Positions 1 through 50,753 of a stretch of DNA of 50,753 nt are shown one piece after another (position 1 is the first letter of the stretch; each line of letters starts with the position of its first letter). This stretch comes from Opitutales bacterium. Lineage in GTDB: Bacteria; Verrucomicrobiota; Verrucomicrobiia; Opitutales; Seribacteraceae. The translations under genes and the position numbers were made by a program. A model generated the notes under the pieces. The model saw nothing but the letters and a program-made list of their open reading frames with translations, was not told where the DNA came from and did no database searches. The stretch spans positions 1 through 50,753 of the forward strand of contig JAQXCL010000011.1 of assembly GCA_029251885.1 (NCBI GenBank), read 5' to 3'.

Positions 1-570
1 GCCTATTTCGACGCATCTGTCCTTAAGGACCCAACTGGTTATAAATTGAGACCCGGAGACCGAATTAGAGTTGTAATCCAAGGAGAGGTTGATTGTAGCC
101 TCGAAACTTCCCTTACAAATGAAGGAACTATAAATATGCCTTATGTTGGTGAGATTAGGCTTATGGGTAAAAATAAGAAGGAAGCCGAGTCATCTATTGA
201 AAGAGAGTACAAGAAAGAACTTATCTTTGCTCGCCCAAATGCCTTGCTGAATATAACTAAATATTCGGAGCGAGTCGTTTTTCTTACCGGTTCAGTAAAT
301 CGGAAAGGGCCCTATGTGTTGCCGCCTGAGGTTGAAGCAATGAATATTGTTGAAGTTATTGCACGAGCTGGTGGTTTCAATGACATTGCAAAGAAAAATC
401 GAGTTTATGTTACCCGTACTTTTTTTGATGAAAGTGGTAATCCCACGAATACCAAAACCTACGAGGTAGATGTTGAAGCTTTAAGTTCTGGTATTCAATC
501 GGGTAACTCCTCCCGGAGGTTTTGGATTTATCCGGGCGACCGTATCGAAGTCCCCGAGAGGCTTCTATAG
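1..570 (+). CDS. Polysaccharide export protein (Wza-like), 5' end outside window
   Basis: The reading frame is open from base 1, so the N-terminus with its expected signal peptide and lipobox lies to the left; 189 residues are visible. Near the left edge is the L-R-P-G-D stretch typical of the Poly_export domain, followed by a beta-rich segment. From about residue 88 a second segment (VFLTGSVNRKGPY, then an ARAGGFND stretch) fits an SLBB domain, and the C-terminus repeats a YPGDRIEVP strand. Wza-family proteins form the outer-membrane channel that exports capsule or exopolysaccharide. The next gene, a Wzc-like kinase, starts two bases after this stop, as in wza-wzc operons. The family is clear; which polysaccharide is exported cannot be read here. 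Confidence 0.85.
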   Translation, partial: AYFDASVLKDPTGYKLRPGDRIRVVIQGEVDCSLETSLTNEGTINMPYVGEIRLMGKNKKEAESSIEREYKKELIFARPNALLNITKYSERVVFLTGSVNRKGPYVLPPEVEAMNIVEVIARAGGFNDIAKKNRVYVTRTFFDESGNPTNTKTYEVDVEALSSGIQSGNSSRRFWIYPGDRIEVPERLL

Positions 571-572
571 TT

Positions 573-2861
573 ATGGACGAAAATTACAACAAAATGCCCG
601 ACAGTCCTTCTGTCCAATCATCAGGAACGAAGATAAAAGGAATAGGAGACTTTTTACTCATTCTTCGTGATCGTTGGTTGATTGCACTTACTTTATCTTT
701 ACCCGTTGCACTTGCTTTCATCTACATTAAGTCTCAAGGGACGGAATTATTCACATCGAGTGCTTCTTTTCGATTAATCCCCCCCCCTGCAATTCTCAAT
801 TTACAAAAAGTTGATCGAGACCAACATGTACAAGGGCTTGTCGCAAAACATTTGGATGGTCTTAACAGTCAAGACCTTAGACTTAATGTAACTCAAAAAA
901 TAAAAGACAGTCCGGAATTAAAATCAGAACTGCTCGGTCCCTTCCTTAAAGATGGTATATCAATTGATGTTGGTGCCACCATATCTTATTCAGTATCTGT
1001 TTCTCCTCCCTCAGAAGGGAGACCCCGCTTTACAATTAATTCGACTGCTCGTTCAGGTAGAGGCGCACAAATCATAGCGGATGTTGTCCAGTCTGAATAT
1101 GAAAAGCTTCATAAAAGTAGAAAGAGTCTGCAGGTTGAGAATGTAAGGAATGTTTTACAATTATTACTCGATAAAAGTTTGGCTGAGGAAGAGCGAATTT
1201 CTCAAGAGCAATCTAACTTTAAAAAAAGGTATGACCTTCCCTTTTTGGAGGATGAAAAACAAGATACCGCAGCACGAAAAAGCCAATATTCATCTGAAGT
1301 AACTAGGTCTAAACTTGAACAAATTCGTATTAACTCACTCCTCCGGCAAATTCTACAGATTCAAGTACGAATAGGCTCACAATCAGAGTCATTAGCATCT
1401 CAAGACATCGATGATGATATTGCTGTGATAAAAGAATTTTTTGAAATCGATGCCATTGAATCTTACGGAGCTATTCCTTCTCTTAGAAAAACTCTTTTCG
1501 ATTTGGAGCGTAAAAGAAAAGACTATCAAGAAACTGGCTCCGGGTACTTGGAAAGACATCCGAAAATGATTGAGAATGCACGCCAAGTTCAACTGGTTAA
1601 GCAAGCTTTGAATAAAGAAGTTAAATCTTCAATCGAAGACTTGAGAGATAAACATATACAACTGAGTGCCCAAGAAAAGGAATTTGCCACTGCAATGGGT
1701 AAGGTACAGGAGGAATCCCGTACTCTTAGTGAAATTGAAGAAAAACTTAGGAATTTAGATAGGCAACTCTCGGTGGTTACGAAGACAACGGATCAAATTC
1801 ATAATCGGCTTAATGATGTAAGAATCGAACAAGCATTACCAAGCGAGCAAGAAGAACCTTTGAACAAAGAACGGTTTGCCTATCTGCCTGGGGCACCATT
1901 TACTCCCGATAAAGTGAAAATTAAGAGAGATGGAATGATGCTTGGTATGGCTATCTTTTTGATGATCCCCTTCTTGCTTGAATTTGTTGATAATCGAGTC
2001 AAATCCCCATGGGATGTAGAGGTTTTTATAGGACGAGATTTAATCGCGGGTATTCCTAAGATTTCTGAAGTTGAAGAGACACAAAGACCTTTAATCGTTG
2101 GAAATGATTTGGATGACGGGTTGACGGAGTCTTTTCGTAGTATGTTTAGCCGGATTCAGATGAACTCGTTAAATGATTATCCTAAAACGATTCTTGTCAC
2201 TTCAGCCATTCCAAGCGAAGGAAAAAGCTTAATTTCTGCTAATCTTGCGTACAGTTGTGCTAACCATGGAAAAAAGACTGTTTTAATTGATTTTGATTTG
2301 AGACGTCCGGGTATTCATAAGTTTTGCAATATTGCTAATGAGAAAGGCTTACTTTCCCTCATCAATGCTGAACAGACCGACCCGCAAAAACTGCAAGAAT
2401 TGGCTCAAGAGACAGTTACCCAGATTCATCCAAACCTCTTTGTTTTACCTTCAGGTGGAAGAACTCGGGCAGCTACCGAACTCTTGGAGAGTAATGGATT
2501 CGATCGAATCCATAAAGTGCTTAGAGGCTTTGCAGATGTAATTATTATTGATAGCCCCCCTCTAGGATTATTTCCAGATTCCTTGGCGATGGCCCGGAAA
2601 GTAGAGGAGGTTCTGTTTGTAACTCGGTATGGAAAAGTTTCTAGAAAAATAGTTAAAAGCTTGCTTGAAAGTTTGGACGAGACCGGAGCCAAAATTTTGG
2701 GTGTTGTACTAAACGACCTTCCACAAAAGAAAGCTCCAGGCTATTACTACTCTGGTTATTACGGATACGGTTACTTTAGGTACAAGTATTACAACAAATA
2801 TTATGGAAGAGAAAAAGATGAAGAACCTGCTAAAGATTCAAGTACAAAGGCAGTAAGTTAA
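573..2861 (+). CDS. Wzc-like polysaccharide co-polymerase / bacterial tyrosine kinase
   Basis: This is a 762-residue inner-membrane protein. It has a Wzz-type N-terminal domain with a membrane segment near residues 36-53, a long coiled-coil periplasmic region, a second membrane segment near 454-472, then a cytoplasmic BY-kinase. Walker A is SAIPSEGKS (544-552), the A' motif is VLIDFDLRRPG, and Walker B is VIIIDSPP (656-663). The C-terminal tail holds 12 tyrosines within about 24 residues (from 724), the usual autophosphorylation cluster. Such proteins control chain length and polymerisation of exported polysaccharide together with the Wza channel. The ATG at 573 is chosen over a TTG at 522 because it follows the upstream stop by two bases and has GAGAGG ahead of it. 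A run of nine C lies in codons about 69-72. Confidence 0.9.
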   Translation: MDENYNKMPDSPSVQSSGTKIKGIGDFLLILRDRWLIALTLSLPVALAFIYIKSQGTELFTSSASFRLIPPPAILNLQKVDRDQHVQGLVAKHLDGLNSQDLRLNVTQKIKDSPELKSELLGPFLKDGISIDVGATISYSVSVSPPSEGRPRFTINSTARSGRGAQIIADVVQSEYEKLHKSRKSLQVENVRNVLQLLLDKSLAEEERISQEQSNFKKRYDLPFLEDEKQDTAARKSQYSSEVTRSKLEQIRINSLLRQILQIQVRIGSQSESLASQDIDDDIAVIKEFFEIDAIESYGAIPSLRKTLFDLERKRKDYQETGSGYLERHPKMIENARQVQLVKQALNKEVKSSIEDLRDKHIQLSAQEKEFATAMGKVQEESRTLSEIEEKLRNLDRQLSVVTKTTDQIHNRLNDVRIEQALPSEQEEPLNKERFAYLPGAPFTPDKVKIKRDGMMLGMAIFLMIPFLLEFVDNRVKSPWDVEVFIGRDLIAGIPKISEVEETQRPLIVGNDLDDGLTESFRSMFSRIQMNSLNDYPKTILVTSAIPSEGKSLISANLAYSCANHGKKTVLIDFDLRRPGIHKFCNIANEKGLLSLINAEQTDPQKLQELAQETVTQIHPNLFVLPSGGRTRAATELLESNGFDRIHKVLRGFADVIIIDSPPLGLFPDSLAMARKVEEVLFVTRYGKVSRKIVKSLLESLDETGAKILGVVLNDLPQKKAPGYYYSGYYGYGYFRYKYYNKYYGREKDEEPAKDSSTKAVS
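779..787 (+). repeat. Homopolymer tract C9 inside the Wzc-like gene
   Basis: Nine consecutive C bases encode the Pro-Pro-Pro after RLI near residue 70 of the Wzc-like kinase. In an AT-rich sequence this is unusual, and the proline codons could have been written otherwise. Loss or gain of one base would truncate the protein early. Confidence 0.9.
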
Positions 2862-2867
2862 AGTTTT

Positions 2868-3083
2868 ATGGCATTTAAAACATACAAAACTTGTGTGATT
2901 ACTCCCAAAGGTATGCGAATAAAGGGAGATGACACGAGTCTTGAGATTGCTTCCATTATTGACGAGAAATCCAACCAAATGTGCAAAGAGGGTTGGGAAT
3001 TGTTTTCCATTACCCCCTCTTTACTTAGCGAAGGAGCTTTGATTAAGCTCTTACTTACTTTTGTTAAAGAGGTTGAAATATAA
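2868..3083 (+). CDS. Small DUF4177-like protein
   Basis: A 71-residue protein starts six bases after the Wzc-like stop, so it is probably co-transcribed. It has a short N-terminal strand (FKTYKTCVITP), a helix containing IASIIDEKSNQMCKEG, then GWELFSITP. The helix followed by G-W-E-L-x-S-x-T is the hallmark of the DUF4177 family of small proteins of unknown function. No signal peptide or membrane segment is seen. The start has no good Shine-Dalgarno sequence, which is common here. The family assignment is from the motif only. Confidence 0.6.
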   Translation: MAFKTYKTCVITPKGMRIKGDDTSLEIASIIDEKSNQMCKEGWELFSITPSLLSEGALIKLLLTFVKEVEI

Positions 3084-3088
3084 AAAGT

Positions 3089-3430
3089 TCAATACTTGTG
3101 AATATTGATTACCTCGTTGTTCTTTAAAAGTAATTCCACACGGGTTGCGTCTAATTTTTTACCAAATTCTATCTTCATCCAATTTCCGTGATTATTTTTT
3201 AAACTTGCTGAAATTTTATAATCATTTCCTATAATGGATATTACCTTGGACAACGAGTCCCCCACTTTAATGTCATGAAAGTTAACTTTATTAGAAGTTT
3301 TATAGAGATTGAGCTTAGCAGCATTCAAAGAAGAAATTTCTGAGGTATACTGTTCATTTGGATTCCATCTTTTACTGCAGCAAAATAAAGTAGGAAGAGT
3401 TAGCATTATGATTCTGATCTTTCCTTCCAT
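3089..3430 (-). CDS. Small putative lipoprotein, BamE/SmpA-like fold possible
   Basis: The 113-residue product opens with a short basic N-terminus and a hydrophobic stretch ending in LFCC, which could be a lipobox. The rest is hydrophilic. A segment reading IKVGDSLSKVISIIGN resembles the 'hinge' of small BamE/SmpA-type proteins (G-x-S followed later by a glycine after a hydrophobic helix), but it is too short for a firm call. It is convergent with the gene at 2868 (5 bp apart) and divergent from pssA (41 bp between starts). A real gene is likely because it fills the gap neatly; no function is assigned. Confidence 0.5.
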   Translation of the reverse strand: MEGKIRIIMLTLPTLFCCSKRWNPNEQYTSEISSLNAAKLNLYKTSNKVNFHDIKVGDSLSKVISIIGNDYKISASLKNNHGNWMKIEFGKKLDATRVELLLKNNEVINIHKY

Positions 3431-3471
3431 TAAAAAAAACTGAATTTAATCTCCAAAATTTTCAAGACTGA

Positions 3472-4275
3472 ATGTCTCCTGACAAACCTAATCAACTAGC
3501 TCAGACTGAAGAGTTCTTAATTGTTCGTTTGATACCTAACATATTTACCACTGTAGGAATGTGTATTGGTCTTACAGGTATAAGGTTTGCACTAGAGTCG
3601 GAGTGGAAGTCTGCTGTAGTCTGTGTTTTGCTTGCTGCTTTTTTTGACCTTGTGGATGGGTTAAGTGCGAGAATGCTTAAGGCAACCTCTAAAATTGGAG
3701 CTGAATTAGATAGTTTATCTGATGCGGTAAGCTTTGGAGTTACTCCTACCGTTATTCTATACCTTTGGATTGTTTCAATAACTAAAAGTGAAAGCAGTTA
3801 TTTACTAGGATGGTATTGGGTACCATTCATTTTTTATTCATCTTGCTGCGTGCTCAGGCTTGCTCGATTTAATGTTACTAGTCGATCTCCATCTGACTCG
3901 GATGGAAAGCCAAACAATTACTTTACAGGAGTTCCATCACCCGCTGGTGCGATTATTCTGTTAAGCCCAATTATTTTCGAGGTAAATATGCAAAGGTTTG
4001 GAATTTCGGGAATCGAATTATTTCGTCCTGGAGCGATATGCTTATGGGTTATGTTAGTCAGTGCCCTTATGGTTTCTCGTATTCCAACCATTTCTCTTAA
4101 AAGTATAAAATATAAAATATCGTACGGAAAAGTAATTTTTGTTTTTGTGGGGGTAATTTTGACTGCTGCCGTTGTGGTTCGAGAACAGTGGCTATCTTTG
4201 GCATTTGCCATTCTATTTTATCTGGTTTCTATCCCTTCCTTTGCTATTTATCTTAAAAGTAAAAAGAAAACATAA
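3472..4275 (+). CDS. pssA: CDP-diacylglycerol-serine O-phosphatidyltransferase (phosphatidylserine synthase)
   Basis: This 267-residue integral membrane protein has about eight hydrophobic segments. The CDP-alcohol phosphotransferase signature D-G-x2-A-R-x8-G-x3-D-x3-D is complete (DGLSAR at about residues 64-69, last Asp near 83). The PNIFTTVGM start and the ARFNVTSRSP segment after the third helix match PssA of the type II bacterial family. It condenses CDP-diacylglycerol with L-serine, the first step to phosphatidylethanolamine. It is convergent with the TPR operon, with only four bases between stops. No phosphatidylserine decarboxylase gene lies adjacent. Confidence 0.88.
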   Translation: MSPDKPNQLAQTEEFLIVRLIPNIFTTVGMCIGLTGIRFALESEWKSAVVCVLLAAFFDLVDGLSARMLKATSKIGAELDSLSDAVSFGVTPTVILYLWIVSITKSESSYLLGWYWVPFIFYSSCCVLRLARFNVTSRSPSDSDGKPNNYFTGVPSPAGAIILLSPIIFEVNMQRFGISGIELFRPGAICLWVMLVSALMVSRIPTISLKSIKYKISYGKVIFVFVGVILTAAVVVREQWLSLAFAILFYLVSIPSFAIYLKSKKKT

Positions 4276-4279
4276 TTCA

Positions 4280-4951
4280 TTAAACGATTGCTTCAAACTG
4301 CTTAAAAATATGATTAGATCTATCCTTTAGGGGTGGGGGCAGGTCAAAACCGTTAGTTGATTCTATTCTTTCTTTAAAAGTTTTAAATAACCCTATGTGA
4401 GCTTTATTATATTTTATCGATTCAAAGTAGTCGCAATAGCTACCAATTAAAGTTTTGTAAATATTGTGATTAGATTGATTAAGGGAGTGAGCAATTTCCA
4501 AGACATTGATTCTTTTAATCCGTTCAGCAGGATCGGTAAGTAAATTAGACATTTCCCAATAAATCTCAAAGGATTCAGTTCCATATCTAATAATTCTTTC
4601 GAGGAAATGAAGGGCAGAGAATTTATCTCCTTTTGCTTCCTTAATACGAAAAGCAGTCTCTAAAAATCCTTTATTTCTGGGTGACTTAGATAATGCGTTT
4701 CCATTGGCATCTTCTGCATTGCTAAAATCTTTTTCAATCAAGTAAGCCTTTGCTAATAGGTTAAAGAGATTTTCTGAAAGCCCATAATTTTTATGAAAAT
4801 CGTTGAGGAAATGAATGGCTTTCAAACTATCCCTTTTTTGGATAAGTGTATCAGCAAATAAATATGCTGATTGCGGGCTAGCAGGATCAAGTTGGAGAGC
4901 CTTCTCCAAGTGTTTCATCGGATCAAGATCAACCTTGATGCAGCTTTTCAT
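4280..4951 (-). CDS. TPR-repeat protein, last gene of the cyclase operon
   Basis: A 223-residue all-helical protein. Its first 40 residues are a clear tetratricopeptide unit (KALQLDPASPQSAYLFADTL), followed by weaker TPR-like helices and a C-terminal segment without recognisable repeat. There is no signal peptide. Its ATG overlaps the stop of the upstream TPR gene by four bases (ATGA), so translation is probably coupled. It may once have been one protein with its upstream neighbour, since that protein ends just after a TPR unit and this one begins with another. A scaffold or adaptor role is an inference from fold only. Confidence 0.8.
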   Translation of the reverse strand: MKSCIKVDLDPMKHLEKALQLDPASPQSAYLFADTLIQKRDSLKAIHFLNDFHKNYGLSENLFNLLAKAYLIEKDFSNAEDANGNALSKSPRNKGFLETAFRIKEAKGDKFSALHFLERIIRYGTESFEIYWEMSNLLTDPAERIKRINVLEIAHSLNQSNHNIYKTLIGSYCDYFESIKYNKAHIGLFKTFKERIESTNGFDLPPPLKDRSNHIFKQFEAIV

Positions 4952-6501
4952 TTTTTTGCGGTCTTTTTGTTCACTTTAGTCTTTGCTAGAGCACATTGAG
5001 CCGATTGATTCATTAAGAGTACAGCTAATTGATAATGACCATCCGCAAAATTTGGATTGATTGTAATTGCTTTTTGTAGTGCTTCAAACGATTCAACGAA
5101 TTTTTTTTGATGAGCTAGTAAAATGCCTAACTCGTAATACGATTTGAAGTTTTTAGGGTTTATGCGAATCGCATTTTGAAAATGTTTAGCCGCTTCTTCA
5201 GGATTGGGTTGCAAAATTATCGTACCATCCTTTGACATTCGCTCTCCTTTGGCTAGCAATCTACCGAAATAATAATGACACTCATCATATTCATTTTTGA
5301 TTTCCAAAGCCGTCTCGAAATTTCTTTCAGCTAAATCGTACTCTGATGGGCTGGACGATAGCCTAGCTAAATTAAAATAAGCTTCAGCGAAATTTTGTTC
5401 AACATCAGTTGCTTTTTGAAAATGAATCTTGGCTTCGTTTAGATCTCCAGAGTTTTCCGCATGAAAAGCCAATTCATAATAAGCTTCCGCAAAGTCAGGA
5501 TTAATTTCGAGAGCCTTGTAGAAATGTTTTTTAGCAAGGCTTGGATCTTCATCAAGGGTTAAAATCTTAGCAAGGTAGAAGTGGGTATTGGCATTTTGAG
5601 AGTCAGCTTGTATGGATAACTTTAGGTTTTTTTCCGCATCTGCTAGCTTTTCTTGATGGTAGTAAAGTTTTCCTAGGTGAAAAAGTGCTTTGGGGTTGTG
5701 GGGAAAATATTTTATGGACTCATTATAGTGATGAATAGCTTTTTCTAGCTTTTTTTCCCCTTCTAAAATCCTGGCCAATAAATAGTGGGCTTTTGAATAA
5801 TCGGATGTAAGTTCAAGTGCGGTAATGAGGTGTTTTTTGGAAGTTGGTAAACTTTTCTCAGAAAATAATATCCTTGCTGCATTGTAGTGAGCTTTCGAGT
5901 TTTTCGGGTCGAGTTCAATAACCCGATAAAAATGTTTCTTAGCTGTTTTCCAGTCTCTCTTATCTATAGATGAACCATCATTATTTGTAGCTTCTCCACC
6001 CAGCAGGAGTTTTCCAAGGTAGTAATGTGCACACGGATAATCATCTTCAATGTCGATGGCTGTCTCATAGTTTTTACGTGCATCTTCAAAGTCATCAGCG
6101 TTGGTCAATAATTTTGCTTTATTGTAGTAAGCGGGAGCAAAATTTTGATCAATTTCTGCAACTTTATCAAAATTGTTTTTTGCTTCCTCGAAATCCTTAA
6201 CTTCTACCAGCATTAAAGCGTAATTAAAATAGGCTTTAACAAAATTAGGATTGAGTTCCAAAGCGTTTAGAAAATGTTCTCGTGCATCCTCATGCTTACT
6301 TAATCGAGTAAGTTCGATTGCAAGTTCACATTCCGCCTCAGCGTAGGTTGAATTGATTGAAACTGCTTGTTCGAAATATTTTAATGCTAAATCGTATTTT
6401 TGCTCAGATTGATAAAGAACGCCCAGTTTGAAATGAGCATTAGCAAGATTTGGATCAAGTTCGATCGCTCGTTCTAAGAGTTTTTTTGCGTTTTGTTCCA
6501 T
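4948..6501 (-). CDS. Large TPR protein with internal 250-residue duplication
   Basis: This 517-residue protein is made almost entirely of about 14 tetratricopeptide repeats (recurring pattern A-x-x-x-F-x-x-A-I-x-I-x-P-x-F-A-x-A-x-Y-x-L). It has a lysine-rich C-terminal tail. Two TPR units carry the same odd insertion (GGEATNNDGSS at about 168-178 and KGERMSKDGTI at about 418-428). Residues 111-206 align without gaps to residues 361-456, showing a block duplication of exactly 250 residues. No signal peptide or membrane segment is visible, so it should be cytoplasmic. It starts 12 bases after the cyclase stop. TPR arrays bind peptides or proteins; the partners are unknown, but the cyclase and repeat protein of the same operon are obvious candidates. 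Confidence 0.9.
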   Translation of the reverse strand: MEQNAKKLLERAIELDPNLANAHFKLGVLYQSEQKYDLALKYFEQAVSINSTYAEAECELAIELTRLSKHEDAREHFLNALELNPNFVKAYFNYALMLVEVKDFEEAKNNFDKVAEIDQNFAPAYYNKAKLLTNADDFEDARKNYETAIDIEDDYPCAHYYLGKLLLGGEATNNDGSSIDKRDWKTAKKHFYRVIELDPKNSKAHYNAARILFSEKSLPTSKKHLITALELTSDYSKAHYLLARILEGEKKLEKAIHHYNESIKYFPHNPKALFHLGKLYYHQEKLADAEKNLKLSIQADSQNANTHFYLAKILTLDEDPSLAKKHFYKALEINPDFAEAYYELAFHAENSGDLNEAKIHFQKATDVEQNFAEAYFNLARLSSSPSEYDLAERNFETALEIKNEYDECHYYFGRLLAKGERMSKDGTIILQPNPEEAAKHFQNAIRINPKNFKSYYELGILLAHQKKFVESFEALQKAITINPNFADGHYQLAVLLMNQSAQCALAKTKVNKKTAKK

Positions 6502-6513
6502 GGATTGAAGCCC

Positions 6514-8784
6514 TTACTTCGAGGTCATTACCCAAACACCATCCCATTCTTTTTTGGGTGGGTTCTTCTTCATATAGTCACAGCGATCAAGATAAAGTTG
6601 AGCAGCTTTATCTTCGGGGTTAATTTTCTTAACTGAATTGAACAATTTTATGGCTTGGTCCCACTTCCCATCATTCCATGCCCGATACCCATCGTTAAAA
6701 TTACCGAGAGCTTCAATCATATTCGGATAAGAATCATCATCATGAAAATCGAGCACTTCGAAGACTCCGACTGGTTCTGTTTTTCCTTTAACAATAACAT
6801 AGTCAACTTGTCGTGTTCGGTATGTAGCTTTAACCGCTTTGTATGTGAATTCACTTATAAGAATATGAGCGCCGTATTGTTTACAGGCACTCTCGATACG
6901 CGCTGCTAAGTTAACCCCGTCTCCAATGACCGTATAGTCCATTCTTTTGGGCGAACCAATATTTCCAGAGACAATCGAATCAGTATTAACTCCCATACCG
7001 TGATCAATTGGCATTTTACCTTCAGCCGCTCTTTTATCATTAAAAACCTTAAGGTCGGTCATCATACGAATGGCTGCACGAACCGCTCGGTCCGGATCGT
7101 CTTCGTGGGGAATAGGGGTGCCAAAAATACACATCATGGCATCACCGATAAATTTGTCCAACATGCCTCCTTCATCTGTTATGCAATCAACCATTATGGT
7201 AAAGTAATCATTTAAAAGCTTAACAGTGCCTTGGGCTCCAAGTTCTTCAGTGATAGTAGTAAAACTTCGAACATCTGAAAACAATACAGATGCCATGCTT
7301 TGTTTTCCTCCCATAACATCATCGCTCTCACCTGCGTTCATTAATTGGTCAGCTAACTCAGGATCCATGTATCGAGACATGGTAGACTTCATTCTTTTTT
7401 CAGAACTAATATCTTCAATCATGATCATAACACCCATACTTTCATTCTTTTGTCCAATCAGGGGGGTGGTGGAAACATTGACAGAAAGCTTTTCTCCTTG
7501 GATAAGTAGGGTGGCATCCAGAAACTCTTCCTGTTCATCTACTGATTCTAACTTATTGGTTAGCCAAGAGTTTTCGGATCCCAGTAATTCGATTAAGGAT
7601 GTGTTTAGAACATCAGTCAAATTAGAGAGTTTCAGTACTTTCAGTCCTGCCGGATTACAGGTCCTAACCATTTTATTCTCATCTATTGTAATCACTGCAT
7701 CGTGCATGCTTGAGAGAATGCTTTCCGAATAATTTTTCTGATTTTGTACATCATCAAAAAGCTTGGCATTTTCAATGCCCATAGAAATTTGGGAGGTAAA
7801 TGCCGCTAGCCTTTTTTCATCTTCTTGATTAAAAGAGCCTCCGCGTTTGTTAAGGACTTGGCTAACACCAATGGTTTTCCCCTCTTTGTTGAGAACTGGC
7901 ATGCAAAGAATGGATCGTGTGAAAAATCCGGTCTGCTTATCAAAGCTTGGATTGAAACGCAGGTCTGCATAGGCGTGGGGTATATTAACAGGCTTAGCGG
8001 ATGTAAAGACAGTCCCTGCGATCCCTAAATGATTTGGGAACCGTATGATAGACTTTTCGTCCAAGCCTTCTCCGACTTCAGTATATAATTCATTGGTCTT
8101 TTCATCATTGATAAAAAGAGTGGCTCTTTCACAATCCAACATCGTTGAGATTGTGGAAATGATTTTTTGCAAGAGTGGAGTAAGTTCAAGTTCAGATGCG
8201 ACCTGAGAAACTACATCAAGGAATTCTAACTCTTGTTTTCTTGCTGCTTCTACTTGCTCAACGATAATATTTCCTTGGATAGCAATAGCTGCCTGTTCCG
8301 TCATTGCCTCGAGTAGTTCTAAATCATCTTGGGTAAATTCACCGTCAATTTTGTTGAGAATCTGTGAAACCCCAATTTTCTCTCCATTAACGGTTCTTAG
8401 AGGGGCACAAAGAATACTTTTTGTACGAAATCCCGTTCTTACATCTACAGCTTTGTTGAAACGATCGTCTTTATACGCGTCGGGGATGATAGCACCTTCA
8501 TTATGTGAAAAGACCCATCCAGCAACCCCCTTGCTATTCATGATACGAATTTCTCTACGAAAACTTCCTTGGGCAATTCGTGAATATAATTCTCCGGTCG
8601 AGGAATCGTTCAAAAAGATAGTTCCTCTTTCGGCACCGATGGTTGAGGTAGTTATCTTAACCAAGGTTTCAAGAGCTTCGTCTAAGCTTTTAGATTTTGC
8701 TAAGTCTGTGGTAACTTGAAGTAGCATGTCGGAGAACCTTGCTGTTCTCTTCTTAGGTTCGGGGGAATTGGTTTTAGTTGGCAT
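6514..8784 (-). CDS. GAF-GAF-PAS class III adenylyl cyclase (CyaB1-like)
   Basis: 756 residues, no membrane segment. Domains in order: GAF-1 (about 25-175), GAF-2 (about 190-345), PAS (about 350-465), class III cyclase domain (about 495-680), and a short TPR-like tail (690-740). Both metal aspartates (D504 in FSD, D548 in GD) are present. So are the adenine-selecting Lys544 and Asp616 and the transition-state pair N625/R629, so the enzyme should be active and make cAMP. GAF-2 has the full NKFDE signature (N312-K313, F318, D322-E323) of cyclic-nucleotide-binding GAF domains; GAF-1 has an incomplete one. The layout is that of Anabaena CyaB1, whose GAF tandem senses cAMP. The start overlaps the stop of the repeat-protein gene by 11 bases. 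Confidence 0.93.
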   Translation of the reverse strand: MPTKTNSPEPKKRTARFSDMLLQVTTDLAKSKSLDEALETLVKITTSTIGAERGTIFLNDSSTGELYSRIAQGSFRREIRIMNSKGVAGWVFSHNEGAIIPDAYKDDRFNKAVDVRTGFRTKSILCAPLRTVNGEKIGVSQILNKIDGEFTQDDLELLEAMTEQAAIAIQGNIIVEQVEAARKQELEFLDVVSQVASELELTPLLQKIISTISTMLDCERATLFINDEKTNELYTEVGEGLDEKSIIRFPNHLGIAGTVFTSAKPVNIPHAYADLRFNPSFDKQTGFFTRSILCMPVLNKEGKTIGVSQVLNKRGGSFNQEDEKRLAAFTSQISMGIENAKLFDDVQNQKNYSESILSSMHDAVITIDENKMVRTCNPAGLKVLKLSNLTDVLNTSLIELLGSENSWLTNKLESVDEQEEFLDATLLIQGEKLSVNVSTTPLIGQKNESMGVMIMIEDISSEKRMKSTMSRYMDPELADQLMNAGESDDVMGGKQSMASVLFSDVRSFTTITEELGAQGTVKLLNDYFTIMVDCITDEGGMLDKFIGDAMMCIFGTPIPHEDDPDRAVRAAIRMMTDLKVFNDKRAAEGKMPIDHGMGVNTDSIVSGNIGSPKRMDYTVIGDGVNLAARIESACKQYGAHILISEFTYKAVKATYRTRQVDYVIVKGKTEPVGVFEVLDFHDDDSYPNMIEALGNFNDGYRAWNDGKWDQAIKLFNSVKKINPEDKAAQLYLDRCDYMKKNPPKKEWDGVWVMTSK

Positions 8785-11152
8785 GGTCGTGATCTAGTTT
8801 CGAGCGTAACTCGATTATTGTTTCATGGAGTTCCTTGAATTCCATATCTTTTTTTTGGGTAGCCTTTTGTAAATTTTTATCATGTGAGACTTGTTTTCGG
8901 TCAATCTCATCTCGAAGAGATCTTATCATATTTCTATAATGATTAATTTCATTAAGGTTGGAAGAAGCAACTTTTTGAACATCATCGATAGCTTTATTGT
9001 TCAATCGTTCAGTCTCTGCCCGAAGTGTACCAATCGTCTCTTTTAGTTGAGACAATACTTGCTCTTGGAGCTTGTTTTTTTCTTGTTTTGCATGCTGCGT
9101 TTGAGCGTTCGCAATGTCTAGCTTTTCCCTAATTTTTGATAACGAATGTTTCAAGGTTTCATTTTCTCTCACTAAAGTGGTGGTAGCGTTTTGGGCTTTG
9201 TCTTCGAGGTCTGATTGTTGCAGGTCAATTTGTGTCCTCAATTCGAGGATAGTTTTCTTAAGTCCATTTAACAAATTTTCCTGAGCTGAATTTTTACTTT
9301 GAAGTTCGGATTGGTGAGCTTCTTTTAAGTTTTCGATTTTTGATCTCGTCAACAAGGCACCTTCTTTGAGTTGATTATTTTCTTGGGTCAAAAAGCTAAT
9401 TTCTGTTTGAACCTTTTCTTCGTTCTCCGACCTAATTCCGTCGATCTGAATTCTAAGCTGTGATGCTATTTCCCTTAGATTACAAATTTCAGACTCTTTC
9501 TGGGACTCGATTGATTGTATTTTGTTTTCACAAATATTTTTTTCACGCTCAATCTGATCTCGCGTTTTTGACAAACTTTTTTGTAATTGTTCAATTTGTA
9601 AATTAGAAGATCCGATTGCTTTTTGAACCTTTTCTTGTTCACGAATTTTTACTTCTTCAATTTGATCACGCAATTCGGAGACTAAAATTTTAAAGGAACT
9701 AATTTCCTGAGTTGAAGCAGCAGAAGCTCTTTGAACTTCTGCATCTAACTGCATTCTTTCTCTATCGAGAGTATTTCGAACAAGTAATAAAGATTTTCGA
9801 AGCTGTTCGATTTCGAGATTCTTTATTCTTTTGGTATCTTGAACTAATTCATCTCTCTGTGCATGGGCAGATTCGATTTCATCTCTTAATGTTTGGATTG
9901 TACCTTGTAGGGAAATCTTTTCCGCATTTGATTTTTGATTCGACTGCTGAAGGGATACGGCGTGTCGATTTTCAATTCTCTCTAAATTTAATCTAAGGTT
10001 GGATAGTGATTCCTTGAGTTGTTTAATTTCTGCAATTTGAGAACTTAATGCTTTTTGGACACCTTCTTCTTTTTGAGCTTCGCTTTGTTCCAATTCAATC
10101 CGTAACGAAGATATTGTTTTCTTAAGTGATATATTTTCTTTTTGCTGCGAGGATTCTGCCTTTTGAATTTTTCCCTCAAGTTCGAATTTTTTCTTTTCAA
10201 TGCTTTCTCGAGTTTGCAGAAGGGTTTCTCTTAATTGGCGAATTTCATCGATATGCAGTCTTTTTTCCTGTTGGACAGCCTCCTGTATGCGGTTATCAAA
10301 ATTTTCAATTTCTTCCCTTAACAGGGTAATCGTCTCCTTGAGCGATTTTTTTTCATTATCGTTAGATTGAATGTTTTTTTGGATTTTTTCTTGGTGTCTA
10401 GCTCCTGCCATATCCAATGCGTTTCGACTTTTTTGCAATGAATCCTGCAGCAATGTTTTCTCTTGGCTGATTTGAGCAATGGCAGCTTGAATTTCGTCTT
10501 CCTTTGAGCGTTTAACTTCTTCCAAGGAAGCCCTTAGGGTTTCGATTATTTCTCTTAAAGTTTTTGTTTCTAGGCCTTGTGATGAAACCAATTTTCCAAT
10601 TTCATTTTCCTTACGGATTTGGGTGTGCCCGATTTTGTGCCTCAGGGTTTCTGCAAGTTTTCTTAATTCTTGAATTTCCGAATTCTTTTCCTGTGAAACT
10701 GAGTGTTTTATCTTGGATTGTTCTATATCCTTGGCTTCTAATTCTCCACGAAGCCTTGAAACAAGATCGTGTAACTCGTTAATTTCTTTATTATTTAAAG
10801 ATTGAGTCTGTTCGGTTGCTTGTTGAGTTAGCAAACTTGACTCTTCAAGTTGATTTCTTAGTTGGCTAACTAAAGAAGAGAAGCTTTTTCGCTCAACTTC
10901 AAAAGTACTTTTCAATCGTTGGTTATTTTCTTCGTGTTTGAGTGAAAGCTTTTCATAGTCTTCCCTCATACCAGCCACTAGTTTTTGGAAGTTAGATTCT
11001 TTTACAGCGTGTCCTTCCTCGATTGCGTGCAACTCAGAGTCATGCAAATCCATGTTTCTCTCAAGCTGATCGCGAAGAGAAGATATGGTTTGTTTCAAGA
11101 AGGTTAATTCGCGTTCAAGCGAATTCGTCTCGGAAGGGGTTAAGAGAGACAT
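8774..11152 (-). CDS. Coiled-coil protein built from 36-residue repeats (21.5 copies)
   Basis: 792 residues, highly charged, no signal peptide, no membrane segment. After an 18-residue head (ending LERELTF) the whole protein is a series of 36-residue units with no insertion or deletion: 21 full units plus an 18-residue half unit. The pattern at unit start is L-K-x-T-I-x-x-L-R-x-x-I/L-E/D. Position 9 is arginine in all 22 copies, position 8 is usually Leu, position 12 Leu or Ile, and position 13 mostly Glu or Asp. From unit 8 many units alternate between endings like EI-x-Q and E-x-IS, suggesting a 72-residue super-repeat. I do not recognise the family. It is the first gene of the unit with the adenylyl cyclase and two TPR proteins, whose starts overlap or abut, so a scaffold or sensor for that system is likely. 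Confidence 0.88.
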   Translation of the reverse strand: MSLLTPSETNSLERELTFLKQTISSLRDQLERNMDLHDSELHAIEEGHAVKESNFQKLVAGMREDYEKLSLKHEENNQRLKSTFEVERKSFSSLVSQLRNQLEESSLLTQQATEQTQSLNNKEINELHDLVSRLRGELEAKDIEQSKIKHSVSQEKNSEIQELRKLAETLRHKIGHTQIRKENEIGKLVSSQGLETKTLREIIETLRASLEEVKRSKEDEIQAAIAQISQEKTLLQDSLQKSRNALDMAGARHQEKIQKNIQSNDNEKKSLKETITLLREEIENFDNRIQEAVQQEKRLHIDEIRQLRETLLQTRESIEKKKFELEGKIQKAESSQQKENISLKKTISSLRIELEQSEAQKEEGVQKALSSQIAEIKQLKESLSNLRLNLERIENRHAVSLQQSNQKSNAEKISLQGTIQTLRDEIESAHAQRDELVQDTKRIKNLEIEQLRKSLLLVRNTLDRERMQLDAEVQRASAASTQEISSFKILVSELRDQIEEVKIREQEKVQKAIGSSNLQIEQLQKSLSKTRDQIEREKNICENKIQSIESQKESEICNLREIASQLRIQIDGIRSENEEKVQTEISFLTQENNQLKEGALLTRSKIENLKEAHQSELQSKNSAQENLLNGLKKTILELRTQIDLQQSDLEDKAQNATTTLVRENETLKHSLSKIREKLDIANAQTQHAKQEKNKLQEQVLSQLKETIGTLRAETERLNNKAIDDVQKVASSNLNEINHYRNMIRSLRDEIDRKQVSHDKNLQKATQKKDMEFKELHETIIELRSKLDHDHAN

Positions 11153-11251
11153 GTTCTATTTAATTGTCAAAAAAATCATTGGGTGTAAATAAGAACCTTG
11201 CCGTAATTTCCTTTATTGCCTAATGGAATACGATTGTTGCAAAGGAATCAT

Positions 11252-12469
11252 ATGCTCCCCAACATTATTGTAATATCGCTTTTGGTTTTTCTTTTGAACT
11301 CTTGTTCGGATCGACCCCCAAATATATTGCCCACATCGACTGAAACTACAGACGGCGATTTGGATTTTGCCTCTTTGATTGCCAAACAAACTGGCGGGGC
11401 ACAAGACTTGGCTTCTTTTTTGAATAGCGGTAATGAAGTTTCTACAATCAATGTCATTGATGGAGCAGACGAAGAAAAAATATCCGAAAAACCAATAATT
11501 CAGTCAAATTTACTACCATTACCCCTTGAAAGCAAAGTGGTTGCGCCCTCTAAAATGCTTGATTCTTACGAGCAACATGCAATGCCTAAATCCCCAACAT
11601 TGTTAGACGATGATTTTCAGATAAGTTTGCAAGATTTGCGTTCGTTGAATGCCCGGAAAGACCAGACAATTGCATCGTTAACACGATTAAACGAGGAACT
11701 CCTTTTAGAACTCCAGAGGTCAAGGACTTTAACTTCAGTTCCTTCAGTCCGTAAGCCTGAAAATGCAATTACAGGTTCGAGTACAAGTCACTTATACAAA
11801 CTGCAAAACGAGATATCCAACCTTAAGAGCAATCTGATGGACAAATCAAGAGAACTTGACGGACTTAGATTGCGTAATGATCAATTTGTGAATGGCATTG
11901 ATTCACTGCAACCGAGGGTTTTGCCTGTTCCTGTAAACGCAGGTCCCCGATCCTTTAAAGAAGAGAAGAACCCCCCAAAAGCGGATTTTCGCACTTCATC
12001 CAATTTAGATGCTTTGCAAAATAGTGGTACATGTACTCTAGAATTTGATGCTGTGGTTACTCTTTTAAACGGTAAAAACAAAGAAGTTTTTTACACAGAA
12101 TTCTTTTTGGTATCAAATAATTTGAGCGAACTTCTATTGAAGAAAGGATTTTTTCTCAAAGATTACCCACAAGTTAGTTCGTTCGAAGAGCTTTGGGCGA
12201 AAGCTAGAAAATCTCCCTTTTCTTATCCCGGGGTTTACAAAAGAATCCGTAACATTCTTTTGGAGCAAGTGGAACAAGGAAAAGGGCACAGGATACGAAC
12301 AGACATTGATGGTTTTGCCGAATTCAAAAACTTAGTACCTGCATCTTATTACTTGTTAGGAACTGCACCGGTTGGAAAAATTGGTGCGGTTTGGAATAAT
12401 CCAATCCGTTTAAAATCAGGTTCCAACAGAACCTCACTTTCCCTGGCGAATGCAAATTGGCGTGATTAG
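11252..12469 (+). CDS. Coiled-coil lipoprotein with C-terminal beta domain
   Basis: 405 residues. The N-terminus MLPNIIVISLLVFLLNSC is a lipoprotein signal peptide with the lipid-bearing Cys at 18. The ATG at 11252 is preferred to an upstream TTG at 11216 because it begins the signal peptide and has AAAGGA a few bases before it. After a low-complexity linker come two coiled-coil stretches (about 125-160 and 185-220). A conserved-looking C-terminal domain contains GTCTLEFDAVVTLLNGKNKE and a later TDIDGFAEFKNL...YYLLGTAPVG, which resembles a carboxypeptidase-regulatory-like beta fold. It diverges from the 36-residue-repeat gene (99 bp between starts) and could share its regulation. Function unknown. 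Confidence 0.8.
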   Translation: MLPNIIVISLLVFLLNSCSDRPPNILPTSTETTDGDLDFASLIAKQTGGAQDLASFLNSGNEVSTINVIDGADEEKISEKPIIQSNLLPLPLESKVVAPSKMLDSYEQHAMPKSPTLLDDDFQISLQDLRSLNARKDQTIASLTRLNEELLLELQRSRTLTSVPSVRKPENAITGSSTSHLYKLQNEISNLKSNLMDKSRELDGLRLRNDQFVNGIDSLQPRVLPVPVNAGPRSFKEEKNPPKADFRTSSNLDALQNSGTCTLEFDAVVTLLNGKNKEVFYTEFFLVSNNLSELLLKKGFFLKDYPQVSSFEELWAKARKSPFSYPGVYKRIRNILLEQVEQGKGHRIRTDIDGFAEFKNLVPASYYLLGTAPVGKIGAVWNNPIRLKSGSNRTSLSLANANWRD

Positions 12470-12532
12470 ACATTTGTTTAAACCTTTACCTAACCGTTAT
12501 AAAATTCAATGATAGCCCTAAAATTTTAACAT

Positions 12533-14695
12533 ATGAGTACAGAACAATCCTCCGATAGCAATAAACTACAACTTAGCTTGCAGCAAAAACTTGGCATTAT
12601 TTTATCATTTTCAAAAGATAAAATAGTCGAGCAGATTCAGTGCGTTTGGTTTATTATACTTTATTTAATTGTTTTTCAGGTTCTTGTTTTGGGTTTGCCT
12701 ATCGTCTATTCTCTTATGATTGCTGCGGGAATTATGATTGTTATCGTAGGGCTTGCTTTTTTTATGGAAGGTCTACGACTCGGTCTGATGCCACTTGGTG
12801 AATCTTTGGGTTCTACATTACCAAGAAAGAAAATCCTTGGTATTCCTTGTCTTCCAACAAGTCTTGCCTTTGGATTTGTGTTGGGAGCATTTGCTACATT
12901 CGCGGAACCGGCTATTGGGGTTTTGAGAGCTGCCGGTGCTGGCGTAGATCCCACAGCTGCACCTCTGTTGTGGACCATATTAAATACTGGAGCAGGGCTA
13001 CTCGTAAACTGTGTCGGTGTTGGTGTCGGCATAGCTGTACTCCTCGGTGTTCTCCGCTTTTACAAAGGCTGGTCTCTTAAACCATTTATTTATGTCGGTG
13101 TTGTGACTCTTTCTTGCATAACATTATATATGCAGTTTTCCGATGACAGGCTTAAGCATGTGCTAGGCTTGGCCTGGGACTGTGGTGCTGTAACTACGGG
13201 TCCAGTCACTGTGCCCCTCGTACTAGCACTAGGTATTGGAGTTTGTAGAATCGTATCGACAGGTGGTTCAAGTAATACGGGTTTTGGTGTAGTTACCTTG
13301 GCATCACTTTTTCCAATTCTTGCTGTAATGTGCTACGCTCTCTTTTTGTTCAACACTGATAATTACTATTTTGCCTCTGAATCAACTGCTAGTTGGCATA
13401 AGAACGCTGGTAAGTATGGAACAAACTATCCATCAGATTTGCAAAAATTTGGGGATATAAAAGCCAAGGCCAGATTAGATTCTGCTTCTGGTGTTGGTGA
13501 AACAGAGCTTTCCTGGTCATTGTCTGTGGAAGAGAGGAGAATGGTTGAAAATTATCTCAATCAAAATCACGCCCTTCCTGAAGGTTATGCACTACGAACT
13601 AAAGTTGCCGAAGGGTCAATCGTGCCAGCAGCATTACCAGGTGGAGTCCGAGAAAATGTTCAGGTTCGTGGTGCCAAGACCTATGTTGTTAGGGAGGGAT
13701 ATAAAGCTCCGGATGCTCTTTGGAACCCAGACGCAGATGTTGCTACCGCGTTTACTAACAAATTCGATTTTTTCCCGAATACCTTTAAACCACTGGAAAG
13801 TGATAAGAATAACAATGGGAAAGTTGATCCGGGTGAAGATTTTTATAGCCTAGAATCTGACGGCTCAATTAATTACTCCAAAAAGGACGGTCTGCTTACC
13901 GGTCCTGATCAAGATCGTGGAGCTTTGGAAGGTGCCATATGGGCAATTGTGCCATTATGTTCTATTCTTTTATTCGTTTTGATTGTTGGTCTCAGGCAAA
14001 AACCCAAGCACATGGACGAACTTGTAATTGGTATTGCTTGTGCCGTTATTGGAATGTGTCTTTTCAACTTGGGGATTGCACTTGGATTAACCCCACTTGG
14101 CGAACAGCTTGGTGGAAATGTGGTGTCTAGTTTTGCATCCATTCAACCCTGGCAATCAGAGGGATTTATCGATCCTATTTTTCAGTCTTCTACGGTAGGT
14201 AAATGCTTAGCGATTTTATTTGGGTTTATTTTAGGGTACGGAGCAACCTTAGCTGAACCTGCGTTGAATGCCTTAGGATCTACAGTTGAGAAAATTACAG
14301 TTGGTGCCTTTAAGAAAAATTTACTCATGCAAGCTGTTGCTACTGGAGTAGCTTTGGGAATTGCCACAGGTGTAGCTAAAATTGCATTCAATTTAGAACT
14401 TTGGTATCTTCTGATACCCCCTTACACCTTGCTTTTAATTCTCACTTTTATTTCGAGTGAAGATTTTGTTAATTTCGGATGGGATAGTGCAGGTGTAACA
14501 ACCGGTCCAATAACAGTTCCATTAGTGTTAGCTATGGGACTTGGTATTGGTGCAAAGACTGGAGCAATTGATGGCTTTGGTGTTCTGTCACTTGCATCGG
14601 TTGGCCCAATTATTACGGTGCTTACTGTTGGTCTGTTGGTTCGAAAAAAACCTAAAGAAAATCCATCTTCAGAACAATTAGCGGAGGCTGCATAA
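12533..14695 (+). CDS. DUF1538 duplicated membrane protein with soluble insert and EF-hand loop
   Basis: 720 residues. Two homologous membrane halves (about 30-270 and 465-705) each carry the DUF1538 motifs: A-x-F-A-E-P-A / A-T-L-A-E-P-A near 122 and 571, and W-D-x-x-x-V-T-T-G-P-x-T-V-P-L-V-L-A near 215 and 650. Such an inverted or tandem duplication is typical of transporters, but the substrate of DUF1538 proteins is unknown to me. Between the halves lies a soluble domain (about 275-465). It contains a canonical EF-hand calcium loop, D424-K-N-N-N-G-K-V-D-P-G-E435 (D, N, N, G, V, D, E at positions 1, 3, 5, 6, 8, 9, 12). The stop overlaps the start of the PII-like gene by one base, so the two proteins probably work together. 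Confidence 0.88.
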   Translation: MSTEQSSDSNKLQLSLQQKLGIILSFSKDKIVEQIQCVWFIILYLIVFQVLVLGLPIVYSLMIAAGIMIVIVGLAFFMEGLRLGLMPLGESLGSTLPRKKILGIPCLPTSLAFGFVLGAFATFAEPAIGVLRAAGAGVDPTAAPLLWTILNTGAGLLVNCVGVGVGIAVLLGVLRFYKGWSLKPFIYVGVVTLSCITLYMQFSDDRLKHVLGLAWDCGAVTTGPVTVPLVLALGIGVCRIVSTGGSSNTGFGVVTLASLFPILAVMCYALFLFNTDNYYFASESTASWHKNAGKYGTNYPSDLQKFGDIKAKARLDSASGVGETELSWSLSVEERRMVENYLNQNHALPEGYALRTKVAEGSIVPAALPGGVRENVQVRGAKTYVVREGYKAPDALWNPDADVATAFTNKFDFFPNTFKPLESDKNNNGKVDPGEDFYSLESDGSINYSKKDGLLTGPDQDRGALEGAIWAIVPLCSILLFVLIVGLRQKPKHMDELVIGIACAVIGMCLFNLGIALGLTPLGEQLGGNVVSSFASIQPWQSEGFIDPIFQSSTVGKCLAILFGFILGYGATLAEPALNALGSTVEKITVGAFKKNLLMQAVATGVALGIATGVAKIAFNLELWYLLIPPYTLLLILTFISSEDFVNFGWDSAGVTTGPITVPLVLAMGLGIGAKTGAIDGFGVLSLASVGPIITVLTVGLLVRKKPKENPSSEQLAEAA

Positions 14696-15810
14696 TGAAT
14701 AATTTAGAAGTTAAAAACGATATTTCCTTGGTAAATTTAATTTTACCAAAAGATTCATTAGATAAAGTTTCTAAGGAACTGCAAAAAGCTGGTGCCAAGG
14801 GTATTTTTCAAGTTTCTGCTCGTGGTTCTATTTTGAATGAAGGAGGTTTTCTAGCTAAGATGTTTCCACCTCCTGCACCTGAACAGTGCCTAGTTCAAGT
14901 TTTGGTACCTGCAAGTCAAAATCAAAGAATTTCAAACATTGCTATAGAAGCTGGTAGGTTAGATCGTGTTGGTTCAGGAGCTATTTTTAGTATTCCTTGT
15001 AGTGAAGCTCAACATTCTTCAAGTTTTCCACTTACGGAAGGAGAAGGGGAAGGAGAAGGGGATAATTCTACTGAGATTACTATGGAAGCGATTTGTTGTA
15101 TCTGTGAGAAGGGAGTTGCTGAAGACATAGCACAAGCTGCCCTAGTTGCAGGAGCACCGGGTCCTACTGTAACCTTTGGCGAGGGAGGTGGAATCCGAGA
15201 CAAGATACCGGTACTTCGTATGACCAAGGGACCAGAAAAAGAATTTGTTTGGTGTGTGGTTGATCGTTCAGAGTCGAGCGATGTATTTACAAGTATGGCA
15301 AGAGCAGGAAGAATTACTGAACCCGGTCGTGGCTTCATGTATTCAATTCCTGTCAGCAACGGACTCATAAATGTCAGCAGTACGGTTGCTAGCTCATCGC
15401 ATGGAGCTAGTATGGAACAAATCATCTCAGCATTGGATGAAGTCAAAGGCGGAAAAGACTGGAGAAGTAGTGTAGAGACCAAATCTACTTCGCTAAGCAC
15501 CTCGTTTCTAAAAGACCTTGTTGGATTGTATTGTGTTGTTCCTCGTGATCATTATTCAGATGTTTATGATGCGATTCTCGATGCTGGTGCACCTGGTGTT
15601 AGTACTAATTTTGGAGTTATGGCAGATCAGGCGAGTTCCGGGGAAGATACGCGTAATGAAGAGTGGGCAATTGTATATACTTCACTCGCTCCTACATCTG
15701 TCAAAAATGTAATGGAAAAAGTTTCTACGAAAATCGATGCTCTAGGAATAAATCGTGTTGCTTTTTACACTTTACCAATCCCTAAAGCCCTTACTTATTT
15801 AGGTGGTTAA
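14695..15810 (+). CDS. Multi-domain PII-like protein paired with DUF1538
   Basis: 371 residues, soluble. It looks like three consecutive PII-like (ferredoxin-like fold) domains at about 8-102, 128-226 and 274-371. Each has a strand-helix start such as VNLILPKDSLDKVSKELQKA or LVGLYCVVPRDHYSDVYDAI, then an A-G-A-x-G segment. Domain 2 carries TFGEGGGIRDKI in the place of a T-loop-like insert. PII proteins sense nucleotides and 2-oxoglutarate and bind membrane transporters, so gating of the DUF1538 protein is the obvious guess. Start: ATG overlapping the upstream stop (TAATG), with GGAGG ahead. Between domains 1 and 2 is an EGEGEGEG linker coded by a perfect 12-base tandem duplication. Residues of a canonical PII uridylylation loop are not recognised. 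Confidence 0.8.
   Translation: MNNLEVKNDISLVNLILPKDSLDKVSKELQKAGAKGIFQVSARGSILNEGGFLAKMFPPPAPEQCLVQVLVPASQNQRISNIAIEAGRLDRVGSGAIFSIPCSEAQHSSSFPLTEGEGEGEGDNSTEITMEAICCICEKGVAEDIAQAALVAGAPGPTVTFGEGGGIRDKIPVLRMTKGPEKEFVWCVVDRSESSDVFTSMARAGRITEPGRGFMYSIPVSNGLINVSSTVASSSHGASMEQIISALDEVKGGKDWRSSVETKSTSLSTSFLKDLVGLYCVVPRDHYSDVYDAILDAGAPGVSTNFGVMADQASSGEDTRNEEWAIVYTSLAPTSVKNVMEKVSTKIDALGINRVAFYTLPIPKALTYLGG
15037..15060 (+). repeat. Perfect 12-base tandem duplication coding an (EG)4 linker
   Basis: The 12-mer GAAGGAGAAGGG occurs twice in a row, in frame, and codes for the Glu-Gly linker between PII-like domains 1 and 2. Copy-number change would alter linker length by four residues without a frameshift. 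Confidence 0.9.
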
Positions 15811-15873
15811 TATCCTTGGCTTTTAGCACTCTAAATAGTTTCAACTACTTGGAGTTAGGTTTTATAAACTTTG

Positions 15874-15897
15874 TGTAGCTTATCTAATTTAGCTACA
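15874..15897. terminator. Inverted repeat between convergent genes, possible terminator
   Basis: TGTAGCT and AGCTACA form a perfect 7-bp stem with a 10-base loop, lying between the PII-like gene (+) and prmA (-) and including the prmA stop. No long T-run follows on either strand, so it is at best a weak terminator. Confidence 0.35.
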
Positions 15898-16770
15898 GTC
15901 AGATTTTGTAATCCGGACCGATGCCCAATCACCCATCAGTTTCAAGTTAATTTGGATGTTGCTGTCCGGGTTTAAGTTTTTAAAGCAATCACATACATGA
16001 TCTACCTCCTTAGCTAAAATTCCTGAAAGGATAATAACAGAGTTCGGTTTGCTTAAACCGAGGATTTTTTCTGCGTTACTTATTAAGATATCTGCCTGGA
16101 TATTAGCTGCCACATAATCGAATTTCCCCGATGAGGGATTCATTTTGTTTAAATCAATGACCTGAAACTGAACATCGTTTGGTAAATTATTCACACAAGC
16201 ATTCTCAGAGGAAATCCGAACAGCATCTTCATCATTGTCGAATCCTAGGGCACTAGAAAAACCGAGTAATGATGCTGCAATAGTTAAAATTCCGGAACCA
16301 CACCCCAAATCAACAAATGAATCTCCACAGATTTTAGAATTTGTATCATCAACCATGAATTCAATGCACATACGTGTAGATTCATGATTTCCTGTACCAA
16401 ACGCCATACCTGGATCTAAAAATAGTGCGTGATTGTTTGCGGGGATTTCGTAATCATCTTTGAGCCATAAAGGTACAAGGTGAAAGCCGTTATAACTCCA
16501 TGCTTTAAAGTGCTTTTTGTAAGAATTTTTCCAATCAGTATCTTGGAGGTTTTCCTTAGAGAAATCAAATTCGAGAATATCTTTCAACTCATCTTTAAGT
16601 TGAAAGGTTTTGTTATGCATCTCGCTTTGAGTAGCGAAGTATCCAGTCAAAACTATACCACCGGTTAGTTTATCAATTTCTACAATCCAAGGCGAAGGAG
16701 CATGTTCAAATAGGTATCCATCGATGTAATCAAGGGAACTTTCAGGGATTGAACTTGTGAGTTTAATCAC
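15889..16770 (-). CDS. prmA: Ribosomal protein L11 methyltransferase
   Basis: About 293 residues, the usual PrmA length. The N-terminal substrate-binding region is followed by LFLDPGMAFGTGNHESTRMC, the PrmA-specific segment, then the SAM-binding motif I (VDLGCGSGILTIAA) and GFDNDEDAV with the acidic ribose-binding residue. The VAANIQADILI segment corresponds to the catalytic N-P-P-like motif region of this family. It trimethylates ribosomal protein L11. The start is uncertain: a GTG at 16770 gives a normal N-terminus (MIKLTSS) and overlaps purN by 8 bases, while a TTG at 16800 would add ten residues. It is the last gene of the grpE-dnaJ-rfaE2-purN-prmA run. Confidence 0.9.
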   Translation of the reverse strand: MIKLTSSIPESSLDYIDGYLFEHAPSPWIVEIDKLTGGIVLTGYFATQSEMHNKTFQLKDELKDILEFDFSKENLQDTDWKNSYKKHFKAWSYNGFHLVPLWLKDDYEIPANNHALFLDPGMAFGTGNHESTRMCIEFMVDDTNSKICGDSFVDLGCGSGILTIAASLLGFSSALGFDNDEDAVRISSENACVNNLPNDVQFQVIDLNKMNPSSGKFDYVAANIQADILISNAEKILGLSKPNSVIILSGILAKEVDHVCDCFKNLNPDSNIQINLKLMGDWASVRITKSDCS

Positions 16771-17371
16771 GGGGCTTAGCGGTTGAATCAGTATGAGCAA
16801 TATCAGCGACTACACTGGGTAATAACATATGTTCAGCAGCATGAACTTTTGCTGTAGTTGATTCGATAGTATCTGAGGACATAATTCGTACGGGAGCCTG
16901 TGCGATGATGGGTCCTCCATCTAATTCAGATGAGACCCAATGAACAGTACATCCAGTAATTTTTACACCTGCATCCCACGCTTGCTGAATTGCATTTAGA
17001 CCACGAAAGCAAGGCAGTAGGCTAGGGTGCAGGTTGATAATTCTCGAATCAAATGAATCGATAAATCTTTGGCTGATAATTTTCATGAAGCCAGCCAGAA
17101 CAATTAAGTCGGGATGTTTCGATTTAATTGCTGATATCCAATGGTCTTCTTCTATAATAAATTGGGAAGATTCATGCTCCTGAATGGGGGGATATTTACC
17201 AAGATAAGATGAGTAAATGCCGGCTTTTTCTGCACATTTCAATATTCCACTATTTTGTCTGTCTGAGTATACGGCAACTATTTCAGTTGGTCCGAGTAAT
17301 CCGGAAGAAAAAGCGTCAAGAAGTGCTTGGCAATTTGTTCCTTTTCCTGAACCTAATATTATGGTTTTCAC
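16763..17371 (-). CDS. purN: Phosphoribosylglycinamide formyltransferase
   Basis: 202 residues, standard PurN length, GTG start. The phosphate-binding start ILGSGKGTNCQALL and the formyl-transfer residues N113 and H115 in IINLHPSLLP and D151 in SSELDGGPIIAQ are all present. It transfers formyl from 10-formyl-THF to GAR, the third step of purine synthesis. It lies 14 bases after rfaE2 and overlaps prmA. No other purine gene is in the window. Confidence 0.93.
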   Translation of the reverse strand: MKTIILGSGKGTNCQALLDAFSSGLLGPTEIVAVYSDRQNSGILKCAEKAGIYSSYLGKYPPIQEHESSQFIIEEDHWISAIKSKHPDLIVLAGFMKIISQRFIDSFDSRIINLHPSLLPCFRGLNAIQQAWDAGVKITGCTVHWVSSELDGGPIIAQAPVRIMSSDTIESTTAKVHAAEHMLLPSVVADIAHTDSTAKPRD

Positions 17372-17385
17372 AGTATATTTAAAAC

Positions 17386-17883
17386 TTAGGTATTTTTAAT
17401 AGATTCTACGGTTCGAGATGTACTAAAACCCTCAAGAAACGGAACAAAACAAATTTGGGTATTGGCATCTTTTAGAGCTTTATGTTCTTCAGGGTTTAAA
17501 TTATCTAATGAATAATCTCCAGATTTGGCATAAAAGTCAGGTTTTAGCCTTTTAATTTCCTGAGCAAGGTTTGTACTGTCGAAAAAGAAAGTTAGGTTAA
17601 CAGCTTTTAAAGCACCAAGCAGGTAAGCTCTTTCGTTTTGACTGTAGATGGGTCTGTTAATTCCCTTTATTTTGCGGACACTGGAATCGGAGTTTAGAGC
17701 AACCCAAAGTTCGTCTCCAAGAGCAGCGGCTTTTTCGAGGGAGTAAATATGCCCGGCATGGATTAAATCAAAGCAACCATTTGTAAGAACAATTGATTTA
17801 CCTTGTTGCTCTCTTATTGAGCGAATTTTGCAAATTTCTTCAAAAGAGTATGAATTTTTAACTGGAAACACGGTTTCGGACAC
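17386..17883 (-). CDS. rfaE2: D-glycero-beta-D-manno-heptose 1-phosphate adenylyltransferase (HldE C-domain type)
   Basis: 165 residues, a stand-alone nucleotidyltransferase domain. It shows TNGCFDLIHAGH with the HxGH motif at 42-45, VALNSDSSVRKIKG, and the C-terminal FVPFLEGFSTSRTV, which contains the S-T-S/T-x-x-I/V element. This is the RfaE2 domain that makes ADP-heptose for LPS inner core; the kinase half (RfaE1) is absent here and should be encoded elsewhere. The start is GTG at 17883, three bases after the dnaJ stop. Presence implies a heptose-containing envelope glycan. Glycerol-3-phosphate cytidylyltransferases are related, but the FSTS ending favours RfaE2. Confidence 0.88.
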   Translation of the reverse strand: MSETVFPVKNSYSFEEICKIRSIREQQGKSIVLTNGCFDLIHAGHIYSLEKAAALGDELWVALNSDSSVRKIKGINRPIYSQNERAYLLGALKAVNLTFFFDSTNLAQEIKRLKPDFYAKSGDYSLDNLNPEEHKALKDANTQICFVPFLEGFSTSRTVESIKNT

Positions 17884-17886
17884 TTC

Positions 17887-19038
17887 TTAACTATCCCCAT
17901 CAAAAAAGCGTTTCGCTTTGTCTAATATACCGGATTCAGAACTTAGATCTTCTTCTCCGCATGAAAGTCCGTACTCGACTAGTTTCTGCCTTTGTTCTTT
18001 GTTTAGATTTTTGGGAACTTCAATAACGATTTTAACATATAGATCTCCCCTATGTGAGGGTGATCGTAAGTTGGGCATACCTTTGTCCCGAATGCGAAAT
18101 GTTTTATTACATGGTGTTCCAGGCGGAATTTTTAATGTTACTTTACCATCTAATGTCGGAGTTTCAACCGTTCCTCCGAGTGTCGATAAAGTAAAAGGGA
18201 TAAAGAGTTCGTGGAACAGATCATCCTCGTCTCTTTCAAAAAGATCGTGTGCTTTGACTTGAACATCGACATACAAGTCACCAAATGGACCTTTTTGTGG
18301 GCCTGCATCCCCACGATTCCGTGAACAAAGTCTAGAGCCGTCGTTGATCCCTGCGGGAATTTTGACTTTCACAGAATCGCTGCTTTTTTTTCGACCTTGT
18401 CCTGAACATGAATTACATGGGTTTTCAATCTTCACTCCAGAACCATTGCAACTTGGACAGGTCCTTCGAATGCTTATAAATCCTTGATTAGAGGCAACTT
18501 GACCAACACCACCACAAGTCGGGCACATGCTCTTGGATGAGCCATCTGCTGATCCAGAACCATCACATTCTGAACATTCAAGGTGCCGAGAGTATTTAAT
18601 TTCTTTTTCTACACCATTAGCAGATTGCTCCAAAGTGATTGAAACGGTGACTCGCAAATCATTACCGCTAACCCCCTCAGATGATCCGCCTCCACCACCT
18701 CCAAAGAAATCCTCGAATATACTACCAAAACCACCTCTACCTCTACCTCCACCACCACCGAAAACATCTTTAAATAGATCAAAGGGATCAACGCCCCCAG
18801 ATGAGTGGCCGCCTCGAAATGCATCGTGCCCGAATTGATCGTACTTTGATCGCTTCTCAGGATCTTTTAATATATCAAAAGCAGCAGAAATTTCTTTGAA
18901 TTTTTCTTCCGCTTCCTTATTCCCAGGATTTTTATCCGGATGAAATTGAACGGCTAATTTGCGATAGGCCTTTTTAATTTCAGAGTCAGAGGCATCTCGG
19001 TTTACACCCAGCACCTGATAGAAGTCCTTATCTGCCAT
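17887..19038 (-). CDS. dnaJ: Chaperone DnaJ (class I, zinc-binding)
   Basis: 383 residues. J-domain with the HPD motif (33-35), a Gly/Phe-rich region (about 75-120, with long glycine runs), and a cysteine-rich domain with four CxxCxGxG motifs ([32 protein letters not shown]). The two C-terminal substrate-binding beta domains and dimerisation end follow. It is the Hsp40 co-chaperone of DnaK; dnaK is not in the window. It lies 37 bases after grpE on the same strand. No Shine-Dalgarno sequence is evident. Confidence 0.97.
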
Positions 19039-19075
19039 AATATGCTTTTTGTATTTTAAAGTTTTATCAGTTCAA

Positions 19076-19651
19076 TCAGTCCGGAGCCTGATCTTTTCTT
19101 CTCTGCGAAATAATTACACTAGCGGGTCTGATCAAGTGATCTTTTAATCGATATCCGATTCGAATTATTTTGAGAACAGTATCTTCCTCTTCACTCTCTT
19201 CGTGCCCAATAGCTTCATGAATATTGGGATCAAATTGCCCCCCCGTCTCTTCAATGCATACTAAGCCATATTCTCCTAAAACATTTTGCAATTGGTTGGT
19301 AGCCATGTTGAAGCCGTTGACAATGGGGCCATCTGGGTCAAATTTATTTGCTTCACTCATTCCCATCTTAAATGCATCAATTACCGGAAGTAAATCTTCA
19401 ATAAGTTGTAGTCGAGCCCGTTTTATCGCCTCTTCCCGATCCCGAATAGATCTTTTTTTAAGGTTTTCTAAATCTGCGAATGTTCTCAAATATTTAGACT
19501 GTAGATCCTCCTGCTTACTGTAAGCTTCATGAAGGCGAGTCTTAAGCATGGTTGGACTCTCCTCTAGTTCCTGATCCGAATCCCCGTTTTCTTCTACAGG
19601 AGGTTCGGTCTGAATGTTGTCTGAATCCGTTAAATCTTCTTTGTCTTCCAT
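19076..19651 (-). CDS. grpE: Nucleotide exchange factor GrpE
   Basis: 191 residues from the ATG at 19651 (a GTG at 19669 would add six). An acidic N-terminal tail is followed by a long helix (ENLKKRSIRDREEAIKRARLQ) and the C-terminal beta-wing domain. That domain includes GGQFDPNIHEAIGHEES and the IGYRLKDHLIRPASVIIS ending typical of GrpE. It releases ADP from DnaK. It heads the operon with dnaJ, and a good sigma-70-like promoter lies just upstream (19680-19708). No CIRCE element was found there. Confidence 0.95.
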   Translation of the reverse strand: MEDKEDLTDSDNIQTEPPVEENGDSDQELEESPTMLKTRLHEAYSKQEDLQSKYLRTFADLENLKKRSIRDREEAIKRARLQLIEDLLPVIDAFKMGMSEANKFDPDGPIVNGFNMATNQLQNVLGEYGLVCIEETGGQFDPNIHEAIGHEESEEEDTVLKIIRIGYRLKDHLIRPASVIISQRRKDQAPD

Positions 19652-19679
19652 GATTAAGGTTTTGAGCACAAAAGGGATG

Positions 19680-19708
19680 ATTAAATCTAATCTCTAAATT
19701 GAGGTCAA
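19680..19708 (-). promoter_or_regulatory. Sigma-70-like promoter of the grpE operon
   Basis: On the minus strand, TTGACC (19703-19708) and TTTAAT (19680-19685) are separated by 17 bases. They lie 28 bases upstream of the grpE ATG. It lies between manA and grpE, so grpE has its own start site. Confidence 0.5.
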
Positions 19709-19733
19709 CATGAATGAAATCATAACTAAAATC

Positions 19734-20705
19734 TTAATTTGAATTTGTGTGGGGAATAAAGAAGTTGTCCGTTAAAATCATTTCTCCTGGTTGATTAATT
19801 TGAACTTCACAATCTTCTGCGTAAGGAGAAAGTGCAAGCGTACCTGCCGGGATAACTTCCTTTCCAACCGAAATATCAGAAGAAAGGGGATTCAGGATCA
19901 TACATTGCTGCTGCAAGTTTTTCAGTTTAATTTTCATTGGCTTAGGGAATGAAAACTTTCTTATTCTAAAGTGTTTGCATTCGGCAAGCATTTGAACTTG
20001 AGAGTGATTAGTGGAAGTAATTTCGGGTTCGAAATCGTTGAAATTAATACACCTTAACGACTCTTCGATATGGAGTTTTCTGGTAAATCCAGTCCTATCT
20101 TTCCTCCCCCAATCATAAACTCGATATGTTGTGTCTGAGTTTTGTTGAATTTCTAAGATGAGATTACCCCCATCAATTGCATGTATCGATCCGCTATTAA
20201 CCAATATGGAGTCTCCTGCAGATGAGTTAATACGATGGCAGACTGCTTCTAACTTATTCTCCTTGAGAGCTTTAATGAATTTCTTCTTTGTTGTTCCAAA
20301 TTTAAGACCGACAAACAGTCCAGCCTGGGCTGTTGTATGAGCAACATACCAATTTTCAGTTTTCGGCTCACTAGACATTAAATCAGCAACAGGTTTCGGA
20401 GGATGAACCTGTAAACTGAGGCGTTCATTACAATCTAACCATTTAACTAAAACTGGAAATTTGTCGTCTACATTCCAACCTGGCCCCATGACTCTATAGT
20501 GCTGTTTGTGGAGCAATGCCCGTAATGTAATGGATTTACCTTCAGAATGAGTTAGTACAGACTGGCAATCATCTCTATCGACGATCTCCCATGATTCTCC
20601 GATATTTTGCTTAACTGGAATATTTCTTCCTAAAATAGTCTCTAATGCACGTCCTCCCCATATTCGTTCAAAATAATGAGGTTCAAACTTGAAAATTTTG
20701 TGCAT
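19734..20705 (-). CDS. manA: Mannose-6-phosphate isomerase, class I
   Basis: 323 residues. Features of the short class I PMI family: FERIWGGRAL near the start, GESWEIVDRDD, the zinc-binding LQVHPP, and SGSIHAIDGGNLILEIQQNS followed by TYRVYDWGR with the active-site Arg. It interconverts mannose-6-phosphate and fructose-6-phosphate, supplying GDP-mannose for polysaccharide or mannose catabolism. It diverges from ftsK with 67 bases between starts. It is separated from grpE by a promoter, so it is probably its own unit, although read-through into grpE is possible. Confidence 0.93.
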   Translation of the reverse strand: MHKIFKFEPHYFERIWGGRALETILGRNIPVKQNIGESWEIVDRDDCQSVLTHSEGKSITLRALLHKQHYRVMGPGWNVDDKFPVLVKWLDCNERLSLQVHPPKPVADLMSSEPKTENWYVAHTTAQAGLFVGLKFGTTKKKFIKALKENKLEAVCHRINSSAGDSILVNSGSIHAIDGGNLILEIQQNSDTTYRVYDWGRKDRTGFTRKLHIEESLRCINFNDFEPEITSTNHSQVQMLAECKHFRIRKFSFPKPMKIKLKNLQQQCMILNPLSSDISVGKEVIPAGTLALSPYAEDCEVQINQPGEMILTDNFFIPHTNSN

Positions 20706-20772
20706 TACAGTTTCAATACATTCATGTGTGGTGAAATTCGGATGTGGTGATTAATACGCCCAAAATATAATA

Positions 20773-23364
20773 GTGGCAAACGTATCTGCTAAAAACAAAA
20801 AAGGAAGTGGTCTGACAGATCTGTTACCGGTTCAAAGAAAGGGCTGGGGCTTCTTCTTGGCCATTATATCCCTATTGAGCTTGGTTTCTTTTATAGATTA
20901 TAATCCATCCAATTATCATAATTTCCCTCCCGACGGCCCTGCTCCCATCTTGGGTCAAGCGGGTCTGTTAATTGCTCGATATCTTTTTGCAATTCTTGGG
21001 ATATCCGCGTGGTTATTACCTTGGTCACTAGGAGTTTTCTCTTGGCTTTGTTTGAAACCAAGTACGAAACAACAAAAATTTCAAAAATTATTCCCCCTAC
21101 CTTTTGTTATTATTTCGATTTGCCTAATAGCTAACCTTCGGGACTTTTCATCGATCGAAGATTCTGGTTCACCGCTTTTCGATCAGTCAGTTTGGGAGCA
21201 TGGAGCTGGTGGTGTCCTAGGTTCATGGATGTATTCTGGTATTCCACTTCTCGAGGAATCTACGCAACAAAGTGGTGGATTATTAAAAGTTTGGATAGGT
21301 GGTGTAGGATCTTGGCTACTAGCCATTTTTATGATGATTTTCTCATTGGCTTTTCACTTTTCTATCGGCGTGGAAAAAGTACAAAACTCTGTGATCTTCT
21401 TGTTTGGTCTTTTCTCATCACTGAAAAGAAACGGAGAAAAAACAATCGAAGATAAAGTTCACTCGACAATTCCTGACAAAGATAAAAATATTGAAGATTC
21501 CACATCCATTTGGAAAAAAATATTTTCTTATAAAAAAGACGGAGGCGAAGATGCCTTGTTTGGTGATATTTCTCGCCAGAGTACTGAATTTAAAGAGCCC
21601 TTGCAGTCATCCACAGGATCTTCGCATCTTAAAAAAGATAAATCTCCCAAAATTGATAAAGTAAAACTTAAAGAAGAGAATGCAGAACCCCTTACAAATT
21701 TAGAAGAGCCACCTGCTTCACCTTCAAAGAAAAAAGAATTGGATGTGGGCAAAGCTAAGGAAGCAGTTCTTTTGGACGACGGCTTCAAAGTAGTAAGAGC
21801 GGAAAAAACAGAAAAATCTACAGACCTATTTCCTGAGCGGAGGGGAGATTATAAATTTCCCACTCTTGAATTGTTAATGGAACCTCCTGAAATTTCTTCC
21901 GGTGGAGACGAAGATCATATGATCAAAGCGAAGAGATTAAAGGAGACTTTGCATGAATTTAAGATCGATGTTGAAATTGGAGAAGTTCATACAGGACCCG
22001 TTATTACCCGTTATGATATTCATCCAGCGGCCGGTGTAAGGGTGGAAAAAATTGCCAATTTAGACAAAAATTTGGCCATGGCTCTAATGGCGGATGGAGT
22101 GCGCATACTTGCTCCGGTTCCCGGCAAAGGATGTGTCGGCGTGGAAGTTCCCAATGATATATCGGCACCTGTTTGCCTCAAGGAAATCTTGCAATCAAAA
22201 GCTTGGGCTGATGCTAACGCTGAAATCCCTATTGTTTTGGGTAAAGAAGCTAGTGGGAGGCCTTTGGTTGCGGATCTAACTAAGATGCCTCATTTATTGG
22301 TTGCGGGGTCTACGGGATCCGGGAAAACGGTCTGTATAAACGCGATCATCGCTTCTTTATGTTATCATTCAAGCCCAGAAGATGTGAGATTCATTATGGT
22401 GGATCCAAAAATTGTGGAAATGAAAGTCTACAATGATTTACCTCATATGCTTATTCCGGTGGTCACAGAACCTAAGAAGGTTCCTGGTGCTTTAAAATGG
22501 TTATTGGCTGAAATGGAGCGCCGTTATCAAATTTTCTCAAAAGTAGGAGTTCGTAATATTGCAGGTTTCAACGCTAAAATTCTAAAAGACAAAGAAGAAA
22601 AGGAAAAGGCTCAGCTTTTGGACGCGGCGATGACGGCAGAAGAACGAGCTGCTCTTTCCTCAATTCAAGTTCCACGGGATGATGATGTCTTAGAAATCCC
22701 TGAAAATAAATTGCCTTACATTGTCTGTATTATTGATGAATTGGCTGATTTAATGATGGTGGCGCAAGCAGATGTTGAAACAGGAATCGCTCGTCTTGCC
22801 CAATTGGCTCGAGCAGCAGGTATACACCTTATTATTGCTACACAAAGGCCCTCAGTAAATGTTATCACTGGGGTGATTAAGGCGAACTTGCCTAGTAGAA
22901 TATCATTTCGAGTAGCATCCTACCGTGATAGCATGACTATTTTGGATGGAAAGGGTGCTGAGTCTTTGATCGGTAAAGGAGATATGCTTTTTATACCTCC
23001 GGGTAGTGCGAGTTTTATGAGGGCACAGGGAGCTTTTGTTAGCGATGAAGAAATAAACGGGATTGTGGACTACTTAAAAGTCAATGGCCCTCCTCAAATC
23101 ATTGAAGAAGTTAGGGAGCAGATTGATTCTGCCGGAGAAGACGATGTCTTAGGTGCTGGAGATGGGGAATCTGACGATGACCCAATGTTAAAAAAAGCTG
23201 TGGAAATTATTCGCACAACCAAGCGAGCATCGACATCAAACCTTCAGCGTAAACTAAGTATTGGATATAATCGGGCAGCAAGAATTATGGACGAGTTGGA
23301 AGATCGTGGAATTGTTGGTCCCGACTTGCCCGGTCAAGGAAGAGAAATTCTAATGGATCTTTAA
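20773..23364 (+). CDS. ftsK: DNA translocase FtsK/SpoIIIE
   Basis: 863 residues, GTG start. Four membrane segments (about 25-43, 66-92, 108-122, 172-197) anchor it at the septum. A charged linker (200-360) leads to the motor with Walker A GSTGSGKT (512-519) and Walker B IIDE (653-656). The gamma winged-helix domain (803-863, with STSNLQRKLSIGYNRAARIM) reads orienting sequences in the chromosome. It pumps chromosome termini during division. A TATAAT (20766-20771) lies just one base from the GTG; no Shine-Dalgarno sequence is seen. Confidence 0.96.
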   Translation: MANVSAKNKKGSGLTDLLPVQRKGWGFFLAIISLLSLVSFIDYNPSNYHNFPPDGPAPILGQAGLLIARYLFAILGISAWLLPWSLGVFSWLCLKPSTKQQKFQKLFPLPFVIISICLIANLRDFSSIEDSGSPLFDQSVWEHGAGGVLGSWMYSGIPLLEESTQQSGGLLKVWIGGVGSWLLAIFMMIFSLAFHFSIGVEKVQNSVIFLFGLFSSLKRNGEKTIEDKVHSTIPDKDKNIEDSTSIWKKIFSYKKDGGEDALFGDISRQSTEFKEPLQSSTGSSHLKKDKSPKIDKVKLKEENAEPLTNLEEPPASPSKKKELDVGKAKEAVLLDDGFKVVRAEKTEKSTDLFPERRGDYKFPTLELLMEPPEISSGGDEDHMIKAKRLKETLHEFKIDVEIGEVHTGPVITRYDIHPAAGVRVEKIANLDKNLAMALMADGVRILAPVPGKGCVGVEVPNDISAPVCLKEILQSKAWADANAEIPIVLGKEASGRPLVADLTKMPHLLVAGSTGSGKTVCINAIIASLCYHSSPEDVRFIMVDPKIVEMKVYNDLPHMLIPVVTEPKKVPGALKWLLAEMERRYQIFSKVGVRNIAGFNAKILKDKEEKEKAQLLDAAMTAEERAALSSIQVPRDDDVLEIPENKLPYIVCIIDELADLMMVAQADVETGIARLAQLARAAGIHLIIATQRPSVNVITGVIKANLPSRISFRVASYRDSMTILDGKGAESLIGKGDMLFIPPGSASFMRAQGAFVSDEEINGIVDYLKVNGPPQIIEEVREQIDSAGEDDVLGAGDGESDDDPMLKKAVEIIRTTKRASTSNLQRKLSIGYNRAARIMDELEDRGIVGPDLPGQGREILMDL

Positions 23365-23371
23365 TCATTTG

Positions 23372-23400
23372 AAATTCGCACCTTGATCATCTTCGAATTT
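23372..23400. other. Inverted repeat between ftsK and the RodZ-like gene
   Basis: AAATTCG (23372-23378) and CGAATTT (23394-23400) are perfect 7-base inverted repeats with a 15-base spacer, 7 bases after the ftsK stop. There is no T-run, so it may be an operator-like site or a weak hairpin rather than a terminator. Confidence 0.3.
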
Positions 23401-23432
23401 ACTGAAAATGTGCTTACTAAACATAATATACG

Positions 23433-24263
23433 ATGGCCATTGGACAAAAACTTGAAGAAGCTAGAAATAGAAAAGGTATATCCATACGAGAAGCATCAGA
23501 ATCTACCAAGATTCGCGGTGATTTTTTAACTTCATTTGAAGCAGGTAAATTCGATCTTCAACTGCCAGAAGTTTATTTGCGTGGATTTATTCGTGTTTAT
23601 GCACGATTTTTAGGCATTGATCCTGAGTCCGCAGTTGATGATTTAAATTTAGAAATAGGAGGGGATAAAGGTCGCTCAGTTAAAAAACCAATTGGTAAAA
23701 TTGGGGGCTCTGAATCAGCCGATTCTTCAAAGGATTTTAGCTCTGTTGATCACAAGGGAATTACGAGAGCCCAGACTTCGCTCTCATCCTCAAAAAATCC
23801 ATTCATTTATATTGGTTTAATTTCAGGAGGGTTTGTACTTTTTGCTATCATTCTAATTGTAATTTTTTCCTCGGATGATCAAGAAATTGGTTCAGGTTCT
23901 TCAGAACCCATTATTTCGTCTGAATCTTCAGTCCGGGAAACTATGCCCAAGACGGACAATCCTCAAGGATCCATTGATAGTATCATTACAACTGATGAAA
24001 TTCCTGAGGGTTTGATGCTTAAACTGGCTACTTTTGGCCCTATAGAAAGACTCATTATTAGCGATGAAGGAAAGTCACCTAAAGTTTTCCACGAATTTAA
24101 AAACCTCAGTAAGGGCTGGGAAAAATCAATACCCTTTAGCAAAAGCTTTAGATGTTACAGCTCATCCCTAGAACATGTTAGGTTTGCCGTAAATGACGGC
24201 CTAGAAAAACAAGTTAACGGCCAAGGTGCGGGAAACTTTAGTTGGTCTGCTGAGAAAAAATAA
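23433..24263 (+). CDS. RodZ-like membrane protein with N-terminal HTH
   Basis: 276 residues. Residues 1-70 form the Xre-like HTH_25 domain found in RodZ ([25 protein letters not shown], then [16 protein letters not shown]). A serine-rich linker, one membrane segment (about 123-147), and a periplasmic region of about 125 residues follow. Its end resembles the DUF4115-type beta domain only loosely. RodZ links MreB to the cell-wall elongation machinery. Its position directly after ftsK suits a cell-shape or division role. The extracytoplasmic part is shorter than in E. coli RodZ. It converges with the AraC-PAS gene (7 bp between stops). Confidence 0.82.
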
Positions 24264-24270
24264 AAAGGAA

Positions 24271-25422
24271 TTAAGCAACCGTTAATGCAGCGTGCTTCAT
24301 AAACCAATACCAATTTTTGCCTTTTAAGAGTGCCGAAAACTGAACAGGAACATTTGTACCAGATTTGTGAACTAGGTTGATGTTGAGATCCATTACATTT
24401 TTACCCTTCATTATCTTAGTTGCACCTTCAAGTGCGATAGAACTATCCTGAGTAGCAACAAAACTAATGAATGGATTATCATGAAGATGCTGTTGCGAAT
24501 AGCCTAATAATTCTGAGACATGAGAGGTGTTTCCATGAAAGCGCAATTCTCCATCAATTAATTCGATAATTCCCGAATACTCAGCGTTTTGAGTTAGGCG
24601 GTCCAAGGAAAAGTGTCTCTCGGTTGTGAAAACAGAACCTTCTTGGGCGAATTGACTGTTTTGATAATGTTTGGGCGTAAGGTTTACTCTTTTCTTAAAA
24701 GCTCTGTGAAAGTAGTGAACGCTCTCGAAGCCACAGGCATCAGAAACTTTTTTTACGCTTACTTTCGAACCTGATAGCATTTTTTTCGCTTGGTCGATTC
24801 GGGTTTGAATTAAATCTTCTGTTGGGCTGATTTTAAAAGTGGTCTTGTAAAGAGAAGCAAATCGACTGGTGCTAAGTTTCATGATGCCTGCCATGTCATC
24901 AATTTTCCAGTTATTAGAAAATCTTTCATGGATTTCTGCACGCAAATCACGGAGTTTTTGAGCGTGGTCGGGTAAAGTTTCGAGGAAATTGTGATTTGTC
25001 AGACGGTGAGTTTTGGCGAGCAATTCTAAAATCTGAGACAGCACAATACTTTCCCAGTTAAAATTTTTAGTTTTAATTTCTACCTCTATTTTAGAAATTA
25101 TGCTGTCAGCGAAATGAACATGCAATGGTTTTAACACAATGTTGGGTTCAATGCATGATAAGGTTGTCAACTTGGTGGCATCCTTACCTTGAAAGGTTAG
25201 TTTAGAATAGGCTAACGCATCGTTGCCCTGAGATTTAATAACTAGGGGAATGTGCGGACTTCTTAGTAGAATGGATCCTGCGGAAACCTCGTGGAGAGAT
25301 TCGCTGACTTCTATAAGTGCAGTCTTTTTAAATAAAAAGAAAACAAAAGCCTTATCGTCTTGAGTCAGAGATAAGGGTTTAAAATCGTCTTTTGTAGAAA
25401 TGATAACTAATTTATTTTTCAT
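24271..25422 (-). CDS. AraC-family regulator with C-terminal PAS domain
   Basis: 383 residues. The N-terminal third (about 1-140) resembles a cupin-like AraC sensor domain (AGSILLRSPHIPLVI). Residues about 158-256 are a double helix-turn-helix AraC DNA-binding domain, with the second-half signature VKKVSDACGFESVHYFHRAFKKR followed by LTPKHYQ. After it comes a PAS-like domain (about 275-378: GIIELIDGELRFHGNTSHVSELLGYS, then VHKSGTNVPVQFSALLKG). AraC proteins usually end with the HTH, so this central placement is unusual. A terminator hairpin of the upstream ferredoxin gene ends about 17 bases before its ATG. Targets are unknown. Confidence 0.85.
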   Translation of the reverse strand: MKNKLVIISTKDDFKPLSLTQDDKAFVFFLFKKTALIEVSESLHEVSAGSILLRSPHIPLVIKSQGNDALAYSKLTFQGKDATKLTTLSCIEPNIVLKPLHVHFADSIISKIEVEIKTKNFNWESIVLSQILELLAKTHRLTNHNFLETLPDHAQKLRDLRAEIHERFSNNWKIDDMAGIMKLSTSRFASLYKTTFKISPTEDLIQTRIDQAKKMLSGSKVSVKKVSDACGFESVHYFHRAFKKRVNLTPKHYQNSQFAQEGSVFTTERHFSLDRLTQNAEYSGIIELIDGELRFHGNTSHVSELLGYSQQHLHDNPFISFVATQDSSIALEGATKIMKGKNVMDLNINLVHKSGTNVPVQFSALLKGKNWYWFMKHAALTVA

Positions 25423-25438
25423 AGGGCAATTAGGTTAT

Positions 25439-25467
25439 GAAAAAACAAAAGTGCTTGAGAACAAGCA
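25439..25467 (-). terminator. Rho-independent terminator after the ferredoxin gene
   Basis: On the minus strand TGCTTG-ttct-CAAGCA forms a 6-bp stem, followed by CTTTTGTTTTTTC. It starts 25 bases after the ferredoxin stop and ends about 17 bases before the AraC-PAS start on the same strand. Confidence 0.65.
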
Positions 25468-25492
25468 AATTCTTTATGTATTCACGTATTGA

Positions 25493-25795
25493 TTATTGAT
25501 CCGCATCTGGATCTGAGCACTTTGGTCCTTTTAAGGCATCTTTTTGTCCAACTAATTGAGGATAATCTTCAGCTTTTTCATTTAACTCAATCCATTCCTG
25601 GAGTTCTTCAGGGACATCCATATCAGGGAAGATCGCCTCAACGGGGCATTCGTCCATGCATGCGTTGCAATCAATGCAAGCTTCCGGGTTGATGTAGAGT
25701 CGGTCAGGAAGTTCATGGAAAGCGTCTACCGGGCATACGGAGACGCAGCTTGTAAATTTACAGTCAACACACTTTTCAGTAACTACGTAGGTCAT
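25493..25795 (-). CDS. fdxA: 7Fe ferredoxin (3Fe-4S/4Fe-4S)
   Basis: 100 residues. The cysteine pattern C9, C17, C50 (3Fe-4S) and C21, C40, C43, C46 (4Fe-4S) with C12 free is that of Azotobacter FdI-type ferredoxins. It is backed by the YVVTEKCVDCKFTSC start and the IFPDMDVPEELQEW segment. It is an electron carrier of low potential. It lies 15 bases downstream of the glutaredoxin-like gene on the same strand and is followed by a terminator, so the two form one small redox unit. Confidence 0.95.
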   Translation of the reverse strand: MTYVVTEKCVDCKFTSCVSVCPVDAFHELPDRLYINPEACIDCNACMDECPVEAIFPDMDVPEELQEWIELNEKAEDYPQLVGQKDALKGPKCSDPDADQ

Positions 25796-25810
25796 GGTAT
25801 AAGAATTCGG

Positions 25811-26155
25811 TTAAAAGAATCGAACAGGAGATGAATTCTCATCAGCCATACGACGATGCTCCTCGTCAGAGCAAGCAGAATCTATTGGAGCTTCAGGTTT
25901 TTGTTCATTTGATTCAACAAGTTTGTTGGATATTAAATAGCTTTCGACTTCCTCACCACTTACATCGGTAAGCATAACACCATCAACCTCTACGCATGGT
26001 TGGTTAGTCTGACCGGTTTTTTCGACCATTTCTGCAAAAAGATGTTGCTCGTTGATAATGTCGAGATCTTCGTATTCAAGGGTATATTTGTCCATTATTG
26101 CCCTAACACCCATGCTCCAACCGCACTGAGGCTTTAAATATGCTTTGATTTTCAT
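25811..26155 (-). CDS. Monothiol glutaredoxin-like protein with CGWS active site
   Basis: 114 residues. The thioredoxin-fold start is MKIKAYLKPQC followed by G-W-S (active site C11-G-W-S14), a single-cysteine site close to the CGFS of Fe-S-carrying monothiol glutaredoxins. The cis-proline region appears as TNQPCVEVDGVML and the G-S/D-binding end as DVSGEEVESYL. A 30-residue tail ends in SACSDEEHRRMADENSSPVRFF and has a second cysteine. Being co-transcribed with an Fe-S ferredoxin suggests a role in Fe-S delivery or thiol redox control, which is inference. Confidence 0.82.
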   Translation of the reverse strand: MKIKAYLKPQCGWSMGVRAIMDKYTLEYEDLDIINEQHLFAEMVEKTGQTNQPCVEVDGVMLTDVSGEEVESYLISNKLVESNEQKPEAPIDSACSDEEHRRMADENSSPVRFF

Positions 26156-26207
26156 TTGATCTTACTATCACTTTTTCGAAACCTTCGCAAACCTAACCTT
26201 CATCATT

Positions 26208-27044
26208 GTGTGCAAAGAATTATTTTTGAAACCAGGAAGATTGATTCATCATCTTTCCTTGGATGCTCCACTTGTTGCGATAATTTGGAAAACTTTTATT
26301 TCCATGGGACTTAGTAAAAATTTTTTTTTCTCGGAAACTTTAATATTAGGAACGGCGGTTTGGTTGGCTTATTCTGCAGATCGTTTTTTTGAACCCACAG
26401 ATAATCACAAGACCATTCCATCTAGGTTTCTAATAGGTCGTGCACACCCAATCCGTTTTGTTGTGGGTTGGGTATTAGTTTTAATTGCGATTATTATCTA
26501 CTCAATAAGTATTCTGGATTTGTTCATTCTGTCAGTTGGTTTTTGTTTATTTATTTTAGCTTTGAGTAATTTTTTAATTTGTATGATCGAAGGAAAGAGA
26601 AAACTTGAGTATTTTCCAAAGGAAATTCGCACCTCGTTCTTACTTGCCTTGGGATGTATCTTTTGGGAACTCGGAAGAACAGATTTTTTCTCTGTTTGCA
26701 TTGGATGGATTTATATATTCTTAACTTTCATACTTAATTGCGTAACTCTTAAGGAATTTGAGATAAGAAACGATGATGAGGGTGCTGTACGTTCCTTTTT
26801 CTCACATCACGCAACTCTTCGCACGCAACTTACCAACTTCTTTTATGGAATCTGTAGTTGTTATTTATTTGTTGGATTGATTTTAAATAAAATTTACCCA
26901 CCCCTTTTTTACATATCAGTCTTGCTACCAATTTTGTTGTTGTTTTTGCGAAAATGGCAACTCAGGGGTGATGAATTTAGAATTCATTTAGAGACAACTT
27001 TTTGGTTTTTACCACTTGTGGTTGCAATACTACATACATTATGA
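26208..27044 (+). CDS. Multi-pass membrane protein, UbiA-like
   Basis: 278 residues with about eight membrane helices and a GTG start. The pattern near the N-terminus (HLSLDAPLVAIIWKTF, then AVWLAYSADRFFEPTDNHKTI) resembles UbiA-like proteins of the PVC group in which Y-x-x-D-R replaces the N-D-x-x-D prenyl-diphosphate motif. The usual second Asp-rich motif is not evident, so prenyltransferase activity is uncertain. It shares ATGA with the following methyltransferase gene, so the two are translated together. A nine-T run lies at 26321-26329. The reaction is unknown; modification of a lipid or quinone is a guess. Confidence 0.6.
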   Translation: MCKELFLKPGRLIHHLSLDAPLVAIIWKTFISMGLSKNFFFSETLILGTAVWLAYSADRFFEPTDNHKTIPSRFLIGRAHPIRFVVGWVLVLIAIIIYSISILDLFILSVGFCLFILALSNFLICMIEGKRKLEYFPKEIRTSFLLALGCIFWELGRTDFFSVCIGWIYIFLTFILNCVTLKEFEIRNDDEGAVRSFFSHHATLRTQLTNFFYGICSCYLFVGLILNKIYPPLFYISVLLPILLLFLRKWQLRGDEFRIHLETTFWFLPLVVAILHTL

Positions 27045-27676
27045 ATTTTGACCGGGTAGCTAAAATTTACACGATTTTAGAAAAAGTGGTTTTCGGAAAT
27101 CAGCTTCAATGGGCAAGAACTTGTCAATTAGACAAAATTAGAGACCGTGAAAGAATTTTGTTAATTGGAGAAGGACGGGGTCGTTTATTTACTGAATTGC
27201 TTAAGACCAATACGGGAGCAATCATTACTTTAGTCGAATCATCTGAAACGATGCTATCTGAAATTAAAAATTCAATATCTTCAAATAATCTTTCTAATCA
27301 CACATTCATAAACCTTTCCTTTGAAGATTTTAAATCTTTTCATAAATTCGACGCCGTTTGCACTTGTTTTTTTTGGGATTGTTTTGAAATCAAAAAAATA
27401 AAAAGTGGCCTTAGGAAGATGCATAAAATGATTGAGTCAGATGCGGTTTGGTTAAACTCTGACTTTGCAATAAATCCGCAAACGAGTGGGTTTTACACAT
27501 TTCTTCATAAAGCTATTATTCGATTCTTATACCATTTTTTTAAAGTAAATTGCGAAATTGAGGCCAGTAATATTCAAGATATACTACAACTAGGGGAGGA
27601 TTCAGGCTTTCGCTTACAATCTCGTAGATGGCATCCTACTTTACCTATCTCCTCGGAGTTTTTTGTTTCCAAGTAA
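27041..27676 (+). CDS. Class I SAM-dependent methyltransferase
   Basis: 211 residues from the ATG at 27041 (inside the upstream stop). It begins with NFDRVAKIYTILEKVVFGNQLQ, like UbiE/MenG-type enzymes. Motif I is degenerate (ILLIGEGRGRLFTELL), with an acidic residue after the next strand (LVESSETM), then DAVCTCFFWDCF at the motif II/III region. There is no membrane segment except a hydrophobic C-terminal helix (about 155-175). The substrate is unknown; coupling to the UbiA-like membrane protein suggests a membrane lipid or quinone precursor. Confidence 0.75.
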   Translation: MNFDRVAKIYTILEKVVFGNQLQWARTCQLDKIRDRERILLIGEGRGRLFTELLKTNTGAIITLVESSETMLSEIKNSISSNNLSNHTFINLSFEDFKSFHKFDAVCTCFFWDCFEIKKIKSGLRKMHKMIESDAVWLNSDFAINPQTSGFYTFLHKAIIRFLYHFFKVNCEIEASNIQDILQLGEDSGFRLQSRRWHPTLPISSEFFVSK

Positions 27677-27754
27677 ATGGCTAACCCTTCTGCCTTGACC
27701 GCTAAACTGCATGGCGCAGAATACTCATTCCTTTTTGAAATACTTTGGCTTTGA

Positions 27755-27760
27755 TATAAC
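27755..27760 (+). promoter_or_regulatory. Possible -10 box of gltB
   Basis: TATAAC lies nine bases before the gltB ATG; a TTGAAA at 27735-27740 is only 14 bases further upstream, so the -35 match is poor. If real, the transcript would be leaderless or nearly so. Confidence 0.3.
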
Positions 27761-27769
27761 ATACAGAAC

Positions 27770-30700
27770 ATGACTACTCCCCAGAAACAAGGTTTGTACG
27801 ACCCTCAATTCGAGCACGAGAATTGCGGGATTGGATTGATCGTGGATATGAAAGGCAGAAAGTCCCACGATATTGTCCGTGGAGCTTTAGAGATTTGCGT
27901 AAATCTTGACCATCGTGGGGGTTGTGGGTGTGACCCTATTACTGGCGACGGTGCAGGCATTTTTATTCAAACTCCTGATAAGTTTTTTCGTAAAGTAGTT
28001 CTGGAAGAAATATCAAAAGAACTACCTCCGGCCGGAGATTATGGAGTAGCATTTTTGTTTTTGTCCTCTAAGGAGTCCGACCGGATTAATGAAAAAAGGA
28101 TAGTCGAAGAAGTTTTAATTGAGGAAAATCTCAGTCTGATCGGTTGGCGTAAAGTGCCCGTGAGGAGTGAAATCCTTGGCAAAGCTTCCGCTGCTTGTGA
28201 ACCGTTGATGGAGCAATTGTTTGTTGAGCGCCCCGAAGGTGTAGAGCCGGGATTAGCCTTTGAAAGAAAACTTTATCTTGCCCGTCGGATCATTAGTCAT
28301 CGATTGCGTTATTTAGATCGTTACGACGATGTTTATTTTCACGCCTGTTGCTTTTCTTCTCGCACCATCGTTTACAAGGGCATGCTTACCACGGAACAAC
28401 TTTCGGACTATTTCCCGGATTTAAGTGATCCTGATATGGAATCAGCTCTAGCGCTAACGCATTCCAGGTTTTCGACAAATACTTTTCCTAGTTGGCCAAG
28501 AGCCCAGCCGTTTCGCTACATCTGTCACAATGGTGAGATTAACACGGTAAGAGGGAACGAAAATTGGCTATATGCCCGACAAATGCAACTAGCGAGTGAA
28601 GTTTTTGGAGACGATGTTTCCAAACTTTTCCCCATCATTCGTGAAGACGGTTCGGATTCACAAAAATTTGATAATTGCTTGGAATTTTTGACTCTCTCAG
28701 GTCGTAGTTTGGCTCATTCCATGATGATGATGATTCCTGAACCATGGGAAAAGCATAAGAATATGGATGACCACAAGCGTGAATTCTATGAATTTCATGC
28801 CTGTTTGATGGAACCTTGGGACGGACCTGCATCCATTGCCTTCTCTGACGGAGTACAAATTGGTGCGGTTTTGGATCGTAATGGTCTTCGCCCATCTAGG
28901 TATTATGTAACTTCTGACGATCGAGTAATTTTGGCTTCAGAAGTTGGAGTTTTATCATCTATCCCTTCAAATAAAATTGTTAGAAAAGGGCGACTGGAAC
29001 CTGGTAGAATGTTTTTGGTTGATATGGATGAAGGCCGAATCATCGAGGATGATGAACTTAAAAAGAACATATCTTCGGAAGCACCTTATGGTACTTGGCT
29101 GAAAAGTTCTCTAATTAATCAAGCGGATCTTCCTCCAGTATCCAGCAATTCAGAGGATGTATTTAGTACTTTGCTCACTAGGCAAAAAGCATTTGGCTAT
29201 ACCTTCGAAGATTTGCGGTTTTTAATCGGTCCAAGCGCAGAAGTAGGCAAGCAACCATTAGGCTCGATGGGTAATGATTCCCCCTTGGCAGTTTTGTCTG
29301 AAAAGCCACAGCTTGTTTATAATTATTTCAAACAACTTTTCGCCCAAGTAACCAATCCGCCCATTGATCCGATTCGTGAGGAAATTGTGACTGCATCTGT
29401 CACTTTTCTTGGCTCGGAAGGAAACCTCACTAAGCCAGGTCCCGACAGTGCACGAATGATTAAATTTGAAAGTCCATTAGTGGACGATAAAGTTATTCTT
29501 CAACTGAAAGGAGAATTGCCCGCCCCGTTTAAATCGGTAATTTTGTCAGCTTTATTTAAAGCTGATAGAAAAGATAAGCCTTGTGCCAAGGCATTGGAGG
29601 CTTCCTTGGGAAATCTTTTCTTTCAGGCTGACCAAGCGATTGAAAACGGAGTTAATTTGTTAATCATTTCAGATCGAGGGATTAATTCTGGGCAAGCAGC
29701 TATACCTTGTTTGCTTGCGTCTTCTGGGTTACACCACCATTTGATTCGAAAAGGTACACGCACGAAAGTATCGATTATTGTCGAGTCAGGAGAGCCCCGG
29801 GAAGTCCAGCATTTTGCTTTATTGCTTGGGTATGGAGCTGATTTGATCAATCCCTATTTGGCATTGGAAACGGTTCGCCATCTCATACATACTGGAGATT
29901 TGCAGGCTGATCCTGATTCTGCGTGCCAGAAATTCCTCAAGGCAAACTTAAACGGAGTCATTAAGACCATGTCCAAAATGGGGATCTCCACAATTGCACC
30001 TTATCGGGGAGCACAAATATTTGAAGCGATTGGCTTGAACCAGGAGGTCATCGACCAATATTTTACCAAAACATCCTCCCGAGTCTCAGGTATTGGGTTG
30101 AGTGCTCTTTCGGAAGAAACACTCACCCGTCATCGTACTGGTTTTTCCGAGCGGCCTGACATCAGAGCTTCAGATTTAGATCCTGGTGGTGTATACCAGT
30201 GGCGAGCAAATGGTGAAAAGCATCTTTTTAATCCTACTACCATCCATAAATTACAAAAAGCTACCAAACTTGGAAATTTTTCTGTCTTTCGGGAATATTC
30301 GGATGCAGTGAATGATCAATCAAGAGATCTGTTCACATTACGCGGATTGATGGATTTTAATTTCGGCTCTGCAAAAGAAGTTCCACTAGACCAAGTTGAG
30401 TCTGCATCAGATATCGTTAAGCGGTTTAAAACCGGGGCTATGTCATATGGGTCGATTTCAAAGGAAGCTCACGAAAGTTTAGCTATCGCGATGAATCGAC
30501 TAGGTGGCAAATCCAATACTGGAGAGGGCGGGGAAGACCTTGAGCGTTTTACTCCTGATGCGAACGGTGATTCCCGGCGGTCCGCAATCAAACAGGTTGC
30601 GAGTGGCCGTTTTGGAGTAACTAGTTTTTATTTGGTGAATTCAGATGAAATACAAATCAAGATTGTACAGGGAGCTAAGCCTGGAGAAGGTGGCGAATTG

Positions 30701-32374
30701 CCTGGTCATAAGGTCCTGCCACCTATTGCCAAAACAAGGGGAACCACCCCTGGTGTAGGATTGATTTCTCCACCTCCACATCATGATATATATTCAATCG
30801 AAGATTTGGCCGAACTGATTCACGATCTGAAAAATTCCAATCATCATGCTCGTATCAATGTAAAATTAGTTTCGGAAGTGGGTGTGGGCACAGTAGCTGC
30901 GGGAGTAGCCAAAGCAAAGGCAGATGTCATCCTTGTCTCGGGATATGACGGTGGTACGGGTGCATCCCCCCGGTCATCCATCCAGCATGCAGGAGCTCCA
31001 TGGGAATTAGGATTGGCGGAAACCAATCAAACCTTGCTGCTTAATGATTTGCGCAGTCGGGTAGTTTTGGAGACTGATGGCCAACTCAAAACGGGTAGAG
31101 ATGTGGTGATTGCCTGCCTATTGGGAGCCGAGGAATTTGGTTTTGCCACTGCACCACTAATTACTCTTGGATGTTTGATGATGCGTGTATGTCACAAGAA
31201 CACTTGTCCTGTGGGTATAGCCACGCAAGATCCAAGGTTGCGTGAAAAGTTTGCCGGTGGTGCAGATGCCGTTGTCAATTTCATGAATTTTGTTGCCGAA
31301 GAAATTCGGGAAACCATGGCCAAACTAGGCTTTCGTACAATAAACGAAATGGTTGGTCGGGTGGACAAGCTCGAATTAAGAAAAGCAATTAATCATTGGA
31401 AAGCCAAAGGCCTTGATTATTCCGGAATTTTACACCGCCCTGATGTTGGACCAGAGGTGGGAACTTATTGCCAAATGAAGCAAGATCATTTGCTTGATCG
31501 TTCATTAGATAATCGTGAAATTCTTAAGCGGGCAATGCCTGCAATTGAAAATGGTCAAGCGGTGAGTATCGATCTTCCTGTGATTAACACCGATCGTGTT
31601 GTAGGTACCATTACTGGTGCTGAAATTTCGAGAAAGCATGGTCCCAATGGACTTCCTGAAGATACTGTGAAGGTAAACTTGGCTGGATCTGCGGGACAAA
31701 GCCTAGGAGCCTTTTGTCCCAAAGGAATGACTTTCACGGTAACTGGCGACACCAATGACTATTTGGGTAAGGGTTTATCGGGTGGAAAGATTATTGTTCG
31801 GCCTCCTGAGGACTCTCCTTTTGTTGCCCATGAGAACATCATTGCTGGAAATGTATGCTTTTACGGAGCTACCGCCGGTCAGGCTTTTGTGTCCGGCGTA
31901 GTAGGGGAAAGATTTTGCGTTAGAAATTCTGGAATACATGCTGTTGTTGAAGGATTGGGAGATCATGGTTGTGAATACATGACTGGTGGATTGGTATTGT
32001 GCCTTGGGAAAACAGGTAGAAACTTCGGAGCTGGTATGTCTGGAGGAGTCGCTTACATCTATGACGAGGAGGGTGATTTCGTTTCAACTAAGTTAAATAC
32101 AGAGATGGTAAAGACTTACCCATTAGTCGAGTGTGATGACAATGAAATTGATTTGATTAAAAGCTTAATCTCTCGTCATGTTGAATATACTGACTCTCCT
32201 CGAGGAATCGATCTCCTGAATGACTGGTCGTCAGCTGCAGAAAAATTTGTAAAGATCATGCCCGAAGACTATGAGCGCGTTCTATTTGCTCTCAAAAAAG
32301 CAGAAGAACGAGGACTTGAAGGGGATGATGCAATCCAAGCCGCATTTGAAGAAAATGTGGCTGCAGGTCACTAA
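27770..32374 (+). CDS. gltB: Glutamate synthase, large subunit
   Basis: 1534 residues, full length for a bacterial alpha subunit. The N-terminal glutaminase (Ntn) nucleophile is C19 in HENCGIG, implying removal of an 18-residue propeptide. The central domain is followed by the FMN-binding barrel with the G-G-x-S-N-T-G-E-G-G-E motif and the 3Fe-4S cysteines in the C-x5-C-x4-C segment after TLGC. The C-terminal beta-helix (GXGXG repeats such as GLSGGK and GMSGG) ends the protein. It makes glutamate from glutamine and 2-oxoglutarate with GltD, which follows after 25 bases. Confidence 0.97.
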
Positions 32375-32399
32375 TTTTAACTTTTATTCCTCTCAAATT

Positions 32400-33881
32400 A
32401 TGGGAAAACCAACCGGATTTTTAGAACACGAAAGGCAATCCATACCTGATCGCTCTCCTTTGGAAAGAATCAAGGACTGGAAAGAAATACATGAACCTTT
32501 CGACGAAGACAAAGTACGCCAACAAGGCTCCAGGTGCATGGATTGTGGTACACCCTATTGTCATACTGGAATGACTTTAGCTAATATGGCTAGTGGTTGC
32601 CCGATCAATAACTTGATTCCCGAATGGAATGACTTGGTCTACAAAGGAAAATGGCGTGATGCCTTGGATCGTTTGCACAAGACTAATAACTTTCCTGAAT
32701 TTACTGGACGCGTTTGCCCTGCTCCTTGTGAAGGCTCTTGTGTGCTTGGAGTTATTGAACCGCCCGTCACCATTAAGAGTATAGAATGCTCAATTATTGA
32801 CAAAGGATTTGCAGAAGGCTGGGTAACTCCTCAGCCCCCTGCCCGCAGATCTGGCAAAAAAATAGCTGTTGTAGGTTCTGGGCCTGCTGGAATGGCAGCG
32901 GCTGATCAATTAAATAAAGCCGGTCACTTAGTTACCGTTTACGAACGGGCGGACCGTATTGGTGGCTTATTACTATATGGGATTCCCAACATGAAGTTGG
33001 AAAAAGAAATTGTTCAAAGAAGAGTCGACTTGATGGCTGCTGAAGGTATCAAGTTTGTAGTTTCCACTGAGATCGGAAAAGATTTGCCTGCCAAGACTCT
33101 TTTGGAAGATTTTGATTCGGTCGTTTTATGCTGTGGAGCTACTAAGCCAAGAGACTTACCGATTGAGGGAAGAGAGCTCAAGGGTGTTCATTATGCAATG
33201 GAATTCTTGACGATTAACACTCAGGGATTGCTTGAACTTAAAGATGTTACAGCTTTTGAAACTGCAGCTAATGGCAAAGATGTTGTAGTGATTGGAGGGG
33301 GTGATACCGGCACTGATTGTGTGGGAACTTCCGTTCGTCACGGCTGCAATAGTATTACGCAGTTGGAAATTATGCCCCGTCCGCCTGAAGAAAGGGCAGA
33401 TGACAATCCATGGCCTGAATGGCCCAAAGTTTATAAGATGGACTATGGACAAGAAGAGGCCAAAGAAGTGTTTGGAGAAGATCCACGCAATTATTTGACC
33501 ATGACCAAAAAGTTTATTGGTGATGATCAAGGAAATCTTAAAGGTGTGACAATTTGCGACATTGAATGGAAGATGGAGGATGGGAGATATTCTCCAGTCG
33601 AAGTTCAGGGAAGTGAACGAGAAATACCTGCTCAAGCTGCTTTTCTAGCAATGGGTTTTCTTGGACCAGAAGATACCATTGCAGAAGAATTGAGCTTAGC
33701 ACGAGATTCTAGGTCAAATGTACAGGCAGAATATGGAAGATTCTCCACTAATATTGAAGGCGTATTTGCTGCTGGAGATATGAGGCGCGGTCAATCTTTG
33801 GTGGTTTGGGCCATTAATGAAGGCAGAGCAGCAGCTCGTGAATGCGACCGTTATTTAATGGGCGAAACTTCGCTTCCATAA
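32400..33881 (+). CDS. gltD: Glutamate synthase, small subunit
   Basis: 493 residues from the ATG at 32400; an upstream frame overlapping gltB is not needed. N-terminal cysteines for two 4Fe-4S clusters occur in [15 protein letters not shown] and CPAPCEGSC. The FAD site is [14 protein letters not shown] and the NADPH site is [13 protein letters not shown]. The segment [12 protein letters not shown] is typical of GltD. It passes electrons from NADPH to GltB. The position after gltB marks a gltBD operon with thrH 16 bases further on. Confidence 0.96.
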
Positions 33882-33897
33882 TTCCCTCTATTTTTAT

Positions 33898-34494
33898 ATG
33901 CAAGTAGTTTGTTTGGATCTTGAGGGAGTTTTGATCCCTGAAATTTGGATTGCTTTTGCTGAGAAAACTCAAGTTCTAGAGCTTAAGCGGACCACTCGAG
34001 ATGAGCCTGATTATAAAAGATTAATGGATTACAGGTTGGGTATACTCGATAAAAATGGGTTTACTCTTCCGCAAATTCAAGAAGTAATCGAAACTTTAGA
34101 GCCCTTGCCTGGAGCGGTTGAATTTTTAGCAAAGCTTAGAGTTTCTCATGAATTAATCATTCTTTCTGATACTTTTCGAGAATTTGCTCTTCCCTTAATA
34201 CATAAACTCGAGAATCCGACTCTTTTTTGCCATGAATTGCAAGTCAGTGAGTCTGGTCGTATTGAAGAAGTTAAGTTGCGCTTAGCCGATCATAAAAGAA
34301 AAACAGTACAATATTTACAGAAGTTAAATTTTGAAGTGATTGCATCTGGGGATAGTTATAACGATCTCGGAATGTTGCTGTCAGCAGATCGTTGCTCTTT
34401 CTTTAAACCACCAACTTCTTTAACGGTTGAGTATCCTGATATTGAGGTGGCCAGAAATTACGATTCTCTTTACCAATTTATTTTAGGAAGCTAG
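33898..34494 (+). CDS. thrH: ThrH: phosphoserine phosphatase / homoserine phosphotransferase
   Basis: 198 residues of the HAD family. The start VVCLDLEGVLIPEIWIAFAEKT is the ThrH hallmark: nucleophile D7 and E9 replace the second Asp of ordinary phosphatases. Motif II is LSDTFREF and motif III/IV is ASGDSYNDLGML. In Pseudomonas ThrH makes serine from phosphoserine and can also phosphorylate homoserine using phosphoserine. Next to gltBD this fits an amino-acid synthesis cluster. No serA, serC or thrC lies here. Confidence 0.92.
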   Translation: MQVVCLDLEGVLIPEIWIAFAEKTQVLELKRTTRDEPDYKRLMDYRLGILDKNGFTLPQIQEVIETLEPLPGAVEFLAKLRVSHELIILSDTFREFALPLIHKLENPTLFCHELQVSESGRIEEVKLRLADHKRKTVQYLQKLNFEVIASGDSYNDLGMLLSADRCSFFKPPTSLTVEYPDIEVARNYDSLYQFILGS

Positions 34495-34502
34495 AGCATC
34501 AG

Positions 34503-35054
34503 ATGATTGAAATCATTGTAGGTACTAACCGTCGTAATAGCTCATCCGCCGTGGTTGCTAATTGGTTACACGATTTTTATTCAGATTTGTCAGAGTCAAG
34601 CCAAGTGATGGATTTAACAGATCTGCCCTTGGAAACTTTTTCCCCTGATGCTTACAAGGAAAAGCCTGAGAAGGTGAGAACTTTTACTGATAGAGTATTA
34701 AACGCCAAAGGACTGGTTGTGGTCACACCGGAATATAACGGTAGTATGACGGGTGCCCTGAAACTTTTTATTGATCTTTTACCTTTTCCAGAAAGCTTTG
34801 AAAATCGACCTGTTTGCTACCTCGGACTTGCTTCTGGACAATTTGGAGCCTTGCGCCCGGTCGAGCATTTGATGCAAGTATTTGGTTATCGAAATGCTTA
34901 TAATTTTCCTAAAAGAGTTTTTCTGCCATTTTGTCATAATTGTATTGATCCTGAAAAGGGAGTAACCGATGAGGAGTCGGCCAAGCGTTTGCAGCAACAA
35001 GCAATCGGATTTATCGAATTTTGTAATCTTTTACAAAGTCGAAACCCGGGGTAG
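34503..35054 (+). CDS. NADPH-dependent FMN reductase family protein
   Basis: 183 residues with a flavodoxin-like fold. It shows EIIVGTNRRNSSSAVVANWL (phosphate loop for FMN), then VVVTPEYNGSMTGALKLFID, the family's T-P-E-Y-N-G/x-S segment, and LASGQFGALRPVEHLM. It is soluble. It starts 8 bases after thrH and its end overlaps or nearly abuts the sialidase-like gene. Members reduce FMN, quinones, azo dyes or chromate; the natural substrate is not clear. Confidence 0.88.
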   Translation: MIEIIVGTNRRNSSSAVVANWLHDFYSDLSESSQVMDLTDLPLETFSPDAYKEKPEKVRTFTDRVLNAKGLVVVTPEYNGSMTGALKLFIDLLPFPESFENRPVCYLGLASGQFGALRPVEHLMQVFGYRNAYNFPKRVFLPFCHNCIDPEKGVTDEESAKRLQQQAIGFIEFCNLLQSRNPG

Positions 35055-35064
35055 TTTCTTTACT

Positions 35065-36105
35065 GTGACTTGTTCTGGGTTATCCGTTGTTGCAACCCAT
35101 GCTTGCGGTTGGCCTAACCTTACTAAATTGGATAACGGTGATTTATTTTGTGTATATTTCAACGCTCCAAGCCATGGCTTAATGCAAGGCGATTTAGTTT
35201 GTTCAAAAAGAAAGTCTAATGAAACAAAATGGAAAAGAATTTCCATTGTATCCAAGAGACCACCGAATGGAAATCGTATGCACTTGTCGGTTGGTCAGGC
35301 ACACAATGGAGACCTCCTTTGCTTCAGTAGCGGTTTTATTTTAAAAGCCGAAAAGTTCGTTGGCTTTGCAGGTCATTGGCTTTCTCGGTCAATGGATGGT
35401 GGCCTTACCTGGGATGAAGAGAAACATCCGACTATTCCTCAAAAACTAAAAAGTTGCATTCCTTACGGTCGAATTATTCGTATAGGCAAAACAACGTTAG
35501 CCTATTCTTGCTATCAAAGTCAGGGTAGGGGAGAACCATCAGAGTCCTGGGTATGCTTTTCCGATGATGATGGTTTAACTTGGAAACGATTTTACAAACT
35601 TGGCAGAAACGATTCGAATGAAGTCGCCCTTTGTTCTCTTCCAAATGGCAACTTACTCGCTGCAGTTCGTACGCATGTAGATCATCATCTAAAAGTCTGT
35701 GAGTTTTCCCTTACCGGAAAGAGGTCTATAGAAAAGGGAGCGGTTTCATTACCAATGCAGCATCCTGCTGATCTTATTCAAGTGGGTTCAAATTGCTTGC
35801 TGATGACTTATGGTTTACGCAACCGCGGATTGATGGGACTGGCTGTGCGAGTTAGCCTTGATTTTGGACAGACATGGTTGCCACCTTGCACTATTCATCA
35901 ATTTGGGGATAAGGCAACAGATGTGGGGTATCCTTCAACGGTTTGTTTAGATAAAAAAGGAACTTTGGAAACTGTATATTATACAGATTTCGAACCAAAT
36001 CTCACCGCCAAGCCTAATTGTTATCGAGTGATTTCAAAGAAATGGTCTCTCAAGGATTGGATGCATCCAGACCATTTTGTAAAAATATCGTTTGCAAACA
36101 ACTAA
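35065..36105 (+). CDS. Sialidase-like (BNR/Asp-box) beta-propeller protein
   Basis: About 346 residues if the GTG at 35065 is used; upstream starts would overlap the FMN reductase gene. Three Asp-box motifs are clear: SMDGGLTWDE, SDDDGLTWKR and SLDFGQTWLP. Other family-like pieces are GWPNLTKLDNGDLF and SLPNGNLLAAVRT. The fold is the six-bladed propeller of sialidases and related exo-glycosidases. No signal peptide is visible, so it may act in the cytoplasm or the true start may differ. Facing two sulfatase-family genes, it fits use of sulfated or acidic glycans, an inference. The catalytic Arg triad cannot be assigned with confidence. Confidence 0.75.
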   Translation: MTCSGLSVVATHACGWPNLTKLDNGDLFCVYFNAPSHGLMQGDLVCSKRKSNETKWKRISIVSKRPPNGNRMHLSVGQAHNGDLLCFSSGFILKAEKFVGFAGHWLSRSMDGGLTWDEEKHPTIPQKLKSCIPYGRIIRIGKTTLAYSCYQSQGRGEPSESWVCFSDDDGLTWKRFYKLGRNDSNEVALCSLPNGNLLAAVRTHVDHHLKVCEFSLTGKRSIEKGAVSLPMQHPADLIQVGSNCLLMTYGLRNRGLMGLAVRVSLDFGQTWLPPCTIHQFGDKATDVGYPSTVCLDKKGTLETVYYTDFEPNLTAKPNCYRVISKKWSLKDWMHPDHFVKISFANN

Positions 36106-36116
36106 GGTAAGATAAT

Positions 36117-37715
36117 TTACGATTTCTTCCTGTATTTTTCGATATATTCAGGTCTTACAGAAGTATCGCTTTGGTCATCATAAAATTTTTGGAGATTTTT
36201 TAATCTCTTTTTTAGGGATTTTTGAAGTTCTAAAAACTCTTCCTTTCCATAAATATTTGTTACTTCGTCGGGGTCTTTCTTGAGGTCGTACATTTCCCAT
36301 TCATCTCCGAATTCATAGAAATGCATTAATTTGTATCTATTTGTTCTAATGCCGTAGTGACGGGGGACCATGTGCACACTGGGATACTCGTAATAGTGGT
36401 AGTATATTTCTTTTCTCCAATTGTCCAGTTTTTCCCCTTTAAGCAAAGGCACGATCGATCGCCCCTGCATGTCTTTGGGTTGTGGTGCTCCGGCAAGATC
36501 GAGAAAAGTCTGAGCATAGTCGAGGTTTTGTACCATTTCTTCCTGTTTGCTACCCGCTTTGATGATGCCTGGCCATTTCACGATAAGTGGCATTTTGAGG
36601 GATTCCTCATACATCCAACGTTTATCGTACCATCCATGATCTCCAATGTAGAAACCTTGGTCAGAGGAGTAGATAACAATGGTGTTTTTATCGAGTCCCA
36701 GCTTTCTAAGCTCTTCTTGGAGTGTGTGTAAGCTCTCGTCGACACCCTTAACGCATCTTAAATAGTTCTTTGCGTATCTTTGAAACTTCCAACGGACAAG
36801 ATCTTTACCTGAAAGTTTGGCCTTCTTAAAGACTGCATCTTTTGGTTCATAATGAGACCTCCAAGTATTAATTTGATTAGGCGTCATTCTTTTCATGTTA
36901 CGCGATGCCGAGCGGTCCTGAGCTTTCTGAGAAGGTTCTTGATAAAATGCTGGAGTCAAATCTACGAATAAGTCGTAATTTAAATCCATATGTCGGTCGA
37001 TTTCCAGTTCTTGTAGTCTTGCTCCAGGTGCATTATCTGTCCATTTATCGAAGAGGGTAGGCGGTTCAGGAATTTCAATGTCGTCATAAAGGGGCAAATG
37101 CCTAAGGGCTGGCATCCAACTCCGATGGGGTGCTTTGTGTTGAACCATTAGCAAAAAAGGCTTTTCTTCAGTCCTTTTTTTATTGAGCCATTCCACTGCT
37201 AAATTTGTCACCACATCGGTGCAGTGGCCTTCGATACGTCTTCTTTTATCAGGAAAAATAAGATCTGGATTATAATACAACCCCTGCCCTGGTAGAACCG
37301 CCCAATCATCATAGCCTAAAGGTTTTCCTTTAAGGTGACTTTTTCCATAGATCGCAGTTTGGTAGCCAGCCTTTTGTAAAAGTTTAGGAAAGGTTTGTTG
37401 ATTCCAATCAAATGCATTGCCGTTGTTCATGAAGCCATTTTTATGGCTATGCTTGCCAGTCTGGATGACCGCTCGACTTGGACCACAAATCGAATTTGTG
37501 CAAAAGCTGTTTACGAAAACCATACCTGACTCAGCTAGTTTATCGATTGCGGGCGTTGGGTTTACTTCTTTTAACCATCCATTGTAAGAACCAATTGCAT
37601 GGGGTGCATGATCATCGGTGAAAACGAACAAAATGTTAGGTCGGTTTTCTTTTCTGTTTTCCCCATAGTTGGTTAGAGGAATTAAGCAGATAATAAGGTA
37701 AGGGATAATTTTCAT
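36117..37715 (-). CDS. Secreted sulfatase (S1 family, active-site CxPSR)
   Basis: 532 residues from the ATG at 37715, which opens a signal peptide (MKIIPYLIICLIPLTNYG). Catalytic features: metal-binding D34-D35 (FTDDHAP), the formylglycine site C77-G-P-S-R81, K125/H127 in GKSH, H197 in KAPHRSW, and D352-Q353 in SSDQG with the GDHGW-YDKRWMYEESL segment and its lysine. It is intact and should need an FGE or anSME maturase encoded elsewhere. It resembles iduronate-2-sulfatase-like and heparan-type sulfatases of the family; the substrate is not determined. Its leader holds a terminator-like hairpin (37737-37768). Confidence 0.93.
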   Translation of the reverse strand: MKIIPYLIICLIPLTNYGENRKENRPNILFVFTDDHAPHAIGSYNGWLKEVNPTPAIDKLAESGMVFVNSFCTNSICGPSRAVIQTGKHSHKNGFMNNGNAFDWNQQTFPKLLQKAGYQTAIYGKSHLKGKPLGYDDWAVLPGQGLYYNPDLIFPDKRRRIEGHCTDVVTNLAVEWLNKKRTEEKPFLLMVQHKAPHRSWMPALRHLPLYDDIEIPEPPTLFDKWTDNAPGARLQELEIDRHMDLNYDLFVDLTPAFYQEPSQKAQDRSASRNMKRMTPNQINTWRSHYEPKDAVFKKAKLSGKDLVRWKFQRYAKNYLRCVKGVDESLHTLQEELRKLGLDKNTIVIYSSDQGFYIGDHGWYDKRWMYEESLKMPLIVKWPGIIKAGSKQEEMVQNLDYAQTFLDLAGAPQPKDMQGRSIVPLLKGEKLDNWRKEIYYHYYEYPSVHMVPRHYGIRTNRYKLMHFYEFGDEWEMYDLKKDPDEVTNIYGKEEFLELQKSLKKRLKNLQKFYDDQSDTSVRPEYIEKYRKKS

Positions 37716-37724
37716 AATGTTTAA

Positions 37725-37794
37725 TGATAAAAGACCAAAAGAAAGGCATCGTCCTCCCAAACGATGCCCCTCGAGTTATGCAAATCTTTTACCA
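37725..37794 (-). promoter_or_regulatory. Structured leader upstream of the sulfatase, with outer stem
   Basis: On the minus strand TGGTAAAAGA (37785-37794) can pair with TCTTTTATCA (37725-37734) over ten base pairs (one G-U), enclosing the terminator-like hairpin of 37737-37768. The outer stem ends ten bases before the sulfatase ATG. A TATAAT lies upstream on this strand near 37810. Together these could form an attenuator-like leader. It is a structure seen on paper only. Confidence 0.4.
37737..37768 (-). terminator. Rho-independent terminator-like hairpin just upstream of the sulfatase gene
   Basis: On the minus strand GGCATCGT-ttgggagg-ACGATGCC is a perfect 8-bp stem, followed by TTTCTTTT. 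It lies 131 bases after the stop of the sulfatase-like gene at 37900 and about 21 bases before the sulfatase start, so it may end that transcript or attenuate the next. Confidence 0.7.
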
Positions 37795-37899
37795 AATTAG
37801 GGTAGTAATTATAATAAATCAAAAGAATTTTATAAAATAAGATCAAATTAAGCGTTTTTACTAATTTTGGCCAACTTATGGAATAACAGAAATTGGGTG

Positions 37900-39477
37900 T
37901 CAGCGTTTCTTATTTTTCGGGCTTCTTTGTTTTCTTCTCCAATTTTCAGAAAAGAGTTGATTTTCTCGCTTATTTTTTCTGAATTTGCCTGCACTTTTCA
38001 GATATTCTTTGTATTCGGTGACAAGGGTGGAGTGAGTCTCATTGTTGTAAAGGTTTTGCAATTCTTTGGGGTCATTTTCCAAATCGAAAAACTCCCATTC
38101 GTCGAATGGATAGTAATGTACAATTTTATATTTCCCATTTCTCAATCCATGGTGGGGGGAAACACCGTATTCTCCTGGATGGGTAAGGTGGGAAAAATAC
38201 AGTTGATTATTTCTAATCAGAGTTGAGTTAGACTGTGAAATAATTTGGCTGGGTCCGTTGGTTATAGATTTACCAAGATTTTTTATGAGAAAATATAAGT
38301 CAAAGTCCCGGAAAATTTCTTCAGTTTTAAAAACCGGAGCATTCAATCCCTTGAAGTCTGCAAATACCAAGGGAATACGAGCACTTGGTTCATACATCCA
38401 TTCGCTGCCAAACCATCCGAATTCACCGGTAAATCTCCCTCTTTCAGAGGTGTAAATAAAATTATACCCCTCCTCGACATTAGAATCCATGGTGTCGATA
38501 AGTCGTCCGATATTTTCATCCATAGCATATAAGCATCGGAGGTAATTTTTAATAAACCTTTGAAACATCCAGATTGAAACCGATTCGCCTTGCGGTGATT
38601 CACGAGAAAATGCTTCGTTTTGAGGTTTCCACGAAAGTCCCCATGCGGTCTTCTGTTCGTCGTTCATAGATTCCCAGTTTTTAGCCCAGATAGAGGGTGT
38701 ACTGTTAGAAGAATTCAGATCAGCGTAATGAGGTAAAAATAAATCTAGTACAGGGTCTAGGTCTGCACCTATGTTCATATTTTGGTATTTATTTGCCGGT
38801 GCCCTGTTTTCAAGGTTTGAAGAAAAAGTTTCTGGAGTATCAAACCATTCAGCGTTGTATTTATTGATCGTCCTAATGGGAGGAATCCATGGTCTTTTTG
38901 TTGATTGAAAAGAAACTAGAGCAAAAAAAGGTTTTGTTTCAGTACGCTTATTTACCCATTGAATGGCCAAATCTGTAATCACATCAGTTGTATGACCCTC
39001 GATTACATACTGGTTTTTAGAATCTTTGATGCGTGGATTAACAAAAATTTCCGAGTCATCCAAAATCTTCCAAAAGTCAAAACCTGCATGACTGGGGTCA
39101 ATATCCCAGGTCCAAGAACCAAAGAAAACTGTTTCGTATCCTATCGTTTTAAAGTGTTTGCCAAGGAATTGACTGGAGTCAAAACCTTCTATTTTCGCAC
39201 TCTTTGATTTTCCAGTAAGCAGAGAAAAGGCAGTATAGTTCGGACCAGCATTGGTACAGTAAGCAAGCGGATGAAGTTCACCGATTTGGGATATTTTGCT
39301 TAAATGAGGAGTGGGATTAATTAATGTTCCCAAATCTTCTGAATTAGCCAGAAACCGTACAGCGTGGTCTTCAGATATACAGATTAGAATATTGGGTTTC
39401 TTCCCATTAGTTTCCGCTTTGGAAGAAAAATGAAATGCTAGAAAAACGATGATCCAAATAGGTAATCTAATTCCCAT
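37900..39477 (-). CDS. Sulfatase-fold protein lacking catalytic residues (pseudo-sulfatase)
   Basis: 525 residues from ATG 39477 (a GTG at 39486 would add three), with a signal peptide (MGIRLPIWIIVFLAFHFSSKA). It aligns along its length with the neighbouring sulfatase: PNILICISEDHA, EGHTTDVITDLAIQWVNKR, FGSEWMYEPSARIPLVF and DEWEFFDLENDPKELQNLYN. The active site is gone, however. C-G-P-S-R has become A77-G-P-N-Y81, GKSH is GSWT, KAPHRSW is STKRPW, SSDQG is TSERG, GDHGW is GEFGW. The frame is open throughout with no stop, so it is maintained as a protein. It likely binds glycan or acts structurally, or is a decaying paralog. Confidence 0.85.
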   Translation of the reverse strand: MGIRLPIWIIVFLAFHFSSKAETNGKKPNILICISEDHAVRFLANSEDLGTLINPTPHLSKISQIGELHPLAYCTNAGPNYTAFSLLTGKSKSAKIEGFDSSQFLGKHFKTIGYETVFFGSWTWDIDPSHAGFDFWKILDDSEIFVNPRIKDSKNQYVIEGHTTDVITDLAIQWVNKRTETKPFFALVSFQSTKRPWIPPIRTINKYNAEWFDTPETFSSNLENRAPANKYQNMNIGADLDPVLDLFLPHYADLNSSNSTPSIWAKNWESMNDEQKTAWGLSWKPQNEAFSRESPQGESVSIWMFQRFIKNYLRCLYAMDENIGRLIDTMDSNVEEGYNFIYTSERGRFTGEFGWFGSEWMYEPSARIPLVFADFKGLNAPVFKTEEIFRDFDLYFLIKNLGKSITNGPSQIISQSNSTLIRNNQLYFSHLTHPGEYGVSPHHGLRNGKYKIVHYYPFDEWEFFDLENDPKELQNLYNNETHSTLVTEYKEYLKSAGKFRKNKRENQLFSENWRRKQRSPKNKKR

Positions 39478-39546
39478 GTTTATCACTTTCGGTAATTCAA
39501 ATTAAATTGGCGAATCTTTTTAAAATCAGTTTAAAATTTCATTTGT

Positions 39547-39552
39547 TATAAT
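39547..39552 (+). promoter_or_regulatory. Possible -10 box (TATAAT) of glmS
   Basis: A consensus TATAAT lies 49 bases before the glmS ATG; no clear -35 is seen 17 bases upstream. The leader holds TTGAAC...GTTCAA, a 6-bp inverted repeat flanking AGAGGA near the start. No glmS ribozyme core was recognised. Confidence 0.35.
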
Positions 39553-39601
39553 AGAAACAACTCCTTGAACAAATATACAAGAGGAACTATAAGGTTCAAT
39601 T

Positions 39602-41446
39602 ATGTGTGGGATAGTTGGTTACTTAGGAAAGGGAATAGCTCAAGATTCTTTAATCGATGGTTTGCGCCGATTAGAATACCGGGGGTATGATTCCGCGGGC
39701 GTTGCTTTCCATGACGGAAAAACATTTTCCCTATCTCGGGAAACCGGCAGGGTTGAGAATCTGGCAAAGTCATTGATTTCAGGGTGTAGTAAATCCTCCC
39801 TCGGAATTGCTCATACACGATGGGCTACTCATGGACCTGTAACTGTTTCCAATACCCATCCTCATCTGAGCCATGATAAGAAGTTTGCCCTCGTACACAA
39901 TGGGGTGATTGAAAATTTTTCTACTCTAAAAAAGTTCTTGATCCAAAAAGGCATTAAGTTTGAATCTGAGACCGACTCCGAAGTGCTGTGTAATTTAATT
40001 TCTTATCATTACGAAGAATTGCCCGAAGGGAAAGATCGATTCATTGATGCGATAAGTACCGCACTTGGTAAATCTCGGGGAGCTTACGGCATAGCAGTTA
40101 TGTGCCTCGATTATCCGGATATGATGGTGGGTGCCCGTCGAGGGTCACCCCTTGTGGTCGGGATCGGGGATGACGCCAACTTTATTGCGAGCGATGCTTC
40201 CGCGTTTGTTGGTCGAGCGAAAGAAGCGGTTTATTTGAAGGATGGTGAACTGGCCATCTTGAAGGGTGGTGAATTTCGAATTACTAATCAGGAAGGCCGC
40301 GATGCCGAGGCCATTGCTCAGCCATTAGATCAGACCCTCGAAGAAGTTGAACTTGGAGACTTCGGCTCTTACATGGAGAAAGAAATTTTCGAGCAACCTA
40401 CCGCTCTTCGAAATACTCTGCGTGGTCGGTTTGGGGACGATGGAACCACGGCGAAATTAGGTGGTTTGGAGGGCCACGAGAATGAGCTTAGAAATGTGGA
40501 TAGAATTGTTTTTGTTGCCTGTGGTACTGCGAGGCACGCCTGCATGGTAGCAGAATATTTGATCGAAAAATTAGCTCGGGTGCCTGTAGAAGTAGAGCAT
40601 GCCTCCGAATTTCGTTACAGAAATTCTCCAAAATCGGGACGCTCCTTAGTTATTGCGGTTAGCCAATCTGGTGAAACCTTGGATACCTTAGAAGCAGTGC
40701 GAGAAGCCAAGACTAAGGGGCTACTTACTCTTGGTATTACCAATGTAGTCGGTTCTTCTCTTGCCCGTGAGACAGATGGAGGAGTTTACCAACGAGTCGG
40801 GCCTGAGATCGGCGTCGCTTCCACCAAAGCTTTTTCATCTCAGGTTTGCTTGTGTGCCATGTTGGGGTTGGCTCTTGGGAGAATGAGAGACTTATCTCCA
40901 ACTGATGGTGCAAACTTGGTAGAAGCTCTTAATGATATGCCCGACTTGGTTGCGGAAATCCTCCAAAAAGGCGAACAAATCCGCAAGCTTGCTGTGAAAT
41001 ATGCTAAGTCGGAACATTTGCTTTTTCTTGGGCGACAAAGTCTTTATCCCGTTGCCCTTGAAGGAGCACTAAAATTAAAAGAGATTTCCTATGCCCATGC
41101 CGAGGGGTATCCTGCGGCAGAACTCAAACATGGGCCAATCGCTCTGATTAATCCTGAATGTCCATGTATTTTTTTAGTCGAAGGTACCAAACTGTCGGCC
41201 AAAACTATTGCCAACATGCAGGAAGTTAAAGCACGTAAAGGACCAGTGATTGCATTTGTGCCTGAAGATATTGAAATTCCAGAAGGAACCGCTGATGATA
41301 TTTTTCGACTCCCAGTTGCTCACGAGGTGGTTCGACCGATTTTAGCTAACTTACCTCTACAGCTTTTTGCTTACCATTTTGCTCAATTGCGGGGTTTGGA
41401 TGTGGATAAACCGCGTAATTTAGCCAAGTCGGTTACCGTGGAGTAA
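39602..41446 (+). CDS. glmS: Glutamine-fructose-6-phosphate aminotransferase (isomerizing)
   Basis: 614 residues, the usual GlmS length. The start MCGIVGYLG gives the Cys nucleophile of the glutaminase domain, with RRLEYRGYDSAG and the GIAHTRWATHG motif. Two SIS domains follow (FVACGTARHACMVAEY, VSQSGETLDTLEA, and LGRQSLYPVALEGALKLKE), ending in DKPRNLAKSVTVE, the conserved C-tail. It makes glucosamine-6-phosphate for peptidoglycan and LPS. It stands as a single-gene unit, converging with the sirtuin gene. Confidence 0.97.
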   Translation: MCGIVGYLGKGIAQDSLIDGLRRLEYRGYDSAGVAFHDGKTFSLSRETGRVENLAKSLISGCSKSSLGIAHTRWATHGPVTVSNTHPHLSHDKKFALVHNGVIENFSTLKKFLIQKGIKFESETDSEVLCNLISYHYEELPEGKDRFIDAISTALGKSRGAYGIAVMCLDYPDMMVGARRGSPLVVGIGDDANFIASDASAFVGRAKEAVYLKDGELAILKGGEFRITNQEGRDAEAIAQPLDQTLEEVELGDFGSYMEKEIFEQPTALRNTLRGRFGDDGTTAKLGGLEGHENELRNVDRIVFVACGTARHACMVAEYLIEKLARVPVEVEHASEFRYRNSPKSGRSLVIAVSQSGETLDTLEAVREAKTKGLLTLGITNVVGSSLARETDGGVYQRVGPEIGVASTKAFSSQVCLCAMLGLALGRMRDLSPTDGANLVEALNDMPDLVAEILQKGEQIRKLAVKYAKSEHLLFLGRQSLYPVALEGALKLKEISYAHAEGYPAAELKHGPIALINPECPCIFLVEGTKLSAKTIANMQEVKARKGPVIAFVPEDIEIPEGTADDIFRLPVAHEVVRPILANLPLQLFAYHFAQLRGLDVDKPRNLAKSVTVE

Positions 41447-41463
41447 GCAACGGTTGTTGGATT

Positions 41464-41502
41464 ACTTCTTTTGGCAAGAAGTTAGAACGGTTAATTTACC
41501 GT
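41464..41502. terminator. Two small hairpins between convergent glmS and sirtuin genes
   Basis: ACTTCTT-ttggc-AAGAAGT (41464-41482) and ACGGT-taattt-ACCGT (41487-41502) are perfect inverted repeats in the 57-base gap between two convergent stops. Neither has a T-run, so a weak bidirectional terminator is possible. Confidence 0.35.
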
Positions 41503-41503
41503 C

Positions 41504-42388
41504 CTACTTCCACAACATTATATCTAATAGTTCTAAAGCTTCGAGGGCTCCACATGCCAGAGCGGTTGCACCTTTTGGTACTTGGTAATCCCTTGGATTG
41601 ATCCTTACCATATTGCAATTGTACTCCTCCATTGATCGCTCGCAAAAGAAACGAACGGTTGGTACGCTTATTCCTGCACCTAATTCGATAATTAAAAGAT
41701 TTTTAGATGCGTTAATATCGAACCAACCATTTAGGGTTCTCTCCTGCTTTAGATTGATGGAGGAATCCCAGTGAAAGTCAGAAAACATCAAAATGTTCGG
41801 TCGGGCCAATGATCTGCAATTTGGACAGGTTGGCAGAGGGGACTTACATGTCAATGAATCTGGGCAGACATTAACCAATGGAATGTTCCTGTCCACAGGT
41901 TCCCAAATTGGCTGGCCGCATGCTTCTAAGCATTGCAAACGCATCAATGAGCCATGGCACTCCAATATCTTTTCACTCCAGCCAGCTCGGTTAAAATGAC
42001 CATCGACATTTGAGGTAAATATAAAAGAAGGGATTCTCAATTTATGACCCCAGTTTCTTAGGATTTTGTAACCTTTGTGGGGTTCAGTTTTAAGATATAA
42101 TGCATGTCGATGACCATAGAACCCCCAGGCCAAATCTGGTTTTTCCAGAAACCATCGTGGGTTTGCCATCTCTTCAAACTTTAATCCCCTTTTTGCCAAT
42201 GGGGGGTACGCCCGCCAAAAGCCTGCTTTGCCTCGAAAGTCAGGCAGACCAGAATCTACAGCCATCCCAGCACCAGCTCCAATGAGGATGGCATCTGCTT
42301 CTTTAATATGCTGAACTACTTGTTCTATATTTTTATCGCTACTCAAATAAATAAAATCTTCTATTTTTAGACTTTTGTTTTGAAACAA
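41504..42388 (-). CDS. Sir2-family NAD-dependent protein deacylase
   Basis: 294 residues. The NAD-binding start is ILIGAGAGMAVDSGLPDFRG; TSNVDGHFNRAG follows, then the catalytic His in LECHGSLMRLQC. Zinc cysteines are placed as C-x4-C (QCLEACG) and C-x2-C (CPNC). The end has ELGAGISVPTVRFF and MVRINPRDYQVP, as in sirtuins. It removes acyl groups from lysine using NAD. The only available start is TTG at 42388, since an in-frame stop lies three codons earlier; AAGGAAAGG lies about 14 bases before it. It diverges from the lipoprotein gene at 42435 (46 bp). Confidence 0.9.
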   Translation of the reverse strand: MFQNKSLKIEDFIYLSSDKNIEQVVQHIKEADAILIGAGAGMAVDSGLPDFRGKAGFWRAYPPLAKRGLKFEEMANPRWFLEKPDLAWGFYGHRHALYLKTEPHKGYKILRNWGHKLRIPSFIFTSNVDGHFNRAGWSEKILECHGSLMRLQCLEACGQPIWEPVDRNIPLVNVCPDSLTCKSPLPTCPNCRSLARPNILMFSDFHWDSSINLKQERTLNGWFDINASKNLLIIELGAGISVPTVRFFCERSMEEYNCNMVRINPRDYQVPKGATALACGALEALELLDIMLWK

Positions 42389-42434
42389 ACTTAATCAATC
42401 CCTTTCCTTCTGACTAACTTTAATCATTCGACTT

Positions 42435-43394
42435 TTGAAATACACTAGGATTCTGAATCTTGTACCTTTACTTTGGGTGATTCTTTCACTCTCTGGCTGT
42501 TTGCGATTTTCTAAACCAAAGCATCAAAAACAAGTAGATCTCATACAATTCGTGCAACCCCGAAACATGGATGAGGGTATTGGAGATGACTTCTTGGTAA
42601 TAGGTCGGCAGTTTTCGATATCCAAGGATGGAATTCTTTACTTTGTTGATTTTAAAGATCATTCAGTGGTTAGAAAGTTTGGTTCGTCGAAGGATAACAA
42701 GGGAGAGAAATTCATCGATTTGAAAGAATGGCTTAAAGAGGATGTGCATAACGATTTTCATATTGATGATCTTTGGCTCGACCCACTTGGGCGATTAATT
42801 CTCGCTGAGTCAACCACTGGTAAAATTCTACGAATTTCTCCGGATGCAAGAAAAATGGAAAACTTGGCTGATTCCTATGATGGTTACCGGTTCTCAACCA
42901 TTGCTGGATTAACCGGTTCACCATTGGGCGATTTATTTATTGGTTCCCCTAATTCTGCCACGGTTTATCGGCACGATCCGACTCTGGGAAAATTATTCGT
43001 GCTAAACGAAGATCTTGTCCGTTCTAATGATCTGTTAATTGATTCAACCGGTGGCCGACTTCTGGTAGCTGAGTCTGGTCCTAATCGTGTTGTAGTGTAT
43101 GACTTAAATTCTTCTGGGGGCTTGAGCCGCAGTTGGAATTTAGTGAAATTCCCTAAAGGTCAGGCAACGCCATTATCAATTGACTTTTTGAACAACGAGG
43201 AAAATTTATTGGTCATTCTGCTCGACCGTGGCAAGAAATTACAAATTTTGGATCTTCGGCGTGGAAAACTTCTACAGAGTATAGAACTACCTTTTACCTG
43301 CCAAAAAATTCGTTCCCATGGTCTGTGGATTTATATGCAGACAAAAAAAGGAATTCGCAGAATAAAACCCCCGACGGATCTGTTTGTCCGTTAG
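42435..43394 (+). CDS. Lipoprotein with beta-propeller (NHL/SMP-30-like) repeats
   Basis: 319 residues, TTG start. The signal peptide ends LSLSGC, giving a lipid-bearing Cys at 22. The body shows about six repeated strands of propeller type: GILYFVDFKDHSVVRKF, GRLILAESTTGKILRIS, GDLFIGSPNSATVYRHD, GRLLVAESGPNRVVVYD, ENLLVILLDRGKKLQILD. This pattern (G-x-L-x-V-A-x-x-x-x-x-x-V) resembles NHL and SMP-30/gluconolactonase propellers. It is probably a periplasmic or outer-membrane binding protein; no active-site residues can be assigned. Confidence 0.8.
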   Translation: MKYTRILNLVPLLWVILSLSGCLRFSKPKHQKQVDLIQFVQPRNMDEGIGDDFLVIGRQFSISKDGILYFVDFKDHSVVRKFGSSKDNKGEKFIDLKEWLKEDVHNDFHIDDLWLDPLGRLILAESTTGKILRISPDARKMENLADSYDGYRFSTIAGLTGSPLGDLFIGSPNSATVYRHDPTLGKLFVLNEDLVRSNDLLIDSTGGRLLVAESGPNRVVVYDLNSSGGLSRSWNLVKFPKGQATPLSIDFLNNEENLLVILLDRGKKLQILDLRRGKLLQSIELPFTCQKIRSHGLWIYMQTKKGIRRIKPPTDLFVR

Positions 43395-43530
43395 CATTTT
43401 ATCAAGAAATTGGAAATTTTGAATTTTTAAGCCAAGGATTAACCTCCCTCAAGTTCTTAACAATTAGCCCAGAGTGGGGATAACTTGTTTTTGACGTTCC
43501 TTAAATGCATTTCACTCTCTTCAACCTAAG

Positions 43531-43536
43531 TATACT
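43531..43536 (+). promoter_or_regulatory. Possible -10 box of the jetABC operon
   Basis: TATACT lies nine bases before the jetA ATG, in a 151-base gap after the lipoprotein gene. No good -35 is seen at 17 bases. If used, the transcript start would fall within a few bases of the ATG. Confidence 0.3.
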
Positions 43537-43545
43537 TTACAGCCA

Positions 43546-45000
43546 ATGGATGAGGAATTTTTGCATCTTTTCGAAGAATCACCCGCCCTGCGCCTCATGC
43601 GTGGTCGGTTAGGCTCTTTTGTAGCCGGATTCTTTTTCAAAACTTTTAAGAAATGGGGCGTGGTAGAAGCCTCTGAGGAAGAACTCTCTGCCACCTTGGC
43701 TGAACATATTGAGCAGATTCGAGAACTGGAGGATGCGGAAGCACCAAAGCGAAGTCCGCAGGAATACTTGGATGAGTGGTGTGATGAAGATCACCGCTAC
43801 CTCACAAAATCCTATCATGAAGAGCGTGAAGAATATGTTTTTCGGTTAACTCGTCATTCCGAGAAGGCCCTAAGTTGGTTGAATGATTTGTTGGCGATGC
43901 AACAGCGTGGATATGCCACCACCGAGTCTCGTTTCAATCGTATCCTTCATGAAATGCAGGAGTTAAACAACGGGGTCAATTCAGACCCCGATGCCCGAAT
44001 CCGTGAGCTTGCTCGCAAACGCGAGGAAATTGACGAAGAGATAAGAAAAATTCAAGAAACGGGAGAAGCTCCTATCTTTGGAGAAGATATTATTCGGGAT
44101 CAGGTTTATGATCTTTCTGATCTTGTAGAACATTTTCTGTCTGATTTTCGGGCAATTGAAGAGTTCTTCCGTGATCATGCTCGTGAGATTTCCAATCTTT
44201 ATGCTCAGGGCAAGGCATCCAAAGGAGATATTGTGGAACATGTTTTGGATGCAGACGAAGCACTCCGTGGTTGCGACCAAGGAAAGAGCTATTTTGGATT
44301 TCGCGAAATGATGACCAACCCATCTTTGTCTCGAATGTTCCGTAAACTTGCCGAGCAAACTTCCGACATTGCCCGTCGGCGTGGTCTGGATACTCAAAAA
44401 ATATTTTCGAATCTTGGAGACCGTCTTTTTGGAGAAGCAAGTGCTGCTCATGGTGCTTACGGTCGGATAAGTCGAAAACTTAGGCAAGTAGTTGGAGATC
44501 ATTCTGGAGGAGGAGGTCGACAGGTTCGCGAAACACTTTCTGAAATTCGTAGCCATGCCTATCGCCTACGGGAAACACCTTTAAACGATTGGGAATTTGA
44601 GATTGATATACGACCTCAGTTTTTCACTTTGATTGAAGCAGAATTCTGGGAACCGAAAGCGATCGAGGCATTTGCTGAAGTAAAACCGGCGAAGAGTACA
44701 GGTTCTCAATGGATGAACGATATTCTTGGTTCTGTGGGCGAACCTTTAGATCTTAAGAAATATCGGGCTCGTGTTTTTGAAACTTTAGACGAAGTCGATC
44801 AGGTTACACTCTCCGAAATAGTTCAGAGGTATCCATTGCAACATGGGGTAGTTGAGATTGTATGTTACCGCGTGATTGCTGGTGAGGATCCGCGTCATGA
44901 AATTCTTTCCGATGAATTAATCCATTTAGATTTGAATCGTTCCTTGCAACCTAGATATGTCGAGGTCGAACAACTTTTATTCCAACGTTCCAGCTTATGA
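43546..45000 (+). CDS. jetA: JetA / MksF-like kleisin subunit (DUF3375)
   Basis: 484 residues, soluble, charged, mostly helical. The N-terminus (FLHLFEESPALRLMRGR, then FVAGFFFKTFK), the helical middle with SYHEEREEYVFRLTRHSEKALSWL, and the winged-helix-like end (VTLSEIVQRYPLQHGVVEIVCYRVIAG) are those of DUF3375 proteins. These are the kleisin-like subunit of Wadjet (JetA) and MksBEF (MksF) complexes. It bridges the SMC-like heads of JetC. Its stop overlaps jetB by four bases (ATGA). It sits between housekeeping genes, not in an obvious defence island. Confidence 0.88.
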   Translation: MDEEFLHLFEESPALRLMRGRLGSFVAGFFFKTFKKWGVVEASEEELSATLAEHIEQIRELEDAEAPKRSPQEYLDEWCDEDHRYLTKSYHEEREEYVFRLTRHSEKALSWLNDLLAMQQRGYATTESRFNRILHEMQELNNGVNSDPDARIRELARKREEIDEEIRKIQETGEAPIFGEDIIRDQVYDLSDLVEHFLSDFRAIEEFFRDHAREISNLYAQGKASKGDIVEHVLDADEALRGCDQGKSYFGFREMMTNPSLSRMFRKLAEQTSDIARRRGLDTQKIFSNLGDRLFGEASAAHGAYGRISRKLRQVVGDHSGGGGRQVRETLSEIRSHAYRLRETPLNDWEFEIDIRPQFFTLIEAEFWEPKAIEAFAEVKPAKSTGSQWMNDILGSVGEPLDLKKYRARVFETLDEVDQVTLSEIVQRYPLQHGVVEIVCYRVIAGEDPRHEILSDELIHLDLNRSLQPRYVEVEQLLFQRSSL

Positions 45001-45617
45001 ATCCAGCTATTACTCATCGTCATGTCATCGTCCGTTTACTAAACGGTCCCATTTATCAGGAAGATCTCGACCTGTGGAGTAGGTTGGGGGCAGAGTGGGA
45101 AAAAATAAAGAGTCACTTTGGGGAGATGGGTATGGATGTCGCCCGTGATGATTCTGCGGGATACGCTTATGTTCACCAACGGGAAGAAGATTCCCAAGAA
45201 GATGAAAACTGGGAGGAGGGTTCGGCACCCTTGCCTAGGGTATTACGTCGTACCCGATTGTCTTACCACCAGACCATTTTTATGGTCTTACTGCGCGAGG
45301 AATTAATGCGCTTCGAACAAAACCAAGAAGAGGGAGATCATCTCTACCGCTCGAGCTTGGACTTGATCGAGTTAATGTCTCCTTACTTTCCTGAATTGCA
45401 CGATGAGAAAAAAGCTCACCGACAAATATCTGGGCTCATCAACAAGTTCGAAGAGTGGGGAATTATCAAAAAAGTACGCGACAAAGATGAAGGACTCTAC
45501 CGGGTCGAACGAATCATTAAAGCAAAATTACCCCCTGAGAAATTAACTGAAGTGAAAGAACAGATTAAACGCAGAGCCCCCGAATTAGAAGAGAATATGG
45601 AGGAAGAAGATGCTTGA
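44997..45617 (+). CDS. jetB: JetB / MksE-like subunit (DUF4194)
   Basis: 206 residues of the DUF4194 type: RLLNGPIYQEDLDLW near the start, AGYAYVHQRE, RRTRLSYHQTIFMVLLREEL, and a winged-helix end (QISGLINKFEEWGIIKKVRDKDEGLYRVERII). It is the small KITE-like partner that binds the kleisin JetA. Start ATG lies within the jetA stop; the end overlaps jetC by eight bases, so the three are translated together. The C-terminal tail is very acidic. Confidence 0.88.
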   Translation: MNPAITHRHVIVRLLNGPIYQEDLDLWSRLGAEWEKIKSHFGEMGMDVARDDSAGYAYVHQREEDSQEDENWEEGSAPLPRVLRRTRLSYHQTIFMVLLREELMRFEQNQEEGDHLYRSSLDLIELMSPYFPELHDEKKAHRQISGLINKFEEWGIIKKVRDKDEGLYRVERIIKAKLPPEKLTEVKEQIKRRAPELEENMEEEDA

Positions 45618-48600
45618 ATCCCAATTAGAACTTGAATTTTCTCCGGATAAATCAACGGCCGGATACCGCCTGCACGAACTTTCTCTTCTCAACTGGGGAA
45701 CATTTCACGAGAAAATCTACACCATAAGGCCCGATGGTCGGACATCTATGATTACCGGAAGAAACGGCTCCGGGAAATCAACTTTAGTCGATGCCTTGCT
45801 TACCCTTTTAGTGCCCAATCGGGCTCGTAATTATAATGTCGCTTCCAGTCAGGCAGGTAGTCGTGAGCGTAACGAACGAGACTATGTGCTTGGAGCTTAT
45901 TCTGAAATTCATGACACCGTAACCGGTCAGGGTCGCAAGGAAACTCTTCGCAATCCGGGTGAAAGCTACACCGTATTACTGGCTCATTTTTTTAATGAGG
46001 CATATCAATCTGAAGTAACAGTTGCCCAGGTGCTTTGGTGCTTACCTTCCGGGAAAGTGGATAAAGTTTACTTGGTCGAAAAACGTAAGCTTACCATAGA
46101 AGAAGATTTTAATCATCTTGGAGACTCCGATAACTTGCGTCGGATCCTCAAAGAACGTGGTTACAGCATCTATGATTCTTTTACTGCATATCATAAAAAG
46201 TTTGAATCCATGCTTTTTCTTGATGCCGACTTGGGAACACGCTCACCCATGTCTATCTTTAATCAGGCGGTTTGTATTAAGGATGTTAAGGACCTAACCC
46301 AATTTATCCGGGAACACATGCTTGATGATGGGGGAGCTAAAGAGAAACTGCTAGCCTTACAGGAAAGGTTTGATGATCTGCGCAGTACTCACCGTCGAAT
46401 CGAAACTGCTTCTTATCAAATTGAGCAATTGGATGAAATTCAGGCGACCCATGGACAGTTCATCGAATCGATGAACCAACGGTCCAATGCCGAGAATATT
46501 CGTCAGGCCATTGAACCTTTTTACGCCCAAGCTGAACTTGAGCGCAGAACCGAGTGGGTCGATGAACTAAAGCATCAAGAAGAAGCCGAACGGGCACGCC
46601 TGAAAACAGCCCGCGGAGAAGTGGATCGTTTTCGTGAAAAACTTAATCATTTGGAACGTGCCCTTTCGGATAGCGATGAGAATCGACGACTTGAACAAGT
46701 GGGTGCTGAGATTGACCGGTTGCGTGATAAAAGAGAGGTGGTCAGTAAAAGGTCTGCAAATTTTGAACGCCATTTAAGTGCCTGGGAAAAAGGATCTTTC
46801 GTTAAGCAAGAGGACGATTTTCTTACTCTTCGCCGCGAACTTGATTCCCAATTGCCAAGAATGGAAGGTAAGATTGCCGAGCTTGATGAAAAGATCGTTG
46901 AAGTTTCTTACCAGTTAAAAAAAGCCAATGAACGGGTGGAAACTTTGGAAGATGAAAGAAACTATCTTTTGGAATCCAATACTAATGTTCCTCCTGAAAT
47001 TGCCCGTTTGCGTGCTTCTTTGGCCAAGGCTTTGGACAGAGATTTAGCGGAACTTCCATTTGTCGCTGAACTGATCCAAGTTCTTCCTGATGAAGCAAAA
47101 TGGACGGGGCCGATTGAGCGTGCTCTGCGCACATTCGCACTTAGCGTGGTTGTTCCGCCAAAATTAGCAGATCAGGCAGAAAAATTTCTCGAAGAAAATC
47201 ATCTGGGGGATCGTCTTGCTTTTATTTGTCCAGGTTCTGGAAATTCTAAGGTTAAGCCTGATGACGATTCTTTACTTTCCAAATTGGTTATTCGTGCAGA
47301 GATGGAAAAATCGAGGCAGGCTTGGTTACGTGCGGAAATCAATCAGAGGCTTCCCCATATTTGCTTCGATAATCGCAACAAGCGTTTTGATGATTTGAGT
47401 GATGCTCTAACTTTGGACGGGGTTATCAAAACAGGTGGCTCGTTACGTGAAAAAGATGATACATTCTTTCTTGGCGATGCATCTACCTGGGTATTGGGGT
47501 GGGATCTTAGTTCCAAGCAAAAGTCACTCGATGAGGCTTTGGAAAAATGGCGGGAAGAAGCCGATCGTGCAGGCCGTTCTATTCGTGAATCTGAATTTGA
47601 GCGTCAAAGTTTGCGTGCAAAATTGCGTGCCGGCGTTCAACTACAAGCTTGTGCAAATGAGTTTTCCGATATTGATGTTCTCGGAATTTCCACCCGTATG
47701 GCTGATCTAGAGGAGGAAGAGCGTGTAATTGTAGGGGGGTCAGATGTCCTGAAAAAATTAAAGGATGATCATGACATCATGCTTGAAAAATTGGATAATT
47801 TACAATCTACCCGAGATCAAATACTTCAAAGAATTGGAGGTGTTGAAGCCCGTGCAGAAAGAAATGAAATTCGCATGGAAGCAATTCGTTCGATGTTGGC
47901 GAAGTATCGGGATGAAATTCTTCCTTCCTGTTCGAAGGAAGATGTTGATGAGGATGCCAAAGAAAAGGCAGAGCATGCTTTACAGGCCCTCTACGATCAG
48001 ATTGAAAATGAATTTGGTTCGCCGCCTGATTCTCCGGATGACATCGAGGAATCAGCTCGAGATGCCACTCACAAATTAGATGGCCGAATCCATAAGCTTG
48101 AGGGGTCCCTTGATAAATTAAGAGATAGGAATGTTGCAGCGATGCAAAGGTTTATTGCCGATGGTAGAAACCAAGCTTTCCGTGATGAATTAGTCCTTGA
48201 TTTAGAGGAGGGATATTCTGATTCCACTTATTCCTCCTTCGAGCAGGTACGCAAACAAATCGAAGAGGAAGACCTTGCAAAAAATCATGAGCGATTTGAA
48301 GAACTTTTGCGCGTTCAGGTACCAGAGGAAGTTTCTGGTTTCAGTGAAGCTCTCGAATCGCACCGGGATCGTATACGCAAAAGAGTGAGTGAATTAAATG
48401 AGCATCTTTCGCGGGTTACTTTTGATCGCAAGGAACTTACCTACATTCAATTAATGATCGAAGATGCCGGCGACGATGGAGTGCGAAAATTTAAGAAACT
48501 TCGCCGACATGCTCTCGAAGGAGACCTCGAGTCAGATGATGATGATGAGCGCCGTCGCGAACGTTACCATCGTGTTGAGCAATTTCTTGGCGAACTCGAA

Positions 48601-49095
48601 CAGGATCTTAGTTGGACAGAACGAGTGATCGATGTTCGAAACTGGTTCAAGTTTCGGGCGGATGAATTTTACAAAGAAGAAGATACCTTAAGACAAAGTT
48701 ATAGTGGAGCCGCGGGGAAATCTGGAGGTGAGAAAAACCGTCTAGCCTCAACCATTCTTGCAACTGCGATTGCCTACCAGTATGGAATTGATGTTGGCGG
48801 CAAACAAACGGAGACATTTCGATTGGTCGCGGTGGACGAAATGTTCAGTAAAACAGACGATGAATTCTCTCAATACCTACTGGATTTATTTAAGGAATTC
48901 CATTTGCAACTCCTGATCGTGCAACCTTTGGATGCCAAAATTCACGTGGTTCAAAGATATGTTGAAAGGTATCATGTAGTTGAGCGAAGGGAAGGGGAGT
49001 CCTTTGTTGGAGATCTCAGCGTTCATGAATACCTGGGTCAAGAAAAGGCAGATTCAGATGAAGCGGATCCCATTGAAGAGGAAACGGTTTCATAA
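45610..49095 (+). CDS. jetC: JetC / MksB-like SMC ATPase
   Basis: 1161 residues. Walker A is GRNGSGKST (50-58). Two long coiled-coil arms (about 280-430 and 620-1000) flank a hinge-like region. Near the end come the ABC signature SGAAGKSGGEK (1032-1042) and Walker B LVAVDE (1072-1077). It is the motor of Wadjet/MksBEF, an SMC-like protein that compacts DNA by loop extrusion. GGAGGAAGA precedes its ATG. In Wadjet systems the topoVI-like nuclease JetD normally follows or lies nearby; here the next gene is an aldo/keto reductase, so no JetD is present in this window. Confidence 0.92.
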   Translation: MLESQLELEFSPDKSTAGYRLHELSLLNWGTFHEKIYTIRPDGRTSMITGRNGSGKSTLVDALLTLLVPNRARNYNVASSQAGSRERNERDYVLGAYSEIHDTVTGQGRKETLRNPGESYTVLLAHFFNEAYQSEVTVAQVLWCLPSGKVDKVYLVEKRKLTIEEDFNHLGDSDNLRRILKERGYSIYDSFTAYHKKFESMLFLDADLGTRSPMSIFNQAVCIKDVKDLTQFIREHMLDDGGAKEKLLALQERFDDLRSTHRRIETASYQIEQLDEIQATHGQFIESMNQRSNAENIRQAIEPFYAQAELERRTEWVDELKHQEEAERARLKTARGEVDRFREKLNHLERALSDSDENRRLEQVGAEIDRLRDKREVVSKRSANFERHLSAWEKGSFVKQEDDFLTLRRELDSQLPRMEGKIAELDEKIVEVSYQLKKANERVETLEDERNYLLESNTNVPPEIARLRASLAKALDRDLAELPFVAELIQVLPDEAKWTGPIERALRTFALSVVVPPKLADQAEKFLEENHLGDRLAFICPGSGNSKVKPDDDSLLSKLVIRAEMEKSRQAWLRAEINQRLPHICFDNRNKRFDDLSDALTLDGVIKTGGSLREKDDTFFLGDASTWVLGWDLSSKQKSLDEALEKWREEADRAGRSIRESEFERQSLRAKLRAGVQLQACANEFSDIDVLGISTRMADLEEEERVIVGGSDVLKKLKDDHDIMLEKLDNLQSTRDQILQRIGGVEARAERNEIRMEAIRSMLAKYRDEILPSCSKEDVDEDAKEKAEHALQALYDQIENEFGSPPDSPDDIEESARDATHKLDGRIHKLEGSLDKLRDRNVAAMQRFIADGRNQAFRDELVLDLEEGYSDSTYSSFEQVRKQIEEEDLAKNHERFEELLRVQVPEEVSGFSEALESHRDRIRKRVSELNEHLSRVTFDRKELTYIQLMIEDAGDDGVRKFKKLRRHALEGDLESDDDDERRRERYHRVEQFLGELEQDLSWTERVIDVRNWFKFRADEFYKEEDTLRQSYSGAAGKSGGEKNRLASTILATAIAYQYGIDVGGKQTETFRLVAVDEMFSKTDDEFSQYLLDLFKEFHLQLLIVQPLDAKIHVVQRYVERYHVVERREGESFVGDLSVHEYLGQEKADSDEADPIEEETVS

Positions 49096-49143
49096 TCTTA
49101 TCGAGTCTTTTACGATTTATTTTTTAGTCAGCTTTTATATTCC

Positions 49144-50169
49144 ATGACCGCTGCGGATCCGCCTCCGTCCCGATACGACGGACGAATGCCTTATCGGAAC
49201 TGCGGGAAATCAGGCGTAAAGCTGCCTCTGCTCAGTCTTGGATGTTGGCATAATTTTGGAGGAGATACACCAAGCCCTGAACAGACTGATATGATTAGGA
49301 CTTCGTTTGATGGGGGAATTACTCATTTCGATCTGGCCAATAATTACGGACCTCCTTACGGATCCGCCGAACGTAATGTTGGAAAGATTTTAAAGGATTT
49401 ACCCAGGGATGAACTACTCATTTCAAGCAAAGCTGGATATGATATGTGGCATGGTCCATACGGGCAGGGCGGATCCCGTAAACATTTACTGGCCAGTTTG
49501 GATCAATCCTTAAAGCGTACAAATTTGGAGTACTTTGACATCTTTTATTCTCATTGCTTTGACTCAAATGTGCATCTGGAGGAAACCCTGACTGCACTGG
49601 ATACCGCTGTAAAGCAGGGGAAGGCACTTTATGTAGGGATTAGTAGTTATTCGACCAAGCAGACGAACGCAGCTGTGCAAGCCTGTAAAAACCTTAATCT
49701 TGTTGTACCGATCATCCACCAGCCAAATTATTCAATGCTCAATCGTTGGGTGGAGCAGGATTTGCTTGATCTATGTGGGGGTCAAGGATTGGGAGTGATT
49801 GCCTTTTGTCCACTTTTTCAAGGATTACTAAGCGATAAATACTTGAATGGAATTCCCGAAAACTGTCGGTTCAGCCTACCGCTTTCTCCTTTACGAAAGA
49901 ATGAGGTGAATGAGCAGAACTTACGGGTCATTCGTGAGTTAAATAATTTGGCTAATGCACGCGAACAAACCCTTGCACAAATGTCGCTTTCCTGGGTCTT
50001 GCGAAATAAAGGAGTTAGCAGTGCCCTGATGGGAGCAAGTTCAGTTGAGCAAATTCGGGAAAATCTTCAGGCAGTAAAGAACCTAGAGTTTTCACTGGAA
50101 GAAGAGATGCAAATCGATCGCATAGTATCAAAGATCAATCTGCCCAAGTCTCTTTGGGCAGGGGATTGA
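49144..50169 (+). CDS. Aldo/keto reductase, YghZ/Gpr-like
   Basis: 341 residues of the AKR superfamily. The opening MPYRNCGKSGVKLPLLSLGCWHNFG matches the YghZ (L-glyceraldehyde 3-phosphate reductase) group. The catalytic tetrad is D63, Y68, K96 and H137. The end carries SSALMGASSVEQIRENLQAV for NADPH binding. It reduces small aldehydes or methylglyoxal-type compounds using NADPH. It is 48 bases after jetC on the same strand but has no functional link to it and converges with the nitrilase gene four bases on. Confidence 0.92.
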   Translation: MTAADPPPSRYDGRMPYRNCGKSGVKLPLLSLGCWHNFGGDTPSPEQTDMIRTSFDGGITHFDLANNYGPPYGSAERNVGKILKDLPRDELLISSKAGYDMWHGPYGQGGSRKHLLASLDQSLKRTNLEYFDIFYSHCFDSNVHLEETLTALDTAVKQGKALYVGISSYSTKQTNAAVQACKNLNLVVPIIHQPNYSMLNRWVEQDLLDLCGGQGLGVIAFCPLFQGLLSDKYLNGIPENCRFSLPLSPLRKNEVNEQNLRVIRELNNLANAREQTLAQMSLSWVLRNKGVSSALMGASSVEQIRENLQAVKNLEFSLEEEMQIDRIVSKINLPKSLWAGD

Positions 50170-50173
50170 TCAT

Positions 50174-50753
50174 TTATGGAAGTAAATCTTCTCGAATATC
50201 CTGCAAGACAGGAAACTTATCTCTCCACTGATCAACTAATTTTCTGTCTAGCTTGGTTGAAGCAACCTCCTCCTTGTCCTTCATTTCAACCACCGTTTTT
50301 CCAGTAGGATCGATAACCCTAGAGCCACCTGAGTAGTTGTGGTTTGGATCCTTACCTGTACGATTTAGGCCAATTACATAAGCTTGGTTTTCTATAGCTC
50401 TTGCCTGTAAAAGGGTGTACCAATGATTTATTCTGACCTTTGGCCAGCTTGCGATTACTACAAAGAGGTTTGTTCCTTGCACGATGTTCATTCTGAACAA
50501 TTCAGGAAAGCGAAGATCGTAGCATAGAATGGGCGATAATTGAAAGCCTTCGACATGAAATGTTTTCGTACTCTTTCCTCTTGTATGCACTTTTTCTTCT
50601 CCCATTGGTGTAAAGGGATACATTTTTTGGTAAGCTCCCACCTGTTTGCCATTAGGGTTAAAAAGAACAGCAATATTTTTTGCCTTAGTATTATTTTCAT
50701 TGGGAACGATCACCCCTGCCAAAATCCATATTTTATGGGAGATCGATATATTG
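50174..50753 (-). CDS. Carbon-nitrogen hydrolase (nitrilase/omega-amidase family), N-terminus outside window
   Basis: The minus-strand frame stays open to the right edge (…KIWILAGVIVPNE), so about a third of the protein with the first catalytic Glu is missing. Visible catalytic residues are Lys in AYQKMYPF and Cys in SPILCYDLRFPELFR. The C-terminal NRTGKDPNHNYSGGSRVIDPTG resembles YafV/omega-amidase members, which hydrolyse 2-oxoglutaramate-like amides. An ATG or TTG within the window is not the true start. The specific substrate is not certain. Confidence 0.88.
   Translation of the reverse strand, partial: NISISHKIWILAGVIVPNENNTKAKNIAVLFNPNGKQVGAYQKMYPFTPMGEEKVHTRGKSTKTFHVEGFQLSPILCYDLRFPELFRMNIVQGTNLFVVIASWPKVRINHWYTLLQARAIENQAYVIGLNRTGKDPNHNYSGGSRVIDPTGKTVVEMKDKEEVASTKLDRKLVDQWRDKFPVLQDIREDLLP

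Follow-up and report, generated by a model that had tools for sequence, protein, structure and literature searches.

The window analysed here is the whole 50,753-nucleotide stretch of contig JAQXCL010000011.1, from a 2.18-Mb genome; the named MAGs closest to it belong to Opitutales (Verrucomicrobiota). Its reverse strand holds an operon that runs from a repeat-rod gene with an ATG start codon, which we call R36, through an adenylate cyclase gene to two genes for TPR or TPR-like proteins (Table 1). Only in the home family and the neighbouring family f18 does the third gene come after the cyclase, and the TPR-like product of the probable last gene evolves fast and is barely recognisable in other genera. 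Genes for a Wzc-like polysaccharide tyrosine autokinase (522-2861, +) and a PssA-like CDP-alcohol phosphatidyltransferase (3472-4275, +) flank the operon end. Beside R36, positions 11216-12469 (+) encode a divergent lipoprotein-like protein with a coiled-coil stretch of its own that always adjoins R36 in the home family. Further on, one open reading frame (12533-15810, +) joins both halves of a UmpA/UmpB-type (DUF1538) cation antiporter. The next gene overlaps it by 1 bp and encodes a protein of 371 aa that begins with a P-II-like domain; nearly all family members have this antiporter/P-II-like block beside the rod operon.

Table 1. Features of the R36-cyclase operon in the window
Feature	Position	Strand	Remarks
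R36 repeat-rod gene	8774..11152	-	792 aa, 22 nodes, 36-residue spacing
R36 18-residue head (second half of a unit)	11099..11152	-	Layout and orthologs
R36 21 full 36-residue units	8831..11098	-	Register 7+7+11+11
R36 C-terminal 18-residue half unit (LHETIIELRSKLDHDHAN)	8777..8830	-	
Overlap of R36 stop and cyclase start	8774..8784	-	11 bp
Partner adenylate cyclase	6514..8784	-	GAF-GAF-PAS-class III, TPR-like tail, 756 aa
Cyclase GAF-A domain	8278..8685	-	Pfam, residues 34-169
Cyclase GAF-B domain	7735..8184	-	NKFDE-type motif; approximate borders
Cyclase PAS domain	7408..7725	-	Pfam, residues 354-459
Cyclase class III catalytic domain	6772..7296	-	Pfam and residue alignment
TPR protein	4948..6501	-	Third operon gene
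Second TPR-like protein	4280..4951	-	Probable operon end

The first-pass annotation had described R36 as an exact 36-residue repeat with an invariant arginine, and direct layout of the protein bears this out: its residues resolve without any insertion or deletion into 18 + 21 × 36 + 18. Position 9 of the unit is Arg in 22 of 22 copies, and position 13, said to be almost always acidic, is Glu or Asp in 20 of the 21 full units and Gly once. The claim that positions 1, 8 and 12 are hydrophobic stands for position 1 (Leu, Phe or Tyr) and, save one Tyr and one Thr, for position 12 (Ile or Leu), but holds less well for position 8, which is mostly Leu and takes Thr, Ser, Met, Val or Ile in one third of the units. 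Two further positions that had gone unmentioned, Gln24 and Glu33, are near-invariant (17 of 21 each). Overall, the protein is of low complexity, rich in Glu, Lys, Gln and Leu and almost free of Gly and Pro. Its head forms an N-terminal cap with a terminal Phe followed by LKQTI that is kept across orthologs, the C-terminal half unit is the most conserved of all units, and in most relatives the protein ends approximately 5-15 residues past the last Arg.

The units have just 8-9 of 36 residues in common, which points to an ancient, diverged repeat and not to recent DNA duplication. Self-identity rose from approximately 0.1 at other lags to 0.22 at lag 36 and to 0.26 at lag 72, and the 72-residue super-repeat proposed earlier is therefore real. 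Units at even separations are more alike than those at odd separations (9.4 versus 8.0 of 36 residues), an effect that is stronger in relatives (22.3 versus 16.5 in L111).

To follow the repeat through evolution, we compared R36 across related genomes. In the first search, all seven genomes of the same genus and 16 of 17 others from the family had the gene, the exception (G016) being a 69% complete assembly. Thirteen orthologs with 22 units aligned gap-free across 788 residues at identities down to 30%, and pairwise comparison of 16 R36 proteins with a mean identity of 0.42 revealed no internal indels, the 7 gap events of the first indel control being N-terminal upstream extensions that lie outside the repeat. 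By comparison, gap events per 100 residues numbered 2.24 for the gene at 11216-12469, which has an equal mean identity, and 0.87 for the gene at 15889-16800. Conservation across units was highest for Arg9 (1.00), followed by Gln24 (0.92), position 1 (0.89) and Glu33 (0.86), and the ends of the protein were better conserved than its middle. Among the same genomes, the mean identity of the slowly evolving cyclase was 0.88, whereas R36 diverges fast (0.42) except in its register and a few positions.

Unit number differs between R36 proteins. Members of the home family have 16, 18, 20, 22 or 24 nodes, and the cyclase tree requires at least seven changes of node number within this family and f18. 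All node numbers in this group are even, with a chance of approximately 0.008 were parity free, which, together with the greater likeness of even-separated units, indicates that the 72-residue module pair is the evolutionary unit there. Outside the group, node numbers are unrestricted and range from 3 to 12. Across all R36 proteins, the unit number varies from 3 to 24 (about two in a fusion described below) and the spacing is constant.

Relatives were found with two profiles, one built from the home-family orthologs and one from short forms. The ortholog profile recovered the 36-residue Arg rule in other Opitutales families, with 24, 9 and 4 nodes, and in named records from Desulfobacteraceae (8 nodes), Riflebacteria (5), Burkholderiaceae (4) and Legionella (3). 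The short-form profile then matched genomes of Verrucomicrobiota (6 of 388), Pseudomonadota (26 of 398), Riflebacteria (7 of 40) and Desulfobacterota (7 of 247). Among the Desulfobacterota matches, L187 proved to be a false positive, an OmpA-type coiled-coil lipoprotein with neither the Arg rule nor a cyclase. In total, 84 non-redundant R36-type proteins contain approximately 1016 in-phase nodes with one clear substitution of Arg9 within a block, Asn at residue 207 of L030; the other non-Arg calls are one X from unread sequence and a Gln in the first unit of L158. The Arg9/36-residue rule is beyond chance, and the profile searches found the register and Arg9 kept in orthologs and Arg9 also in distant relatives.

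Among all cyclic arrangements of 3/4 spacings, the best hydrophobic core was 34-1-5-8-12-15-19-23-26-30, which corresponds to two heptads followed by two hendecads (7+7+11+11). The same core came out best in the home family and, independently, in other lineages. We used this register scan as evidence, since the Fourier peak at 3.6 obtained from a tiled unit is partly forced by the 36-residue tiling. The protein is thus no plain heptad coil, as the first-pass annotation had noted from 36 not being a multiple of 7. The heptad a positions hold Ile, Val or Leu and the d positions Leu, as is typical of parallel dimers. The hendecad core positions favour Ala, which is expected for dimeric hendecads (PMC9858780), and R36 is probably a parallel dimer. 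With ten turns per unit, the periodicity is 36/10 = 3.60, just below the 3.63 of a straight helix (PMC4786415). This agrees with the nearly straight rod proposed earlier but goes against its alternative, a right-handed coil, as the expected twist is very slight and left-handed. At a rise of 1.485 Å, we calculated a twist of approximately -30 degrees per unit, a left-handed pitch of approximately 12 units or 64 nm, and lengths of about 5.3 nm for a 36-residue module and about 118 nm for the 22 nodes.

Single-chain AlphaFold models are consistent with this shape. A 184-residue form from Riflebacteria was predicted as one uninterrupted helix (pLDDT 93), and the window protein, at modest confidence, as helices 6-184 and 195-791 (pLDDT 71, pTM 0.19). 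As modelled, R36 would have the long helix and 3/4-spaced hydrophobic core of an alpha-helical coiled coil in general. The register places Glu33 and Lys/Arg2 so that they pair in the g-e' manner, whereas Arg9, at an e position, lies opposite Thr or Ser and could pair with Glu13 of its own helix. Arg9, Glu13 and Gln24 thus appear to be conserved beyond the needs of coil packing, which suggests a putative binding site repeated once per unit.

The first-pass annotation overlooked that R36 has a genetic partner, and in other phyla the pair includes rods as short as 3 units. Wherever a locus offers sufficient sequence, the gene directly downstream on the same strand is a homolog of the window cyclase, overlapping R36 or lying within about 150 bp of it; the loci lacking an adjoining cyclase are at contig ends (L035, L125 and L128) or are the false positive L187. 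Most family members share the 11-bp overlap, as does a second family of Opitutales (L112 and L113), and the pair occurs in at least four phyla: Verrucomicrobiota, Pseudomonadota, Desulfobacterota and Riflebacteria. We also searched in reverse, starting from the cyclase. Among 273 Opitutales genomes, the cyclase was found in 38 and R36 in all 38 of these; two further genomes with R36 (G003 and G083) have it at contig ends. Among 299 Pseudomonadota genomes, 24 had a close cyclase, counting one split over two contigs (G843), and R36 was found in 24 of 24. Cyclase scores fall from about 890 to 355 bits, and the genomes at 355 bits (G621 and G664) have no R36 match. Taken together, 62 of 62 genomes that encode a close cyclase also encode R36, and we regard this reciprocal co-occurrence as our strongest result. 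In one case (L173, G641:C36:80311-82932), about two 36-residue units are fused through a long, Pro-rich linker to the N-terminus of a GAF-GAF-PAS cyclase, a third unit being degenerate with His in place of Arg. R36 is thus consistently paired with a single subfamily of GAF-GAF-PAS class III adenylate cyclases. The patchy distribution outside the home family suggests that the pair has spread by horizontal transfer.

The partner has the Pfam domain order of a tandem-GAF class III cyclase (GAF-GAF-PAS-Guanylate_cyc). In 15 of 15 diverse aligned cyclases, the two metal Asp, the Lys/Thr substrate pair and the Asn/Arg transition-state pair are kept, with roles assigned as is usual for the class, and the Lys/Thr pair marks class IIIb. 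With its catalytic residues intact, the partner should be an active adenylate-type enzyme. Similar domain architectures are found in Anabaena CyaB1 and CyaB2, which have the GAF-GAF-(PAS)-class III catalytic order and NKFDE in GAF-B; the R36-linked subfamily differs from them in always having a rod gene and in ending in a TPR-like tail. To our knowledge, no dedicated repeat-rod partner gene has been reported for CyaB1 or CyaB2. The NKFDE motif, a mark of cNMP-binding GAF domains (PMC4411481), is complete in GAF-B of 14 of the 15 proteins and partial in GAF-A. The best matches of solved structure include the tandem GAFs of PDE5 and PDE2 and the Anabaena CyaB2 GAFs (1ykd) and, for the catalytic domain, 3r5g (CyaB) and 2w01. 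The partner is the only PF00211 protein in the window's genome, which also encodes three proteins with cNMP-binding domains, possible candidates for cAMP receptors.

Searches of R36 against Pfam, NCBIfam and PDB sequences gave nothing above generic coiled-coil scores. The first-pass annotation had named two results that would speak against its reading, a match to a known heptad coiled-coil family and a loss of Arg9 in orthologs, and neither was observed. Its statement that no named family fits also agrees with our results, as Pfam and NCBIfam hold no family covering the protein. Searches of the open-access literature turned up neither the repeat nor the gene pair. Coiled-coil rods and tandem-GAF cyclases are familiar separately; we know of no earlier example of their obligate union or of the strict 36-residue rule.

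Several known groups were compared and rejected. An ordinary heptad coiled coil would have an uninterrupted 7-residue hydrophobic repeat, which is absent from R36. SMC proteins matched at 19 bits against a cut-off of 567 bits, and the 22 repeat units leave no space for ATPase heads. FilP, Scy and DivIVA are likewise long bacterial rods that mix heptads and hendecads, with Ala in dimeric hendecad cores (PMC9858780), but they have an N-terminal DivIVA-type domain and roles in polar growth and division, whereas R36 has a strict 36-residue (7+7+11+11) unit and a cyclase partner. The window protein had no Pfam match and thus no such N-terminal domain, and one relative matched DivIVA across generic coil at 20.7 bits, under the 28-bit cut-off. 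The S-helix, which spans about 40 residues, forms a parallel coiled coil and serves cyclases and kinases (PMC1592074), lies inside multidomain receptors and has an ERT signature in its central heptad, whereas R36 is multi-unit, is encoded by a separate gene save in the one fusion and shows no ERT in its unit position tables. Finally, TPR, PPR and HEAT repeats resemble R36 in unit length (34-36 residues), but they are helix-turn-helix units; R36 is predicted to be a single uninterrupted helix, with continuous helix in both models, and had no tetratricopeptide, PPR or HEAT match.

We consider it reasonably probable that R36 is a cytoplasmic, straight coiled-coil rod that acts as a scaffold and tethers, arrays or clusters its dedicated cyclase. 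The obligate pairing, the fusion and the repeated exposed site fit such a positioning or clustering role. The rod would be nearly straight and built of 36-residue modules in which the pattern of two heptads and two hendecads would repeat on one face every ten helical turns, and Arg9, Glu13, Gln24 and Glu33 would be displayed at the same place in every module. Regular surface sites, specialised ends, or both could hold cyclase dimers and/or further rods, and cAMP would be made by the positioned or clustered enzyme. The number of units may set the span or valency of the scaffold, from 3 nodes in the shortest form to 22 (approximately 118 nm) here. However, since it ranges from 3 to 24 at cyclase identities of approximately 55-60%, no single length or valency is required. 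We infer the direct contact between R36 and the cyclase, the scaffolding or clustering, the dimer state and the role of unit number, and the linkage could also be compatible with R36 acting in the same pathway without touching the cyclase. A stricter version, which we hold to be rather doubtful, is that each module docks one cyclase dimer, making R36 a counting ruler with face-aligned dimers 5.3 nm apart, or 10.7 nm per 72-residue pair. The better-conserved ends would be needless for such simple one-site-per-module docking and may reflect end-specific tethering or head-to-tail joining.

The no-indel rule, the even-unit steps of the home family and the specialised ends would also suit staggered self-assembly. 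R36 could then be an intermediate-filament-like cytoskeletal element whose 36/72 period serves lateral stagger, as in paramyosin or lamin, with the cyclase only a passenger on the completed filament or at one of its ends. Filament-assembling bacterial coiled-coil rods are known, FilP being one that self-assembles in this way (PMC6599971). However, forms with 3-5 nodes, which are short for proteins that build filaments, still follow the rule and adjoin the cyclase, and filament proteins are not usually tied to one enzyme gene in every genome; we therefore regard this explanation as unlikely. That R36 instead regulates the cyclase in trans, binding its N-terminus or GAF/PAS dimer as a helical input and switching its activity like a detached signalling helix or transmitter coil, seems to us quite improbable. 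While helices often relay signals to class III cyclases (PMC1592074), the genes overlap and are obligately paired, and the fusion places the repeat at the cyclase N-terminus, the variable unit number and the flexible, Pro-rich linker of the fusion argue against a rigid signal relay through the rod. Moreover, the N-terminus is the least conserved part of the cyclase (0.43), and the ERT signature of signalling helices is absent. The weak coiled-coil matches to SMC and other families and the low-complexity composition would be expected of a generic long coiled coil with an accidental or merely inherited cyclase neighbourhood, but this is barely credible given the 62 of 62 reciprocal co-occurrence over distant, patchy lineages and the fusion, and the true generic coil L187 has neither the Arg rule nor a cyclase.

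R36 is an unnamed repeat protein tied to a defined enzyme activity by strong comparative evidence, and the pair points to an undescribed cAMP-signalling scaffold. It makes testable the question of whether bacteria have dedicated scaffolds for soluble second-messenger cyclases, comparable to eukaryotic anchoring proteins. The counting ruler, if true, would amount to a modular cAMP antenna in bacteria that grows or shrinks in evolution through the gain or loss of module pairs. In the 36-residue rule, nature also supplies a design, tested by evolution, for coiled-coil rulers that are nearly straight and can be adjusted in length. The R36 profile and the neighbour rule make members easier to find and annotate. 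A ten-unit member (L161) illustrates the risk of mis-annotation: over 36-residue stretches of its locus (L161:1384-2487), it matches PF22150 (type IV pilin Tt1218) above the cut-off. The score is summed over the repeats and the match is absent from the five other proteins tested; we take it as spurious, a short helix profile probably having fitted the repeat by chance.
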